A stretch of DNA of 64,000 bases from Candidatus Nitrosocosmicus sp. (GCA_031177355.1 JAPSGR010000006.1:17802-81801); one strand, 5' to 3'; shown: positions 1 through 64,000, numbered from the stretch's first letter. Notes: generated by a model from the sequence alone, not told the origin. Program-made: numbers and translations.

Positions 1-76
1 GCAAACTGGGAATATGTTTCCTCGTTCTGAATTATGTGAGCATTTTCTAATATATTTCTAATATTATCTAGATTCA
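1..76 (-). CDS. 5' end of a CDS running off the window edge (MNLDNIRNILENAHIIQNEETYSQF...)
   Basis: Open frame on minus strand from ATG at 76 to the window edge; too short for function. Confidence 0.4.
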
Positions 77-243
77 TAGATTAGTAGTAAATTCATTTGA
101 TTCTCGTTACCTTATTTATATTTGCATTTTTTATTTTTGTGATACTTTTATAGAATCAACCGATTCGAATTGGATTAATTATTCTAAAGAACTTTTCTCA
201 AATACTTAATATATTAATAGTATATTGAGTTGTATGTATAAAA

Positions 244-597
244 ATGAAAGACTCTAAACTTAAGTCTTATGGAGTAATTGTATTATCAACATTTCCTGAT
301 GAAAAATCCTTAATTGACCTAAGTAAAACTCTAGTTGCAGAAAAAAGGTTATGTGCATGTGTAAATTATACTAAAATAAATTCGTTATATATGTGGGAGA
401 ATGAACTAAAACAAGAGAACGAGTTCTTGGCCCTTTTCAAGACAACTTCATCTCTACTAGATGATTTAAAAATTGAAATATCAAAAAATCATCCATATAA
501 AATACCTGAAATAGTAACACTATCTATGACTGATGTTTCTTCTGATTATATGTCATGGCTTCTTAATAATACCCTTACATGTGCAGATGATACTTGA
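244..597 (+). CDS. cutA: CutA-like divalent cation tolerance protein
   Basis: 117 aa; VIVLSTFPDEKSLIDLSKTLVAEKRLCACVNY...YMWENELKQENEFLALFKT...HPYKIPEIV typical of CutA1. Confidence 0.9.
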   Translation: MKDSKLKSYGVIVLSTFPDEKSLIDLSKTLVAEKRLCACVNYTKINSLYMWENELKQENEFLALFKTTSSLLDDLKIEISKNHPYKIPEIVTLSMTDVSSDYMSWLLNNTLTCADDT

Positions 598-725
598 CCA
601 TCTTGTGGGTGTTAATAATATCTATGACTTGATCATCTTTTATAGGCTACTAAATTCTTATAATTTTGGATCTATGATAATTTTTTTAGTTTTTTTATAA
701 ATTGATATTTAGACAAATTATTACT

Positions 726-1796
726 TTAGGTTATTGGATACCGCAATAATGCGATCACTCCACCCAAAGATGATACTCTTAATCCTAGATCTGTAGTTGA
801 ATCAGTGGCAAAAACCTTTGAGTTATTATACTCTATCTCATTCAAAAGTTTGATAAAATCCTCCTCCTTGATCTCCGCAAAAACCTTGTCTGAATAAACC
901 AATGCGTCAATAGCATTTAATGACTGTGCGTATGTTATCTCTTTAATTCCTATAGCATAACTTTTCTCTCCTTTGCTTATTTGTTGCATTATTTTATCAA
1001 GTATATTAGCAACCATAGCAATTTTGCTATTGGACATCAAATCCTTCATGGCTTGCGATCTCAAAAAGACAAAGATTCCGTCTTCACCGGAAGCTTCTAT
1101 TCCTTCAACTATACTAATATCCGCTCTCTGGTAAAATTCGTTTTTTTCTTTTAAATAGTTGTAAAGTCTCCTTTTTGTCTCTCCGGGACCAAAAAATATT
1201 ATCTTGATTCCTGGATCATCGAGATAGATGTCCATTCCAATCCTTATGCTTTCGAAATAGCTATTATTAGATTCATTTTTCCTATCTGCTGAATATCTTT
1301 TGCCGCTCTTCCCAGAATGTATGTTTGGTGTTGTTTTTAAATAAGTTCCAGTTAGACTTGCAATGGAAGCCTCTTGCGAATCTATGGACACTAGTAGATA
1401 CTTGAATTTCAGGGTAGATTTTGACAATATTTTCATATAGTTTTCGTTCCACCTTGATTTTTCTAAGATTATAGTATCACTAATTTTTACCATAACCGAA
1501 TGATGTAGTCCTCTAGGTATATTTTCATTATTTGATGTGACAATGATTCCTGAAATTTTCAGTCTGTCGATTGCATCATCAAAACTAATTTTCTCTGCTC
1601 TTAAAACTATCCTGATTTTAATTCGTTCTCCCTTATCTGGCCTCGAAAATTCATTATCTTGTTTAATTACTCTCGTTGTGTCAGCAGTAATGTTATCACC
1701 AACTTCAATTACTCTTCTCAAGCTAAATAGATCGTCTGGATCTTCTAAAGTTATGACTACTTTGTTTTCTGAATCTTTTGTTTTAGTTACTTTCAT
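726..1796 (-). CDS. pelA: mRNA surveillance protein Pelota (aPelota/Dom34)
   Basis: 356 aa; N-terminal LEDPDDLFSLRRVIEVGDNITADTTRVIK and C-terminal SSLGGVIALLRYPI typical of Pelota. Confidence 0.93.
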   Translation of the reverse strand: MKVTKTKDSENKVVITLEDPDDLFSLRRVIEVGDNITADTTRVIKQDNEFSRPDKGERIKIRIVLRAEKISFDDAIDRLKISGIIVTSNNENIPRGLHHSVMVKISDTIILEKSRWNENYMKILSKSTLKFKYLLVSIDSQEASIASLTGTYLKTTPNIHSGKSGKRYSADRKNESNNSYFESIRIGMDIYLDDPGIKIIFFGPGETKRRLYNYLKEKNEFYQRADISIVEGIEASGEDGIFVFLRSQAMKDLMSNSKIAMVANILDKIMQQISKGEKSYAIGIKEITYAQSLNAIDALVYSDKVFAEIKEEDFIKLLNEIEYNNSKVFATDSTTDLGLRVSSLGGVIALLRYPIT

Positions 1797-1925
1797 TTTT
1801 ATATATTTCCCAACTTATTATATTTCGAAACAACATTTGAGATCTCTAGTATCGTTCAATCCATCTTCTTGTTAACACTTGTGATTCCACAAAATTAATC
1901 AATGCGTTATTGAATATCTTGTACG

Positions 1926-2213
1926 TCATTTTGCATTTCTTTCTTTATTTGTCTCCACTGAGAATTGTGCCTCGGGCCTTGGATGCGTAAATATTCCTGC
2001 TATTTTCTTTGCCTTAACAATTGTAATCTCTTTTAATTTTTTTTGCCATGAATTTTTCAACACCTTCAATATAAAGATCATCATATCCAGTTTGTCTTTC
2101 GGGTAAAAAATGTGGATCCTTATTATAGGTGATAGAGATAATAATTCGCAAGTGTCGAAAATAATAAATTTTCTGAAACTCTCTAGCAAGGATATAGTTT
2201 CTGAGTGTGCCAC
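1926..2213 (-). CDS. hypothetical protein
   Basis: 95 aa open frame between Pelota and TrmB-like genes; no recognised domain. Confidence 0.35.
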   Translation of the reverse strand: MAHSETISLLESFRKFIIFDTCELLSLSPIIRIHIFYPKDKLDMMIFILKVLKNSWQKKLKEITIVKAKKIAGIFTHPRPEAQFSVETNKERNAK

Positions 2214-2390
2214 TACTTTTCTAGAATAACTATTAATACAATGGATATATGTATTTGAAAAAAATTATTTTTATAAATTACAATGGACAAACTCTTCACT
2301 CAAGATCTCCTTCATCTAATCAGTAGGGTTTTTCATGTCATTGTTTGTCCTCTTTACATTTGTATCATTCTGTTATAAAAATTTAGGTTA

Positions 2391-3164
2391 TCATTTTTTT
2401 GCATCTTGCCAGAGGTATTGGAAATAGTCTTTGGCGAAACTTGCTAATCCAGTATGCTCTGCCCAAATTGCTATAGTATCATAACTTGTACCATCTACTA
2501 CATCATTTTTTCCTTCCCCAAGTAGAATTAGTACATGTTTAGAGTCGCCAATCACTCCACCACCAAACATATCATTTTTTAGTCTTACTTCTGCTACCCT
2601 TGACATTGCTTTAACCGTGTCTCCATTAGTTTCATCCGAAGCTAAGATGATTATTTTTACTCCTTTATCTGATAATTCACGTAAAACTGGTTGAATAGAT
2701 CGCACTACATTTTCAGGAATTTTGGGAATTGCAATGAGTAGTTCTTCCTTCGTGGATTGAATTATTTCAGTCACTTTTATTGCAATATTATATAACCCAC
2801 TTACGACCCAAATATCTGGTTTTTCTTTCAAGCCTGTTTTCTCATATATCGGCATTAATTCATTAATTACAACATTCTTATTACTACGCAGATTGTTTTC
2901 CATCTCTATCATCATGGCTTCAACTGCATTCGATGGTGACTTTGGAAAAAAATTCTGTGGTCTTTGATTGTCTGAATAAATCCATCCTCTTACATACAAG
3001 CTGTTAAGAACATCATAAATTTTCGAGTAGGGAACACCAGATTTCTTACTGATCTCTGATGCGGTATTTGAGCCAGCAAATAATAACGAAGTATATACCC
3101 TGATTTCATAATTCGTTAACCCAAGGCTTTCCATAGATTTTTTGGCCTTGTCACTTATTTCCAT
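2391..3164 (-). CDS. TrmB family transcriptional regulator
   Basis: HTH LGLTNYEIRVYTSLLFAGSNTASEISKKSGVPYSKIYDVLNSLYVRGWI plus PLD-like sensor C-terminus. Confidence 0.9.
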   Translation of the reverse strand: MEISDKAKKSMESLGLTNYEIRVYTSLLFAGSNTASEISKKSGVPYSKIYDVLNSLYVRGWIYSDNQRPQNFFPKSPSNAVEAMMIEMENNLRSNKNVVINELMPIYEKTGLKEKPDIWVVSGLYNIAIKVTEIIQSTKEELLIAIPKIPENVVRSIQPVLRELSDKGVKIIILASDETNGDTVKAMSRVAEVRLKNDMFGGGVIGDSKHVLILLGEGKNDVVDGTSYDTIAIWAEHTGLASFAKDYFQYLWQDAKK

Positions 3165-3294
3165 AACTTTAAGTGACTAGTCTAATCTTGGATATTAAAT
3201 CTTTCATCAAAAATTGATTTACTAACTAAACACCGTAGTATTTGTGAGATCATGTTTATAAAGTTAATTAAATTTAGTATTAGAGGTCAACATT

Positions 3295-5004
3295 ATGGAT
3301 TTAATACAAATTTCCAATTTAACTAGTAAAACTATTGGTTCAAAACGTACCATTAGATATACTCAAAGTATTTGCCCCGATTGCAATATGATTCTTGACG
3401 CTGAGGTATTTGAAAGAGAAGGAAAAGTTTTCATGACAAAAACTTGTCCGAGCCACGGTGAATGTGAGGAATTATACTTTGGTTCTTTTGAGATGTATCA
3501 GAAATTCAGTACGTATTGGATGGATGGAAAAGGTGCACAAGCACCAAATGTAATGGTAGATAAATGTGCTTGTCCTACAAATTGTGGTTTATGTACAAAC
3601 CATCTTTCACACTCTGGACTAGCCAACATGATAGTAACAAATAGATGCGATCTTACCTGTTGGTATTGTTTCTTCTATGTTAAGAAAGGATTAGAAGGAG
3701 CGTATTTGTATGAACCATCTCATGAACAAGTTCGTGCAATGATGAAAACCTTAAAGGCTGAGAGACCAATTGCAGGAAATTCGATTCAAATTACTGGTGG
3801 TGAACCAATGCTAAGAGATGATATTACAGAACTAATCAAAATTATGAAAGAAGAGGGAGTAGATCATGTGCAACTAAATACTAACGGTATAAAATTGGCA
3901 TTATCACCCGAAACAATGAGGCAAGTGAGGATGTCTGGTGTTAGTAATCTGTATCTATCTTTTGATGGTGTAACAGCCAGAACAAATCCCAAAAATCACT
4001 GGGAGGTCCCATATACATTGGAATCCGCCAGAAAATGTGGCATGACGGTTGTGTTTGTTCCAACAGTAATTAAATCGATAAATGATCACGAATTAGGTGG
4101 CATAATTAGATTTGCTCAAAAAAATATGGATGTAGTACATGCTGTAAATTTCCAGCCTGTTTCTCTGACGGGTAGAATGAGTAAAAAGGAGCGAGAAAAA
4201 TATAGGATTACTATACCGGACTGTATTGAAAGAATCGAGGAACAAACGAATGGCGAAATTTCCAAAGATGGTTGGTTTCCAGTTCCTTCATGTATGCCAC
4301 TAACTAATGTGATTGAAGCATTCAGTAAAAAGCCTAAATATGAACTATCAATTCATTTCGCTTGTGGTGCAGGAACCTATGTATTTGAAGATGTGCAAAC
4401 TAAAAAGCTAACTCCTCTGACATCTTTTGTGGATATAAAAGGACTATTAGAATACTTTGAGGAGAAAACTGAAGAGATCAAATCTGGATCAAATAGATAT
4501 TGGACGATGCTAGAAGTAATACGAAAACTGAATCAATTTGTTGATCGCAATAAACAGCCATACGGACTTGATCTAGGACGTATGTTTTCAAGTATTCTTC
4601 TTAAACAGAATTTCGATTCTGTTGGTTCATGGCATGTCAGATCCTTATTCTTGGGGATGATGCATTTTCAAGATAAGTATAATGAAGATTTAGAGCGATT
4701 ACAAAGATGTGATATTCACTATTTGACACCTGATTTGCGTATAGTACCTTTCTGTGCATTTAACGTGATACCCGAATGGTATCGTGATAGAATACAGAAG
4801 AAATACAGTATACCGGTTGAAGAATGGGAAAAGGAACACGGACAAACGTTAGAAGCCGGGTTATACCGTGGCATTATGAGAAAAGGCAAATCAGAAGCAC
4901 AGATGGGATGTGCCATGTCAGAGATGCATAAGGCAGCCGCAGAAGCACAAGCTGATGAGAATCATAAAGGTATTGAACTTAGAAACGGTATGGCAGGTGC
5001 CTAA
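3295..5004 (+). CDS. radical SAM protein of the tetraether lipid synthase (Tes/MJ0619-like) family
   Basis: 569 aa; CxxxCxxC in TNRCDLTCWYCFFY, upstream Cys-rich motif CPDCN...CACPTNCGLC; GDGT-forming family in archaea. Confidence 0.8.
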   Translation: MDLIQISNLTSKTIGSKRTIRYTQSICPDCNMILDAEVFEREGKVFMTKTCPSHGECEELYFGSFEMYQKFSTYWMDGKGAQAPNVMVDKCACPTNCGLCTNHLSHSGLANMIVTNRCDLTCWYCFFYVKKGLEGAYLYEPSHEQVRAMMKTLKAERPIAGNSIQITGGEPMLRDDITELIKIMKEEGVDHVQLNTNGIKLALSPETMRQVRMSGVSNLYLSFDGVTARTNPKNHWEVPYTLESARKCGMTVVFVPTVIKSINDHELGGIIRFAQKNMDVVHAVNFQPVSLTGRMSKKEREKYRITIPDCIERIEEQTNGEISKDGWFPVPSCMPLTNVIEAFSKKPKYELSIHFACGAGTYVFEDVQTKKLTPLTSFVDIKGLLEYFEEKTEEIKSGSNRYWTMLEVIRKLNQFVDRNKQPYGLDLGRMFSSILLKQNFDSVGSWHVRSLFLGMMHFQDKYNEDLERLQRCDIHYLTPDLRIVPFCAFNVIPEWYRDRIQKKYSIPVEEWEKEHGQTLEAGLYRGIMRKGKSEAQMGCAMSEMHKAAAEAQADENHKGIELRNGMAGA

Positions 5005-5141
5005 ATTTTATTTTCCTCTTTATGAATTCTGAATATTGTTGAAGGTCGATCTCTAAACTTTTAAGAAAACCTCCCACTTATTTTTACATATGTTTTTGTA
5101 GAAAATTTTAAATAGCTTGAAACTGTAGTATAGTATGTAAA

Positions 5142-5564
5142 ATGCCGTCATCATCAATAAATGCCATAACCCGTATGAGTGCAACACTAAAGGATCTGTT
5201 TATTTACATTTATGATTTATCACCATTGGATATGGATCTTTTGCTTACCCTGATCGCACATAATAATAAACAAATGACATTAGAGGATTTATCTAAAGCT
5301 GTGAATCGAGATAAAAGTACTGTTTTTCGATCCTTACAGAAATTAACAGGATTGGGAATATGTGTAAAAGAAAGTCGAACTCTGAAAGAGGGAGGACATT
5401 TTCATGTTTATTCTGCAATATCTAAAGAAATTTTTAAACTCGAAACAGAAAAACGTGTTAAAGAATTAGAACAGAGTTTGAGAAGAATACTAAAGAAATT
5501 TGAAGATGATCTTGAAATAATGCTGGATGATGTATTTGATACTAAAAAGAAAATAGTAAAGTAA
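5142..5564 (+). CDS. winged-HTH (MarR/TrmB-like) transcriptional regulator
   Basis: MTLEDLSKAVNRDKSTVFRSLQKLTGLGICVKES helix-turn-helix plus coiled-coil C-terminus. Confidence 0.8.
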   Translation: MPSSSINAITRMSATLKDLFIYIYDLSPLDMDLLLTLIAHNNKQMTLEDLSKAVNRDKSTVFRSLQKLTGLGICVKESRTLKEGGHFHVYSAISKEIFKLETEKRVKELEQSLRRILKKFEDDLEIMLDDVFDTKKKIVK

Positions 5565-5582
5565 ATAAAATAGCTACATTAC

Positions 5583-7109
5583 ATGGATTTCAATTTAGCT
5601 AACATATTTGAAAAGCTAAATGGAGAAAAATTTGATATAGTATTAAATTCTTATTACTCCTTTATCTTTCTTAAGAAAAACTCTTTTCATGATATTCTCA
5701 AATCTATGAATTCAGCCTCTATAAGAATATTAATTTCATGTAAGAACAATGATCAGTATGAATCAATAGTTGATTTTCTTAGACCATTTAAGTATATATC
5801 TGTCAAGAACAGTTTGACACCTCTTGCATTTAATGAACATATGATTACAATTATCGTTAACCCGTTTCGAGTCTATTTCTTTAAAATCCATTATGATTCA
5901 GATGAACGCGTATTTAGTTGCAGACTATCAGAATCACTAAAAGGAGATATTGTTAATTTTTTTTATTCTCTCTTTGAGAATACCTGGACTGCACTGGAGA
6001 AGAATAATATCCTAGAAAAAAGGAATATATTTCAACAAGATTTTGTAGATATAGCTTCACATCAGCTTAGAAATCCTATACTACCAATAATAGGCTTTTC
6101 TAAAACACTTAAATCAAAAATTAAAGATCCGGATATGTTGGATTATCTTAATATTATAATTAAGAATGCTGAAAAATTAAAAAATATTGCAAATGAAATC
6201 CTAGACATATCTAAAATTGAAGCAAACCCGTTAAAATTGGATTATGAAATTTTTGATCTATGTGAACTTTTAGAAACTATTGCGGGAGAGTATAATCAAT
6301 TTTCCAAGAGGGACTCTGCAGGAATTAATTTTATTTTTCATGGCGCATCTAATCTTCTAATAGAAGCAGACAAGGAATATGTTAAGCAAGCTTTTGAAAA
6401 TATACTAAACAATTCCTATTTTTTTACCAAAAAAAATGAGGGAAATCGGATTATGATTAGTGTTTATGATGGTGATGAAGGTAATTATGCATCAGTTTTG
6501 ATCGAAGACGAAGGACCAGGTATAACAGACGATGACCCTGAGAGAGTTTTTACGAAATTCTATCCAAATTCAGGTGGTGCAGGACTGGGATTGTTCATTT
6601 CAAAAAAAATTATTGAAATACATGGTGGTAACATTACGGTAGGCAATCGAATAGATGATATCGGTGCGAAATTTTTAATTCAAATTCCATTAAAGGGGGT
6701 GAATATACCTTTTCATGCCCTTAGGAGCAAATCCTCTAATGAAAATCTCAAATTGTTGATCATCGATGAGTTTTCAGAAAACTTGAAGGCGGTAAAAGAA
6801 TCAATTGTTAATTTAGGGTATGAAATTGATTATTTTGAAGATCCTTACACAGCTATTGAGAACTTTACTCCCGGAAAATATTCCTTAGTTTTTTTGGGAA
6901 TCAATATCAAGGGTTTGGATGGGTTTGATCTTTATGATGATTTGAAGAAAAGGGATAAGAAAATAAAAGGATATTTCATGTCCTCAAGCAAAATAAATAA
7001 AGAGGCAATGGAATTACTCAACAAGAATATGATGTACGACCATTTCATTTTCAAACCACTTTCCATTAATTCATTTGTAAGAATTCTTCAAAATGAGCAA
7101 ATGAGTTAA
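5583..7109 (+). CDS. hybrid sensor histidine kinase with C-terminal (pseudo)receiver domain
   Basis: H-box FVDIASHQLRNPILPIIGF, N box, DEGPGI, GAGLGLFISKKII; C-terminal receiver fold LLIIDEF...FLGINIKGLDGFDLY. Confidence 0.88.
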   Translation: MDFNLANIFEKLNGEKFDIVLNSYYSFIFLKKNSFHDILKSMNSASIRILISCKNNDQYESIVDFLRPFKYISVKNSLTPLAFNEHMITIIVNPFRVYFFKIHYDSDERVFSCRLSESLKGDIVNFFYSLFENTWTALEKNNILEKRNIFQQDFVDIASHQLRNPILPIIGFSKTLKSKIKDPDMLDYLNIIIKNAEKLKNIANEILDISKIEANPLKLDYEIFDLCELLETIAGEYNQFSKRDSAGINFIFHGASNLLIEADKEYVKQAFENILNNSYFFTKKNEGNRIMISVYDGDEGNYASVLIEDEGPGITDDDPERVFTKFYPNSGGAGLGLFISKKIIEIHGGNITVGNRIDDIGAKFLIQIPLKGVNIPFHALRSKSSNENLKLLIIDEFSENLKAVKESIVNLGYEIDYFEDPYTAIENFTPGKYSLVFLGINIKGLDGFDLYDDLKKRDKKIKGYFMSSSKINKEAMELLNKNMMYDHFIFKPLSINSFVRILQNEQMS

Positions 7110-7166
7110 ATTTTTTGTTTATACAATAGCAAAATTTTATTATTTGTTTGGACTAACTGGGTCAAT

Positions 7167-7748
7167 ATGAATATTCTAATCATTGAAGATGATGATGATA
7201 TATGTCAATTATATTCTATATGGTTAGAGGAAAATAAACATGATTATATAATTGCAAAAAACTATGAAGATGGAATATTGGAGTATGAGAAATCAATTCT
7301 TAAAGATGATGAAGATTACATACCTCATAATAACTCATTTGACTTGGTAGTATTAGATTATGATCTGCCTTCAAAGAACATTGCCACAAATCAAAATGGT
7401 CTACATATAGCTAAAGAGATTTTAGAATTGAGGAATGACCAAAGAATAATGTTTGCATCGGCATGGCCGAAAAAGGCATTTATTGAATACGTTTCCACAC
7501 TAAAAAGTGTACCTGAGGTCCTTCCAAAACCATTCGAAAAAGAAGAATTCATTAATCTAGCAGAAAAAATTAATTTGTATGATATTGCAAAAAAATTTAC
7601 TAAACAACTTAGAGAAATGAAAAATCCTAATAGTCCAACTGTGGATATCAAATCTTTAGAATCGTTATTTAAACTTATGAATAATGCTAGACGAGAATTT
7701 TTACATAAGGATGAAAAAAATGATGATGAATCTGATATAATTGAATAA
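7167..7748 (+). CDS. response regulator receiver protein
   Basis: MNILIIEDDDDICQLYSIWL...FDLVVLDYDLP...VLPKPFEKEEF. Confidence 0.88.
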   Translation: MNILIIEDDDDICQLYSIWLEENKHDYIIAKNYEDGILEYEKSILKDDEDYIPHNNSFDLVVLDYDLPSKNIATNQNGLHIAKEILELRNDQRIMFASAWPKKAFIEYVSTLKSVPEVLPKPFEKEEFINLAEKINLYDIAKKFTKQLREMKNPNSPTVDIKSLESLFKLMNNARREFLHKDEKNDDESDIIE

Positions 7749-7790
7749 AATTTAATAAAGTTTAATTTAAAGAACTATAAAACTCCTTTT

Positions 7791-8651
7791 GTGTCTTCGA
7801 TGAAATATGTTCAAATAGACTTATCTAATGATATTGCAATCGTGAAAATAAATAGACCTGAAGCCTTGAATGCAATGAATTTGGATGTTATAGCCGAGTT
7901 GAATAGGGCGATTGATATAATTTCTGCAGATGACGGAATCAAAGTACTTATTATCACTGGAGCAGGCGAACGCTCATTCTGTGCAGGTGCTGATATTTCG
8001 TATATGGTAAACATTGATGCAGTAACTGCTGAAAAGTATGCATCATCAGCCCAGAGCATGCTAAATAAACTTGAAAAAATGGAGAAACCTGTAATAGCTG
8101 CAATAAATGGGTTTGCTCTAGGCGGTGGATGCGAACTTTCACTTGTGTGTGACATTAGATTCGCCTCTGAAAATGCAAAAATTGGGCAACCCGAGGTAAC
8201 AATTGGTATACCTCCCGGCTGGGGTGGAACTCAACGGCTTTTAAGAATAATTGGACCTGCTAAGGCCAAGGAAATGATCTTTACTGGGAAAATGCTGTCT
8301 TCTCAAGAAGCACAAGACATTGGATTAGTAAATCAAGTAATTTCTCTCTCGGATAGTGAAAAATCTAATTTAGATCAATCTGTCGATCAAACTAACGAGA
8401 AGGAGAAAAACATTGCTCTTTCAAAAATGCTTAATAAGAAACTTTTAGAACACTCGATATCATTTGCTAAGGAGATTACCAAAAATAGCTTTAATGCTGT
8501 TAAGATAAGTAAAATGTTGATCAATAAAGGAATGGATGCTGATATCGATACTGGATTGCGGTTAGAAATCTATGGCTGGGCATTATGTTTTGCTCACGAG
8601 GATAGGCATAAAATGATGTCTTCATTTCTAAATAAAAGTACTAAAAAGTAA
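7791..8651 (+). CDS. enoyl-CoA hydratase/isomerase family (candidate 3-hydroxypropionyl-CoA dehydratase/crotonyl-CoA hydratase)
   Basis: AGERSFCAGADISYM, NGFALGGGCELSLVCDIRFAS, GIPPGWGGTQRLLRIIG crotonase motifs. Confidence 0.9.
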   Translation: MSSMKYVQIDLSNDIAIVKINRPEALNAMNLDVIAELNRAIDIISADDGIKVLIITGAGERSFCAGADISYMVNIDAVTAEKYASSAQSMLNKLEKMEKPVIAAINGFALGGGCELSLVCDIRFASENAKIGQPEVTIGIPPGWGGTQRLLRIIGPAKAKEMIFTGKMLSSQEAQDIGLVNQVISLSDSEKSNLDQSVDQTNEKEKNIALSKMLNKKLLEHSISFAKEITKNSFNAVKISKMLINKGMDADIDTGLRLEIYGWALCFAHEDRHKMMSSFLNKSTKK

Positions 8652-8675
8652 CTCATATTTTGTTACTTGCTTTTT

Positions 8676-9659
8676 TTATTTTGTCGAAATTATTTTTGAT
8701 CCATTACTCGGTTTAGTTAGGTATGTTTCGCAGTCAATGTCTAATTTCTTATACTCTTCTCTCATAACCTCTGCTAAATGCAATCCCTTTTTTGTTGAAT
8801 TCAAGAAGGCAATACTCGAAGGCCCAGCTCCGCTGATTGTGAAAGCCATTGCTCCCTCCTCCATTGATCTATTTTTTATTTTATCATAACCTGGAATCAT
8901 TTTTTTCCTGGCGGGTTCTATTATACAATCATTAATTCCGTTACAAATCATCTGTATATCACGGCTGTAAAATCCTGCAACTATTGAACACGCATTCGCA
9001 ATATTGTGAACAGCTTTTTCTAGAGGTACATTCTTTGGAATAACCCCTCTGGAAACTTCTGTCTTCATCTTTGGAACGTTAATTAGAGGTACACAGACAA
9101 CGGCAATTAGGTTATTCGGTGATTTTATTTTGATGAATTCTAGTCTTGGATATGTCTTTACTATTACGAAATTTCCAAACAGTGAACCAGCTATGTTATC
9201 ATAATGCTTTACTCCTGCACTAGCTAACTCGCCTTCTGCAGAATAATCTAATAATCTCGTTTCGTCCATCTCTAATCCAAACAAACAATTAAAAGAAATT
9301 GCAGTAGCCACTGCTGATGCAGCACTGCTTCCCATTCCATAACCGACTGGTATATTTTTTTCTATTTCTAACAAAAAATTATAACTGTAGAGATCATAAT
9401 CAGAAATGATTTTTCTTGCTACTATGCCTGCTGTATTATGATCAGGGTTTTTTGGAATATTCTCGTTCCTATTGCCTTTTATATTTATCTCTAAATTTTT
9501 CTTACTTGGCTTTGGCCTTTTATCTACCTTTACAGTAACGATATCCTCCAGGGCATCCAAACCTAATCCAAATACATCATATCCTGGACCCAAATTTGCA
9601 GTAGAAGCTGATGCACTAGCAGTACATTCGATAAATTCTGGATTTATATTAGTTTTCAT
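8676..9659 (-). CDS. thrB: homoserine kinase (GHMP family)
   Basis: ASASTANLGPGYDVFGLGLDALEDIV; IPVGYGMGSSAASAVATA; ISGAGPSSIAFL. Confidence 0.92.
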   Translation of the reverse strand: MKTNINPEFIECTASASASTANLGPGYDVFGLGLDALEDIVTVKVDKRPKPSKKNLEINIKGNRNENIPKNPDHNTAGIVARKIISDYDLYSYNFLLEIEKNIPVGYGMGSSAASAVATAISFNCLFGLEMDETRLLDYSAEGELASAGVKHYDNIAGSLFGNFVIVKTYPRLEFIKIKSPNNLIAVVCVPLINVPKMKTEVSRGVIPKNVPLEKAVHNIANACSIVAGFYSRDIQMICNGINDCIIEPARKKMIPGYDKIKNRSMEEGAMAFTISGAGPSSIAFLNSTKKGLHLAEVMREEYKKLDIDCETYLTKPSNGSKIISTK

Positions 9660-9661
9660 TA

Positions 9662-10420
9662 TTACTTTTGTTCCTCTTCTCCAAGAGTCAATATTCTTGA
9701 TAATGCTGCCGATAAATTTACCATTCCATTCATAGTAATATTTGACATTGCAATAGGACTGACCATGTTTCCACTCTTATAAAGTGTTTTTATAATGTCT
9801 TTACTGAGCAAAGATTGTTCAGTATCTTTTTCAAGACTTAAAGAATTTTGAAGTGTGGTTATCGAACTAGACCAATTTAAAATCTCTGGTAATTTATCTA
9901 TTATTTTATCTCTTTTTGTAAGCACATTAATTTGTGGAATGTTTAAACGTAATTTGATTGATTGGGACAAAAACATTAATGAAACGAAACTAATAGGGGA
10001 TGTTGCTAAGGTTCCATCCATGGTAAATAACGCTACTTTAGTATCTGAATAAAAATTTGAAACGAAATAAGGGCCACTAGATCTGAAGGCAAATAGTTCT
10101 ATTTGTCCAGGTGTATCAATTATTACATAATCGGGATTAAATTCTTGAACTTCTTTTTGAATTTCATCTACTTTTGTTGAAATCAAGTCGTTGGCCAGTA
10201 TCAGGGAGCCATTTGGTCCCAAATTGTAATCTTCCATTATTGAATAAAAATCAATAAATTCTCTCACATCGATATCTGGGTCATAATGTAATTTGGATAC
10301 CCCAGGATCCAAGTTAATCGAAATAGGTACAACGTCATTACTATGATACCATTCCAATAATCTTGCTGTTAGTAATGATTTTCCTGAGCCTGCTGTACCA
10401 GTGATGAAAATAGTATGCAT
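9662..10420 (-). CDS. GPN-loop GTPase
   Basis: TGTAGSGKSLLTARLLEW P-loop, GPNGSL motif, DTPGQIELFAF, TKRDK. Confidence 0.92.
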   Translation of the reverse strand: MHTIFITGTAGSGKSLLTARLLEWYHSNDVVPISINLDPGVSKLHYDPDIDVREFIDFYSIMEDYNLGPNGSLILANDLISTKVDEIQKEVQEFNPDYVIIDTPGQIELFAFRSSGPYFVSNFYSDTKVALFTMDGTLATSPISFVSLMFLSQSIKLRLNIPQINVLTKRDKIIDKLPEILNWSSSITTLQNSLSLEKDTEQSLLSKDIIKTLYKSGNMVSPIAMSNITMNGMVNLSAALSRILTLGEEEQK

Positions 10421-10505
10421 TTAAATAATCTTCAAACGTTATTCTAATTTTATTGTTATACTTGATTGATTATTATATTCCTTCCTTTGATTTAGTTAAC
10501 ATACA

Positions 10506-11549
10506 TTGAATTGGCGGATAATTTTCATAGTCGTAAGTATTGTGCCTATGATGCTTATTTTTCTCTTTACACCTGTTTCCTTGAATGATGTACTATCCGT
10601 GGGTGTAATCCCTTTCGTACTTTCTTTTATAGCAACTATGGTAAGAATATTTCTTCAAGCAATTAGGTTTTATTATTTCGTTAGAAAGTTCATAGGGAAA
10701 AACGTCAGTTCGTTTTGGAAGATTATTTACGCCCGATTAGCAGGAGAATTTGTTACCCAAACTACTCCATCATATATAGGAGGTGAACTTGTAAGAATTG
10801 CTTTCTTAACCAAAAGTGGCGTTCCAGCAGGACGGGCAGCATGGGTCACTACGATGGAAATTATTGCTGATGTATTTGTGGGTACGATTTTAGCTTTCAT
10901 CGCTGGATTCATTGCTATATTCAATGGATCATTCCTGATCGGTTTAATTGTTATATTAATAGCTGCTCCTACATTTGGATTTTGGTTTTTTATTTTGATC
11001 TATTCAGCAAAAAAAAATATTCGATTGCCTGCTTTCTCTTTAAAATTGGCTAGAAAGTTTGTTTCAGATCAAAAAGCACAACGTGGTATTAACTCTGTTA
11101 ATAAAGCCCTAGATGATTTATGTATAATGAGTAGAGAAAATTTTGGCTCCTTTAAATCTGTAAAAATATTTTCAGTAGGAATTGCAATTACTTTAGTGGC
11201 ATTTGTTTTCCATGGGATTTCATTTTTAGTCCTGACTCATTCGGTTGACACTTACATAGGCTTATTTATATCATTTATGGCCACATCCTCTTCCACAATT
11301 TTAGGAACTTTGCCTATTACGATAGGGGGTTCTGGATTAGCGGAATGGGGATTATGGGGATATATAAACCATTTAAATGATTTTTCTCAAATTGGAAACA
11401 TAATACATGATAATGATCAGTTAAACGTCATAATAGCTTGGAGAATCGCTTCTTACTATATTCCTCTAGTAATAATGTGGACAGCATTAATGAGGTTGAC
11501 TCTTCGAACAAATTATTCGACTTCTACTTCTTCTCCGCCCTTGAGTTGA
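10506..11549 (+). CDS. lysylphosphatidylglycerol synthetase/UPF0104-like flippase-type integral membrane protein
   Basis: Multiple TM segments; TPSYIGGELVRIAFL and GTLPITIGGSGLAEWGLWG motifs. Confidence 0.8.
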   Translation: MNWRIIFIVVSIVPMMLIFLFTPVSLNDVLSVGVIPFVLSFIATMVRIFLQAIRFYYFVRKFIGKNVSSFWKIIYARLAGEFVTQTTPSYIGGELVRIAFLTKSGVPAGRAAWVTTMEIIADVFVGTILAFIAGFIAIFNGSFLIGLIVILIAAPTFGFWFFILIYSAKKNIRLPAFSLKLARKFVSDQKAQRGINSVNKALDDLCIMSRENFGSFKSVKIFSVGIAITLVAFVFHGISFLVLTHSVDTYIGLFISFMATSSSTILGTLPITIGGSGLAEWGLWGYINHLNDFSQIGNIIHDNDQLNVIIAWRIASYYIPLVIMWTALMRLTLRTNYSTSTSSPPLS

Positions 11550-11609
11550 TTCAGATGAGATGATATATAAAATCATATATTTTAAATCATTTGCATACAT
11601 TTTCAATAC

Positions 11610-12401
11610 GTGAAAGTATTGCAGAATCTATTAGAAAATAAGATTGTTTTAATCACAGGCGCATCAAGTGGGATTGGTAGATGCATTGTAAATGATTTTT
11701 CACGATTCCAACTAAAATCCTTGATTTTAGTTGCAAGAAATCAATCCAAATTAGATGAGACTGCTTCCAGCATTAAACAGGACATTGAAGTACTTCCTGT
11801 CTCTTGCGATGTATCAAACAAAGAAGAGGTTAAACGTCTCGGGAAAGAGATTCACGATCGATATGGATACATTGATATATTGATAAACAATGCAGGAGTT
11901 GGTACATTTGGCCGAGTCGAAACTATATCTATTGAAGAAATAGAACGTGTAAGTTTCACTAACTACTTTGGCATGATCTATTTTACAAAAATTTTCCTAA
12001 ATTCTATGATTGAAAGAAATACTGGTCATATTATTAATATTGCATCTCTAGCAGCTAGTTTTGGAATTCCTGGGATGGCTGCTTATTGCGGTTCCAAATT
12101 TGCAATGTTAGGCTTCTCGGAATCGCTAAGCCATGAGTTGAAAAGAACAGGTATAAAAGTTTCTGTAATTAGTCCAATAGGTGTAAAGACAAATTTTTTT
12201 AATAACGAATATTTTGATCATAAATATCCCATGAAATATATGTTAGATCCTGAGAAGGTTTCTAAAGCTGTTTTAAGATCAATTATATCCGGTTCCTTTC
12301 ATACTCATGTGCCTGCTATAGCTGGATTATCTATCCCTTTTAAATATTGTTTTCCTGCAATAACAGATCTAATAATCGATCGTCAATTTCGTAAAATTTA
12401 A
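11610..12401 (+). CDS. short-chain dehydrogenase/reductase
   Basis: VLITGASSGIGRCIV, INNAGVGTFG, YCGSKFAMLGFSESL. Confidence 0.92.
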   Translation: MKVLQNLLENKIVLITGASSGIGRCIVNDFSRFQLKSLILVARNQSKLDETASSIKQDIEVLPVSCDVSNKEEVKRLGKEIHDRYGYIDILINNAGVGTFGRVETISIEEIERVSFTNYFGMIYFTKIFLNSMIERNTGHIINIASLAASFGIPGMAAYCGSKFAMLGFSESLSHELKRTGIKVSVISPIGVKTNFFNNEYFDHKYPMKYMLDPEKVSKAVLRSIISGSFHTHVPAIAGLSIPFKYCFPAITDLIIDRQFRKI

Positions 12402-12416
12402 TCTTGAATTTTTTTC

Positions 12417-12851
12417 CTAAACATCTTCTTCTTCGTCATCTTTGTTAGTTGGACTATAATCTGATTCTACGTCCATCATCTGTGCACTTTCTAAATCAAA
12501 TTTAAATATTTCTTCCATATCTATTTGATACCGTGTTTTCAATAATTCTGACAATTGATTGCTTAGTTTAGCGTTGGATATCTTTATTTTGTACTCATAT
12601 ACAAATCCCTTCATCAGATCTGAAGCTTTTATCTTATCTGTTATTTCTATTTCCTCTATTATTGTTCTGCCGTCTGGCAAAGATTCGTACAATTGTATAT
12701 CTGCTTTTTTGTTTTGTTCATTAATGTCTAGAAAATAACCTGTTCTGTTAATTGTTTCTAGCGGTTTAAAAATTGCATTCTTTAGTTCGTTTTCTGCCCA
12801 TTCGGGAAGCCCATTTTCATCTGATTTTGCCTTTGCCACTTTTTTTGTCAT
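12417..12851 (-). CDS. conserved hypothetical acidic protein
   Basis: 144 aa, lysine-rich N-terminus, acidic C-terminus. Confidence 0.6.
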   Translation of the reverse strand: MTKKVAKAKSDENGLPEWAENELKNAIFKPLETINRTGYFLDINEQNKKADIQLYESLPDGRTIIEEIEITDKIKASDLMKGFVYEYKIKISNAKLSNQLSELLKTRYQIDMEEIFKFDLESAQMMDVESDYSPTNKDDEEEDV

Positions 12852-12906
12852 TTCTTGCCTTTATGTACTCTAGTACTTTTTATTAAAAACTTTTTCAATT
12901 TTTATT

Positions 12907-13764
12907 TTGTTTCAGAAAATATTATTTAATGGATCTTATTTATTTACAGTCTTGAACACCATTGTTTATAGTGATTCTTTACTTGATATGATCAATAATT
13001 TGTCAGCTCGTTTGATACTTGTTGACACTCGACCTTTTGATGAATATGCTCAAGGTCATTTACCTGGTGCTGTAAATATCGATTTGATGCAATTTCATTG
13101 GTTAGATACTTCTAAAGATGGGATTTTCCAATTTAACAAACAGATGAAACTATTGCTAAATTATCTGGGTATCGATTCATCAAACGTAGTGGTCTTTTAT
13201 GACAATATTTCAGGACCAACCGCATCTAGAGGGGTCTGGCTTTTAAATTATTTTTCGCTTCAGAATGTGTTTATATTAGATGGGGGGTTCAAAGATTGGA
13301 TAAGATGTAAATATCCTGTTGAAACAGCTACACATCCATTTAAACACAATAAATGCAATTTCAGGATAAATAGAAGTGTTTTGGCTGACATTCAATATGT
13401 AAAAAATAGCATAAACAGTGACAAAGATGTGGTGATTATAGACTGTAGGTCAGAAGGTGAATATAACGGGACTATTGCTCGCGCATTTCACAGAGGACAC
13501 ATACCGAATTCCAAAAATATAGATTGGATTCACAATCTAGGAAATGAAAAATTTTTAGATTTAGACAAACTGAACGACTTTTACTCTTTCATGCCCAAGA
13601 AAACCGAGATAATAACGTACTGTCAGGGAGGTTATCGAGCTTCAAATACTTATTTGGTTCTAAAACAACTCGGTTATGAAAATGTGAAAATGTATTTGGG
13701 TTCTTGGGGAGAGTGGGGTAATGACCCCAACTTACCTGTGGAAAATAACGGATGTGGAAGTTAA
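12907..13764 (+). CDS. thiosulfate/3-mercaptopyruvate sulfurtransferase (two rhodanese domains)
   Basis: LVDTRPFDEYAQGHLPGAVNID, DCRSEGEYNG...RGHIPNSKNIDW, active-site-like ITYCQGGYRAS. Confidence 0.9.
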   Translation: MFQKILFNGSYLFTVLNTIVYSDSLLDMINNLSARLILVDTRPFDEYAQGHLPGAVNIDLMQFHWLDTSKDGIFQFNKQMKLLLNYLGIDSSNVVVFYDNISGPTASRGVWLLNYFSLQNVFILDGGFKDWIRCKYPVETATHPFKHNKCNFRINRSVLADIQYVKNSINSDKDVVIIDCRSEGEYNGTIARAFHRGHIPNSKNIDWIHNLGNEKFLDLDKLNDFYSFMPKKTEIITYCQGGYRASNTYLVLKQLGYENVKMYLGSWGEWGNDPNLPVENNGCGS

Positions 13765-13797
13765 GAGATATAGCAAAATATGGTTTACGAATGCATA

Positions 13798-14430
13798 TTA
13801 TCTCTTGTTTATCGGAAGGTTATTCAGCTTTTGAAATTCTCTGTCAAGTTCAGTCGAATTTTGATTACCGTATGTTATTAATATTCTATCATCATCATTT
13901 AATACATAGTTCATGATATCATTGGTCTCATTACCATTAACATATGATCTTAACTTGTATTCGTCATTATCGCAATATCGCTGATTATTATCTGTAACAA
14001 AACACCCATTCGATACATCCATTCTAATGCTCTTTAAAAATTCTCCTATTGGTACATTAGAAGAGTGCTTATGAAGAGTTGTTCCATCTAATGTACCATT
14101 ATAACTCTCAACGTGAATATAATTGGACCTGACCATATATTTCTGCTGTGCTAAATCAACATCTGTACCATTTAAACTAATTAATAGTGCAGCATGTTCA
14201 TGGGCTGATCCTAAGTCACCATATCTTGCGGCCACATTGTCGCCTGGAAATAATATTGCCAATACAATGGCAAGACCAATTATTCCTGCAATAGCTGGAA
14301 CTATTATTTTCAAGTACTGTTTTCTTTTCTTTCTGCCTCTCGCAAAATAACTTCCGTTATTATTGAAATCTTTGTTAGTTGTACTGTTTTTATCAGCATC
14401 AGAATCAATATTTTTTTTCTTCTTGCTCAT
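13798..14430 (-). CDS. hypothetical membrane-anchored protein
   Basis: One N-terminal TM helix after a Lys-rich stretch; HEHAALLISLNGTDVDLAQQKYMVRSNYIHVES. Confidence 0.65.
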   Translation of the reverse strand: MSKKKKNIDSDADKNSTTNKDFNNNGSYFARGRKKRKQYLKIIVPAIAGIIGLAIVLAILFPGDNVAARYGDLGSAHEHAALLISLNGTDVDLAQQKYMVRSNYIHVESYNGTLDGTTLHKHSSNVPIGEFLKSIRMDVSNGCFVTDNNQRYCDNDEYKLRSYVNGNETNDIMNYVLNDDDRILITYGNQNSTELDREFQKLNNLPINKR

Positions 14431-14483
14431 TCTAATGTATATTCAGATAATATGTTCTCTAATTTAAAATTAATATTGCAATA

Positions 14484-15323
14484 TCAAGTCTTATTTGTCA
14501 TTTCATTGATAATATTTTTTAGTTTTAGAGAGAAGGGATGATTTGGATTATTTATAACAGTTAAAAACTCCCTGGGACTAAATTGTATATCACAGTAGCA
14601 AGGTAGAGGAGAAAGTGAATTTGCTCCCGTAGCCACATGCAATTCTTCCAAAACTTTTTTATGATCCTGATTTTCCTCGATATTTGAATCAATTGCGATA
14701 CTTGGGATGCAGTATCCCGATACCCTGTTAAGCAAAATATACGAGATTGCACCAAATTTAACAAATGTAGTGTAAATCTCAAACAATAATTTTTTGGTAC
14801 CTTCTATATCTAGGTCATCCATTTTCATGGTCAGAATTAACTTATCGGCTATTGATAATGCATTAATAGACCAATGTCTTATTCCAGGGCTGGTATCTAT
14901 AATAATGTAATCCGCGTCAAGCTTGGTGATTATCTGTTCTCGGAGGAAAACTAATTTTCTGAACTGCTTTTTCCAATAATCTGTTCCGTTACCCATTTCG
15001 AATTTAAATATAGCATCTCTGCTGGGATTTGAAAATCCGATATAAAGTCTTCCTTTGGTATTGATTTGTTCCTGTTCTATTGGAAAAAGCAATCTAGTCA
15101 TGTCAATTATGGATTCATATATATCAGCATTATTCTCTAAAAAGTCGTTTATCCATTTTTTTGGGTTTATTTTAAAATAATTATGCAAACTAGGTGCATA
15201 TACATCTAGGTCAAGTATAGCGACCTTTTTACCCATTTGAACAAGTAATGCGGCCGCATTAGCAGCGATTGTTGTCTTGCCAGTACCTCCCTTATAGGAG
15301 TGTATTGCTATACAGTGAGTCAT
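14484..15323 (-). CDS. MinD/ParA-like P-loop ATPase
   Basis: IHSYKGGTGKTTIAANAAALL deviant Walker A, YIIIDTSPGIRHWSI. Confidence 0.9.
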   Translation of the reverse strand: MTHCIAIHSYKGGTGKTTIAANAAALLVQMGKKVAILDLDVYAPSLHNYFKINPKKWINDFLENNADIYESIIDMTRLLFPIEQEQINTKGRLYIGFSNPSRDAIFKFEMGNGTDYWKKQFRKLVFLREQIITKLDADYIIIDTSPGIRHWSINALSIADKLILTMKMDDLDIEGTKKLLFEIYTTFVKFGAISYILLNRVSGYCIPSIAIDSNIEENQDHKKVLEELHVATGANSLSPLPCYCDIQFSPREFLTVINNPNHPFSLKLKNIINEMTNKT

Positions 15324-15632
15324 ACTTAGTTTGCCTATTATTCTACTTCAAAGTTTAATATTAAATCTTTTGAATTTTTATTGCTAGGAATCCAGTTATC
15401 AACAGGTAGAATACTAAAATTCTATGTACATTTATTATCATTTCTTATGTACAGAGCACAATTTTTTGATTGCCATTCTTAATGGTTAGTTGATCAAATA
15501 GAAATAATGAGCTCTTTTTCTCATGAAATATAAAGATAAGTACTACCATCATTAGATCATTAGTTAACAAATTAATCATAAATTTTAATAGTCAAATATT
15601 TATTTTATAAAGTCTTACCTCTCTTAACTGGA

Positions 15633-15854
15633 TTGATATTGATGGTTAGAAAGGGTATATTACAAGAGATTTTTAGTAAAGCACTATATGCAGATAATCC
15701 ATCGGCTTATATTGTGACATATAGGGATCATGAAAATTATAAGCGGATTGCCTTGGATGAATTTATCCTCCTTTCTGAAAATTTTCAACTTATTCCTGCA
15801 TCACGAATAATTAGCGTTGAATTACACGGACAAATCCTTTATGAAAAAAATTAA
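15633..15854 (+). CDS. UPF0248/DUF504-like protein
   Basis: MVRKGILQEIFSKALY...YIVTYRDHENYKRIALDEF...IPASRIISVELHGQILYEKN. Confidence 0.65.
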   Translation: MILMVRKGILQEIFSKALYADNPSAYIVTYRDHENYKRIALDEFILLSENFQLIPASRIISVELHGQILYEKN

Positions 15855-15889
15855 AATAATGCTGCGCTGAAACACCAATAATAATAATC

Positions 15890-16309
15890 ATGGAAAAAAA
15901 TGTTACTGAATTTAGTAGCCTCTGTAATAAATTAGTTGGGTTAGATCGTAGAATACGATTTGTAGGAGTTGCTGATAAACACGGTTTAATACTTACCACA
16001 GCGCAGCGAGCAGATATAATCCCGCTTTTAAATGATGAAGAGACTGAGCAATATGCTATTACTGCTTCTACTAGACAATATACCAGATTAAGGTGGCAAG
16101 ACATTCTTGGAAAACTAAATTATACTTGTTCTTTATATGAAAAAATACTAAGGATTACGATCCCAATAACAAATCAAAAAAATAGATTAGAATACTTATT
16201 GATCTTCACCTTAGATCCAGACACCGGTGATTTTGATTATCTAATTATGGAGAAGGTCATCCCTTTGATTACAAACTTTTTTTCAGGCACCTCCGACAAT
16301 TCTCCATAA
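15890..16309 (+). CDS. roadblock-like / DUF6659-type conserved thaumarchaeal protein
   Basis: 139 aa; LVGLDRRIRFVGVADKHGLILTTAQRADIIPLL. Confidence 0.55.
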   Translation: MEKNVTEFSSLCNKLVGLDRRIRFVGVADKHGLILTTAQRADIIPLLNDEETEQYAITASTRQYTRLRWQDILGKLNYTCSLYEKILRITIPITNQKNRLEYLLIFTLDPDTGDFDYLIMEKVIPLITNFFSGTSDNSP

Positions 16310-16523
16310 ATTTTAATTTTCAGGCACGATCAACAAAATCGGTACTTATAATTAATATAAATTTAGTATCGTATATTTGGATATAATTATATATCTTAAT
16401 CAACTAATGACTGGCATGTTAATTTAAACCAATTAACATGTCAAAAGTCAAATCTCCAAAAATTGTTGACATTCATTTGCACTTTGTGCATGAACGTTTT
16501 TAAAATAAATCATATAAATCTGA

Positions 16524-17390
16524 TTGTTGACGATTATAGGTAATACTTCAATCGGTTATGAAGGAGATGTAAAGGTCATGGGGATTATTAACCTCAGTCC
16601 TGAATCTTTTTATAAAAATTCGATAAAACAAAGTGAAAATGAAATTCAAGATACGTTAGCCGAAATGGAAGATTGTGGAGTTGATATAATAGATATAGGT
16701 GGCATGTCTACTGCTCCATACCTTAGAACACTGATCCCAGTTGATCTGGAGGTGGATCGGTTGTATAAAGCTGTGTCTGCAATTAGACAGATTAGCCATA
16801 TCCCAATTTCAATAGATACAACTCGATCCGACGTAGTCAAGTCTCTATTGAAATTGGATATAAATGCTATTAATGATGTTACTGGATTGAAATACGACAA
16901 GAAAATGTCACATCTCGCCTATGAAAATGATCTACCTATTATTATAGGAGCTTACGTATCTAATAATGAAAAATTATCTCACAGTGGTGATATATATGAT
17001 ACTCTATCTCTATTACAAGATAGCGTTAGTATTGCACATGATTCTAAGATTGATATTGATAAATTAATTATTGATCCTTCTATTGGTTTTTTTAGACAAT
17101 CGGGAAATAATCCCTTTTATTCAACAATTGAAGGTATGGATTGGTATATCCGTGACTTGGAAGTTCTTACGAATATAGGTGTATTCAAATCCCTGCAGAT
17201 CCCAATTTGTGTTTCAATTTCACGAAAATCATTTATTCAACCTTTGTTTGGACTCAACGTTGAAGATAGATTGATTCCATCAATAGTAGCCGAGATATAT
17301 TGTGCAATTCATGGAGCTTCACTGATAAGAACTCATAATGTCAAAGAAACCAAACAAGCACTGGATATGATTGAATTATTGAATAAATAA
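16524..17390 (+). CDS. folP: dihydropteroate synthase-like protein
   Basis: VMGIINLSPESFYKNS, IDIGGMSTAPY, ISIDTTRSDV, INDVTGL. Confidence 0.88.
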   Translation: MLTIIGNTSIGYEGDVKVMGIINLSPESFYKNSIKQSENEIQDTLAEMEDCGVDIIDIGGMSTAPYLRTLIPVDLEVDRLYKAVSAIRQISHIPISIDTTRSDVVKSLLKLDINAINDVTGLKYDKKMSHLAYENDLPIIIGAYVSNNEKLSHSGDIYDTLSLLQDSVSIAHDSKIDIDKLIIDPSIGFFRQSGNNPFYSTIEGMDWYIRDLEVLTNIGVFKSLQIPICVSISRKSFIQPLFGLNVEDRLIPSIVAEIYCAIHGASLIRTHNVKETKQALDMIELLNK

Positions 17391-17446
17391 AATGAATTAA
17401 TTGTAACAATTATAACTATAAAGTTACGAAGGATTATAGATTTGAT

Positions 17447-18073
17447 TTGAGAAAATCTTATGAAAATAGTCATATTACTCCAGGAATGATGCTATCTGTA
17501 ATTGAGGAATTTGATGCAGGCAAAAATACCTATGTTGATGAAGGTGATGTTCGGTCTTCAGTCATTGGAGGTTCTACTATTGACTTTTCTGATCGTACAC
17601 TAAATGTCAAACAGAAAAATCCTCCAATGATACCTAAAATTGGTGATATTGTCGTTGGATATATTGACATGCTATTTGGAAATATGATATCCGTAAGGAT
17701 CCTTTATATTAATGAGAAGTTTTCAAAATCTGGATTTTCAGCAATAGCATCAACGCGTATGTTTTACTCTGGGGGGAATTATAATTCAAATTGGCGTGAG
17801 AGAAGCTTTAAGGGCAAATATATTTTCAAAGTAGGCGATATAATTAGAGGAAAAGTATATAGCTTATTGAATTCTTCTATACATCTGACTTTAGATGACA
17901 AGGACTTAGGGATAGTATATACAATCTGCTTTTCGTGTGGAAATGAGTTTACTAAAGTTCCTGGAGGCTTAAAATGCAATTCATGTGGTAACTTTGAGGA
18001 TAGAAAAGTTTCGATTGATTATGGTAAAGAATCCTTTACATCATTATACGATAAGCAATTTCTCAACCTATGA
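17447..18073 (+). CDS. csl4: exosome RNA-binding subunit Csl4
   Basis: N-terminal PGMMLSVIEEFDAGKNTYVDEGDVRSSVIG, S1 domain, C-terminal zinc ribbon CFSCGNEF...CNSCGNFEDRKVS. Confidence 0.88.
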   Translation: MRKSYENSHITPGMMLSVIEEFDAGKNTYVDEGDVRSSVIGGSTIDFSDRTLNVKQKNPPMIPKIGDIVVGYIDMLFGNMISVRILYINEKFSKSGFSAIASTRMFYSGGNYNSNWRERSFKGKYIFKVGDIIRGKVYSLLNSSIHLTLDDKDLGIVYTICFSCGNEFTKVPGGLKCNSCGNFEDRKVSIDYGKESFTSLYDKQFLNL

Positions 18074-18900
18074 GTTCTTTCAGAGTAGGTTTTCAAGGGG
18101 AATCTGGGTCATACAGTGAAACCTCTGCTAGTACTAAATTTCCTGATCCAAATTGTTCATTTGTTCCTTTTAAATCATTTCGTGAATTATTTGATGCTGT
18201 TGAAAATTCTACAGTCGATTTAGCTGTTGTACCGGTTGAAAATTCTACGGAAGGTAGTGTAAATGAAACTTATGACCTATTAGTAGAAAAACCTCTGTTC
18301 GTTATTGGAGAAATTTATCAAAAAATACACCATTGTTTAATTATTAATAAGAATTCAAGTCCTGAGAATATATCAGTTGTTTATTCTCATCCACAAGCTC
18401 TGGCTCAATGTAGAAGATATATTCAGTCAAGATCCTTAGAATCTATTCCTATGTATGATACTGCAGGTTCAGTTAAATTTATTAAAGAAACTATGAAGGT
18501 TAACGCGGCTGCAATAGCTAGTAAACGTGCAGCCCTAATATATGATATGAGTATTATGGAAGAGAATATAGAGGACAATTGTAATAATTTTACTAGATTT
18601 TTCATCGTCTCTAAAAGGTATGAAAATGGACCTAATCATGACAAGATATCTATTATATTTTCCATATCTCATACTCCTGGGTCATTGTATTCAATACTCA
18701 AAGAATTTGCCCTGAGAAAAATAAATCTAACTAAAATTGAATCTAGACCCACTAAAAATATCCCTTGGGAATATTACTTTTTTGTGGATCTAGAGGGCAA
18801 TACTAATGAAAAAAGGATTTCTGATTCACTATCTTCTATAGGGAACATTGTCAAATCCTTCAAGTTACTAGGATCGTACAAAAAGGCAGAAATAAATTAG
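18070..18900 (+). CDS. pheA: prephenate dehydratase with ACT domain
   Basis: VGFQGESGSYSETSA, VVPVENSTEGSVNETYDLL, NNFTRFFIVSK; ACT region PGSLYSILKEFALRKINLTKIESRP. Confidence 0.93.
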   Translation: MSSFRVGFQGESGSYSETSASTKFPDPNCSFVPFKSFRELFDAVENSTVDLAVVPVENSTEGSVNETYDLLVEKPLFVIGEIYQKIHHCLIINKNSSPENISVVYSHPQALAQCRRYIQSRSLESIPMYDTAGSVKFIKETMKVNAAAIASKRAALIYDMSIMEENIEDNCNNFTRFFIVSKRYENGPNHDKISIIFSISHTPGSLYSILKEFALRKINLTKIESRPTKNIPWEYYFFVDLEGNTNEKRISDSLSSIGNIVKSFKLLGSYKKAEIN

Positions 18901-19368
18901 TCATGATTGCATTCTGGTTCTAATTCCTAGACCTAGAACTACAATTCCCGTTATAATTAGCATCATTTGACCGCTGAAAGCGATCGGACTCGCCTTTGAA
19001 AAGGCTCCTAAGTCCAACTCCGCTATTTCATTTCCATTGTTGACAACTTGAATCTTGTATTTGCCATTGACCTCTGATGTAATAGTTTCGTTAAAAAATC
19101 CCTCCACATTGGTCTTGTTTAGTATCAAATTATTATTCGGATCTTCTACCAAGATAGTTGATCTAGATCCATTCATATAGATATTTGCAATGTTGCCCGT
19201 ATTCATATCGGGTGTAAAAATTTCTGACTGGTTTGGATTAATCTTTTGAGTTATCTCAACGAATCTCGGAATGTTGGAATCAATAATAGAAGCAACTCCA
19301 ATTCCAATGAAAGCAAAACCTGCAATAAAGAATATTAAAAGAGATAGCCTTCTTGAGATAGTAACCAT
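18901..19368 (-). CDS. hypothetical membrane protein (two TM helices flanking an extracellular domain)
   Basis: TM near N-terminus and C-terminus; 155 aa. Confidence 0.6.
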   Translation of the reverse strand: MVTISRRLSLLIFFIAGFAFIGIGVASIIDSNIPRFVEITQKINPNQSEIFTPDMNTGNIANIYMNGSRSTILVEDPNNNLILNKTNVEGFFNETITSEVNGKYKIQVVNNGNEIAELDLGAFSKASPIAFSGQMMLIITGIVVLGLGIRTRMQS

Positions 19369-19446
19369 AAATTGGCTTATCTATTCAATTGATTTAATAT
19401 AATCTTTACAATAATATTAAATAATTTATTGAATATAAGGGTTAAA

Positions 19447-20448
19447 TTATAACCAGTGTTGAATTTTAAAGAATTCCTCAACAGGCTCTTTCTTCAATAA
19501 CTTAATTAATGCTATTGCTTGTGGTACAGAAAGTACTGGTTTGGAAAAAAAATTGTCAGTCCCCAGTCTCGGGCATGCTACCTGCACGAATGCATCAATT
19601 CCTCTAAAATTTTCTAATTTCTCATTAGAAATCTCGGACAAGGCAAGTAATTGAATATTCATCCCCAATTTATTTAATTCTTTCTTAAATTCTAAAGCTT
19701 TGATTTTTGCAAATTGTCCTTCTTTTAGACCAATTATTATTCCAATGGTTCTTGCATCAAGTGCTTTGTATATAGCCAAGATTGCTCTTTTTTTAATAAC
19801 TTCTGCTTCTTCATTTATCTGTGTAAATTCTTCAAAATAAGGATCAAGCATAAATGTAGGTTTTTCAGTAGAAAGAGCGATACCTATTGAATGAAATCTA
19901 CTTTGACCAAGAAATATAAATGCCTCAATGTTATCTTTGATTTTATGCACAGGATGAAACTCACAACCAAATACCTGTGCATCATTTAATTGTCCTCTAC
20001 CCTTTCCTAATTCTACTTTATATCCGTTCTCCTCAAAAATTCTCTTTACGACGTTAATTTGATGTAGGTGTTGACTATCTGTAACCAAAGATATCGTCTT
20101 GTATCGTCCTTTTAATTCACTGGCGCATTTTGTTGCAATGGTGTCAAAGCATATTGTGTCAAAAGCATTTATCATGAACACCTTCTCACCAAAATTTTCT
20201 AAACTTATTGTATGTCCTATATTGAATAGTATATCAGCTCCCAACAAATCTGCGGCCTGAGTATTTAAATCACAAGATCCCCAACTCCTTTCCCCTATGA
20301 TATAGGACGTTATATTAAATTCCCTTTCAATATTCTCGGAAACTTTTTGAATTTTTGGTAACAATGGTTCCGGACCATTTAGAGCTACCGAAAGAGGTCG
20401 TTTTGATCTAATAATATCAAAAATACTATTTTCATCTATCTGAATCAT
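19447..20448 (-). CDS. dph2: diphthamide biosynthesis enzyme Dph2
   Basis: ERSWGSCDLNTQAADLLGADILFNIGH; VQVACPRLGTDNFFSKPVLSVPQA. Confidence 0.92.
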   Translation of the reverse strand: MIQIDENSIFDIIRSKRPLSVALNGPEPLLPKIQKVSENIEREFNITSYIIGERSWGSCDLNTQAADLLGADILFNIGHTISLENFGEKVFMINAFDTICFDTIATKCASELKGRYKTISLVTDSQHLHQINVVKRIFEENGYKVELGKGRGQLNDAQVFGCEFHPVHKIKDNIEAFIFLGQSRFHSIGIALSTEKPTFMLDPYFEEFTQINEEAEVIKKRAILAIYKALDARTIGIIIGLKEGQFAKIKALEFKKELNKLGMNIQLLALSEISNEKLENFRGIDAFVQVACPRLGTDNFFSKPVLSVPQAIALIKLLKKEPVEEFFKIQHWL

Positions 20449-21072
20449 ATTAAGTATCTATCTGAATCATATTAATTTTATTTCATTAATATTTTTATGT
20501 ATCGTCATAAGAAACAAATGTGTATCTTTTGTCCCTATTTATTAGAGTTAACCATTCCCATTTGAACATTCTATAATCACAATTACTTATTTCTCTATTA
20601 TTATATGATAATATTTTGAATTATTACATGATGGATGATCATATCCTTATCCTTATCCATTGAAACTCAATCCGTTTTTAGATTTCTATTGCAATCCTTT
20701 GTATTTGGAGTGACCATGATTACTATAACAATTGAAAACATGTTACTATGTTTAAGTATTACATAGTTATTGGCACTTGAGAGTCTATTCTTTAATCGGT
20801 TGATAAATTAGACAAGGATTGAAGATGAATATCGATAGAAATGATCTGACCCGTATAAATTATTATATTTAAAAGCAATTTAAATTATAATATTCTCTTT
20901 TGACAATCTGTAGAGCCAAAATATAGTCATACTATTACCTCGGAATATGAATATAATCAATAGTAAGATTATAGTTGTTATATTATTGATTAATTAATTT
21001 AGCCAAACTTCAAAGCACCACAACTTTTTTAAGAAATTTATTGGAGGGGAATTGTAAATCCGCGGAATTTAT

Positions 21073-21450
21073 TTATTGACTTTCTAATAGCTTGTTATTT
21101 AGCAATACAGTACCCTCATTGCCCTTTTCTATAGCTTCATCAACAAATATGTTGACAGTTTCTATCGAATACAGACTTAAAATCTCTACTAATTTAAAGT
21201 TCTTGTTTAATTCATAATTCTTAATTCTTCCTTTAAATTTATTTTCCTTTACGATCTTGTTCTTAACCAACTGAGGCATAATTCTTTGCACAGATCTTAG
21301 TGGTGTATCACTCAAATTACTTAATTCCTTGGAAGTGAATTTAAATTGTTGGTTAATTATTAGAAAGTCAATAATTCTGGCAATATTGTTTCTAAAAATT
21401 CTTTCAAGTGGTCTATTTTTTAGGAAATCTGCATTAATATCCTCTTCCAT
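21073..21450 (-). CDS. winged-HTH protein
   Basis: FTSKELSNLSDTPLRSVQRIMPQLVKNKIVKENKFKGRIKNYELNKN. Confidence 0.7.
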   Translation of the reverse strand: MEEDINADFLKNRPLERIFRNNIARIIDFLIINQQFKFTSKELSNLSDTPLRSVQRIMPQLVKNKIVKENKFKGRIKNYELNKNFKLVEILSLYSIETVNIFVDEAIEKGNEGTVLLNNKLLESQ

Positions 21451-21498
21451 ATTTCTATATAATTATTATTCTATAAATATATTGCGCCAAATTTGGCG

Positions 21499-21942
21499 TT
21501 ATAAATCTAATCTCATCATTACTGCTTTTTTCGAGAAGCCTATTTTTTCATAAAATTTAACTACTTTCTCATCACAATCAAGGATGATTTTGTAACATCC
21601 ATATTCATTTGAGATTTCTATCAACTTATGAATTAGTTCTTTTCCTACTCCTATTCCTTCAAATCCTTTCCTCGTTGCTACATCTTCAATATGTCCGACT
21701 CTACCTCCGTTATGAATAAATTTTTGTTCAATTAATAAGGTAGCTGTACCTATTATTTTATGACTCTTTAAATCCTCTGCAACAACTATTATATAATTTT
21801 CATTACCCATTATTTTGTTTATTACCTCTCTCTTTGACTCATCATTTGTATAAATATCACCTACTACAGTTAAATTAGAAAGAGTTTCAAAGAACCCATT
21901 TTCAAAATCACTTTCGTTTATTTTTCTTATTATAACTGCCAT
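21499..21942 (-). CDS. GNAT acetyltransferase (GNA1-like)
   Basis: GGRVGHIEDVATRKGFEGIGVGKELIHKLIEISNEYGCYKIILDCDEKVVKFYEKIGF. Confidence 0.88.
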   Translation of the reverse strand: MAVIIRKINESDFENGFFETLSNLTVVGDIYTNDESKREVINKIMGNENYIIVVAEDLKSHKIIGTATLLIEQKFIHNGGRVGHIEDVATRKGFEGIGVGKELIHKLIEISNEYGCYKIILDCDEKVVKFYEKIGFSKKAVMMRLDL

Positions 21943-22346
21943 TGATATAGATTAATTCTGTATTATACAAATTATTCTTTATCTTTATCCATTTATCTAC
22001 AAATATTGGATATTTGACTTGCCTCTAATCTAAACAAACAAGCCGTGCAAAAAGATAAATCCTGATGAAAAAACACTAAAACGTCGAATCATTAGAAGAT
22101 ACTCTGCTAATTAATAATTATTTAAATCTTATGAAGTATGTTCTCTGATGTTTATTTACATCTCTGTCGAATTTTGTTTTCAATTTATCATATCGGTAAC
22201 TGTTTTGCAAACACAATTTATTTACTATTAGAATTAGACTGTAGAATGTCTTTACCTCATTCACTCGTATAAAGAAATTACATATTCTTTAGAAATGCTA
22301 ATTAATATATTTCCTTTACTTAATTATTAGTGTAAAAATAGTATCC

Positions 22347-22766
22347 ATGACATCCGAAGTTGAAATTAACAATCCATACAAGAATAAGATGGCTAGAATA
22401 ATGGTAGTAGATGACGAAAAAGATATTCTTAGGATTATTAAGAGGGACCTAGAAATTACAAATGAATTTCAAGTTGAAGTGTTTTCGAGTGGACATGATG
22501 CGTTGAATTCTTTCAAGAATCATGAATTAGGATATTATGATGTTATTATTACTGATATTCGCATGCCTCGAATGAATGGTTTCGAACTTTATAGACATAT
22601 TAAAGAAATGCGTCCTGACACCAAAATTGCATTTATAACTGCATTTGAAATAAATAGAGATGAATTTACAAAAGTACTTCCTTCTATTGATGTTAAAGAT
22701 TTTATAATTAAGCCAATTGATATGAATGATTTAATCTTCAAAATCAAATCTATGTTGGCAACTTAA
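22347..22766 (+). CDS. response regulator
   Basis: RIMVVDDEKDILRIIKRDLE...YDVIITDIRMPRMNGFELYRHIKEM...IIKPID. Confidence 0.92.
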   Translation: MTSEVEINNPYKNKMARIMVVDDEKDILRIIKRDLEITNEFQVEVFSSGHDALNSFKNHELGYYDVIITDIRMPRMNGFELYRHIKEMRPDTKIAFITAFEINRDEFTKVLPSIDVKDFIIKPIDMNDLIFKIKSMLAT

Positions 22767-22804
22767 GAGAAGATTTTGTATCAATTGTATAAATTAAATT
22801 GTAA

Positions 22805-24619
22805 ATGCTAAGCATAGTACTATCTAGAAATAATATCTTCTTATTGATTCTTGTAATCAGTGTAGGTATTTCATTATCTATCCTCTCTTATCATTATTCT
22901 GGTCTAACAGCTGACCAAATTGGTGAAATTGCTTCTAATGATATTAGGTCAAATGCCATAATCGAAACTGATGGACTTTCTAAGACTTTGTTACATATCA
23001 TTGATCCTGTTTCTACCAATCTGGAAATCTTATCTAAAATCGTCAATTATAGTAATATAGGAGGAACTAAGATAATTATGGATGCAGTTCAGAATTCAAC
23101 AAGATCATTGACTGAAGGATACTATTGGATAAATGAAAACGGCCGCATCGTTTCCATAAGTAATGTTAACTCTAGTATTATTGATTCATACAGTGGTATT
23201 GATTTAAGTAACAGGGAGTATTTTGTCATTCCTAAAGAAACTCATGCTAGTTACTATAGTAGTGCTATAGAATCAATAGATAAGATCCCTCGACTCTATA
23301 TATCATTTCCAGTGTTGGAAAGATCAAATGGAGATGTATTTAAGGGTGTAATTGTGGCCTCTATAAAAATACATGAACTAGGACGGTTCCTACAAAGTGA
23401 ATTGGCTCCACAAGTTGCTGGGAATGTCGGATTGATGGATAAAAATGGTATTATAATTTATGGAAGTAATCCTTCTCTAATAGGTAAATATTACTTGGGG
23501 GAAGAATTTCAGTCTCTTGTACCAGAAGAAATTAGAGGACCTTATAATTCTCTCTTAGCAAGATCGCTTCAAGGTTCTGCCGGAGCTGAAGATTTAATAC
23601 TGTTTGGAGGAAATAAAACTACTCTTACATATCAACCTGTTTTTATAGGTGGAAAGTATTTGTGGACTCTATTTGTTAGTTCTCCTCACCAATTGGCAGC
23701 CGAGGTTGGCATATTAATCAATAACCAAAAAAACTTTAGTACATTAATGATATTGATAATTGGAGCTGTAGCCCTTGGTATCGCATTTTTGATTCTTTCT
23801 TGGAATAAAAGATTAGAATCAGCCGTAAGCGCTAGAACTATCGAACTAAAGGATGCAAATAATTCCTTAGTTAAATATAACAAGTTGCTGGAATCAGCCA
23901 ATGAAAAATTAAGTATTCACGATAAGATGCAAAAAGAATTTATCAATATTGCCGCTCATGAGTTGCGAACTCCCATAATGCCAATTCTTGGAGACGCTAT
24001 ATATCTTGAAAAACAATTTGAGGAAGGTAAGAAAGAAGTTAAAGTTGATAGAGAACAAGTCAGCTCCATAATACGGAATGCTAAACGTCTAAGAAGACTA
24101 GCATCCGATATCTTAGATATTACTAAAATTGAAAGCCAGTCACTAAAGCTTAACAAAGAGCGATTTAATCTTAATGACATAATATTGTCAACAATAAGTG
24201 ATATAAAGGCCCAGTTATTGAGTAGTAATCCTGAACAGCTTGAAAATCTAATCATTGGTTACGAACCTAAAGATGTTTTCGTCTTTGCTGATAAGAATAG
24301 AATTACCCAGGTTATTTTTAACCTCCTTAGTAACTCTATTAAATTCACTGAAAAAGGCTCTATTGATATCATGGTAAAAATTGAGAATGACTCTACTGGC
24401 ACTAACTATGTGGTCGTGAGCATCAGCGATACTGGCCAGGGTATAGATAAGGATATTCTTCCTAGACTTTTTACGAAATTTGCTTCTAAGTCATTTGAGG
24501 GGACAGGATTGGGGTTGTTTATATCCAAAAGCATTATTCACTCTCATGGGGGAAAAATTTGGGCAGTTAATAACCTTGATTTGGGTGCTACCTTTTACTT
24601 TAAAATACCGCAACAATAA
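22805..24619 (+). CDS. membrane sensor histidine kinase with extracellular Cache-like domain
   Basis: TM, extracellular ~250 aa, TM, H-box FINIAAHELRTPIMPILG, DTGQGI, GTGLGLFISKSII. Confidence 0.9.
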   Translation: MLSIVLSRNNIFLLILVISVGISLSILSYHYSGLTADQIGEIASNDIRSNAIIETDGLSKTLLHIIDPVSTNLEILSKIVNYSNIGGTKIIMDAVQNSTRSLTEGYYWINENGRIVSISNVNSSIIDSYSGIDLSNREYFVIPKETHASYYSSAIESIDKIPRLYISFPVLERSNGDVFKGVIVASIKIHELGRFLQSELAPQVAGNVGLMDKNGIIIYGSNPSLIGKYYLGEEFQSLVPEEIRGPYNSLLARSLQGSAGAEDLILFGGNKTTLTYQPVFIGGKYLWTLFVSSPHQLAAEVGILINNQKNFSTLMILIIGAVALGIAFLILSWNKRLESAVSARTIELKDANNSLVKYNKLLESANEKLSIHDKMQKEFINIAAHELRTPIMPILGDAIYLEKQFEEGKKEVKVDREQVSSIIRNAKRLRRLASDILDITKIESQSLKLNKERFNLNDIILSTISDIKAQLLSSNPEQLENLIIGYEPKDVFVFADKNRITQVIFNLLSNSIKFTEKGSIDIMVKIENDSTGTNYVVVSISDTGQGIDKDILPRLFTKFASKSFEGTGLGLFISKSIIHSHGGKIWAVNNLDLGATFYFKIPQQ

Positions 24620-24746
24620 CCAATTTATCTAATTTTAAACAATAACCTGCTTTAGATCTTTATTTAAATTATAATCAAATAACCGAAGCGATAAACAAAC
24701 TATTGATTTATGTACATTTTCGTTATTTAATTTTGTTAGTGTTTAC

Positions 24747-24965
24747 TTACTGGTTGTTCTCTTTTTCATGCCTTGCTTTTTCCAATCGTCTATTCCACGC
24801 CTTACTTGCGATAAATAACAAAACAATTGTTATCAAAAGTGAAATCTCAAGGATTATGATACTAGTAACTGTGAGTGTGTCAAATATTTGAATTATTACA
24901 ATACCCATTATGTTGCCAGTAATCAAAGCAATAAAAAAAATTTTCACTACCTCTTTCTTTGTCAT
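24747..24965 (-). CDS. small hypothetical membrane protein
   Basis: 72 aa, two hydrophobic helices, charged C-terminus. Confidence 0.5.
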   Translation of the reverse strand: MTKKEVVKIFFIALITGNIMGIVIIQIFDTLTVTSIIILEISLLITIVLLFIASKAWNRRLEKARHEKENNQ

Positions 24966-25374
24966 TATGTGATAACCTTTTCGTATGATAAAATTAAATA
25001 TATCTTTATTGAATTGATATATTATATTCCAAAACAGGCTTTACTATTTATGCAAATAGAGCATTGCATTATATATTGCAGAATAACATCTAGATTAAAG
25101 TCATCTTAGGGATGATTGTTAAAAACTATCAAATCTGATATTATCAAGTCAAATCCTCCTGTACCAATGTCTCCACCCTGCATATGTAAATTCTTAGTTG
25201 TTCATGTATCTGAATTGGCCTCGGCATCTAATTCTGAACCGTAGCAGTTGATTCCGCTGTCATTGAGTCTACAGAAAGCTTCAATAAAACTATGTTGATT
25301 TTATATTTATTGTTAATCCAATAACAACTTCCAAACTGCATACTATTTATCTAATTAGTACCTAGTCATCGTTA

Positions 25375-25917
25375 ATGGTATCTGATAAAACTATAGCCTT
25401 AGATCTTGATTCAGTTTTAGCCGACGTAATGCAAATTTGGTTGGAAGAATATAATACCATTTTCCACACTACTTTTAAAAAAGAGGATATATCTGATTGG
25501 CATATTTATAATATATTACCTATAAGTAAGGAAGAAATTTCCAATTTATTTATAACGGTTTGGAAAAACCGATGGCAAGATATTCCTCCTACTAGTAATG
25601 ATATTGCTGATGTGACAGACCAATTATTAGATCGAGGATTTAGAATTTCCATTATCACAAAAAGGGAACGGGTTACCATGCCATTTGTATCCTATTGGCT
25701 TGATCTTTACGAAATATCCTTCAGTGATATCGTCTTTATATTCGATGATGCATCAAAAAATCATTATCCGTTCTTTCTTTTAGTGGATGATTCTCCAATC
25801 AATGTGAAGGAGATTCTATCTCCTAAAAAAATAGTCGTTTTTGATCAACCCTGGAATAGATTGTTAACATCCTATACGAGGATCAAGAAATTGAATCAGT
25901 TAATTAATTTATTGTAA
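25375..25917 (+). CDS. HAD-superfamily 5'(3')-deoxyribonucleotidase-like protein
   Basis: IALDLDSVLADVMQIWLEEYN...IITKRER...LVDDSPINVKEI. Confidence 0.75.
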   Translation: MVSDKTIALDLDSVLADVMQIWLEEYNTIFHTTFKKEDISDWHIYNILPISKEEISNLFITVWKNRWQDIPPTSNDIADVTDQLLDRGFRISIITKRERVTMPFVSYWLDLYEISFSDIVFIFDDASKNHYPFFLLVDDSPINVKEILSPKKIVVFDQPWNRLLTSYTRIKKLNQLINLL

Positions 25918-25918
25918 T

Positions 25919-26239
25919 TCATATGATTGTCTCTTTATCTGTCTTTCTATCTAACTCAATAAACATTCTATTTATTGTTGAAGTTAGCCCATTATAATTA
26001 CTCAGAAAATCACAAATTTCATCAAAAACATCCTTATTGGATGTTGGTTTCTCTAAATAATCTAACTCTATTTCCTCTTTTTCTGTTTTCATATATATTG
26101 TTAATAGATACTCTTTTGGTCTAGTTTTTTCCTCCTTTTTGTACTGCCTAATTTCGATTTTCCTTACCATTCTTCCTTCAATAATATATTTATGATCTAA
26201 AATTACCTTAGTTTTAATTAAGTTTGACGATGATTTCAT
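25919..26239 (-). CDS. hypothetical protein
   Basis: 106 aa, fills the gap between convergent and tandem genes. Confidence 0.5.
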   Translation of the reverse strand: MKSSSNLIKTKVILDHKYIIEGRMVRKIEIRQYKKEEKTRPKEYLLTIYMKTEKEEIELDYLEKPTSNKDVFDEICDFLSNYNGLTSTINRMFIELDRKTDKETII

Positions 26240-26288
26240 ATTCTGTATATAAGTAAAAGTTCTCTAAGAGAACTATATATCGTTTTTA

Positions 26289-27668
26289 CTATTTATACTC
26301 CAAGAATCGTATCCACTCAGGGAACCACAACTGACTTTCCTTTATTTCAATTCCCTTGGCTAAAATTTCAGGAGAATTGTATAATACCGAATCAACTCCT
26401 AAATCTAAAGCTATTTCCTTGTTTAAATCATCAATATATGATATTTTGCCGATATATTTTCTACCTAGTAGATCTTTTTGCTGAGTGTATAGTCCAACTT
26501 GTCTACCATCGACTGTGGGAACATAACTTACCAATACATGTATTTCATTTACATTGGATTTCCTTAAATAATAAACAGTTTCTATAATTGTTCCTCCAGT
26601 CTGTATTGTACCTTGAATTGAAAGAATATTTTTTTTATTGGTAACTGGTTCTATGATAAATTTGAGGGTTTTACCATTGGATAATAATTTGTTCTTACTT
26701 ACTTGTTCTGAATAATCTATCATGGGGTCTGAATCGTCATACCTGTCCTTTATGATGCCTTCTACCATCTCTATTTTCTTTTTACTATTTCTAAAACCTA
26801 AGTTTAATCCCAGAGCCATGGGTCGTGTATAATCCGGCTCAGCGAGAATTAAGTCTGCATCAGCAATTTTGCTCGATAAGAATTGTGCCTGAACCTTTCC
26901 AATGTTTTTTCTTATGGAGTAAATGCTCTTACCATTAAAGATACTCGACACGTGTGATTCTCGAATAAACTCAAATGGATCCATTAAAATTCTGTTTTTG
27001 TCCAATTGTGTAAGGATTTCCATTCCAGAATTGGAATTAATGCGGATTAACTGCCCGGGATTAATTTCTCTTAACTTTAATGAGGGAAAAAAACTTTCAA
27101 TGTAATTTTCAGAAGTAACAAGAAAATTCGCTTCACTCTCTTCTTTTCCTAAAAAAAGTGGCTTAAATCCTGTACTATTTCTAAAAACATAAATTTCATT
27201 TTCTATATTTATGACATAGTTTCCTCTCAAATGTCTATCCAGAAATTCAGCTGCCTTGGATGGATCTTTTCTTATCATAAGTAATTCTCTAAAAATATGG
27301 TGGATTTGATCAAAAGGTTCAAAATTCTTCCTTTTCATTAAAGGGTGGGTTAACAATTTATCTAGATCAATGAAAAATCCATCTAAAGCGAAATTCGTTT
27401 TCTCTATTCTTCTTGCCTTTGGTTTCTTTTTTGACAAATGGCCCACTATAGCGTACATGGGATTATTCAGCTGCCTTGTAACTTTTTCATGAATTACATC
27501 AAATGCTGGTAATGATCCATATCCATTTACCTCAAATTTTCCTGCACTTATTTTCCAATAAGCCTTACCACGATGCTGGAGTAATTGCATCCCTCGAAAG
27601 ACTTGGTAAACTGATTTCTCATTGTTCGCTTTATCCATCATCCTGCATGATGCAATAATACCCCCCAT
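26289..27668 (-). CDS. amidophosphoribosyltransferase (PurF)-like paralog, probably lacking glutaminase nucleophile
   Basis: Ntn/PurF-like fold: RGMQLLQHRGKAYWKI, YVINIENEIYVFRNSTGFKPLFLG; starts MGGI rather than (M)CGI. Confidence 0.7.
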   Translation of the reverse strand: MGGIIASCRMMDKANNEKSVYQVFRGMQLLQHRGKAYWKISAGKFEVNGYGSLPAFDVIHEKVTRQLNNPMYAIVGHLSKKKPKARRIEKTNFALDGFFIDLDKLLTHPLMKRKNFEPFDQIHHIFRELLMIRKDPSKAAEFLDRHLRGNYVINIENEIYVFRNSTGFKPLFLGKEESEANFLVTSENYIESFFPSLKLREINPGQLIRINSNSGMEILTQLDKNRILMDPFEFIRESHVSSIFNGKSIYSIRKNIGKVQAQFLSSKIADADLILAEPDYTRPMALGLNLGFRNSKKKIEMVEGIIKDRYDDSDPMIDYSEQVSKNKLLSNGKTLKFIIEPVTNKKNILSIQGTIQTGGTIIETVYYLRKSNVNEIHVLVSYVPTVDGRQVGLYTQQKDLLGRKYIGKISYIDDLNKEIALDLGVDSVLYNSPEILAKGIEIKESQLWFPEWIRFLEYK

Positions 27669-27791
27669 TAAATTCCAGAGTTGATTTATCCATTGAATGA
27701 TAAATGTTTTGATGTTTCAAATTGTTGTGTAATTATTAATTTACATCTTATAAAGTAAATATATATTCTAATTCTTGCAATCTTTCTTCTA

Positions 27792-28991
27792 TTGATAATT
27801 GGCTTGTTGGGTAAGGCAAACGTAGGTAAATCGACATTCTTCAATGCCGCCACTGATTCATCCGTACAAGTAGCTAATTTCCCATTTACTACGATTAATC
27901 CTAATATTGGAGTAGCATATGTAAGGGTTCACTGTGTTTGTAATGAATTAGGTATTTCAGATAACCCTGTTAATTCCAGATGTATTAGTGGAGTTAGGTA
28001 TATCCCAGTAAAGTTGATCGATGTAGCTGGATTAGTACGCGGAGCGCACCTTGGTCGTGGATTAGGAAACAAATTCTTAGATGATGCACGTCAGGCTGAT
28101 GTTCTAATTCATGTAATTGATATATCTGGTTCGACAGATGAGGAAGGCAAACCCGTTAATCCCGGTGAGGGTAATCCTTTTATCGATATCCAATTTGTAG
28201 AAGAAGAATTTGATCTTTGGATACGTTCAATTATTTTAAGAGATTGGGATAAGATAATTAGAGAAAGTGAAAATTTAAAACAGAGAGTTGAAACTGTAAT
28301 ATCTAATAGACTTTCCGGTCTATCAATTAATGAACAATTAATCAGGAATTCTGTGGATCAAATTGATTTGACTAAAAAACCAGCAGAATGGACTGATGAC
28401 GACTTGCTCTTGTTGAGTAAACAGATTCGCGTCAAATCTAAGCCCATTATTATAGCAGCCAACAAAGCTGATCTCCAATCCTCTGATCTCAACCTTGAAA
28501 AACTTAAGGGATTCGGAAGACCTTTCATTCCCACAGTATGCGAAGCTGAGTTGGTCTTGAAAAAGGCTTCAAGTAAGAATTTCATTTATTACTTACCCGG
28601 GGATTCAAATTTTGAAATTAAACGAGGTGATAAACTCTCGTCGGAACAAATAAGCGCTTTAAATAAGGTATCCCAAGTATTGAAAAAGTTTGGTTCAACG
28701 GGAATTCAGCAGATTCTAAATCATGCTTGTTTTCAGATGCTAAAGAAAATAGTGGTTTATCCTGTAGAAGATGAATATAAATTTACAGACAAAAATGGAA
28801 ATGTTTTGCCAGATGCAAGAATTATTTCTGCTAATTCAACTGCCAAAGATTTAGCATTTCTAATCCATAATGACTTGGGAAAAGGGTTTCTTTATGCTAT
28901 TGATGTAAGAACAAAACAGCGAATAGGTGCCGAACATATGCTAAAAAATAATGATATAATTAAAATAGTATCCACTACTGGTAGAAAATGA
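27792..28991 (+). CDS. ychF: Obg-like/YchF family GTPase
   Basis: IGLLGKANVGKSTFFNAAT, VKLIDVAGLVRGAHLGRGLGNKFLDDARQADVLIHVID, C-terminal TGS domain. Confidence 0.93.
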   Translation: MIIGLLGKANVGKSTFFNAATDSSVQVANFPFTTINPNIGVAYVRVHCVCNELGISDNPVNSRCISGVRYIPVKLIDVAGLVRGAHLGRGLGNKFLDDARQADVLIHVIDISGSTDEEGKPVNPGEGNPFIDIQFVEEEFDLWIRSIILRDWDKIIRESENLKQRVETVISNRLSGLSINEQLIRNSVDQIDLTKKPAEWTDDDLLLLSKQIRVKSKPIIIAANKADLQSSDLNLEKLKGFGRPFIPTVCEAELVLKKASSKNFIYYLPGDSNFEIKRGDKLSSEQISALNKVSQVLKKFGSTGIQQILNHACFQMLKKIVVYPVEDEYKFTDKNGNVLPDARIISANSTAKDLAFLIHNDLGKGFLYAIDVRTKQRIGAEHMLKNNDIIKIVSTTGRK

Positions 28992-30022
28992 GTATGTTAT
29001 GTCTGGGTATTGAAAGTACTGCTCACACATTTGGATGTTCTGTGGTGAATTATGACAGGGGTAATTATTCTAATGTTTCTAAAGACGAATTTATACTATC
29101 AGAAACTAGAGACGTCTATAAAGCATCAGCAGGTTGGGGCATTCATCCTCGGGACGCATCAAAACATCATGCTCAAGTAGCTACTACCATATTGAGGAAG
29201 TGTCTCAAAGATGCTAATATCGATATCAAAAATATTGATCTCATTTCATACTCTGCTGGTCCCGGATTGGGCCCATGTTTACGGGTTGGTGCCGTCGTTT
29301 CTCGATCGTTAGCATCATTTTATGGTATTCCTTTAATTCCTGTAAATCATGCAGTTGGTCATATCGAATTGGGAATTAAACTTACCAATTTGAATAGTCC
29401 ACTCACACTTTTAGTTTCTGGTGGACATACTATGTTACTCGTTTACTATAGAAATAAATGGAGGATCTTCGGTGAAACTCTTGATATTACATTAGGTCAA
29501 CTTTTTGATCAAGTGGGAAGAAAAATGGGTTTTGCATCTCCATGCGGTAGTAAAATTGAAGAACTGTCTGGTCTCTCAGATGGTAATTCCTTACATTCTC
29601 TACCTTATATTATTAAGGGAAATGACGTATCTTTTTCAGGATTACTTAGTTCGGTCAAATCTTTACTTAATGATAGATCAAATCACATTTATGATATCTG
29701 CTTCTCGTTACAAGAAACTGCTTTTGCAATCATTGTCGAAGCTGTGGAACGTGCCTTAGCTTTTACTGGAAACAAAGAGTTTCTGATAGTTGGAGGCGTT
29801 TCTGCTAACAAAAGATTATCCGAAATGCTTAATTTGGCATGTACAGCCCACGGAGCTGTTTTTAATTCTTGTCCTCTAAGATATTGCGGGGATAATGGTG
29901 CACAAATAGCTTGGACTGGGTCACAGATCTATTCAAGTGAGCAACCACATATTGTAGAACCGGAAAATGCTTCTGTAAATCAATCTTGGAGACTAGATAG
30001 TGTGTATATTCCATGGAGGTAA
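28988..30022 (+). CDS. kae1: tRNA threonylcarbamoyladenosine synthase subunit Kae1
   Basis: LGIESTAHTFGCSVV, HHAQVA, PLTLLVSGGHTMLL, GDNGAQIAW. Confidence 0.95.
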   Translation: MSMLCLGIESTAHTFGCSVVNYDRGNYSNVSKDEFILSETRDVYKASAGWGIHPRDASKHHAQVATTILRKCLKDANIDIKNIDLISYSAGPGLGPCLRVGAVVSRSLASFYGIPLIPVNHAVGHIELGIKLTNLNSPLTLLVSGGHTMLLVYYRNKWRIFGETLDITLGQLFDQVGRKMGFASPCGSKIEELSGLSDGNSLHSLPYIIKGNDVSFSGLLSSVKSLLNDRSNHIYDICFSLQETAFAIIVEAVERALAFTGNKEFLIVGGVSANKRLSEMLNLACTAHGAVFNSCPLRYCGDNGAQIAWTGSQIYSSEQPHIVEPENASVNQSWRLDSVYIPWR

Positions 30023-30029
30023 TTTATGA

Positions 30030-30374
30030 TTATTGATTATTTTTTGTCTGTTGATTTATTTGTAATGTGATTTCTTTAACCCAATGTCTTGGGTTTAGAA
30101 CTCCAAACTTGTATATCTGATTACTTTTGCCTAACTCTATAACCAGTTTCTTAATAATTTTTCCTTCAGATCTTGCTTGGAAAATATCTTTAAATTCTAT
30201 TTCTATTTTTTCATCTAGCAATTCTTTTGATAATGTAGCTATTCGACCTTTGGTTTTCTCAAAAATCAGTTTTTTATTTGTCAAAGTAAGAATTCCACTC
30301 TTTAACGTATCTTCAGAACAGTCTTCGAATAAGATTCCTTTTTCTTTATTTGGAGGTTGTGGAGTATTGTCCAT
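30030..30374 (-). CDS. hypothetical protein (PH/GRAM-like lipid-binding fold possible)
   Basis: GILTLTNKKLIFEKTKGRIATLSKELLDEKIEIEFKDIFQARSEGKIIKKLVIEL. Confidence 0.55.
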   Translation of the reverse strand: MDNTPQPPNKEKGILFEDCSEDTLKSGILTLTNKKLIFEKTKGRIATLSKELLDEKIEIEFKDIFQARSEGKIIKKLVIELGKSNQIYKFGVLNPRHWVKEITLQINQQTKNNQ

Positions 30375-30411
30375 AATTTTTAAAGTAATGACACATTACT
30401 AAAATTATCTA

Positions 30412-31038
30412 TTGATTAGAGAAGGGACTTTATTAAAGAAAGGTGCAGAATCAGAATTATATTTAATTAATTGGTATGGAGGACATGCTGTTTCAAAAGT
30501 CAGAATTCGTAAGGATTACCGCCATCCATCTATTGATGTTCCATTAAGGAAACAACGAACTATACATGAAGCTAATATTCTATCCCAAGTAAAATTGCTT
30601 GGAATAAAAGCTCCTTTCGTTTACTTCCTTGACATATCAAACTTCGAAATTATCATGGAATACATTCAAGGAAAAACCATTAAAGATGTTTTTTCTCCTA
30701 AACTTTGTACTAATGTTGGTAAAATAATAGGAACTCTACATTCAAATAATATAATTCATGGGGACATTACAACTTCAAATTTTATAGTATCACATGATGG
30801 CGTAATCAGTTTAATAGATTTTGGATTATCTTTCATTTCTGAACGGTACGAAGATAAAGCGGCAGATATTAGATTATTTAAGGAAGTATTGAATAGTATA
30901 AACATTGAGGACTTTGTGGAATCTTTTGAGAATTTTTGTAACGGATATAACCAAACCTATACTACAGTATCATCAATAATATTTAAAACAGTGAACGATA
31001 TTGAAAAAAGGGGCCGATATTCGAGGTCTGCACTATAA
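30412..31038 (+). CDS. bud32: KEOPS kinase Bud32
   Basis: GAESELYLINW, IMEYIQGKTIKDVF, HSNNIIHGDITTSNFIV, LIDFGLSFIS, DKAADIRLFK. Confidence 0.94.
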   Translation: MIREGTLLKKGAESELYLINWYGGHAVSKVRIRKDYRHPSIDVPLRKQRTIHEANILSQVKLLGIKAPFVYFLDISNFEIIMEYIQGKTIKDVFSPKLCTNVGKIIGTLHSNNIIHGDITTSNFIVSHDGVISLIDFGLSFISERYEDKAADIRLFKEVLNSINIEDFVESFENFCNGYNQTYTTVSSIIFKTVNDIEKRGRYSRSAL

Positions 31039-31058
31039 ACTAAATAATTTTATTTGCT

Positions 31059-31298
31059 TTACCTTTTTATTGTATGACTTTTTTTACACAATCCTTTTTC
31101 CTTGTGTTGAACAAAATGGTCTTGACAAAAATCAGTTTCACATTCATAGCAGTGCCATCCGCACAATATATAACAAACATTACACTTGGAAATAGGTTTG
31201 TTATAGTCAAATTCTTTAGTTTGCTTATCTGTTCTTGCTTTTTGCAGTCTTTTTTGTTGCTGTCTCATAAATTTATCCTCTGTAATAGCGTAAAACAT
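31059..31298 (-). CDS. small Cys/His-rich putative zinc-binding protein
   Basis: CNVCYILCGWHCYECETDFCQDHFVQHKEKGLCKKSH. Confidence 0.6.
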   Translation of the reverse strand: MFYAITEDKFMRQQQKRLQKARTDKQTKEFDYNKPISKCNVCYILCGWHCYECETDFCQDHFVQHKEKGLCKKSHTIKR

Positions 31299-31447
31299 CT
31301 GAATGATGTTTGAAATGCGTTCTCCAACTAAATGGATCTTTCAACCTATTTCATAAAATCAGAATATTATTTAAGCTTTTCAAACAATATTTACTTGTAA
31401 TTCACTTAAACGATTTTTTTGAAGTTGAGCATGATTCATTCGAATAA

Positions 31448-31569
31448 TGCGGGAGGTGGGATTCGAACCCACGAATCCCTAAGGAACAGGGTTATAGGAA
31501 ACCTCCAAGCTCTTTCTAAGCCTCGCACTTTTATGACCTGCGCCGTTGACCGGGCTTGGCAACCCCCGC
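31448..31569 (-). tRNA. tRNA-Leu (UAG), apparently interrupted by two introns
   Basis: Minus strand GCGGGGG...CTCCCGC-A acceptor, Leu D-arm TTGCCAAGCCCGGTCAACGGC, long variable arm TTCCTTAGGGATTC, T-arm GTGGGTTCGAATCCCAC; removing ~15 nt and ~22 nt leaves CAGGG-CTTAGAA-CCCTG anticodon arm. Confidence 0.82.
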
Positions 31570-31742
31570 ATACTTAATGTATGTCTAAAGCCAAATTTAT
31601 CTATTGTCACTGCAACTTACAAAATGAAACCTTTCTTATATGGGAGGATTATGACGTAAACCTTCTAGGAAATGTATGGTTGGATTAACCTTATCAAATA
31701 ATAATAAGATATAATTAAATAATTATCCACGTAGGAAGATAA

Positions 31743-33182
31743 TTGTTGTCTAAAAAAAAGCTATTTGGAACAAATGGCATAAGGGGAGTCTTTGGTCAAG
31801 ACTTGTCAATTGAGTTTCTGATCGATATAGCATTTTCAATCGGATATTATTTCAAAAAAGGACCAATAGTTTTAGGTTATGATGGTCGTTCTTCTAGTTT
31901 ATCTATTTCAAAAGTTGTATCCGCAGTATTAACGTCCATGGGTATAGATGTTTACCAAATGGGCTTAACACCAACACCTTGCCTTCAGTATACGGTAAAG
32001 AATTTAGAAATGTCTGGTGGAATTATGATTACGGCCTCACACAATCCTAAAGAGTATAATGGATTGAAACCAGTTTCTAATATCGGGTTTGAATTATCGA
32101 GGGAAGAGGAGATCAAAATAGAGTCAATCTATCATGAAAAGCCATTTTTAGAGAAAAAATACGATAATATTGGCAATATATATGATTTGAATGTTTTGGA
32201 CCAATATATTGATAAAGTGTTAACCTTTATTAATATACCAATCGTTGAAAAATCCAAAATAAGGATTGTTATGGATTGTGGTAACGGTGTACAATCAATT
32301 GTTGCGCCTTTATTAGCACGAAAGTTGGGTTGCGAAGTCCTCGTCATGAATGGTCAAATAGATCCCAATTTTTCAGCGAGGGGATCTGAGCCTAAAATGG
32401 ATAATTTGTATAGTCTTTCGAGAATGGTCAGTGAGAATGGATATGACCTAGGCGTAGCCTATGATGGCGATGGTGATAGAAGTATCTTCTGTGACGAAAG
32501 AGGTACAATCCATTGGGGAGATAAAACCGGATCGCTTTTATCATACCATTTAATAAAGAATAAAAATCTAAATACAGAAATTGTATGTCCTATTAATTCT
32601 TCATTAGTGATTTCAAGGATTGGAGATCTGGTTAATAGAAAAGTACATTTTACAAAAGTCGGAAGTGTTGAAGTCACTTATGGTATGAAAGATACTAACT
32701 CTCTAATTGGTTTTGAGGAGAATGGAGGTTTCTTTTATGGTCCTCTTAATTTAGTTCGTGATGGGGCAATAACCACTGCCTTAATCCTAGAGATGCTAAG
32801 CTATTACAAACAAGAGAATTTAATTAATTCAAGTCATAACCCTAACAGTAGGCCTCTAAATGAAACACCCGCACTTTCTAACATTTACTCTTTATTAGGG
32901 GAAACCTTTCAATACAAATCTAGCATAAACCTATCTAGCAAGGACGATATTAAACGAGTGTTAGAGGTTTGTTCCGAACACGGGTCAGTATTTAGGGTTG
33001 AGAAAGTCGATGGTGTAAAAATATGGTTCGATTCTGAGTCTTGGATAATGTTCAGACCCAGTGGTACAGAGCCCCTAGTTCGAATCTATTCTGAATCAAA
33101 TGACAAAAGTTTACTGGATTCAAAAGTAAAGGAGTATCTGAGCTTAATAAAAAAACTTTTGAATACTGAAATTAATATATAA
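31743..33182 (+). CDS. glmM: phosphoglucosamine mutase / phosphohexomutase
   Basis: FGTNGIRGVFG, GGIMITASHNPKEYNGLK, YDGDGDRSIFCD, RPSGTEPLVRIYSE. Confidence 0.9.
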   Translation: MLSKKKLFGTNGIRGVFGQDLSIEFLIDIAFSIGYYFKKGPIVLGYDGRSSSLSISKVVSAVLTSMGIDVYQMGLTPTPCLQYTVKNLEMSGGIMITASHNPKEYNGLKPVSNIGFELSREEEIKIESIYHEKPFLEKKYDNIGNIYDLNVLDQYIDKVLTFINIPIVEKSKIRIVMDCGNGVQSIVAPLLARKLGCEVLVMNGQIDPNFSARGSEPKMDNLYSLSRMVSENGYDLGVAYDGDGDRSIFCDERGTIHWGDKTGSLLSYHLIKNKNLNTEIVCPINSSLVISRIGDLVNRKVHFTKVGSVEVTYGMKDTNSLIGFEENGGFFYGPLNLVRDGAITTALILEMLSYYKQENLINSSHNPNSRPLNETPALSNIYSLLGETFQYKSSINLSSKDDIKRVLEVCSEHGSVFRVEKVDGVKIWFDSESWIMFRPSGTEPLVRIYSESNDKSLLDSKVKEYLSLIKKLLNTEINI

Positions 33183-33250
33183 TAACATTTTTAATACTCT
33201 TTTTTATCATAAATCAGAGTGGAAATGATCCCAATGGGTGATTATGAATT

Positions 33251-33628
33251 ATGAGTAAACCATATTATGTAAAGTTCGAAATACCAAAAGATCTCGTCAA
33301 TGCTATATATGAGGCAGTAAGGCTAGCAAAACAAAGTGGAAAAGTCAGAAAAGGGACAAACGAAACGACAAAAGCAATAGAAAGAGGAATCAGCAGACTC
33401 GTTGTCATTGCAGAGGATGTTGAACCTCCAGAAGTAGTAGCACATTTACCGATTTTATGTGACGAACGTTCTTCAAAATATGTTTTTGTACCTAGTAAAA
33501 AAGAGTTGGGTAGTGCATTAGGAATAGATGTGGGGTCTGCAGCTGCAACAATAATAGACGCCGGCGAATCTCAACAAATTCTCGATCAAATTACAAATAC
33601 AATTGACAATTTAAAAAGCAAGTCTTAG
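33251..33628 (+). CDS. rpl7ae: ribosomal protein L7Ae (eL8)
   Basis: VRKGTNETTKAIERGISRLVVIAEDVEPPEVVAHLPILCDE. Confidence 0.97.
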   Translation: MSKPYYVKFEIPKDLVNAIYEAVRLAKQSGKVRKGTNETTKAIERGISRLVVIAEDVEPPEVVAHLPILCDERSSKYVFVPSKKELGSALGIDVGSAAATIIDAGESQQILDQITNTIDNLKSKS

Positions 33629-33650
33629 TAATGCAGGTGTATTCAATTAA

Positions 33651-33863
33651 ATGAGTAAGACTGAAGAGAAAGTTATTCCCGCTGAGGTCATACAAATTGT
33701 AGGTAGGACAGGAATAGCTGGAGAAGTAATACAAGTACGTGTAAGAATATCTGAAGGAAAAGACAAAGGAAGAATTTTGACTCGAAACGTTAAAGGTCCA
33801 GTTAGAATGAATGATATTTTAATGCTGAGAGAGACCGAGCGAGAAGCAAGAAAGATAAAGTAA
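33651..33863 (+). CDS. rps28e: ribosomal protein S28e
   Basis: [45 protein letters not shown]. Confidence 0.97.
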
Positions 33864-33898
33864 TACTTAAAATAGGGTTAATTGTAGGTGGTTAAAGA

Positions 33899-34111
33899 AT
33901 GAGTAAGAATATTGCTTCTTTGAGAAATTGTTTTTTTTGCGGTAAACGTGTCGATACTGGAAAAGGAATTATGCTCGTAAAAAATGATGGATCAATCCAG
34001 TGGACGTGTTCTTCAAAGTGTAAAAAAAATCTACGCGGTTTAAAACGTGATCCACGATTATTTAAATGGACTGATAAGTATATCAAAGGTGGAATTAGGA
34101 AGCAAAAGTAA
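33899..34111 (+). CDS. rpl24e: ribosomal protein L24e
   Basis: CFFCGKRVDTGKGIMLVKNDGSIQWTCSSKCKKNLRGLKRDPRLFKWT. Confidence 0.96.
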   Translation: MSKNIASLRNCFFCGKRVDTGKGIMLVKNDGSIQWTCSSKCKKNLRGLKRDPRLFKWTDKYIKGGIRKQK

Positions 34112-34112
34112 A

Positions 34113-34517
34113 ATGGGTGTAGAACAAACACTGATACTTGTTAAACCTGATGCATTTAAGCGAAAATTAACTGGAAAAATACTCCAAAGATTTGAGGAAA
34201 AAGGCTTTAACATAGTGCAATTAAAAACATACGATTTTACCTCTGAAAAAGCACAGGACTTTTATTCTATTCATAAAAGCAAGCCATTTTTTAATGAACT
34301 TGTATCGTTTATATGTTCAGGTACAGTTGTCGCTTGTATATTGGAGGGAAACAATGCCATTAGTACCGTTAGAATAATGATTGGTTTGACTAAATCCTTT
34401 GATGCATCTCCAGGAACGATTAGGGGGGATTATGGTCTTGGAATTACTGATAATATAATTCATGCATCCGATTCGCATGAAAGCTTCATAAAAGAGTCAA
34501 CAGTAGTATTTTCTTAA
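34113..34517 (+). CDS. ndk: nucleoside diphosphate kinase (start trimmed from the 34047 ORF)
   Basis: MGVEQTLILVKPDAFKRKLTGKIL...GLTKSFDASPGTIRGDYGL...NIIHASDS; ATG at 34113 follows the L24e stop directly. Confidence 0.95.
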   Translation: MGVEQTLILVKPDAFKRKLTGKILQRFEEKGFNIVQLKTYDFTSEKAQDFYSIHKSKPFFNELVSFICSGTVVACILEGNNAISTVRIMIGLTKSFDASPGTIRGDYGLGITDNIIHASDSHESFIKESTVVFS

Positions 34518-36302
34518 GTGCATCTACGTCAGCCTGTAGTGGTAGTATTAGGTCATGTAGACTCGGGCAAAACATCATTACTAGATAAAATACGCGGCAC
34601 ATTTGTTCAATCTCGAGAAGCTGGCGGTATCACTCAGCATATAGGAGCAAGTTTTTTTCCGATAGAAATAATCCAAAAGTTAACTGGACCATTGTTTAAG
34701 AAACTGAACTCGCATGATAATCTGATTCCTGGATTATTAGTGATTGATACCCCAGGACATGAGGTATTTGCAAACCTGCGAATGCGTGGAGGATCTGCTG
34801 CAGATATTGCAGTTGTCGTTGTAGATGTAAATAAGGGGTTCGAGCCCCAAACGATAGAAAGTATAAACATTCTTAAAAATAGAAAAGTTCCTTTTGTAGT
34901 GGCAATAAACAAGGTAGATCGCATTACCGGATGGAAAAAAGGAACCACAAATTTTATCACTGAAGAAATCAAAGTTCAACCAAAAGAAGTTCAATTAGAT
35001 CTTGATAATAAAATGTATAGTGTGTTAGGCTCTCTATCTCAGTTAGGCTTTAGTTCTGAAGCCTTTTGGCGAGTTAAGGACTTCACTAAGGAGGTTGCCT
35101 TGGTACCTGTTAGTGCATCAAGCGGGGTTGGCATACCCGAGTTATTGACAGTATTGGTAGGTTTGAGTCAACAATTTATGGTAAAAAAATTGGAAAGACA
35201 TGAGGGATCCGCTAAGGGAATAATTCTGGAAGTAAATGAAGAAGTGGGACTAGGACCTTCTGCTAATGTGATATTGTTAGACGGTATTCTAAAACAAGGT
35301 GATTCGATAGTAGTTGCAAAACGTGATTCAGTAGTTGTAACAAGGGTAAAATCATTACTTTTGCCAAAACCGCTTGATGAGATGCGAGATCCACGTGATA
35401 AATTCCGTCATGTGAAAATCGTGATTTCAGCGGCAGGGTTAAAAATTACATCACCTGAACTAGAGGGTGTAATAGCTGGGAGTCCTTTATATGGACTTTC
35501 TGCTCACGACGATGAGACTAGAATAAAAAGTTTGGTTGAGTCAGAAGTCAAATCTGCGATTATAAATACAGATTCAAATGGTATCATTCTTAGATGCGAT
35601 ACTATTGGTTCAATTGAAGCCATTTCAGAAATGTTAAGAAAAGAAAATATTCCTATAAGGTCTGCAGACATAGGCCAAATTAGTAGAAAAGATATAATGA
35701 CTGCGTCAGCAGTTAAGGAAAAAGATAGGTACTTGGGAGTAATTTTGGGTTTTAACGTGAAGGTGTTAGAAGACGCAGAGAGAGAAGCAAATGAAAGAGA
35801 AGTCAAAATTTTTAATGAGAAAGTTATTTACAATCTGGTACGAAGCTATACAGATTGGGTATCATACCAGAAAAATCATGAGGATTCGATTTTATTTAAT
35901 GAACTATCACCGATCTGTAAATTTGAGTTTATGAAAGGATATGTCTTTAGAAGAAGCGATCCTGCTGTGTTTGGAGCAGAAATTAGTATTGGTAGAATGA
36001 AGCAAAAAATGTCTATTATGAATCCAGAAGGTAAAAAAGTGGGAGTAATTCATCAAATTCAGGATAAAGGTAAATCCATCGAAGATGCAACTCGCGGAAT
36101 GCAGGTCGCTGTCTCAGTAAATGGTCCTCAGATCGGACGACAAATCAACGAAGGAGATGTATTTTATACATATCTGGATAGTCGGCAAGCTAAACTACTA
36201 CTCAATCGATTCAATCACAGACTAGACGAAGAAGAAAAAAAGATCTTGGATTTGATCGTTAATATACGTAGAAGAACGGATCCTGCATTTGGATACTTGT
36301 AA
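34518..36302 (+). CDS. infB: translation initiation factor aIF5B/IF-2
   Basis: VVVLGHVDSGKTSLLDKIRGT, GITQHIGASFFP, VIDTPGHEVFANLRMRGG; GTG start abuts ndk stop. Confidence 0.96.
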   Translation: MHLRQPVVVVLGHVDSGKTSLLDKIRGTFVQSREAGGITQHIGASFFPIEIIQKLTGPLFKKLNSHDNLIPGLLVIDTPGHEVFANLRMRGGSAADIAVVVVDVNKGFEPQTIESINILKNRKVPFVVAINKVDRITGWKKGTTNFITEEIKVQPKEVQLDLDNKMYSVLGSLSQLGFSSEAFWRVKDFTKEVALVPVSASSGVGIPELLTVLVGLSQQFMVKKLERHEGSAKGIILEVNEEVGLGPSANVILLDGILKQGDSIVVAKRDSVVVTRVKSLLLPKPLDEMRDPRDKFRHVKIVISAAGLKITSPELEGVIAGSPLYGLSAHDDETRIKSLVESEVKSAIINTDSNGIILRCDTIGSIEAISEMLRKENIPIRSADIGQISRKDIMTASAVKEKDRYLGVILGFNVKVLEDAEREANEREVKIFNEKVIYNLVRSYTDWVSYQKNHEDSILFNELSPICKFEFMKGYVFRRSDPAVFGAEISIGRMKQKMSIMNPEGKKVGVIHQIQDKGKSIEDATRGMQVAVSVNGPQIGRQINEGDVFYTYLDSRQAKLLLNRFNHRLDEEEKKILDLIVNIRRRTDPAFGYL

Positions 36303-36365
36303 AATTCCATTTTAGATCTGCTCTGGTATTTATATAGTGTCAATCTTGTAATTAATGTAAAATAA

Positions 36366-36626
36366 ATGAATGACTTCAATATCATTGGAAAAATCTATTT
36401 TGCTCCTAATACCTCTGATACTGAATTAATTGAAAGGGCCAAATTAAAATTGAAGGACAATGGAATTCCTGAAGAAGCTATTGAAATTAATTATAATGTT
36501 CAAGAACTAAATGAAGGGGACTTATACATAAGTTATGATCCACCCGATTTGGTATTGAGAAGAGTCTATGCTAAGACTCCAAGCGGTTTCATTAAAATGA
36601 AAAGTTTAAAATCTATCAAACTTTAG
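36366..36626 (+). CDS. hypothetical protein
   Basis: 86 aa, intact frame. Confidence 0.5.
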   Translation: MNDFNIIGKIYFAPNTSDTELIERAKLKLKDNGIPEEAIEINYNVQELNEGDLYISYDPPDLVLRRVYAKTPSGFIKMKSLKSIKL

Positions 36627-36654
36627 ATATTATTAATTCGATATATCTTTACTT

Positions 36655-37950
36655 TTAACCTAGTGCTTTGACCAATTCCTCAAAGTCTTTGTCAACTTTG
36701 ATTCTTGTGTTTGTATTTCGCGATAAATTTCTTAATGTGATCTCACCATCGTTTTCTATGTCTTCTTTTTTAAGGATAATGATATTTTTACTCCTTTTGT
36801 TTTCAGCTTCACTGATTTGTTTTGAAAATGATCTCTTTAGTAAGTCATATTCTATAGGTATATTTTTTCTTCTTAAGACTGATGCCAAATGCTCTGCATA
36901 CCCAAATATTTCATAGGAGTTGTAAACTAAAAAATTAATACCTTCGTCCTCATCTATCATGTGCTCTCTTATCAAATTTTGGTGTTTCATAGCCATGATG
37001 ATACGTTCAACTCCTCCGGCCGCCCCTGTGGCACCCACATCTCTTCTTCCAAAAATTTCTGTGAGATTATTGTACCTTCCTCCACCAACTAGGGCGCCAA
37101 TATTGTTACTTGTATCAATAGCTTCAAAAACTATTCCGGAGTAATAGTCCAATCCTCTTACAATTCCAAGATTGATTCTTATGTTAATTATTCCTTTATT
37201 ATATAACGAATTAGTAATTCTTTCTATTTCATCCCATGATTGTAAGCCAAGAGGTCTTATGATCTTGTCAATTTGATCAAAAGAACCTATGTTGTCTGCA
37301 AATTCCATTATCTTTACCAAGATGTCATTACCAATCTTGTCTTCATACTCCTTCAAAACTTTTGTTTTTCCTTTCTTTGGTATCTTGTCTATCGCTCTAA
37401 AGATGTCAATAAGTCTATCATTATTTGTAACCTTGAGAATATTCTTTATATACTCTTCCATAAGGGATCTGCTGTTGATTTCTATCACAATATTTCTTAA
37501 ACCTAATTTATTGAGGAAAACAGATGTGAATTCTATTATTTCAGCATCTGCTTCTGTGGAGGATGGTCCATATATTTCGATATCCCACTGGTGAAAAAAT
37601 CTGTACCTTCCTGCCTGTGGTTCATCGTATCTCCAAACGCCTCCAAACGAAGCTATTTTTGCAGGAATTTTTAAATCTCTTCTTGACACAAAATATCTGG
37701 TTAGACCAATTGTTATATCAAACCTTAGGGCAACTTCGCGGTTACCTTTATCTATAAAGTTATAAATTTCCTTAGTTATTGCGGGACCAGACTTGGACTC
37801 GAGTGTAGATAATAGTTCCAATGGAGAAGGTTCCATTATTATGAAATTAAAAATACTTGCAGATTCGATGAAAGTATTTCTTACTAAGTTAATATTTTTA
37901 AACTCCTCAGGCTCTAGGTCTCTCATACCTCTTGGCAATAAAAATCTCAT
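36655..37950 (-). CDS. hisS: histidyl-tRNA synthetase
   Basis: ALRFDITIGLTRYFV, WRYDEPQAGRYRFFHQWDIEIYG, GLDYYSGIVFEA, GGGRYNNL. Confidence 0.95.
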   Translation of the reverse strand: MRFLLPRGMRDLEPEEFKNINLVRNTFIESASIFNFIIMEPSPLELLSTLESKSGPAITKEIYNFIDKGNREVALRFDITIGLTRYFVSRRDLKIPAKIASFGGVWRYDEPQAGRYRFFHQWDIEIYGPSSTEADAEIIEFTSVFLNKLGLRNIVIEINSRSLMEEYIKNILKVTNNDRLIDIFRAIDKIPKKGKTKVLKEYEDKIGNDILVKIMEFADNIGSFDQIDKIIRPLGLQSWDEIERITNSLYNKGIINIRINLGIVRGLDYYSGIVFEAIDTSNNIGALVGGGRYNNLTEIFGRRDVGATGAAGGVERIIMAMKHQNLIREHMIDEDEGINFLVYNSYEIFGYAEHLASVLRRKNIPIEYDLLKRSFSKQISEAENKRSKNIIILKKEDIENDGEITLRNLSRNTNTRIKVDKDFEELVKALG

Positions 37951-38027
37951 TCTAGACTAGAATGCTATTGTTGTTTTAATTTAGATTTTCCGGTTCATTA
38001 TAATATATAACAGTAATATACTTATCC

Positions 38028-38471
38028 ATGTCTCATGGAAACGTTGAGTATCTAGACCACATGACAGATGCATACCTTCGCATACGTGGACGTAATCTGG
38101 AGGAGGTATTTGAGCATGCTGGAAGGGGATTAGTTGGTATTATGTATGATATTAAAGAAGTTAAAACTAATAAACAAGTCCTTATAACGGCTGAAGGAAT
38201 AGAATTAGAAAATCTTTTGTTTGATTGGCTTGACAAAATCATGTTAATAATGTTAATTGACAGGATAATTATGTCAGATTTCAAAGTTAAGATCATTCGT
38301 GATGACAAATCCGGACAGTATAAGATTCATGGTTACGGAGAAGGGGAGCAAATAAATCCGCAGAGACATGAACTAAAAGTAGAAATTAAAGGTATTACAT
38401 ATCATGAAATGAAAATTCTTAAAAACGAAGAGAAAGATGAGATAATAGCTGAATATATTGTGGATTTATGA
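38028..38471 (+). CDS. archease
   Basis: VEYLDHMTDAYLRIRGRNLEEVFEHAGRGLVGIMYD; GEGEQINPQRHELKVEIKGITYHEMKI. Confidence 0.93.
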   Translation: MSHGNVEYLDHMTDAYLRIRGRNLEEVFEHAGRGLVGIMYDIKEVKTNKQVLITAEGIELENLLFDWLDKIMLIMLIDRIIMSDFKVKIIRDDKSGQYKIHGYGEGEQINPQRHELKVEIKGITYHEMKILKNEEKDEIIAEYIVDL

Positions 38472-38628
38472 ATCGGACTAGTTTTTGTTAACAATGCTAT
38501 CATATTGATTTCAAATTTTGCAATCAACTTATTATAATCACCAGTGATTTTGTATTTTGAATTCCGGATGAAATCTAAATAGTGGTAAAGTCTTATATAT
38601 CAATTATAGATATAAATTATCCGTAAAA

Positions 38629-38982
38629 ATGACACGCGAATCAGGATCTACCACCCCTAGCACTATTATGGAATTGTCTGAAATTAATTTTGAATCATTT
38701 ATTTCCGAAAACAAAATAGTCGTAGTTGATTTCTGGGCAACATGGTGCGGTCCTTGCCAATTTATGTTGCCGATATTTGACAAACTATCCAAAAAATACT
38801 CAGATAAAGTTAGGTTTGGTAGGTTGAATGTAGATGATAATCAGTCTATTGCAATGAGATTGGAAGTATATGCTATTCCTACCTTTATAATATTTGTTAA
38901 TAGTAATGCGGTAGATAGAGCAGTTGGGGCTGTAGGTGAAAAGGGATTGGAAGCTCTTTTACAAAAAAACCAAGTGCAGTAG
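38629..38982 (+). CDS. trxA: thioredoxin
   Basis: VVVDFWATWCGPCQFMLPIFDKLSKKY...AIPTFIIF. Confidence 0.95.
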   Translation: MTRESGSTTPSTIMELSEINFESFISENKIVVVDFWATWCGPCQFMLPIFDKLSKKYSDKVRFGRLNVDDNQSIAMRLEVYAIPTFIIFVNSNAVDRAVGAVGEKGLEALLQKNQVQ

Positions 38983-39182
38983 AACTGAACACACTTATAA
39001 GATATGTATTCATGAATTTGGCTGTAACGCTATGCTAATTTTAGTAGGTTATTGTGTGTTTGTATTTATACACTAGTATTAGATATTAATTATAAGTAGC
39101 ATTTGAGTTGAAAACTCGTATTCAATTATTAGAAAGAATTTATTATTGAGTTATTTTAGTTATTTTAAGTGAGACAAAATAC

Positions 39183-40904
39183 TTGACGGAGACTCTTTCT
39201 TATGATATAATTATAGTAGGTTCCGGTTTGGCTGGACTCAGAGCTGCGATAACTGCAGCATCTAAATATAAAATGCTAAAGATTGCTGTCTTGTCAAAAG
39301 TACAGGTAATGCGTTCTCATTCTGTATCTGCTGAGGGTGGAACAGCTGCCGTACTTTATGATAATGAGGGAGATAATATCGAGTCTCATATATATGATAC
39401 CATAAAAGGGAGTGATTTTTTGGCGGATCAAGATGTAGCTGAAAGACTTGTTAATTGGATCCCTAGGGAGATTATTCAACTTGATAGATGGGGTATGCCT
39501 TGGTCTAGGCGTGAGAATGGGCGAATTGATCAGAGGAAATTTGGTGGATATTCTTTCCCTAGGGCTACCTATGCTCAAGATAAAGTTGGGTTTTATGAGA
39601 TGCAGACACTCTATGATACATGTCTTAAATTTGACAATATTTCTTTCTTCAATGAGTGGTTTTGTACTTCTATTCTCCATGATGGAAATGATTTTCAAGG
39701 ATTTACTTGTATAGAAATGAAAAGTGGGAATTTTGTCAAGGTCATTGCTCCGGCAGGGATAATTTGTACTGGTGGTGCTGGCAGAATTTATAGCTTCTCT
39801 ACCTATGCTTATTCCTCTACTCCCGATGGTCTGGATATGGCCTATAGAGCTGGAATGGCCTTAAAAGATATGGAATTTGTTCAATTCCATCCTACAGGAA
39901 TTTTGCCTTCTGGAATATTAATTACCGAAGGTGCTCGTGGAGAGGGTGGATATTTGATCAATTCTGAAGGTGAGCGATTTATGAAAAACTATGCTAGAGA
40001 AAAGTTGGAATTAGCACCAAGAGATGTTGTATCTCGCTCAATGATTACCGAAATCCAGGCCGGTAGAGGATTTAAACACATAACAGGAGTTGATTGTCTG
40101 AAATTGGATCTTACCCATCTGGGTGAAGAAAGAATCAAGGAAAAACTTGCTGGAATTAGAGAAATCGGAATTAAGTTTTCTGGAATCGATGTGATAAACG
40201 AACCTATTGAAGTAAGGCCCGTATGTCATTATATGATGGGTGGAATTCACTCCAACTTGGATGGCGCGACCGAGTTTAATGGATTGTGGGTAGCAGGCGA
40301 GGCATCTTGCAACAGTACTCACGGAGCCAATAGACTAGGTGCGAATTCTACTTCTGAATGTCTTGTTTGGGGCGCTATAACCGGAGATTTGGCTGCTAAT
40401 TATGCGGTTAAAAAGAAGAATGTATCAAAACATATCGATGAGATGCAGTTTTTGCGAGAAGAAAAAAGGATCTATGATGGAATATTTCGAGGAAGTGGTG
40501 ATGTTAATCCTTATGAAATAAGAAAGACTCTAACTGACACTATGGATGAAAAGGCATATGTTTATCGAAATGAAAGCGATTTGATAGATGGGTTAAAGAA
40601 AATTCGCAGTCTTAAATTATTATCATGGAAACATATTGACGATCAAGCAAAGGAATACAATACTAATTTTATTAATGTAATGGAGATAGATTCGATGTTG
40701 CGGGTAGCGGAAGTAGTTTTATTGGGTGCGATAAACAGACGCGAATCTAGGGGAGCCCATTCCAGAATTGATTATCCTAATCGTGATGATAATAACTTTT
40801 TAAAACATACTCTTGCATACTATAATAGTGGTGATAAGGAGCCGAGAATGGAGTGGCACCCTGTTATATTTACAAGATATGCTCCAGTGGAGAGGAAATA
40901 CTAA
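39183..40904 (+). CDS. sdhA: succinate dehydrogenase flavoprotein subunit
   Basis: DIIIVGSGLAGLRAAITAA, SHSVSAEGGTAAV, QFHPTGI, RPVCHYMMGGIHSNLDG, GANRLGANSTSECLV. Confidence 0.96.
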   Translation: MTETLSYDIIIVGSGLAGLRAAITAASKYKMLKIAVLSKVQVMRSHSVSAEGGTAAVLYDNEGDNIESHIYDTIKGSDFLADQDVAERLVNWIPREIIQLDRWGMPWSRRENGRIDQRKFGGYSFPRATYAQDKVGFYEMQTLYDTCLKFDNISFFNEWFCTSILHDGNDFQGFTCIEMKSGNFVKVIAPAGIICTGGAGRIYSFSTYAYSSTPDGLDMAYRAGMALKDMEFVQFHPTGILPSGILITEGARGEGGYLINSEGERFMKNYAREKLELAPRDVVSRSMITEIQAGRGFKHITGVDCLKLDLTHLGEERIKEKLAGIREIGIKFSGIDVINEPIEVRPVCHYMMGGIHSNLDGATEFNGLWVAGEASCNSTHGANRLGANSTSECLVWGAITGDLAANYAVKKKNVSKHIDEMQFLREEKRIYDGIFRGSGDVNPYEIRKTLTDTMDEKAYVYRNESDLIDGLKKIRSLKLLSWKHIDDQAKEYNTNFINVMEIDSMLRVAEVVLLGAINRRESRGAHSRIDYPNRDDNNFLKHTLAYYNSGDKEPRMEWHPVIFTRYAPVERKY

Positions 40905-41395
40905 TGGATCTAAAGTCTGGCGACAATGATAATTCTGAGATTAATCCTAGTGGTAAAGTCAGGATAGATGACGGGCGTGAAGGCCTAAAGGGATGGCTTA
41001 ATCCTACCCGATATGGTTGGGAGCGAGTATCCTACTGGTTACAGCGTTTGACTGGAGTTGGCTTGTTGATATATTTTATAGGACATGTATATGAAACCAG
41101 TTCTCTAGTCAATGGAATAGATGCTTGGAATAGCATGTTGGAATTAACTCAAACGACTGGAGGACATATTTTTCTAATGCTTGTTATTGGAGCAAGTACT
41201 TTTCATACGGTTAATGGTATAAGACTCATTTTTACAGAGTCTGGAATAGGACTAGGTAAACCGGGGCGCCCAGATTACCCTTATGATGCTACTTCTCTTA
41301 ATTATAAGCAAAAGTCTGGAATCTGGGTTGCCATAATATTAGCAATAATTGCCATGCTGTACGGTGGAATGGTTATGTTTGGAGATGCAAGCTAA
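40904..41395 (+). CDS. sdhC: succinate dehydrogenase membrane anchor (SdhC-like)
   Basis: ATG at 40904 overlaps the sdhA stop; SYWLQRLTGVGLLIYFIGHVYETS plus three TM helices. Confidence 0.85.
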   Translation: MDLKSGDNDNSEINPSGKVRIDDGREGLKGWLNPTRYGWERVSYWLQRLTGVGLLIYFIGHVYETSSLVNGIDAWNSMLELTQTTGGHIFLMLVIGASTFHTVNGIRLIFTESGIGLGKPGRPDYPYDATSLNYKQKSGIWVAIILAIIAMLYGGMVMFGDAS

Positions 41396-41456
41396 AAAAT
41401 GTTGGTGTACGGTAAAGGTATGACAATCAGGTATTCTTGGGAGTATACTATTTAAA

Positions 41457-41810
41457 ATGCCATTGTTAACACTACGGGAGAGTCAAATAATGAAGATCCA
41501 TTATTTGACTGGGATAGGCGCCCTATTCTTTGTAGCTATTCACATACTATTTAGACTTATTATGCCATTTGGACAGAGTTTAGAATATGAAAATGTGGTA
41601 GCCAATTATAACAACGTATATTATGTTATATTATTAGAATTGATGTTGATTTTTATTTCAATTCATGGATTTAACGGCTTACGTGTTATATTGTTAGAGC
41701 TTAAACAGACCCCTTGGTGGGAATCCATAATAACTATATTGGTGTTGGCTGCAATGATTGGTGTCATAGCCTATGGTACAAGAACCATTATCATTGGAAG
41801 CGGTTTGTAA
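41457..41810 (+). CDS. sdhD: succinate dehydrogenase membrane anchor (SdhD-like)
   Basis: Three TM helices with HYLTGIGALFFVAIHILFR and FISIHGFNGLRVIL; position in operon. Confidence 0.78.
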   Translation: MPLLTLRESQIMKIHYLTGIGALFFVAIHILFRLIMPFGQSLEYENVVANYNNVYYVILLELMLIFISIHGFNGLRVILLELKQTPWWESIITILVLAAMIGVIAYGTRTIIIGSGL

Positions 41811-41866
41811 AATGGATAAGGTGTCCTATAAGCAAAACTTGATCAACAAATCTATCCAAATAAAGA

Positions 41867-42676
41867 TTGAAGGTAATATTAAAGAAATATGTGAGTAAAA
41901 TGAGTGAAGAAACGAGCAGAATAAAATTAAGAGTATTTAGAACAAATTACAACAAATCCGATTCTCCATATTTTGATGAATTTGATGTCTCTGTTAAAAG
42001 ATGGACTACCGTTTTGGATGCATTGTTGGATGCAAAATGCTATTCTGACAGTAGTTTAGGAATACGTTATTCCTGCAGAATGGCTTCTTGTGGTTCATGT
42101 GGAATGAAAATAAACGGTAAACCTCGACTAGCATGTTATACTAAGATATCAGAACTAAACGATCAAACGATAGTTTGCGAGCCTCTGCCTAATTTCCCAC
42201 GTATAAGGGATTTGGTAACTGATTTTACACAATTCTTTGCTCATCATAAAAAAATTGAACCATATATCCAAAATAAGGATGTGTCCACAGAGGTCACAGA
42301 AAAAGACGAATTGACCGAATATAAACAAACCCCTGAAGAAGTAGATAATTATTTGCAATTCTCTTATTGCATTAAATGCGGCTTATGCTATTCGGCTTGC
42401 CCTACAGTGGCAACTGACTCAAAATTTCCTGGACCTCAAGCATTGTCTCAGGCTTATAGATACTTGGCCGATAATAGAGATGATGGCGGATCAACGCGAT
42501 TCAAGATAATTGATGAGCGACATGGAATTTGGAGATGTCATTTTGCAGGATCTTGTAGCAACGTATGTCCGAAAGGGGTTGATCCTGCATTAGGAATCCA
42601 GCTTCTAAAAGGACATTTAATGGGAGTTTCAAAACACGATAAAAAAGTTGCTTCTATGCGTACAAAGGATGAATAA
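41867..42676 (+). CDS. sdhB: succinate dehydrogenase iron-sulfur subunit
   Basis: SCRMASCGSCGMKINGKPRLAC, CIKCGLCYSACPT, CHFAGSCSNVCPKGVDP; ATG at ~41900 is also a possible start. Confidence 0.94.
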   Translation: MKVILKKYVSKMSEETSRIKLRVFRTNYNKSDSPYFDEFDVSVKRWTTVLDALLDAKCYSDSSLGIRYSCRMASCGSCGMKINGKPRLACYTKISELNDQTIVCEPLPNFPRIRDLVTDFTQFFAHHKKIEPYIQNKDVSTEVTEKDELTEYKQTPEEVDNYLQFSYCIKCGLCYSACPTVATDSKFPGPQALSQAYRYLADNRDDGGSTRFKIIDERHGIWRCHFAGSCSNVCPKGVDPALGIQLLKGHLMGVSKHDKKVASMRTKDE

Positions 42677-42727
42677 TAATAACTGAACGCGCATTCACTA
42701 TATTGTTAGAAACTTACCTTTTCTATT

Positions 42728-43066
42728 TTATTTGTTATTGTCTTCTTTATTTTCTGTAGGTCTTTTACTTTCATTAACCTGTTTATTTATTGCCTCTGCC
42801 ATGAAATGATTGCTTACGTTTACTTTTACATCTTTAATACCTTCAACTTTGAAAATATTGTCTCTCACATCTTGTGCTATCTTAAATCCAAATACTGCTG
42901 GACAAAATGGACTAGTAAGATGTAAATCAATGTTAACTTTCCCCTTGTCTATATCTACCTTATCTATTAATTCTAGTTCCATTATGGATACTCCTATTTC
43001 TGGATCAACTATTTTTGTAAGTTCATCGAATATTTGTCGCCTAGTTAATTGCAAATCTTGAGACAT
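42728..43066 (-). CDS. MIP18/PaaD-like (DUF59) Fe-S assembly protein
   Basis: LTKIVDPEIGVSIMELELIDKVDI...TSPFCPAVFGFKIAQDVRDNI. Confidence 0.88.
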   Translation of the reverse strand: MSQDLQLTRRQIFDELTKIVDPEIGVSIMELELIDKVDIDKGKVNIDLHLTSPFCPAVFGFKIAQDVRDNIFKVEGIKDVKVNVSNHFMAEAINKQVNESKRPTENKEDNNK

Positions 43067-43169
43067 GTATATAATATAGCAGGCTTTCCTATTTATTAAT
43101 TATTTAATAGACCTAGTTCAGCGTTAATAATTTATTATATTAAAATAACAGCACAAGTAAAATTTTTAG

Positions 43170-44672
43170 ATGTATAGATCTCGGCCCAGCGGAAATTTGG
43201 ATAATAGAGCTTTATCCTTTTTATCGTCTATTACTGAAGATGCTGACTTGTTTTATTATGACCTTTTGGGAAGTCAAGCTCATGTACTAATGCTATATGA
43301 ATCCGATATATTGTCTAAAAAAGATACAATAGAAATTCTTAAAGGAATTGATCAGTTATTGAATCATTCTGATACTTTAAAAGAGTATGCGGACCCCGCC
43401 TCTGAGGATATCCATGAAATGAACGAATCTGCTATAATTAAGATAACAGGGATTAATGTCGGAGGCAAGATGCATACTGCAAGGTCCCGAAATGATCAAG
43501 TTGTGTTAGATATTAGGATGAAACTTCGTGATGAATTAAATAGAATATCTTCACAATTACTAAACCTAATAAAATCTCTTTTAGTGAGGGCAAGAAAGAA
43601 TACTGATACAATTATGCCAATGTACACTCATTTACAACAAGCTCAGTTGGGGGTGTTATCTCATTATTTCCTATCGTATTGTTTTTCACTAACAAGAAAC
43701 TTTGAAAGATTTTCTGAATTATATAGACGAACTAATATTTCACCACTGGGTGCCTGCGCGATAGGTGGTAGCAGTATGCCGATAGACCGTGAAAAAGTGG
43801 CATCATTACTAGGGTTTTCAGATATTGTTTACAATAGTGTTGACGCAACAACCTCACGTGATATCATGATCGAATTTTCTTCTATTTCTCTTATTACAAT
43901 ACTCGATCTTTGTAGGATATCTGAAGATTTTATCATTTGGTCTACATCAGAATTTGGATTTATCAGTCTAGATGATCGATTTAGTTCTTCCTCCTCTGCA
44001 ATGCCGCAAAAAAAGAATCCTGATCCTCTAGAATTAATCCGAGGAAAAACTGCCGTGATTGAGGGTAATCTGGTTGCAGCATCTTCAATAATGAAAGGCC
44101 TCACATCAGGCTATAGCCGAGATTTACAAGAGATAAAGCCTCTGTTATGGAAGACTTCGACAACACTAGAAGGTTCTATTGAAATAATGGATAGTATCGT
44201 GTCTACAATATCTATAGACCAAAATAATATGTATAGTGCTTCTGCTACTAGTTATGCTATATCTCTTGATATAGCTGAACAATTAATTAAAGATGGAAAT
44301 ATTTCTTTTAGACTATCTCATAAAGTAATGGGTGCCATTGTAGATTATGCTTCAAGAAATGGAAATATTTCTTTAAGTTCACTGACAATACCTGACATTA
44401 CTGTTGCTCTAAAAAAAATTAACTTTACACATCCGATCCTTACGGTAGAGAAGATTTTGAGTATAATTAAGCTAATTACTCCCGAAAATTCAATAAAATT
44501 TCGCAAAACAAAAGGTTCACCAAATAAAGATGAACAAATAGCAATGATTGATTATATAGATAAAATGATTAATGACTATGAAAAGGATCTTGAACTTCGT
44601 TTAAATAAATTGTATTTAGCAAGAGATCATTTGGATAAAAAAATTAAACAACTGATCTATAAACCTTCATAA
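43170..44672 (+). CDS. argH: argininosuccinate lyase
   Basis: EDIHEMNESAI, GGKMHTARSRNDQVVLDIRMKLRDEL, SSSAMPQKKNPDPLELIRG. Confidence 0.96.
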   Translation: MYRSRPSGNLDNRALSFLSSITEDADLFYYDLLGSQAHVLMLYESDILSKKDTIEILKGIDQLLNHSDTLKEYADPASEDIHEMNESAIIKITGINVGGKMHTARSRNDQVVLDIRMKLRDELNRISSQLLNLIKSLLVRARKNTDTIMPMYTHLQQAQLGVLSHYFLSYCFSLTRNFERFSELYRRTNISPLGACAIGGSSMPIDREKVASLLGFSDIVYNSVDATTSRDIMIEFSSISLITILDLCRISEDFIIWSTSEFGFISLDDRFSSSSSAMPQKKNPDPLELIRGKTAVIEGNLVAASSIMKGLTSGYSRDLQEIKPLLWKTSTTLEGSIEIMDSIVSTISIDQNNMYSASATSYAISLDIAEQLIKDGNISFRLSHKVMGAIVDYASRNGNISLSSLTIPDITVALKKINFTHPILTVEKILSIIKLITPENSIKFRKTKGSPNKDEQIAMIDYIDKMINDYEKDLELRLNKLYLARDHLDKKIKQLIYKPS

Positions 44673-44728
44673 CACTTAATAAGAGATTCTATGATAATTA
44701 GAAAAAAATCTTAGATTTAAATTATCCC

Positions 44729-45070
44729 ATGAGATTACTTTTATTGATGTCAGAAGTACAATCACAACCCGACCAACAAAATAAAGAAAATACGCCCACA
44801 AGAGATGCAATTTATATTGGAAAAAAACCATTGATGGCATACGTAACTTCAACACTTATTCAGCTTGCAAATCAACCTTCTGTAACCATTAAAGCACGTG
44901 GTTTAAGCATTGGCAGAGCTGTAGATGTATCTCAAATAATTCTAAAGCGGATGGAGAATGCTGGTTATGCTGTTGGGGATATTAGAATTGGATCTGAAAC
45001 AGTTCAAGCAGAAGATGGTAGAACAAGAAATGTTTCAACGATAGAAATTGAGATAAAAAGAAATTCTTAA
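44729..45070 (+). CDS. albA: DNA/RNA-binding protein Alba
   Basis: IYIGKKPLMAYVTSTLIQLANQPSVTIKARGLSIGRAVDVSQIILKRM. Confidence 0.96.
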   Translation: MRLLLLMSEVQSQPDQQNKENTPTRDAIYIGKKPLMAYVTSTLIQLANQPSVTIKARGLSIGRAVDVSQIILKRMENAGYAVGDIRIGSETVQAEDGRTRNVSTIEIEIKRNS

Positions 45071-45102
45071 ATATCTTTGTAATAATTTTTGTCCCTTGTG
45101 CT

Positions 45103-45756
45103 ATGGAAAAAAAAGTTGCTGCAATATTTTTAGCACATATTAATCCATTAACAATATCGCATGAGGCAATAATTCAAAAACTTTTGAAAGATTACAGTGT
45201 TCATATATTTCCGGTCAGGTTTCTAAAAGACAATCTCGAAGTTAATACTCGAAGTTTTCCTTTTTCCTATGAAATACGAAAACAAATGATCCTAGAATCC
45301 TTTGACTTTAACGAGAATATCCATGTCCATGGAGACTATGCATTTCATTCTCCATACATTCAATATTTTCCTCCATTTGTTTCACCTGCTTTTAAAAGAT
45401 TAAAAAACAAAATAATGATTAACATACATGAAAATTCCTTTATCACTTATACTGGAGACAGAGCTGAGAGAGTTTTGTTATCTATGTTTGGTTTTAACCC
45501 TATCAAAGCCAATAGACAGATTATTTCCTCTACAAATGTAAAAAATTTACTATATGATTCTGTTATACGTCAAAAAAATAACTTGTCAGGAAATATCGAG
45601 CCCAATCAAGATGGTATGAAATGGAATGATTTTGTATCTCCTAAAGTAGTGGAGGTAATAAAAAAAAATTGGGAAACCATAAGAACTTTTTCGATCTCAA
45701 AGGATGAAACCGTCCGCGTTATGGGAATGAAGTTTCCAAAGAATGGATTCATATGA
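45103..45756 (+). CDS. nucleotidyltransferase-like (NMNAT/cytidylyltransferase superfamily) protein
   Basis: AIFLAHINPLTISHEAIIQKLLKDY resembles the HxGH region; ISSTNVKNLLYD resembles the S-x-T-x-V/I-R region. Confidence 0.6.
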   Translation: MEKKVAAIFLAHINPLTISHEAIIQKLLKDYSVHIFPVRFLKDNLEVNTRSFPFSYEIRKQMILESFDFNENIHVHGDYAFHSPYIQYFPPFVSPAFKRLKNKIMINIHENSFITYTGDRAERVLLSMFGFNPIKANRQIISSTNVKNLLYDSVIRQKNNLSGNIEPNQDGMKWNDFVSPKVVEVIKKNWETIRTFSISKDETVRVMGMKFPKNGFI

Positions 45757-45807
45757 GCCGTCCTTCACAAATTAACACTTTTATAGAAGTAAAAAACTTG
45801 CAAAACT

Positions 45808-46725
45808 ATGAATAGTAAGTATGCCAATTTTATTTGGTTTGACGGTGAATTTAAACCGTGGGATTCAGTGACCGTGCCCATAACTACTCATGCAATACAC
45901 TATGGAACATCAGTTTTTGAGGGCATACGAGGATACTCGAATGATGAAAATCTTTTTATTTTTAAACTTAGGGAGCATATGAAAAGGTTGATTCAATCAG
46001 CAGAAGTTTACTCTATTAATTCCCGCTTTACTTTATCCGAAATATGTACTTCTACTATTGAGCTACTCAAAAAGAATAATATTCGAAGATCTTGTTATAT
46101 CCGACCATTATTATTTGTTGGATTGCATGGAATCGACCTTAATGTCACTAAGGATTCTCCTTCACACTTGGCAATTATTGCGTTTCCATTCAACAGATAT
46201 TTCCCCGAAACAGGCATAAGGACATGTATTTCATCATGGAGACGAATAAATGAGAACTCCACTCCACCAATGGCCAAAGCAGGTGGCAATTATATGAATT
46301 CAGTACTTGCTACTCAAGAATGTAAAAGAAATGGCTACGATGAATCAATTCTGTTGGATTATCAAGGCAACGTAAGTGAAGCACCCGGAGAAAATATTTT
46401 TTTGGTTAGGGAAAATAAAATTTATACACCTCCACTCTCTGATTCTGTTTTAGAAGGAATTACTAGAGATACTGCAATAACAATAGCCCGACATTTGGGT
46501 TATGAAGTACAAGAACGGTCCATTAGCCGTACAGAATTATATATCGCAGACGAATTATTTGTAACTGGTACCGCTGCAGAAATTACACCAATAATAAGCG
46601 TTGATAATCATAACGTAAGTAATGGTGAGGTGGGTGAAGTCACAAAGAAAATTTCAGACTATTACCAAAAAATTGTGATATCCCAAATTCCTGATTATAG
46701 AGATTGGCTTACTCCTGTATGGTAA
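45808..46725 (+). CDS. ilvE: branched-chain amino acid aminotransferase
   Basis: IWFDGEFKPWDSVTVPITTHAIHYGTSVFEGIRGY; KAGGNYMNSVLA; EAPGENIFLV. Confidence 0.94.
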   Translation: MNSKYANFIWFDGEFKPWDSVTVPITTHAIHYGTSVFEGIRGYSNDENLFIFKLREHMKRLIQSAEVYSINSRFTLSEICTSTIELLKKNNIRRSCYIRPLLFVGLHGIDLNVTKDSPSHLAIIAFPFNRYFPETGIRTCISSWRRINENSTPPMAKAGGNYMNSVLATQECKRNGYDESILLDYQGNVSEAPGENIFLVRENKIYTPPLSDSVLEGITRDTAITIARHLGYEVQERSISRTELYIADELFVTGTAAEITPIISVDNHNVSNGEVGEVTKKISDYYQKIVISQIPDYRDWLTPVW

Positions 46726-46785
46726 AATATGTATTGCGATTTTTTGAAATGAATTTAAGAACTAAAAAGAGGCGAATTTAAGTAT

Positions 46786-47739
46786 TTGAATGAGAAGTCA
46801 ACTAAAATAGCCGTGATCGGTACCGGTGGGTGGGGTAAAAATCATGTTAGAGTTTTAAACGATCTAGGTGTATTAGCTGCTATTTGTGATTCGGATGAAA
46901 ATAGGTCTAGAATGCTTTCAAAAAAATACAAGGTCAATTCTTATTCATCCTTAGATCAGCTACTTGAAAAGGAAACAGGACTGAATGCCTGTTTGGTTTG
47001 TACCCCTACCAAAACACATTTTCAGGTCGCCCAAGAGATAATGAAAAAGAAAATAAACGTATTTGTCGAAAAGCCATTATCTTTTTCCTCAGTAGAATGT
47101 GAAAAACTAACTAACTTGTCTAAATCAAATCATGTAATTTTGACCTCTGGTTATATCGAGCGTTTTAATCCTGCTGTACAAGATCTCAAACAGATCATTG
47201 ACGAAAACACTTATGGTGAACTATTAATGATGGAATTTCATCGCGAGAACCGCATGCCTCTACATATAAAAGACGTAGGTATAATCTATGATACTTCTGT
47301 ACATGATATTGATACTGCAATGTTTATTTTTAATAGTAAACCAAATGTTGTCTTTGCGCGCGCAGGTAAACGATTTCATAACTCTGAAGATTTCGCTACT
47401 ATAATGTTAGGCTTTCCCGATCAAAAAGTTGCAATCATTGCCTCAAATTGGATCACTCCAAAAAAAGTTAGGCGATTTTCAGCTGTCTGCTCTGAAGGAA
47501 CCATCACGGGTGATTTTCTGACTCAAGAAATACGAATAGATGACGAAAACAAAACCCTGATTCCCAGAAGAAATTTTAAGGAGCCTTTGACTCTAGAATT
47601 AGAAAACTTTATCAAAGCGATTTCTGGAGATATTACAAAGTTCTTGGTAACACCAGAGGATGCAACAGCAGTAACAAGAATTGCAGAAGCGGCATTAATT
47701 TCTAGTAATACCGGTAATCCAGTTTATTTATCTTTTTGA
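46786..47739 (+). CDS. Gfo/Idh/MocA family oxidoreductase
   Basis: IAVIGTGGWGKNHVRVLNDLGVLAAICD, VFVEKPLS, GYIERFNPAV. Confidence 0.93.
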   Translation: MNEKSTKIAVIGTGGWGKNHVRVLNDLGVLAAICDSDENRSRMLSKKYKVNSYSSLDQLLEKETGLNACLVCTPTKTHFQVAQEIMKKKINVFVEKPLSFSSVECEKLTNLSKSNHVILTSGYIERFNPAVQDLKQIIDENTYGELLMMEFHRENRMPLHIKDVGIIYDTSVHDIDTAMFIFNSKPNVVFARAGKRFHNSEDFATIMLGFPDQKVAIIASNWITPKKVRRFSAVCSEGTITGDFLTQEIRIDDENKTLIPRRNFKEPLTLELENFIKAISGDITKFLVTPEDATAVTRIAEAALISSNTGNPVYLSF

Positions 47740-47943
47740 TGGAGACATAAGGAGTATAAGTCACTTGTAATTATCAATATCAATAGTTTTTTATGAATAT
47801 TGTGAGCCGATACTAGAATATTTTTCATTGTGATTTGTTTGTTAAATTATATCTTTTCTAGCACATATGTCGCAGGGATAATAAACCTGTGTTCTTTTAC
47901 GTAAATTATAAAAGGACAAGGATAGAAGTGTATGTGACTAAGA

Positions 47944-48447
47944 ATGTCTAAAAAAAATCATGAAATACCTCCAATTAACTTTGTATCTCCTAATGCTTCA
48001 ATAGGTAATAATGTTAAAATCTGGCACTTTGCATATATAGGTAATGATACCGTTATTGGAAATAATGTTATGATCGGGTCTCTTACTCATGTAGATTATG
48101 GAGTCAAGATTGGGAACAACTGTAGAATCGAGGGATCTGTATACATTCCTCCACTTACAGTTATTGGAAATAACGTTTTCATTGGTCCCGGCACCACATT
48201 CACCAATGATCCATATCCAATGAGTAAAAAAATGGTTGGGGTAATTGTTGAAGATGGAGCTATAATTGGGGGACGTTCTGTTATTAAGGCTGGTATAACC
48301 ATAGGTAGGAATAGTGTAATTGCTATGGCTTCTGTTTTAACCAAAGATGTTCCTCCAAATGTGGTAGTGATGGGACATCCTGCTCAAATAAAATACGACC
48401 GATCTCACTATGACCAGAAAAAAAACAACTGGGAAAGTATGAATTAG
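47944..48447 (+). CDS. left-handed beta-helix acyltransferase (WbpD-like)
   Basis: Repeated hexapeptides IGNNVKIWHFAYIGNDTVIGNNVMIG...FTNDPYP. Confidence 0.92.
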   Translation: MSKKNHEIPPINFVSPNASIGNNVKIWHFAYIGNDTVIGNNVMIGSLTHVDYGVKIGNNCRIEGSVYIPPLTVIGNNVFIGPGTTFTNDPYPMSKKMVGVIVEDGAIIGGRSVIKAGITIGRNSVIAMASVLTKDVPPNVVVMGHPAQIKYDRSHYDQKKNNWESMN

Positions 48448-48566
48448 TATATTAAACTAATCATCTTTCCTAGCTATTAATGGATAGCAAAACAAAGCCG
48501 TTTGATAACACAACGAACTATGTGTAGATAAAGGTAAATGTATATGTTGATCTACTAACTTTATAG

Positions 48567-48618
48567 ACTTGGCCCGATAAATCGCGGTCAGTTGGAGAAA
48601 CTGTTAGACTGGCCAAGT
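48567..48618. other. predicted structured element (three-way-junction-like inverted repeats)
   Basis: ACTTGGCC (48567-48574) / GGCCAAGT (48611-48618) enclosing CGA-TAAA-TCG and CAGTT-GGAGA-AACTG. Confidence 0.5.
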
Positions 48619-48643
48619 TGTTATCATTGGAAATATTAGATAA

Positions 48644-49912
48644 TCAAATTTCTATCGTATCAAACGTAGAATTCGCCGATATTACAATTATTTTATAGTT
48701 TGTATGATGTTGATTAATGTTCTTATTCATTCTATCAATTATTTTAGTATGATCAAACTTTGAACATGCAATTATTATATTATTCAATGAATTAGGGATA
48801 TAATTTTCTGAATCTTGTATTTCAACCTCTGCAATGTAATCTCTAAGTTTTGATTCTAACAATTCCCGAATAATTGTTTTATCTCCTCTAATTTCGTGGT
48901 TATCAATTGTCCAAAGGATCGTTACTTTAGTTCTACTTGCTTTAATTTCTCTGCTTTTTAACTGGATTCTTGTCTCGTCAACTAAACTTTTAATAAATCC
49001 TTCGATGGACTTTATTGTACCATTAACTAAATAACTTAATGCGATTGAACTCGAAAGTGAATGACTGATGATTCTAAGATCAAAAAGACCATTTGCTATT
49101 TCATCAAAGTAAATTTGTTCATGAATTTTATCGAAAATTTCTTTTTTATCTTCTCTTAGTTTTGCTAGTTTCGAGATTTCATTAATGCATATTAAGTTTG
49201 AATATCTGTTTACGATACTGATTGAATGATGCAATTCGGCCGAAACTATACTGCTTATTTTCGTATCATTGTCGACGAAATTACTTCTACTGATCAAACT
49301 TAATATTCTATTCGTAAATATATTTGTGTCATTTTGTTGGTAAGATCCTATTATCGTTGCGCTAGAGTTTTTGTAAAGCGCTACTGGATTATAGTAATAC
49401 AAAACATCGGTTCCAATAATCAGACCCGACTGATGTTCAATGAGATTAATTATCTCGTTATTTCCACCTATTCCAAGAGGAACATTCACAACTATTGCTG
49501 TATTTTTACTCAAATACATAATCAATTCTTTGAATTTTTGAATTATCTCATTCTTTACGTCTTGATTAATTTTCCTTATTCTGGGTGCGAAGAATATTAC
49601 AGGTGCGTTGATTATGGCTTTATCAAAAGGCTCCAAATTCAAGAGGGGTTCCTCCTCTGTAAGGAAGTTAATGTTGGGGTATTCTTTTACTATTTCTTGA
49701 GTAAGAACTATTCCAAGCCTGGAATTCTCATCGATGATTATTACTTTGGACTGTTGTTGTATTATTTTTTTTGCAATTTCATAGCCTTCGGTACTTAATC
49801 CATAGATTACGATGTAACCATCCTTAGGTGCTCCTCCATGCATTATAATTTTCTCTTTATTGTCTAGGAAATTACTGCCATTATTGATTGGTATTCTTTC
49901 GGCATACCCCAA
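48644..49912 (-). CDS. divergent nucleotide-sugar dehydrogenase-like Rossmann protein
   Basis: VIYGLSTEGYEIAKKIIQQQSKVIIIDE; overall layout like UDP-Glc/GDP-Man dehydrogenase, but no recognisable catalytic Cys motif. Confidence 0.5.
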   Translation of the reverse strand: MGYAERIPINNGSNFLDNKEKIIMHGGAPKDGYIVIYGLSTEGYEIAKKIIQQQSKVIIIDENSRLGIVLTQEIVKEYPNINFLTEEEPLLNLEPFDKAIINAPVIFFAPRIRKINQDVKNEIIQKFKELIMYLSKNTAIVVNVPLGIGGNNEIINLIEHQSGLIIGTDVLYYYNPVALYKNSSATIIGSYQQNDTNIFTNRILSLISRSNFVDNDTKISSIVSAELHHSISIVNRYSNLICINEISKLAKLREDKKEIFDKIHEQIYFDEIANGLFDLRIISHSLSSSIALSYLVNGTIKSIEGFIKSLVDETRIQLKSREIKASRTKVTILWTIDNHEIRGDKTIIRELLESKLRDYIAEVEIQDSENYIPNSLNNIIIACSKFDHTKIIDRMNKNINQHHTNYKIIVISANSTFDTIEI

Positions 49913-50092
49913 TTTTTCACCATCACCTTCTTCAGAAGGTATCTTTCGTGAAATCCTTTACTCCCCCAATAACTTACTTTTTCCTTTATTTATTTAGTTT
50001 TGGATTTATTGATTTTAACTGCAATTTCGATTGATTGATTAAGAGGATAGATAAACGAAAGAATTTTTTAATATCTTGGAACTATATTAAAT

Positions 50093-51214
50093 GTGAAGAT
50101 TTGGTTTGATATTCTGACGCCTAAACAAATAATGTTTTTCAATCCTGCCATTATCATTTTGCAAGATGAGGGTCATGATATTCTGGGTACATCTAGAGAC
50201 TATAGGGAGGCGAATGAATTGTCGAGACTAAAGGAGTTAAATCTCTTAAAGGTGGGCAGTCATGGAGGATCGAATCTTTATGATAAACTTTTTCAAAGCT
50301 CAAAGCGCATTGTTGAATTAACAAAGATCGTATCTAAATTTTCGCCTGATTTGGTAGTTAGTTTTTCATCTCCTGAGGCATCTCGTGTTGCTTTTGGTTT
50401 GGGGCTTAAACATATTGGTTTCAATGATTCACCGCATGCTGAAGCTGTTGCGAGATTAACAATTCCATTATTAACAAAGTTGTTTTCACCATCTTCAATT
50501 CCGTTAGCGGCTTGGAAAAAATATGGGATATCTCCAAAGGATATAGTACGCTATAATGGATTGGATCCGATTGCATGGCTCGGCCAAAAAATTGGTGTTA
50601 AAACGGCTAAATTACATAATACCAAAACACATTCTATATGTCAAGATCGAGATCACTGCTTCTTGGCAAGTTTAGGAATTGATAAATCAAGAAAGTCTAT
50701 ACTAATAAGATTGGAAGAATCAAAGGCTGCTTATATTTCGGATAAGAATTTGAGATTTCAACCTCTGTCATTTGTTGATCATGTGGTTAATTCCTTTGGT
50801 TCCAAAAATAATGTTATTGTTCTTTGCAGATATCCTGACCAAATCAGAGAAATGTCTAAAAGATTTGCAAATAAAGCTATAGTACTAAAACAGGTAATTG
50901 ATGGAGTGAAGTTGTTAAGTGAAGTAGATGTATTTATCGGGGCAGGTGGAACTATGACTGCAGAATCTGCACTACTAGGCAAACCAACAATTTCCATAGC
51001 ACCTATTCAATTCTATATCGATGATTATTTAAAGAAAATTGGACTAGTCCAACAAGTTTTTGCTCCCAAACAGCTAGATAAATTGATAAATTCATTTCTT
51101 ATTGATCAAAAGAGATGTAATGACGTTAGGAAAAATGCAAATATAATAATTAGTAAAATGGAAAATCCAATCGAAAAGTTAATTGACTTTATTTCTGCTT
51201 TGAAAAAGAAATAG
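50093..51214 (+). CDS. DUF354 family putative glycosyltransferase
   Basis: MKIWFDILTPKQIMFFNPAI; SFSSPEASRVAFGLGLKHIGFNDSPHAEAV; GAGGTMTAESALLGKPTIS. Confidence 0.9.
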   Translation: MKIWFDILTPKQIMFFNPAIIILQDEGHDILGTSRDYREANELSRLKELNLLKVGSHGGSNLYDKLFQSSKRIVELTKIVSKFSPDLVVSFSSPEASRVAFGLGLKHIGFNDSPHAEAVARLTIPLLTKLFSPSSIPLAAWKKYGISPKDIVRYNGLDPIAWLGQKIGVKTAKLHNTKTHSICQDRDHCFLASLGIDKSRKSILIRLEESKAAYISDKNLRFQPLSFVDHVVNSFGSKNNVIVLCRYPDQIREMSKRFANKAIVLKQVIDGVKLLSEVDVFIGAGGTMTAESALLGKPTISIAPIQFYIDDYLKKIGLVQQVFAPKQLDKLINSFLIDQKRCNDVRKNANIIISKMENPIEKLIDFISALKKK

Positions 51215-51262
51215 ATTCGTAAAATTAATAACATCCGTACCTACAATATAAAAATGCCCGGG

Positions 51263-51351
51263 AGCCCGGTAGTATTTTAAATGCCGAGTGTAGTGGCCAA
51301 GCATAGAGGCCTTTGGAGCCTTTGACCCCAGTTCGAATCTGGGCCGGGCTA
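51263..51351 (+). tRNA. tRNA-Gln (UUG) with a ~16-nt insertion (probable intron) in the D-arm region
   Basis: AGCCCGG...CCGGGCT-A acceptor; anticodon arm GAGGC-CTTTGGA-GCCTT; T-arm CCCAG-TTCGAAT-CTGGG; extra 16 nt before TAGTGGCCAAGCAT. Confidence 0.85.
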
Positions 51352-51419
51352 TAAAAAAATTGAGATTTTGTTTAGGCTTTTCATTAATATTATCAATTTT
51401 AGACTGATTTGATGTAATA

Positions 51420-51585
51420 ATTTTATGATTGTTAGTCTTGGATGTATGGTCATTGGTTTTTCGGTCTAAATTATAATGAATGCCACAGTCATTACAGTAT
51501 AACCCTATTTTCTTAAGCGAACCACTCGAACCAGTCTTATATAGATAGAATTAAGCCCTTGATGACAAATTTGGCACTTGGTCAA
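51420..51585 (-). pseudogene. zinc-ribbon protein relic (frameshifted)
   Basis: Minus strand LTKCQICHQGLNSIYIR then, in another frame, KTGSSGSLKKIGLYCNDCGIHYNLDRKTNDHTS. Confidence 0.45.
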
Positions 51586-51725
51586 TTGATACAGTAAGTT
51601 ATCTACTTAGAATAAAAGTTTTAATTTACCTATTCATATGATAGATGATATTTGTTAACAGACTAGCATTTTAGTCCTAGGAACTCATTCACATATTCTG
51701 AATCAAATTAAATGTGCTTGTTCAT

Positions 51726-51743
51726 TGTTTCGGCCGCTACAAG
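51726..51743 (-). promoter_or_regulatory. dyad motif copy a
   Basis: Reverse complement CTTG-TAG-CGGCCG-AAA-CAAT. Confidence 0.6.
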
Positions 51744-51854
51744 AGCATTACACTTGACGCGGAAATTAATTTAACAATGAAAAGCATATTTTCGTTTATA
51801 TGGTATCTATTCGCAACAAGATTATTAGAAAAGTATCGCTTTTCCTCACGAAGA

Positions 51855-51880
51855 TGAGGGAGTGCGGGATTCGAACCCGA
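51855..51880 (-). other. tRNA 3'-end fragment (T-arm plus acceptor 3' side), possible att remnant
   Basis: Minus strand TCGGGTTCGAATCCCGCACTCCCTCA without a tRNA body upstream. Confidence 0.55.
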
Positions 51881-51898
51881 TTATCTAACTAAATGTAA

Positions 51899-52387
51899 TT
51901 ATCCTTGTTCTTCTTCAGAGCTAGTATTTAGAGTCCCATTCTGAGCTAGTTGAAGCAATGGCCCAAAGGTCTGTCCGGCATCATTGCTGATTCTCATGAC
52001 AGGTTCATTAGCTGTCTGGTTGCGTTCCCACCATGTAACTATTACTGTATCACCATCTGCATCGACCATTGCATCTACAGATTCTAAGTCTGTTGTGTTG
52101 CTAAGGTTAATCTTATCACCAAATGTTACACCGCCATCTGTAGAAGATCTGAACAACACCTCATCATTTCCCGTTTTATTAGACCACCACGATACGTAAA
52201 CATTATCACCTGATACAGCGGTAGGCGCCTTTCTCTCATCAGCGGTAGGATCAATAAATGAGGCTGCGAATGCATGCTGTAGTTTTTGTTGTGTATCAAA
52301 TCCCTGTTGTATTGGTAAGGTTGCCATACTAACTGACAGCAAAAGGAAAATGAGTGTAATGCCACCAAATAGTTCGACTGATTTCAT
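51899..52387 (-). CDS. secreted protein with BNR/sialidase-like repeat (start trimmed to ATG at 52387)
   Basis: Signal peptide MKSVELFGGITLIFLLLSVSMATLPIQQ...AFA; SSTDGGVTFGDKINLSN and ISNDAGQTFGPLLQL Asp-box-like repeats. Confidence 0.7.
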   Translation of the reverse strand: MKSVELFGGITLIFLLLSVSMATLPIQQGFDTQQKLQHAFAASFIDPTADERKAPTAVSGDNVYVSWWSNKTGNDEVLFRSSTDGGVTFGDKINLSNTTDLESVDAMVDADGDTVIVTWWERNQTANEPVMRISNDAGQTFGPLLQLAQNGTLNTSSEEEQG

Positions 52388-52610
52388 GACTGCTCTATTT
52401 TCTTTGCTATATAAAATACCTTTTGATTCAATACCGGTCCCTATTCCAATATGGGTATAACACATGATTTGTAATAGAATGGATATAGTAGTTACAGCAG
52501 CAGACGACTGGAAAGATATTAAATGATGGCCTAGTAAGGGCCTGTCAAAGATACAGAATATCAATTAAAAGTGTCATAGCTCAGATGTATTATTATTTAC
52601 GTCTACTTTC

Positions 52611-52630
52611 TTTGATCCGGCCGCTACAAA
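52611..52630 (-). promoter_or_regulatory. dyad motif copy b
   Basis: Reverse complement TTTG-TAG-CGGCCG-GAT-CAAA (near-perfect dyad). Confidence 0.65.
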
Positions 52631-52843
52631 CGTATAAAATTCCTCTATAATTACTCACATCAGCAGTGCTAATAGTTCAAATCGAGTGTGTAACTACGGC
52701 GAATCAAATGAATGATACATTGTATTTTTAATCTTCTCTTGATAGTCAAGGTTAACTTTAGCTCCCAATGAAGTTGAAGTCGGGCCTTGAACTAATTCCA
52801 CAGTCGCCTCCTAAGTAAGGCCCGATATTCTTACAATTCGTCT

Positions 52844-53170
52844 TTAACAATTCAGTATTTCTCGAAGACTATCCGAATATTGATCGCCTGGTTCCAATAG
52901 TTCACAAGCTAACTTGTCGTTATCACGGTCATCATCTGTTAGAATGTCTCTTATGTCATTTGCAGATTCTATGGAGTTAGTTACGTCTAATGGATTCTGA
53001 ATTATGCCTTTTATAAGGTCACCAATTGTTTTGGGCTCTTCAGTTGGTGGTGGTGGAGTAATGACCGGCTTTACAGTTATAACCACTTCATCAGGTTCAC
53101 TTGATATCCCTTCTTCATTAGTGACAGTTAGTTGAAATACGAGATCTGTTTGTTCATTTGTTTTCGGCCG
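52844..53170 (-). pseudogene. C-terminal fragment of a PKD/Ig-like surface protein
   Basis: Open frame RPKTNEQTDLVFQLTVTNEEGISSEPDEVVITVKPVITPPPPTEEPK... with no ATG; preceded by the TAG inside dyad motif c. Confidence 0.55.
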
Positions 53171-53180
53171 CTATAACCAA
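53157..53180 (-). promoter_or_regulatory. dyad motif copy c
   Basis: Reverse complement GTTA-TAG-CGGCCG-AAAA-CAAA (1-nt longer spacer). Confidence 0.5.
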
Positions 53181-53257
53181 ATTAGTATTTTGGGATGATT
53201 ATCCTTCCTTGATGACTTGATGATTAAAGGTAATAAGTCATGTGGTTCAATACATCC

Positions 53258-53277
53258 TTTGTAGCGACCGAATCATA
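53258..53277 (+). promoter_or_regulatory. dyad motif copy d
   Basis: TTTG-TAG-CGACCG-AAT-CATA. Confidence 0.5.
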
Positions 53278-53360
53278 TCCTGAACTGAACGATTTATAAC
53301 AATAGTCACGGGTAATCAGCAAATAATAACAAAGTCTATAAATACGCATGATTAACGGTC

Positions 53361-54074
53361 ATGAGCAATTTGACAAATGAAGTAGAATCGAATTTACCAG
53401 GATATAAAAAGACTGCTTTTGTATGTCCTTTCTGCGGAGTATATGCTCACCAAAGCTGGGATATACACCTTCAAAACTCTAATCGAGGTAGTAGCTCCAA
53501 TTATTCAAAATATGAACTCTTAACATCTCGATGTCATAAATGTCATGAAGATTGTGTTTGGTATAACAAAAAGATGATTTATCCAGTGAATACCGGTTTA
53601 CCGCGGGCTCACTCAGATATGCCTGCCGAAGTGAGGACTCTTTATGAGGAATCAGCCCAAATCTATAATATATCCCGTAGAGCTTCGCTGGCTTTGTTAA
53701 GAATAGCAATCGAAATGTTAGTAAACGAATTATCTGGAAATTCCGGTGGACGATTATTCGACAAAATTGGAACCCTAAAGTCAAAGAATATAATAAATGA
53801 TATGATCCAAGAAGCATTTGATTCATTTCGTGTAATCGGAAATCAGGTAGTCCATCCTGGGCAGATAGAACTAGATGATAACATAGACCATGCGATATTA
53901 TTCAGTATCTTGAATTTTATGGTTGATATCGGGATCGCTAAACCACTACAAATAAGAAAACTATTTGAAGATAGTGTTCCAGATCCTCAAAAAGAGGCAA
54001 TTAATAAGAGGGATCTAAAGAATTCGACTAGCATGAAAGTAAACCCTCCTGAAGACGATTTACCGCAAAAATAA
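53361..54074 (+). CDS. zinc-ribbon plus DUF4145-like (HEPN-clan) protein
   Basis: CPFCGVYAHQSW...CHKCHEDCVWY; RRASLALLRIAIEMLVNEL...FDSFRVIGNQVVHPG. Confidence 0.75.
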   Translation: MSNLTNEVESNLPGYKKTAFVCPFCGVYAHQSWDIHLQNSNRGSSSNYSKYELLTSRCHKCHEDCVWYNKKMIYPVNTGLPRAHSDMPAEVRTLYEESAQIYNISRRASLALLRIAIEMLVNELSGNSGGRLFDKIGTLKSKNIINDMIQEAFDSFRVIGNQVVHPGQIELDDNIDHAILFSILNFMVDIGIAKPLQIRKLFEDSVPDPQKEAINKRDLKNSTSMKVNPPEDDLPQK

Positions 54075-54082
54075 TTCTTATA

Positions 54083-54322
54083 GTTGACGAATATGTCCTT
54101 GCGATAAATAAATCATTTCAAATTGTTATAATCAGATGTGTTAGGAATACAGATTCTATAGAAAAGCAAGACAGAAATCATAGGTATTTAGAAATTGTGT
54201 CATTTGTGTCACCGTCAGGTAACAGTAATGACTCAGTTATTTTCTCATTAATAATGAAAAATGTCAGGTATTGGTTTGCAAATATTGATGAATTATGGAA
54301 CAAGTATTCTACAGTAATATAA
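54083..54322 (+). pseudogene. unidentified coding relic (no start codon)
   Basis: 80-codon open frame VDEYVLAINKSFQIVIIRCVRN...VRYWFANIDELWNKYSTVI without ATG. Confidence 0.25.
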
Positions 54323-54431
54323 TTCAATAAAATTCTATTTGATCCAATATTCTCTTCAGTAAAATTCCTTTATAATTATATCGTTACCGGATTACTCACT
54401 CAATCACTATAAGAAATTATAACTTATGATA

Positions 54432-54453
54432 TTTAGAGTGGCCGAATCAAATA
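54432..54453 (+). promoter_or_regulatory. dyad motif copy e
   Basis: TTTA-GAG-TGGCCG-AAT-CAAA-TA. Confidence 0.55.
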
Positions 54454-54550
54454 ATAGATCGTAAAACAAAAAAGCCATCTTTTCAACGTAACGACAGTAA
54501 CTGAATATAGAAGTATCTACTTTGCGAAGGTCTTTAATAGAGTGTAACGA

Positions 54551-54660
54551 TGGTGGATATAGAATAGGTTTAGGTTACAGTCGATACAAAAAGATAATGG
54601 CAGAGAATTATACACCGGCTATTATATTATAAGTAAAAATTCTACAGAATGACGTAGAAA
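54551..54660 (+). pseudogene. decayed paralog of the 55881-56144 gene
   Basis: ATGGTGGATATAGAA (MVDIE) then frameshifted DNGRELYTGYYIISKN, compare HNGKEIFKGFYSIGKK. Confidence 0.55.
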
Positions 54661-54765
54661 TTTACAATAACGGATCCACTCGGGAAGAGGAAAATTTTGA
54701 GAAACTATTTCGTCGTATTCAGTTATTGTAATTAGTAAAGATGTTTTATGTAGATTATCTAACTG

Positions 54766-55509
54766 TTAATCTTCTCTCGCAAATGGGTCTAGAATGACTC
54801 TTTCAACCAACAAGCGATAGATTATCCTATCCAAAATCTCTATAACTTCAGGTAATATTGTCAATATCAACAGGTCTAAAAAATCACCATAATTTGGCGG
54901 ATTTCCTTTCTCAAATTTGTATGACTTTCCGTTGCAATCAACGACTTCATCGCTTTGAGTATAAACCCCGTTATTGTGTATAGCATTTCTGACATTATGG
55001 AACAATTGAATACAACCACACTTTGAGTTTAAATCCAAGAAACCTAAAATTTCCTTAACTAGTGTGCCAAAATTACCCTCCTTAATTTCACCTTTTGCTG
55101 GTGGATTTAGTAAATAATTATAGAAAACTCTAACTCTACTTTCCAAAATTGAGAAACATGATGTATATAATCCTACGATCATAGACTTGATGAATTCATC
55201 GGAAATTGTTTGACGTCGAACCATCCTCATGATTTCTTTATCACCGAGATAATTGTCAACATACTGATCCAAATATGAAAAGTAAATCTCGTAATTGGAA
55301 TTCCACCAATCGTCTTTACCTAAACATTGATCTCTAAAGATGAACGATAGCTTTGCAAAACGAATAATAGAAGAAAGCGTATTATATGTAGTATATCTAA
55401 TATCTACTTTCCAATCAGAATTTTTATTCGGAATATTCATTGCCGTTTCAGCGGCCTTATTAAATAGCTTAACCTCTAGCGTATGTAAATTATATATCGC
55501 ATCATCCAT
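54766..55509 (-). CDS. HEPN-like hypothetical protein
   Basis: 247 aa alpha-helical; LFHNVRNAIHNNGVY motif near the C-terminal half. Confidence 0.55.
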   Translation of the reverse strand: MDDAIYNLHTLEVKLFNKAAETAMNIPNKNSDWKVDIRYTTYNTLSSIIRFAKLSFIFRDQCLGKDDWWNSNYEIYFSYLDQYVDNYLGDKEIMRMVRRQTISDEFIKSMIVGLYTSCFSILESRVRVFYNYLLNPPAKGEIKEGNFGTLVKEILGFLDLNSKCGCIQLFHNVRNAIHNNGVYTQSDEVVDCNGKSYKFEKGNPPNYGDFLDLLILTILPEVIEILDRIIYRLLVERVILDPFARED

Positions 55510-55810
55510 TTTTAAATATTAATAGATCATGTGTAATTAACAGTAGCCTGTATCATCAACAACGGATTATTGATTTAGATACAGAATCAACTTTATCGTT
55601 TTTGCTATTTGAGTCATTTGTTGCATATCTAAAAATAATTCTGATCAATTGCTATCTGACTAATCTAAGATTTGTCATTCTAGGCTTTTAGATTAGATCT
55701 TATTAAAGCTGATAAAAACAGCTTCGGTTCAAAGATCATATAACATCACAATATATTCCCTCTGATCGTTACGTTAATCCGGCAAGCGTTTTAGATAAAG
55801 TCTTGTATTC

Positions 55811-55831
55811 TTTTGAGCGGCCGAAACAAAG
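55811..55831 (+). promoter_or_regulatory. dyad motif copy f
   Basis: TTTT-GAG-CGGCCG-AAA-CAAA-G, 50 bp upstream of ATG 55881. Confidence 0.6.
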
Positions 55832-55880
55832 AATCAATCATAAAATCTAATATAATTCAGATTCCAGTTCATAGATACTA

Positions 55881-56144
55881 ATGGTAGATATAGAGGAGGC
55901 TTATGTTCGCGATCTATATAAAAAGCATAACGGAAAGGAGATTTTCAAGGGTTTTTACTCTATAGGAAAAAAGATCTATCAAGACGATGGTGAAATCGTT
56001 AATGAGGGCTTTGGTCTGGATAGAGAAGAATTAGAAATCCTCAGAGCTAGAATTATGGCAGTATTAATCGATGAATTGCCAATAAATAAGAAATCTAGTT
56101 CTAGTTCACATATCAATGAACCAAAACAGACAAAACTATTCTAA
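55881..56144 (+). CDS. small conserved hypothetical protein (intact member of a locally repeated family)
   Basis: MVDIEEAYVRDLYKKHNGKEIFKGFYSIGKKIYQDDGEIVNEGFGLDREELEILRARIMAVLID; relics at 54551, ~61290 and ~61850. Confidence 0.75.
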   Translation: MVDIEEAYVRDLYKKHNGKEIFKGFYSIGKKIYQDDGEIVNEGFGLDREELEILRARIMAVLIDELPINKKSSSSSHINEPKQTKLF

Positions 56145-56249
56145 AGTGGACTTGCTTTAAAAGTCATAATTAACTATTGTATTAGAGACAAACCAATCGT
56201 TAGCATGATATGGAATATTACTGATTAGCTTTAAATTGAATTCATTGGC

Positions 56250-56271
56250 TTTGCAGCGGCCTAATCAAATA
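56250..56271 (+). promoter_or_regulatory. dyad motif copy g
   Basis: TTTG-CAG-CGGCCT-AAT-CAAA-TA. Confidence 0.55.
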
Positions 56272-56544
56272 ACAAATCTATAATAACATAGTTAAATATA
56301 TAGTCAAGCCTACCTGCCATCTATCTTCCGAACATAGAGATATCTTGACATAGCATATATTGATAGTATGAGATTTCTTTCTTTACCTTTAGTTACAACG
56401 GCATAAAACTATTATTGATATTTAATAAATAGGAAATTCTTAGCAGTTTTTAATAGTATATAGTTATCAGTAATTTGCTACGCTAATTAAATCATAAGAA
56501 TATCATCCTTATCTCTTTTATTTAATAATTAATACTCTCCCATA

Positions 56545-57033
56545 TTGAATAATAAATCTAATATTAATACCTCAAAAGGCAAAGTGTACTTAACAGTAGT
56601 AGCAATGGCATCACTGTTAGTGATGGCGTTTAACGTAAACACAAACTCTATGAATGTAAATGCAGTTGACTTTGGTTTAATATCAAAGGATTTCAATGTG
56701 GGAAGCATTGATACTAATAGTCTTTTCAACTGTGTAGGAGCAGCAATAACTTGCGACAATGACAACACTGTTAACAATAATATCGCTATAAATAACGGAA
56801 CTAGTGGAAATAACCCACCCCCACCAGTACCACTAACCTGTGAAGAATGCTTTGAAGAACATCTAACAACTGCACAATTGGCTTTACTTTCTCCACCCTC
56901 AGAGATATGTTCAGTTATAATGGGAGATTCTAGCTATTTGGGTGTGCTCGAAGAAACCCTGAATGATATCGGAGTTGATGCAGAAGTAGTTGCTGATCTG
57001 ATAGCCTGTATAGAAGCAGCCTTAAATTTATGA
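56545..57033 (+). CDS. small secreted protein
   Basis: N-terminal signal-like VYLTVVAMASLLVMAFNVNTNSMNVNA; Asn/Pro-rich linker; CEECFEEHLT... Confidence 0.6.
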   Translation: MNNKSNINTSKGKVYLTVVAMASLLVMAFNVNTNSMNVNAVDFGLISKDFNVGSIDTNSLFNCVGAAITCDNDNTVNNNIAINNGTSGNNPPPPVPLTCEECFEEHLTTAQLALLSPPSEICSVIMGDSSYLGVLEETLNDIGVDAEVVADLIACIEAALNL

Positions 57034-57131
57034 GTTAAAGTCTCAACTTTTTATTCCAATACATTCGCTGTCATATCAAAGACTTGAAGTGAATGTGTAA
57101 TTTCCAATAATAACTTTTATTGTTATTTGAA

Positions 57132-57458
57132 TTAAATAATCAACTCCTTTTTTAATCCATCCAATACAGGCTTTATCCTCTTTGTTATTATTTCGTTTAT
57201 GTCCGGTCGATAATAATGATTTACAAAAACAGAACTTGAAATTCTCCCCTACAACAAATCAATAATCTCAGGTTCTATTCCTTTGTTTCGCAAGGAAGTA
57301 GCTAAGACATGGCGAGGGTAGACAGATGCAATGAAATATTCGACCTTTAATCTTCTTCCAACTGAACTGTTTACTGTTTGACGGAGTAGCGTAACTATTT
57401 CAAGAATATTTGTATTTATTATACTTGTAAATGCCTTACTTGTTACTTTCATAAACAA
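57132..57458 (-). pseudogene. C-terminal part of a tyrosine recombinase/integrase, interrupted by in-frame TAG
   Basis: YPRHVLATSLRNKGIEPEIIDLL-(TAG)-GRISSSVFVNHYYRPDINEIITKRIKPVLDGLKKELII; DLLQGR and HYYRP are typical of archaeal integrases. Confidence 0.75.
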
Positions 57459-57586
57459 GGTAAGGGATTTATAGTTAAGTGACTAATGTATTATTCTATT
57501 TTCAATAAAGTAAAAGACTATTTTCTTCTTAACTATGAAAGACATTTAGCATACAAAAAGAGGATATTAGATTGTAAAGTAAGCAT

Positions 57587-59995
57587 TTGACAAATCGCGA
57601 TAATCCTATGACTTCGGATAGTGACTCTTTTGATAAAAACAGTAGTTCATCAATTTCCAATATTAACAGATCTCGCTCTGACATAAACTATGTTAAACCT
57701 GTAAAAGACGAATCTGAAAATACTGAGGTATGGCATGGCCAAGATATGGCTATGGGTGGATTGTTACGCACAATGTCTAGAGTAAAGTCCGCAGCAGATA
57801 TTGTAGGTGATTCTTTGTCTCCCTCTTTTTCAATGGGTGTTGAACAGATAAGAAGTGGTTACGATGATTTTAAAAGAAGAAACGTAAAGATAAGGTTTAT
57901 TACTGAAATTACTAAGGATAACCTCTCTTATTGCAAAGAATTGATGCATTATGTTGAGCTTCGCCATATGGAAGCTGTAAGAGGCAATATGGCCGTTAGT
58001 GAAACAGAATATGTTGCAACCGCGAATCTAGATGGCGAAGCAAAACCCATTATCCAAACTATATACAGCAACGTAAAAGCCATAGTTGAGCAACACAAGT
58101 ATTTTTTTGATAATTTGTGGAAGAAGGCAACACCTGCAGAACAAAGGATTATGGAAATTGAACAAGGCTTACTACCTGTTGAGACTAAGGTCTTTGATAG
58201 CCCTGAAGAAATATACAAACTCATAGAAGATATTATTGATAATAGCACTAATGGATTGTCAAATTGCTCTACAATAGGCGGTTTTCAAATGATATATGAG
58301 GATAAGAAACTTTTTCACTCTTACTCAAAGCTTTTGTCTAAATACAAAGAAGGAAAGGTGAAAGGAGGTGTACGATGGATAACGTATATTGAAGATAAAA
58401 ATGAGCACGTCGACATCATAAATAAATTCCTCAACATAGGCATAGAAATCAAACATACAAGTAGTCTACCCCCAATGAATTTTGCATTATCTGATAAACA
58501 GTTCCATGGGACTATTGAAAAAATGGATAATGGAAAGATGTCTAAGAATATTTTATATAGCACAGAGCCTTTATACATTAAACACTTTAAAACCATTTTT
58601 GAAGAATTATGGAAAGAAGGAATAAGTGCACAACAACGAATAAGACATATAAAAACAGGTATTGCCGCTGTAACAACTAAAGTAATAGAAAATCCAATTC
58701 AATCAAAGAATATCTTTCTACAGATAATTGAAGAAGCACAAGAGGAAATAATGGTCATATTTCCATCACTAAATAGCATAAAAAGGCAAAGTAAAATTGG
58801 TTTGTTTAACTTACTTAAACTTAAGAATCAACAGAATTTTCGAATTAGAATTCTGTCACCAATGATAGATATTGTAAAGGAAATACTATTATTAGAATAT
58901 TCCAAAGAAAGCAATAATAGGATAGATAACATCGTCGTTAGAGAGATTCCAAGACAACAAACAATTAGATCCACTATTCTAATGGTAGACAAAAAACAGA
59001 TGTTATCCATTGAGGTTAAAGATGATAATAAAGAAACATTTGAGGAGGCTATAGGACTAGTCACATATTCCACAAGCCACCCTACCTTGGTATCATATGT
59101 ATCAATTTTTGAGACTCTCTGGATTCAAACAGAAATGTTTGAGAATATAAGAATAGCGAATGAAAAATTAATAGAAAGTGAAGAACTAGAACGTGAATTT
59201 ATTAATACTGCTGCACATGAACTGAGGACTCCAACCCAAGCAATAATGGGCTATACAGAGTTAGATAAAGAAATTTTTGATGATCTTTTAAAAAATCCAA
59301 AAATAATGTCCGATGAAGAGTCAAGAAGAATTATTCAGCATCTTCTCAAACACTTTGATGCCATTTCTAGAAATGCTTCTAGGTTAGATGATTTGATAAG
59401 TAATTTACTTGATGTTGCAAGAATTGAATCAAACAGAAACAATAGTTTGATGCTACACAAAGAAAAATTGGATTTGGTTAATGAAATTGATGAATCGATC
59501 AAAACACAATTAGATCAAAAGATAAAAAATAAGAAAATTAAAGTAAATATTATCAATCAAACATTAAAAGGACAATGTTGGGTTTTTGCTGATAGAACCC
59601 GATTGAATCAGATTATAAATAATCTAATTAATAACGCAATTAAATTCTCTCCTGTGAATGGTATTATCGATATTGTTATTAGGAACAATGATCATCATTA
59701 TTACAAAGAAGACTCAAAAGAAATTGATAGAGAAATAAGAGGATCAAATAAATCTGAAATTTTAGTAGGCATCTCTGATGTTGGTAAAGGAATATCTCCT
59801 CAAATAATACCTAGGCTATTTCATAAATTTATCACAGACTCAGATGCCGGAACTGGTCTTGGATTATATATAACTAGAAAGTTGGTAGAGGCACATGGTG
59901 GAAATATATGGGCATTTAACAATAAGGATAGAGTAGGATCTACTTTTGTATTTAGTTTACCAAAAGTCGATAATGACATTCTAGATAAAAAGTAG
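57587..59995 (+). CDS. sensor histidine kinase with repeated N-terminal PLD/TrmB-like sensor modules
   Basis: H-box FINTAAHELRTPTQAIMGYTE, DVGKGI, GTGLGLYITRKLV; repeated LWKKATPAEQRIMEIEQGLLPVETKV / LWKEGISAQQRIRHIKTGIAAVTTKV. Confidence 0.88.
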   Translation: MTNRDNPMTSDSDSFDKNSSSSISNINRSRSDINYVKPVKDESENTEVWHGQDMAMGGLLRTMSRVKSAADIVGDSLSPSFSMGVEQIRSGYDDFKRRNVKIRFITEITKDNLSYCKELMHYVELRHMEAVRGNMAVSETEYVATANLDGEAKPIIQTIYSNVKAIVEQHKYFFDNLWKKATPAEQRIMEIEQGLLPVETKVFDSPEEIYKLIEDIIDNSTNGLSNCSTIGGFQMIYEDKKLFHSYSKLLSKYKEGKVKGGVRWITYIEDKNEHVDIINKFLNIGIEIKHTSSLPPMNFALSDKQFHGTIEKMDNGKMSKNILYSTEPLYIKHFKTIFEELWKEGISAQQRIRHIKTGIAAVTTKVIENPIQSKNIFLQIIEEAQEEIMVIFPSLNSIKRQSKIGLFNLLKLKNQQNFRIRILSPMIDIVKEILLLEYSKESNNRIDNIVVREIPRQQTIRSTILMVDKKQMLSIEVKDDNKETFEEAIGLVTYSTSHPTLVSYVSIFETLWIQTEMFENIRIANEKLIESEELEREFINTAAHELRTPTQAIMGYTELDKEIFDDLLKNPKIMSDEESRRIIQHLLKHFDAISRNASRLDDLISNLLDVARIESNRNNSLMLHKEKLDLVNEIDESIKTQLDQKIKNKKIKVNIINQTLKGQCWVFADRTRLNQIINNLINNAIKFSPVNGIIDIVIRNNDHHYYKEDSKEIDREIRGSNKSEILVGISDVGKGISPQIIPRLFHKFITDSDAGTGLGLYITRKLVEAHGGNIWAFNNKDRVGSTFVFSLPKVDNDILDKK

Positions 59996-60681
59996 ATATT
60001 TAAAATATTGACTTGCTCTTAATTAATTTTGCCAATCTAAACCCTCAATATTCAAAATGTCGCCAACTCTAGAAATTATAACTTGTACTTATAAATTTTG
60101 CCAAGATATTTCCCTCTTTTGAGAATTGTTAAATGTTTCTGCCCGTCTTTCTACTGCTTAAGTTTTCAGCAGATGACATTATTAAGATAAGTTAAACTAT
60201 TTTTATATGGTTTCCCGCTCTATAATAATAATTCAAATTAATTTGTAGTAGACATTCAAAGGGGACATAACATCCACCACTCAAAGGTAGTGGATTAGTG
60301 TCGTATATGTGATTTAATTAGCCAAATATCTTATTAGGACTATTTCTTATAACAAGATGTTTATTCTATATAGTAAACCTTAATTATCTGGTTGCAACAT
60401 TTGATTCTAAGATACCCTTCATTCGTAACATAAATTATTCATAAAAAGAGGAAAAATTTAGGGAATGAAATTCAAATTATTCTAATTTTAAATAAATCCA
60501 ATTATATCTAGAATTCACGAACACTCCACAATATATCATACTAATTACCCTAACCATTCACCTGTTTTCGTAAAACTTCTTTAAATGCGATAAGCGAATT
60601 TCAAATATTCTAATTACACAGGTATCTTAACTTATTTAGAGAACAGCAACTTTTATTATCAAGTTGGTTTGAGAAGAAAGC

Positions 60682-60969
60682 ATGATAATGAACAACAAAT
60701 TAATCATGATTGTTGTTATGATAACTCTAACGTTAGCAATGCTAACCAGCCCATCTATTGTGTCAGCAATTTCTAAGGATTCAATACCGATTAAAGACAT
60801 AGAACAAAATTCAGCAGAGGTAGTAGAATCAAACAATTCTGCGACATCTAATTCTGGGTCGACTACGAGTTTTGCAAAGAAGGGCAACAGTCAGAACTCT
60901 CCTGTCCCACCTGAATGTCCAAAACAAGGACCAATTCCACCAAACTGCACTTTGAAACCAAAGTTTTAA
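60682..60969 (+). CDS. small secreted protein
   Basis: Signal peptide-like MIMNNKLIMIVVMITLTLAMLTSPSIVSA, Pro-rich C-terminus. Confidence 0.5.
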   Translation: MIMNNKLIMIVVMITLTLAMLTSPSIVSAISKDSIPIKDIEQNSAEVVESNNSATSNSGSTTSFAKKGNSQNSPVPPECPKQGPIPPNCTLKPKF

Positions 60970-61289
60970 GCAAAAATAGGATTATATGTATAACACTAGT
61001 CAGCAATAACCACATCCAATGGCTTGGTAGCGGGAAGATCTACTCGTCATGCGTCAGTGCATCCGTATTACAATGTAACGTATTTGGAAGTATTGCACTA
61101 GGACCTTTAAAATCCGCTTCTCCCGGTTCATCCAAAAAATCAATAAAACGATAGCATTTCATACACATAGTAAAAGCAATAAGATATCTTTATTGACCTC
61201 TTTAGCTAATTTCATTGTGTTCGAATTTTTTTCTATCCTTTCTTCCAATATATCTATATTCACTTGCGAATTCGAGAGATATGTACGAA

Positions 61290-61395
61290 ATACACAAGGT
61301 TGAAGAACTATAAGGATTAATTCATGATAGGTAAGAAGATCTATCAGAATGATGGAAGAGTTATTATGAGTATCGCTTTAGATGTTGACTTTGAC
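61290..61395 (+). pseudogene. decayed paralog of the 55881-56144 gene
   Basis: IGKKIYQNDGRVIMSIALDVD, compare IGKKIYQDDGEIVNEGFGLDRE. Confidence 0.5.
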
Positions 61396-61495
61396 AGTTT
61401 ACTTTTGAAATTTGTCATGTAAAAAGTAATATATACTAAATTCTAGTAATATCATACAAACTCTATATCAACAAATCCGTTGAAATATTGACCAA

Positions 61496-61699
61496 ATGTC
61501 TCTTGAATATGATTTATCTTCAATATTCTGTCCAAAATGTCAAAAGAACAAAGACAATCTAGAAGTGGAGAGATTACATATCTTTACTGGTTATAAGAGT
61601 AATAGGTCTCCTTACTATGATATCAAGTGCCATAATTGTGATGAGGTTTTTCCCATAGACACGGCCTTCTGTCTTAGAAAGGTGTCGCAGTTGTCATAG
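61496..61699 (+). CDS. small zinc-ribbon protein
   Basis: FCPKCQKNKDNLEVERLHIFTGYKSNRSPYYDIKCHNCDEVFPID. Confidence 0.65.
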   Translation: MSLEYDLSSIFCPKCQKNKDNLEVERLHIFTGYKSNRSPYYDIKCHNCDEVFPIDTAFCLRKVSQLS

Positions 61700-61849
61700 A
61701 TGCATAGTAGTTAAATTCGATTACTATGCATTGAGTATTGTCATATTTAAAGGAGTATTTTATATAAAATTCAAGTCTACGTTTTATGGCCTATCTACAC
61801 CCTTGACATTTATGGACATTGATTGAATCATTCACTTAAAAAGGTCCAT

Positions 61850-61925
61850 CTATGTGGTGGTGAAGTTATTAATGGATTATCGCTTTAGATGAAAGACTTA
61901 AGAATTTTAACCGCAAATGCGAAAA
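61850..61925 (+). pseudogene. decayed paralog of the 55881-56144 gene
   Basis: GGEVINGLSL(stop)MKDLRILTANA, compare DGEIVNEGFGLDREELEILRARIMA. Confidence 0.4.
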
Positions 61926-62159
61926 TTAAAAAGTACAGTTATTTCGTGATAAGAATGGTTGTTGCTAGGGCTATCTTAACAACTCTAACTATCGCAATCG
62001 CCAACGCCACCTTAACTAATCTATCTTTTATCTTCTATTTTGCCCACCTTGAATCTGCTTTTTTTTATTATTATGGAATAACATTACTTTTGTTGAAATG
62101 TTACTCTTTAGTCCTTACAAGTGTAAGCTCCTGACTCATGAATCCATTCAAAAATATGG

Positions 62160-62828
62160 CTATACTTTATGAGGATCTGTTGAAGTGTGCTTATTTTTTA
62201 CTATTATCACTGGTGTTGTCAATAATGATGAACTGGGTGCTCTCAGGATATCTCCATTGGACATCATTAGTTCACAGTTTAACAGCCCAATGTCTCTCAC
62301 TGTCCCACTATTTCCAAAGACGGTGATTATGTCGCCTATCTTAAATGGTCTGATTAATGCCAAATACATTCCTGCTATCATGTTCCCTAGCAGATTCTGC
62401 GAAGCAAAACCGATCACAAGGGCTGTTAGGGTGCCAATTGACGCTCCCACAACTGCGTTCTGACTGAGATATGATAATACGAACGTTGCAATTACAATTG
62501 CTCCTAGAATCCTTGTGAGGCTCCTCAATGAATTAGCTGTATGACCAGATGGCTGGACAGCAATCGCCAACCGGAATGCGGCACTGGCTACTATTTCGAT
62601 AACAAGATATCCTACGATACTGAATTGTACGGTTTGAAAATAAATCAAGTATTCAGCTGGAACTAACCATGAGCTTAGGCTCAAAGTTGCCGTTAGTGTC
62701 GCCCCCAGAATAATCAGTCTCTTTACAACCGATCGTTTGGCCTTTTTAACAATTTGGCTGGAACCGCTTTTGTTAATTTTAGACATGCTTATATCTACAT
62801 TCATGGGTTTATACATCAATTGCTCCAA
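62160..62828 (-). CDS. mechanosensitive ion channel (MscS family)
   Basis: NAVVGASIGTLTALVIGFASQNLLGNMIAGMYLALIRPFKIGDIITVFGNSGTV. Confidence 0.9.
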   Translation of the reverse strand: MEQLMYKPMNVDISMSKINKSGSSQIVKKAKRSVVKRLIILGATLTATLSLSSWLVPAEYLIYFQTVQFSIVGYLVIEIVASAAFRLAIAVQPSGHTANSLRSLTRILGAIVIATFVLSYLSQNAVVGASIGTLTALVIGFASQNLLGNMIAGMYLALIRPFKIGDIITVFGNSGTVRDIGLLNCELMMSNGDILRAPSSSLLTTPVIIVKNKHTSTDPHKV

Positions 62829-63012
62829 TCGCGTCTAATACTGATAATCTATATGTAAGAATTCTTCTTGCCGTTGTTTTTGGAGGTAATTACATAAACA
62901 CATAAAAAGTAATAGAATAACAGTAGGAAATGTTCTGACAACCCTTATACTCCTTACAGTAGACTAACTTCAAATTATTATATCGTTCACAGTTAGATGG
63001 TATTAGTGAAAT

Positions 63013-63462
63013 TTGACAACTATAAAGGAAGAAATTAACGAAATAGTAAACAGGGAAACTGAAGCATGGAATCAAAAGGATGTAGAAAAACTGTTAAGTA
63101 TTTTCCATCAAGACATGGTATGGCCTTGGCCAGAAACTTCAAAAGATCATGATCCGGCAAGTTGGGTAATGGGAATGGGTCGATTTGAGCGTCAAAGATG
63201 GAAGAATACTTACGAGGAATTGTTTGGTTCTCATATGTTAATCCATAATATTCGCAATATTCAAAAAATTGTTGTTTCTGAAGAGGGTGATGGAGCGTTC
63301 GCGGTCGTGGATGTTGATACACTATGGAGAAACATAAATACAAATATGAACTATCATTGGAAAGGTAGGGCCTGCAAGATATATACAAAGGTAAAAGAAG
63401 AAAGAGGTTATGTTTGGAAGTTAATATCTCATACGGGTCTGTTGGATTATCCTTCACCTTGA
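63013..63462 (+). CDS. SnoaL/NTF2-like protein
   Basis: EINEIVNRETEAWNQKDVEKLLSIFHQDMVWPWPETSKDHDPASWV...WKLISHTGLLDY. Confidence 0.75.
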   Translation: MTTIKEEINEIVNRETEAWNQKDVEKLLSIFHQDMVWPWPETSKDHDPASWVMGMGRFERQRWKNTYEELFGSHMLIHNIRNIQKIVVSEEGDGAFAVVDVDTLWRNINTNMNYHWKGRACKIYTKVKEERGYVWKLISHTGLLDYPSP

Positions 63463-64000
63463 ATATATATCTTGAAAATGCCTACTAAAATTTAAATTTG
63501 TTATTGCGTTTCTGCATTTGCGGGCCAGTTACAAATAAGATACGAGCTATCCGTTATCCGGTGTGCTACTTCGCAGATAGAAATATGATAAGATTGGAGA
63601 AAAATATCAGTTCTTTATGACTCAGTCCTACTAATTTTTCAAAAATTGCAAAGTATAATTAAATATTTACTCGATATATTGGCTATGCCAAGCCAAGTCC
63701 GTTGTCTGTCCTTACCATGGATTATGTAGAAGAACTAGCCACTCTTTTTAAACATCTTATTACAACAATAGGTCTGTATGCAATATCTTTTGCTGATCCA
63801 TTTCCGGGCTCGAACATTTTAAGGATAATAGGAACAAACCATCACTCATAATTATAAATTCAATGATGCAGCGATAGGTGAATTGTATTTAGCTTTCAAA
63901 TCAATAGATTGTTAAAAACTATTAGGTGTATTATTATTAATAGAGTCGTTTGGATACAGTATTAAAAACAACACTAAAGCGTCAAATGCCTTATCTCATT

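Follow-up and report, generated by a model that had tools for sequence, protein, structure and literature searches.

In the pdif (dif) modules of Acinetobacter, which depend on XerC/XerD, short sites bound shuffled gene-sized accessory units; these sites resemble dif, being 28 bp long with an 11-bp arm on each side of a 6-bp spacer, and follow XerC/D (PMC6449649, PMC13141974). Integrons with attC cassettes, known also in archaeal MAGs (PMC9668308), are arrays of small one-site units in an oriented order. Integrated elements and tandem att arrays of Thaumarchaeota have short direct repeats, tRNA-linked islands and truncated integrases nearby, and the att sites of such elements, with a median length of 17 bp, lie at tRNAs and gene 3' ends (PMC6563490).

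Here we analysed a stretch of 64,000 nucleotides, called the window, from a Candidatus Nitrosocosmicus sp. genome (GCA_031177355.1), in which seven copies of a 21-bp motif lie among the small units of an accessory island. The locus shares something with each of the three systems. As in pdif modules, short sites bound gene-sized units and the recombinase gene need not lie in the array. As in integrons, small one-site units are arrayed in an oriented order, and about 110 bp before some motifs are similar between units. As in the Thaumarchaeal elements, short direct repeats are found in a tRNA-linked island with a truncated integrase nearby. Since short att sites are typical of those elements, the motif fits the general habit of short-site accretion, with a site that is not tRNA-derived.

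There are also differences. In contrast to the 28-bp pdif site, the conserved block is 21 bp with the core GCGGCCGAA best conserved, and the copies in a related genome (G006) are in direct orientation. The GTTRRRY / RYYYAAC boxes of attC are absent from the conserved columns (composition from -40 to +59), IntI was not found near the arrays, and whereas attC sites have folded arms of 55-141 bp, inverted partners are present here at only a few sites. Unlike both systems, the window's genome (97% complete) has no PF00589 protein above threshold, though a diverged XerA may score below it. Compared with the Thaumarchaeal elements, the units are far below element size, consisting of one gene or fragment, and the motif is not a tRNA sequence. 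No match of the 21-bp site to a described site was found. The closest concept is short-att accretion, or an array of dif modules or cassettes, in ammonia-oxidising archaea; the arrays appear to work like integron and Xer systems but lack the defining features compared here and should not be filed there.

Motif copies and units of the island

The features of the island are listed below by window position, with weight-matrix scores in bits for the motif copies. L036 and L040 are loci of genome G009 and L037 is a locus of G006.

51282-51351, + strand: tRNA-Gln, left edge of the island
51724-51743, - strand: motif copy 1, CTTGTAGCGGCCGAAACAAT, 31.3 bits
51899-52564, - strand: gene for a BNR-repeat-like secreted protein, in the unit that copies 2 and 1 enclose
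52611-52630, - strand: motif copy 2, TTTGTAGCGGCCGGATCAAA, 34.0 bits; weak inverted partner about 82 bp upstream
52844-53172, - strand: 3' fragment of a PKD-type secreted-protein gene; begins in copy 3, homologous to L036:11764-12087 from the motif onward
53158-53177, - strand: motif copy 3, GTTATAGCGGCCGAAAACAA, with one extra A, 22.8 bits
53258-53277, + strand: motif copy 4, TTTGTAGCGACCGAATCATA, 28.6 bits
53361-54074, + strand: DUF4145 protein gene (PF13643, 54 bits), unit after copy 4
54432-54451, + strand: motif copy 5, TTTAGAGTGGCCGAATCAAA, 24.7 bits
54722-55797, - strand: unit with a 247-aa gene, homologous to L037:6564-7644 and L040:10908-9820
55811-55830, + strand: motif copy 6, TTTTGAGCGGCCGAAACAAA, 33.0 bits
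55881-56144, + strand: gene for an 87-aa protein, in the unit following copy 6, with a decayed paralogue at 54550-54696
56250-56269, + strand: motif copy 7, TTTGCAGCGGCCTAATCAAA, 32.5 bits
56545-57033, + strand: gene for a secreted protein of 162 aa, in the unit following copy 7
57210-57407, - strand: decayed C-terminal part of an SSV-type integrase (PF16795), with one internal TAG

The seven copies that a preliminary description had reported at 51.7-56.3 kb were all recovered. Six lie within 3 mismatches of TTTGTAGCGGCCGAATCAAA, where shuffles expect 0, and copy 3, with its extra A, was found by the weight matrix, which scores it below the other six (24.7-34.0 bits) and was trained on the same window copies that it scores. 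Most of the reported coordinates stand; copy 1, given as 51726, starts at 51724, and copy 3 is now placed at 53158. The asymmetric spacer and the orientations assigned from it are as claimed, every copy lies outside intact genes, and there is indeed a decayed paralogue (54550-54696 and 55881-56032 are 65% identical). The label BNR comes from the same description; the gene at 51899-52564 has no Pfam match. Three copies point left and four right, diverging from 53.18-53.26 kb, and the complete CGGCCG core is kept in four of the seven. The next-best match in the window (55445, 16.6 bits) is inside the 247-aa gene, and we take it as a coding coincidence because the homologues in two other species score 10.5 there.

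Elsewhere in the same genome (L101, 5698-7511, on contig G000:C13), homologues of the secreted, 87-aa and PKD genes of the island form one cluster that lacks the motif. One motif-bounded unit of G009 is headed by a gene for an 892-aa protein (L036:8923-11601) with matches to AAA/STAND-type NTPases, which is defence-like.

Most copies face a gene on the same strand, and one heads a truncated gene. A near-palindrome that is intergenic and mostly faces a same-strand gene could be the operator of a dimeric regulator controlling accessory-island genes, one of the two readings that had been left open. The same picture is given by a cassette carrying its site at one end. The distance from motif to start varies, as previously noted, here from about 28 to 295 bp, and neither a TATA-like block nor any other block of columns is conserved at a fixed distance from the motif (column composition -40 to +59), which together with the copy at the truncated gene argues against an operator. 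Furthermore, the genus has many motif-free homologues of the 87-aa, BNR, PKD and secreted genes, and a weight-matrix scan of 281 kb around them hit only the G009 array itself.

Shape and conservation of the motif

The consensus S-TTTGYAG-CGGCCG-AAWCAAA has 21 letters and is partly palindromic. An alignment of 17 copies, drawn from four genomes, delimits a conserved block of 21 bp (positions -1 to +19), with G or C at position -1 in 15 of the copies. Its centre is the most strongly conserved part, and outside the block only isolated weak columns (+22, +26 and +52) pass the 99% level. A footprint this sharp, and a GC-rich core kept in AT-rich DNA, suggest that a dedicated recombinase acts on the motif.

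As a short repeated sequence, the motif might be the end of a transposon or MITE, either as terminal repeat or as preferred insertion target. A weak inverted partner is found 80-106 bp upstream at 52611, in the pair 53158/53258, of which copy 3 is the left arm and copy 4 the right, and at L036:11759 only, with p of about 0.02 each. At most sites a convincing partner is missing, the copies around the unit in G006 are direct and not inverted, the scanned unit proteins yielded no transposase, and no element with the motif as terminal inverted repeat was seen in the genomes compared. We consider a transposon or MITE origin very improbable.

The inverted pairs 80-106 bp apart (53158-53277 and 52611-52707 in the window, L036:11653-11778 in G009) are potentially foldable. 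A hairpin terminator is ruled out, as the central CGGCCG palindrome leaves no loop.

Distribution across genomes

Genome-wide scans used the pattern with mismatches, and the weight matrix was applied to smaller regions. The 2,322,072 bases of the window's genome contain no match with up to 3 mismatches beyond the six of the island, all in one 4.5-kb stretch, and the reversed pattern, run as a control over the whole genome, gave 0 matches. Neither copies at background frequency nor a match to a known insertion-sequence end, which the preliminary description had named as grounds against its claim, was found.

Among 70 genomes of the family, true-looking copies, mostly clustered, were detected in G006 and G009 of the same genus and in G059 of another genus. 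A stricter cut over 401 genomes of the class returned these three and one match each in G026 and G054. We judged these single strict matches to be chance, as well as weaker matches inside conserved genes (e.g. L039 and L042). The core pattern had 28 single matches in scattered taxa among 85,488 GTDB species, against about 31 by our own chance estimate, and an occurrence outside the family was therefore rejected; the sole match in this lineage among the 28 is G059, a Nitrososphaerales MAG. Three patterns searched in viral contigs gave 0, 3 and 5 single matches. Since G009 is a single contig of 3.43 Mb, errors of MAG assembly do not account for the arrays.

Homology breaks and motif-bounded units

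The comparison between species identified motif-bounded units that are present in one genome and absent from another. One series concerns two genes, A (a 524-aa secreted protein) and B (a 135-aa protein). In G059 they are joined by one motif (L043:432), and at another locus of the window's genome (L141:1412, contig G000:C55) by one decayed motif of 13.3 bits; the two loci align over 685 bp across the junction. In G006 two motifs on the same strand (L037:4112 and L037:4665) flank an extra 553 bp between A and B, which is found in no other family genome, save for its last 60 bp and motif in G059. Both direct copies flanking a unit and a single copy at an empty junction, the latter in two places, are features of cassette arrays, and the series is what insertion into a site already in place would be expected to leave. 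A further genome (L149:768-787, contig G010:C43) has a motif-like sequence with a weak score (10.7 bits) just past gene A, in the opposite orientation.

Other homologies also break at the motif. A unit of about 540 bp is common to G009 (L036:8152-8689, where the copy at 8152 is decayed) and G059 (L038:4382-4920); the match runs between two motifs, and the flanks differ. At L037:4112 and L038:4131 the sequences agree up to the motif and differ after it; likewise, about 110 bp before the motif are alike at L036:8689 and L036:11759, followed by different DNA. The PKD fragments of the window and of G009 both begin in the motif and are preceded by unlike DNA, while intact PKD genes elsewhere extend further upstream of this breakpoint. 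In the L036 and L038 arrays every motif is on one strand.

In total, 16 of 78 homology-block ends are within 15 bp of a motif, where 2.9 are expected and 20,000 random placements reached a maximum of 12; reciprocal block ends are counted twice here, so that there are about eight independent junctions and the nominal p-value is too small. Several block ends are away from motifs. The homology of the 247-aa unit with G006 stops 14 bp short of copy 6, whose counterpart in G009 is L040:9782, and in G006 the unit ends at L037:7644 without a motif there. Such ends are expected of old decayed arrays, but also fit other models.

Homology that breaks at the motif, with unrelated sequences joined on either side, speaks against an operator, which we regard as improbable; the motif may still serve as an operator in a secondary role. 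Of the two readings left open earlier, it is the recombination site that the homology breaks, the present and absent units and the single-motif junctions favour. Judged from these alignments, units begin and end at the motif, a junction can hold a single motif and no unit, and flanking DNA has been exchanged between loci and species. We therefore consider it likely, with a probability of roughly 75%, that crossovers of a site-specific recombination system take place at the motif, which bounds small gene-sized units. Gene-sized units, probably circles or excised segments with one motif copy, would insert at an existing copy. An inserted unit would then be flanked by directly repeated copies and the array would grow, while excision of a unit would leave one copy. 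The array in the window appears to be an old, decaying one in a tRNA-linked island.

Setting of the arrays and the PKD gene

The island begins after tRNA-Gln, and a tRNA at L037:3479-3579 precedes the array of G006. In G009 the array comes after an element with an integrase, a 677-aa protein, taken for a putative helicase, and a PriX-like primase gene. In G059 it comes after genes for an AAA-type protein and a PriX-like primase, on a contig without an integrase.

These plasmid-like replication genes ahead of two arrays are consistent with a narrower form of the recombination-site explanation, in which the motif is the attachment core of one integrative-element family and the arrays are serially integrated, decayed elements, perhaps first in a PKD-domain gene. 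Thaumarchaeal elements do use short att sites and gene 3' ends, as cited above. Moreover, the breakpoint sequence of intact PKD genes is in register with the motif: for example, TTT-ACA-GCA-CCT-GAA-GTA-AAT-GAA-CAA aligns with TTT-GTA-GCG-GCC-GAA-ACA-AAT-GAA-CAA. This sequence scores low with the weight matrix (best 1.5 bits), but in two of five genes it is one of the three best-scoring positions on its strand. The truncated PKD fragment may have arisen when a degenerate in-gene site recombined, taking its left half from the array and its right half from the gene.

The window's own genome also holds an analogous accretion. At 51862, within the BNR unit, lies a tRNA-3'-end-like piece, which recurs four times among tandem BNR genes on contig G000:C72. 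This piece, GTGCGGGATTTGAACCCG, separates tandem BNR-like genes at positions 2212, 3019, 3664 and 4299 of L103 on that contig, and at 4451 and 5751 of L102 on contig G000:C92; SSV-type integrase relics are found near them. The tandem BNR arrays may thus be a second, tRNA-derived kind of gene-sized accretion.

What counts against the attachment core is that the integrase end of the G009 element carries no motif, that the units are just one gene or fragment in size, and that recognisable PKD sequence follows only two of 18 sites. We see it as a possible but not a favoured variant. The first and the last of these observations also led us to reject the motif as the end site of the G009 element and as the remnant of a repeated PKD gene (the PKD profile matches downstream of only 2 of 18 sites). 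No clear direct repeat framing the G009 element was found.

Candidate recombinases

Returning to the crossover site in general, no recombinase common to the arrays was found. A 414-aa integrase lies about 8 kb from the G009 array, and PF16795 is present in the window's genome only as the relic at the end of the island. The same genome has one small serine resolvase (PF00239, L153:4481-5116), adjoining apparent biotin-synthesis genes by our reading of the sequences. Of the 70 family genomes, 63 encode a resolvase of this kind, as a single copy in nearly every case. A tie between the motif and the resolvase gene locus was rejected, no motif being nearby.

The candidate enzymes are an element-borne tyrosine integrase that is now lost here, or the host's small serine resolvase. 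More speculatively, and in our view rather doubtfully, the arrays could belong to a cassette-capture system that is confined to Nitrososphaeraceae, uses a 21-bp site of its own with no relation to attC or Xer dif, and is perhaps driven by the serine resolvase. In such a system the palindromic GC centre would let units join in either orientation.

Implications

Accessory islands of ammonia-oxidising archaea are known, but not how single genes come to enter them. The motif would provide a concrete, sequence-defined site for gene shuffling in these archaea. Should the enzyme prove to be the conserved serine resolvase, this would give a function to a gene with no assigned role that we could find.
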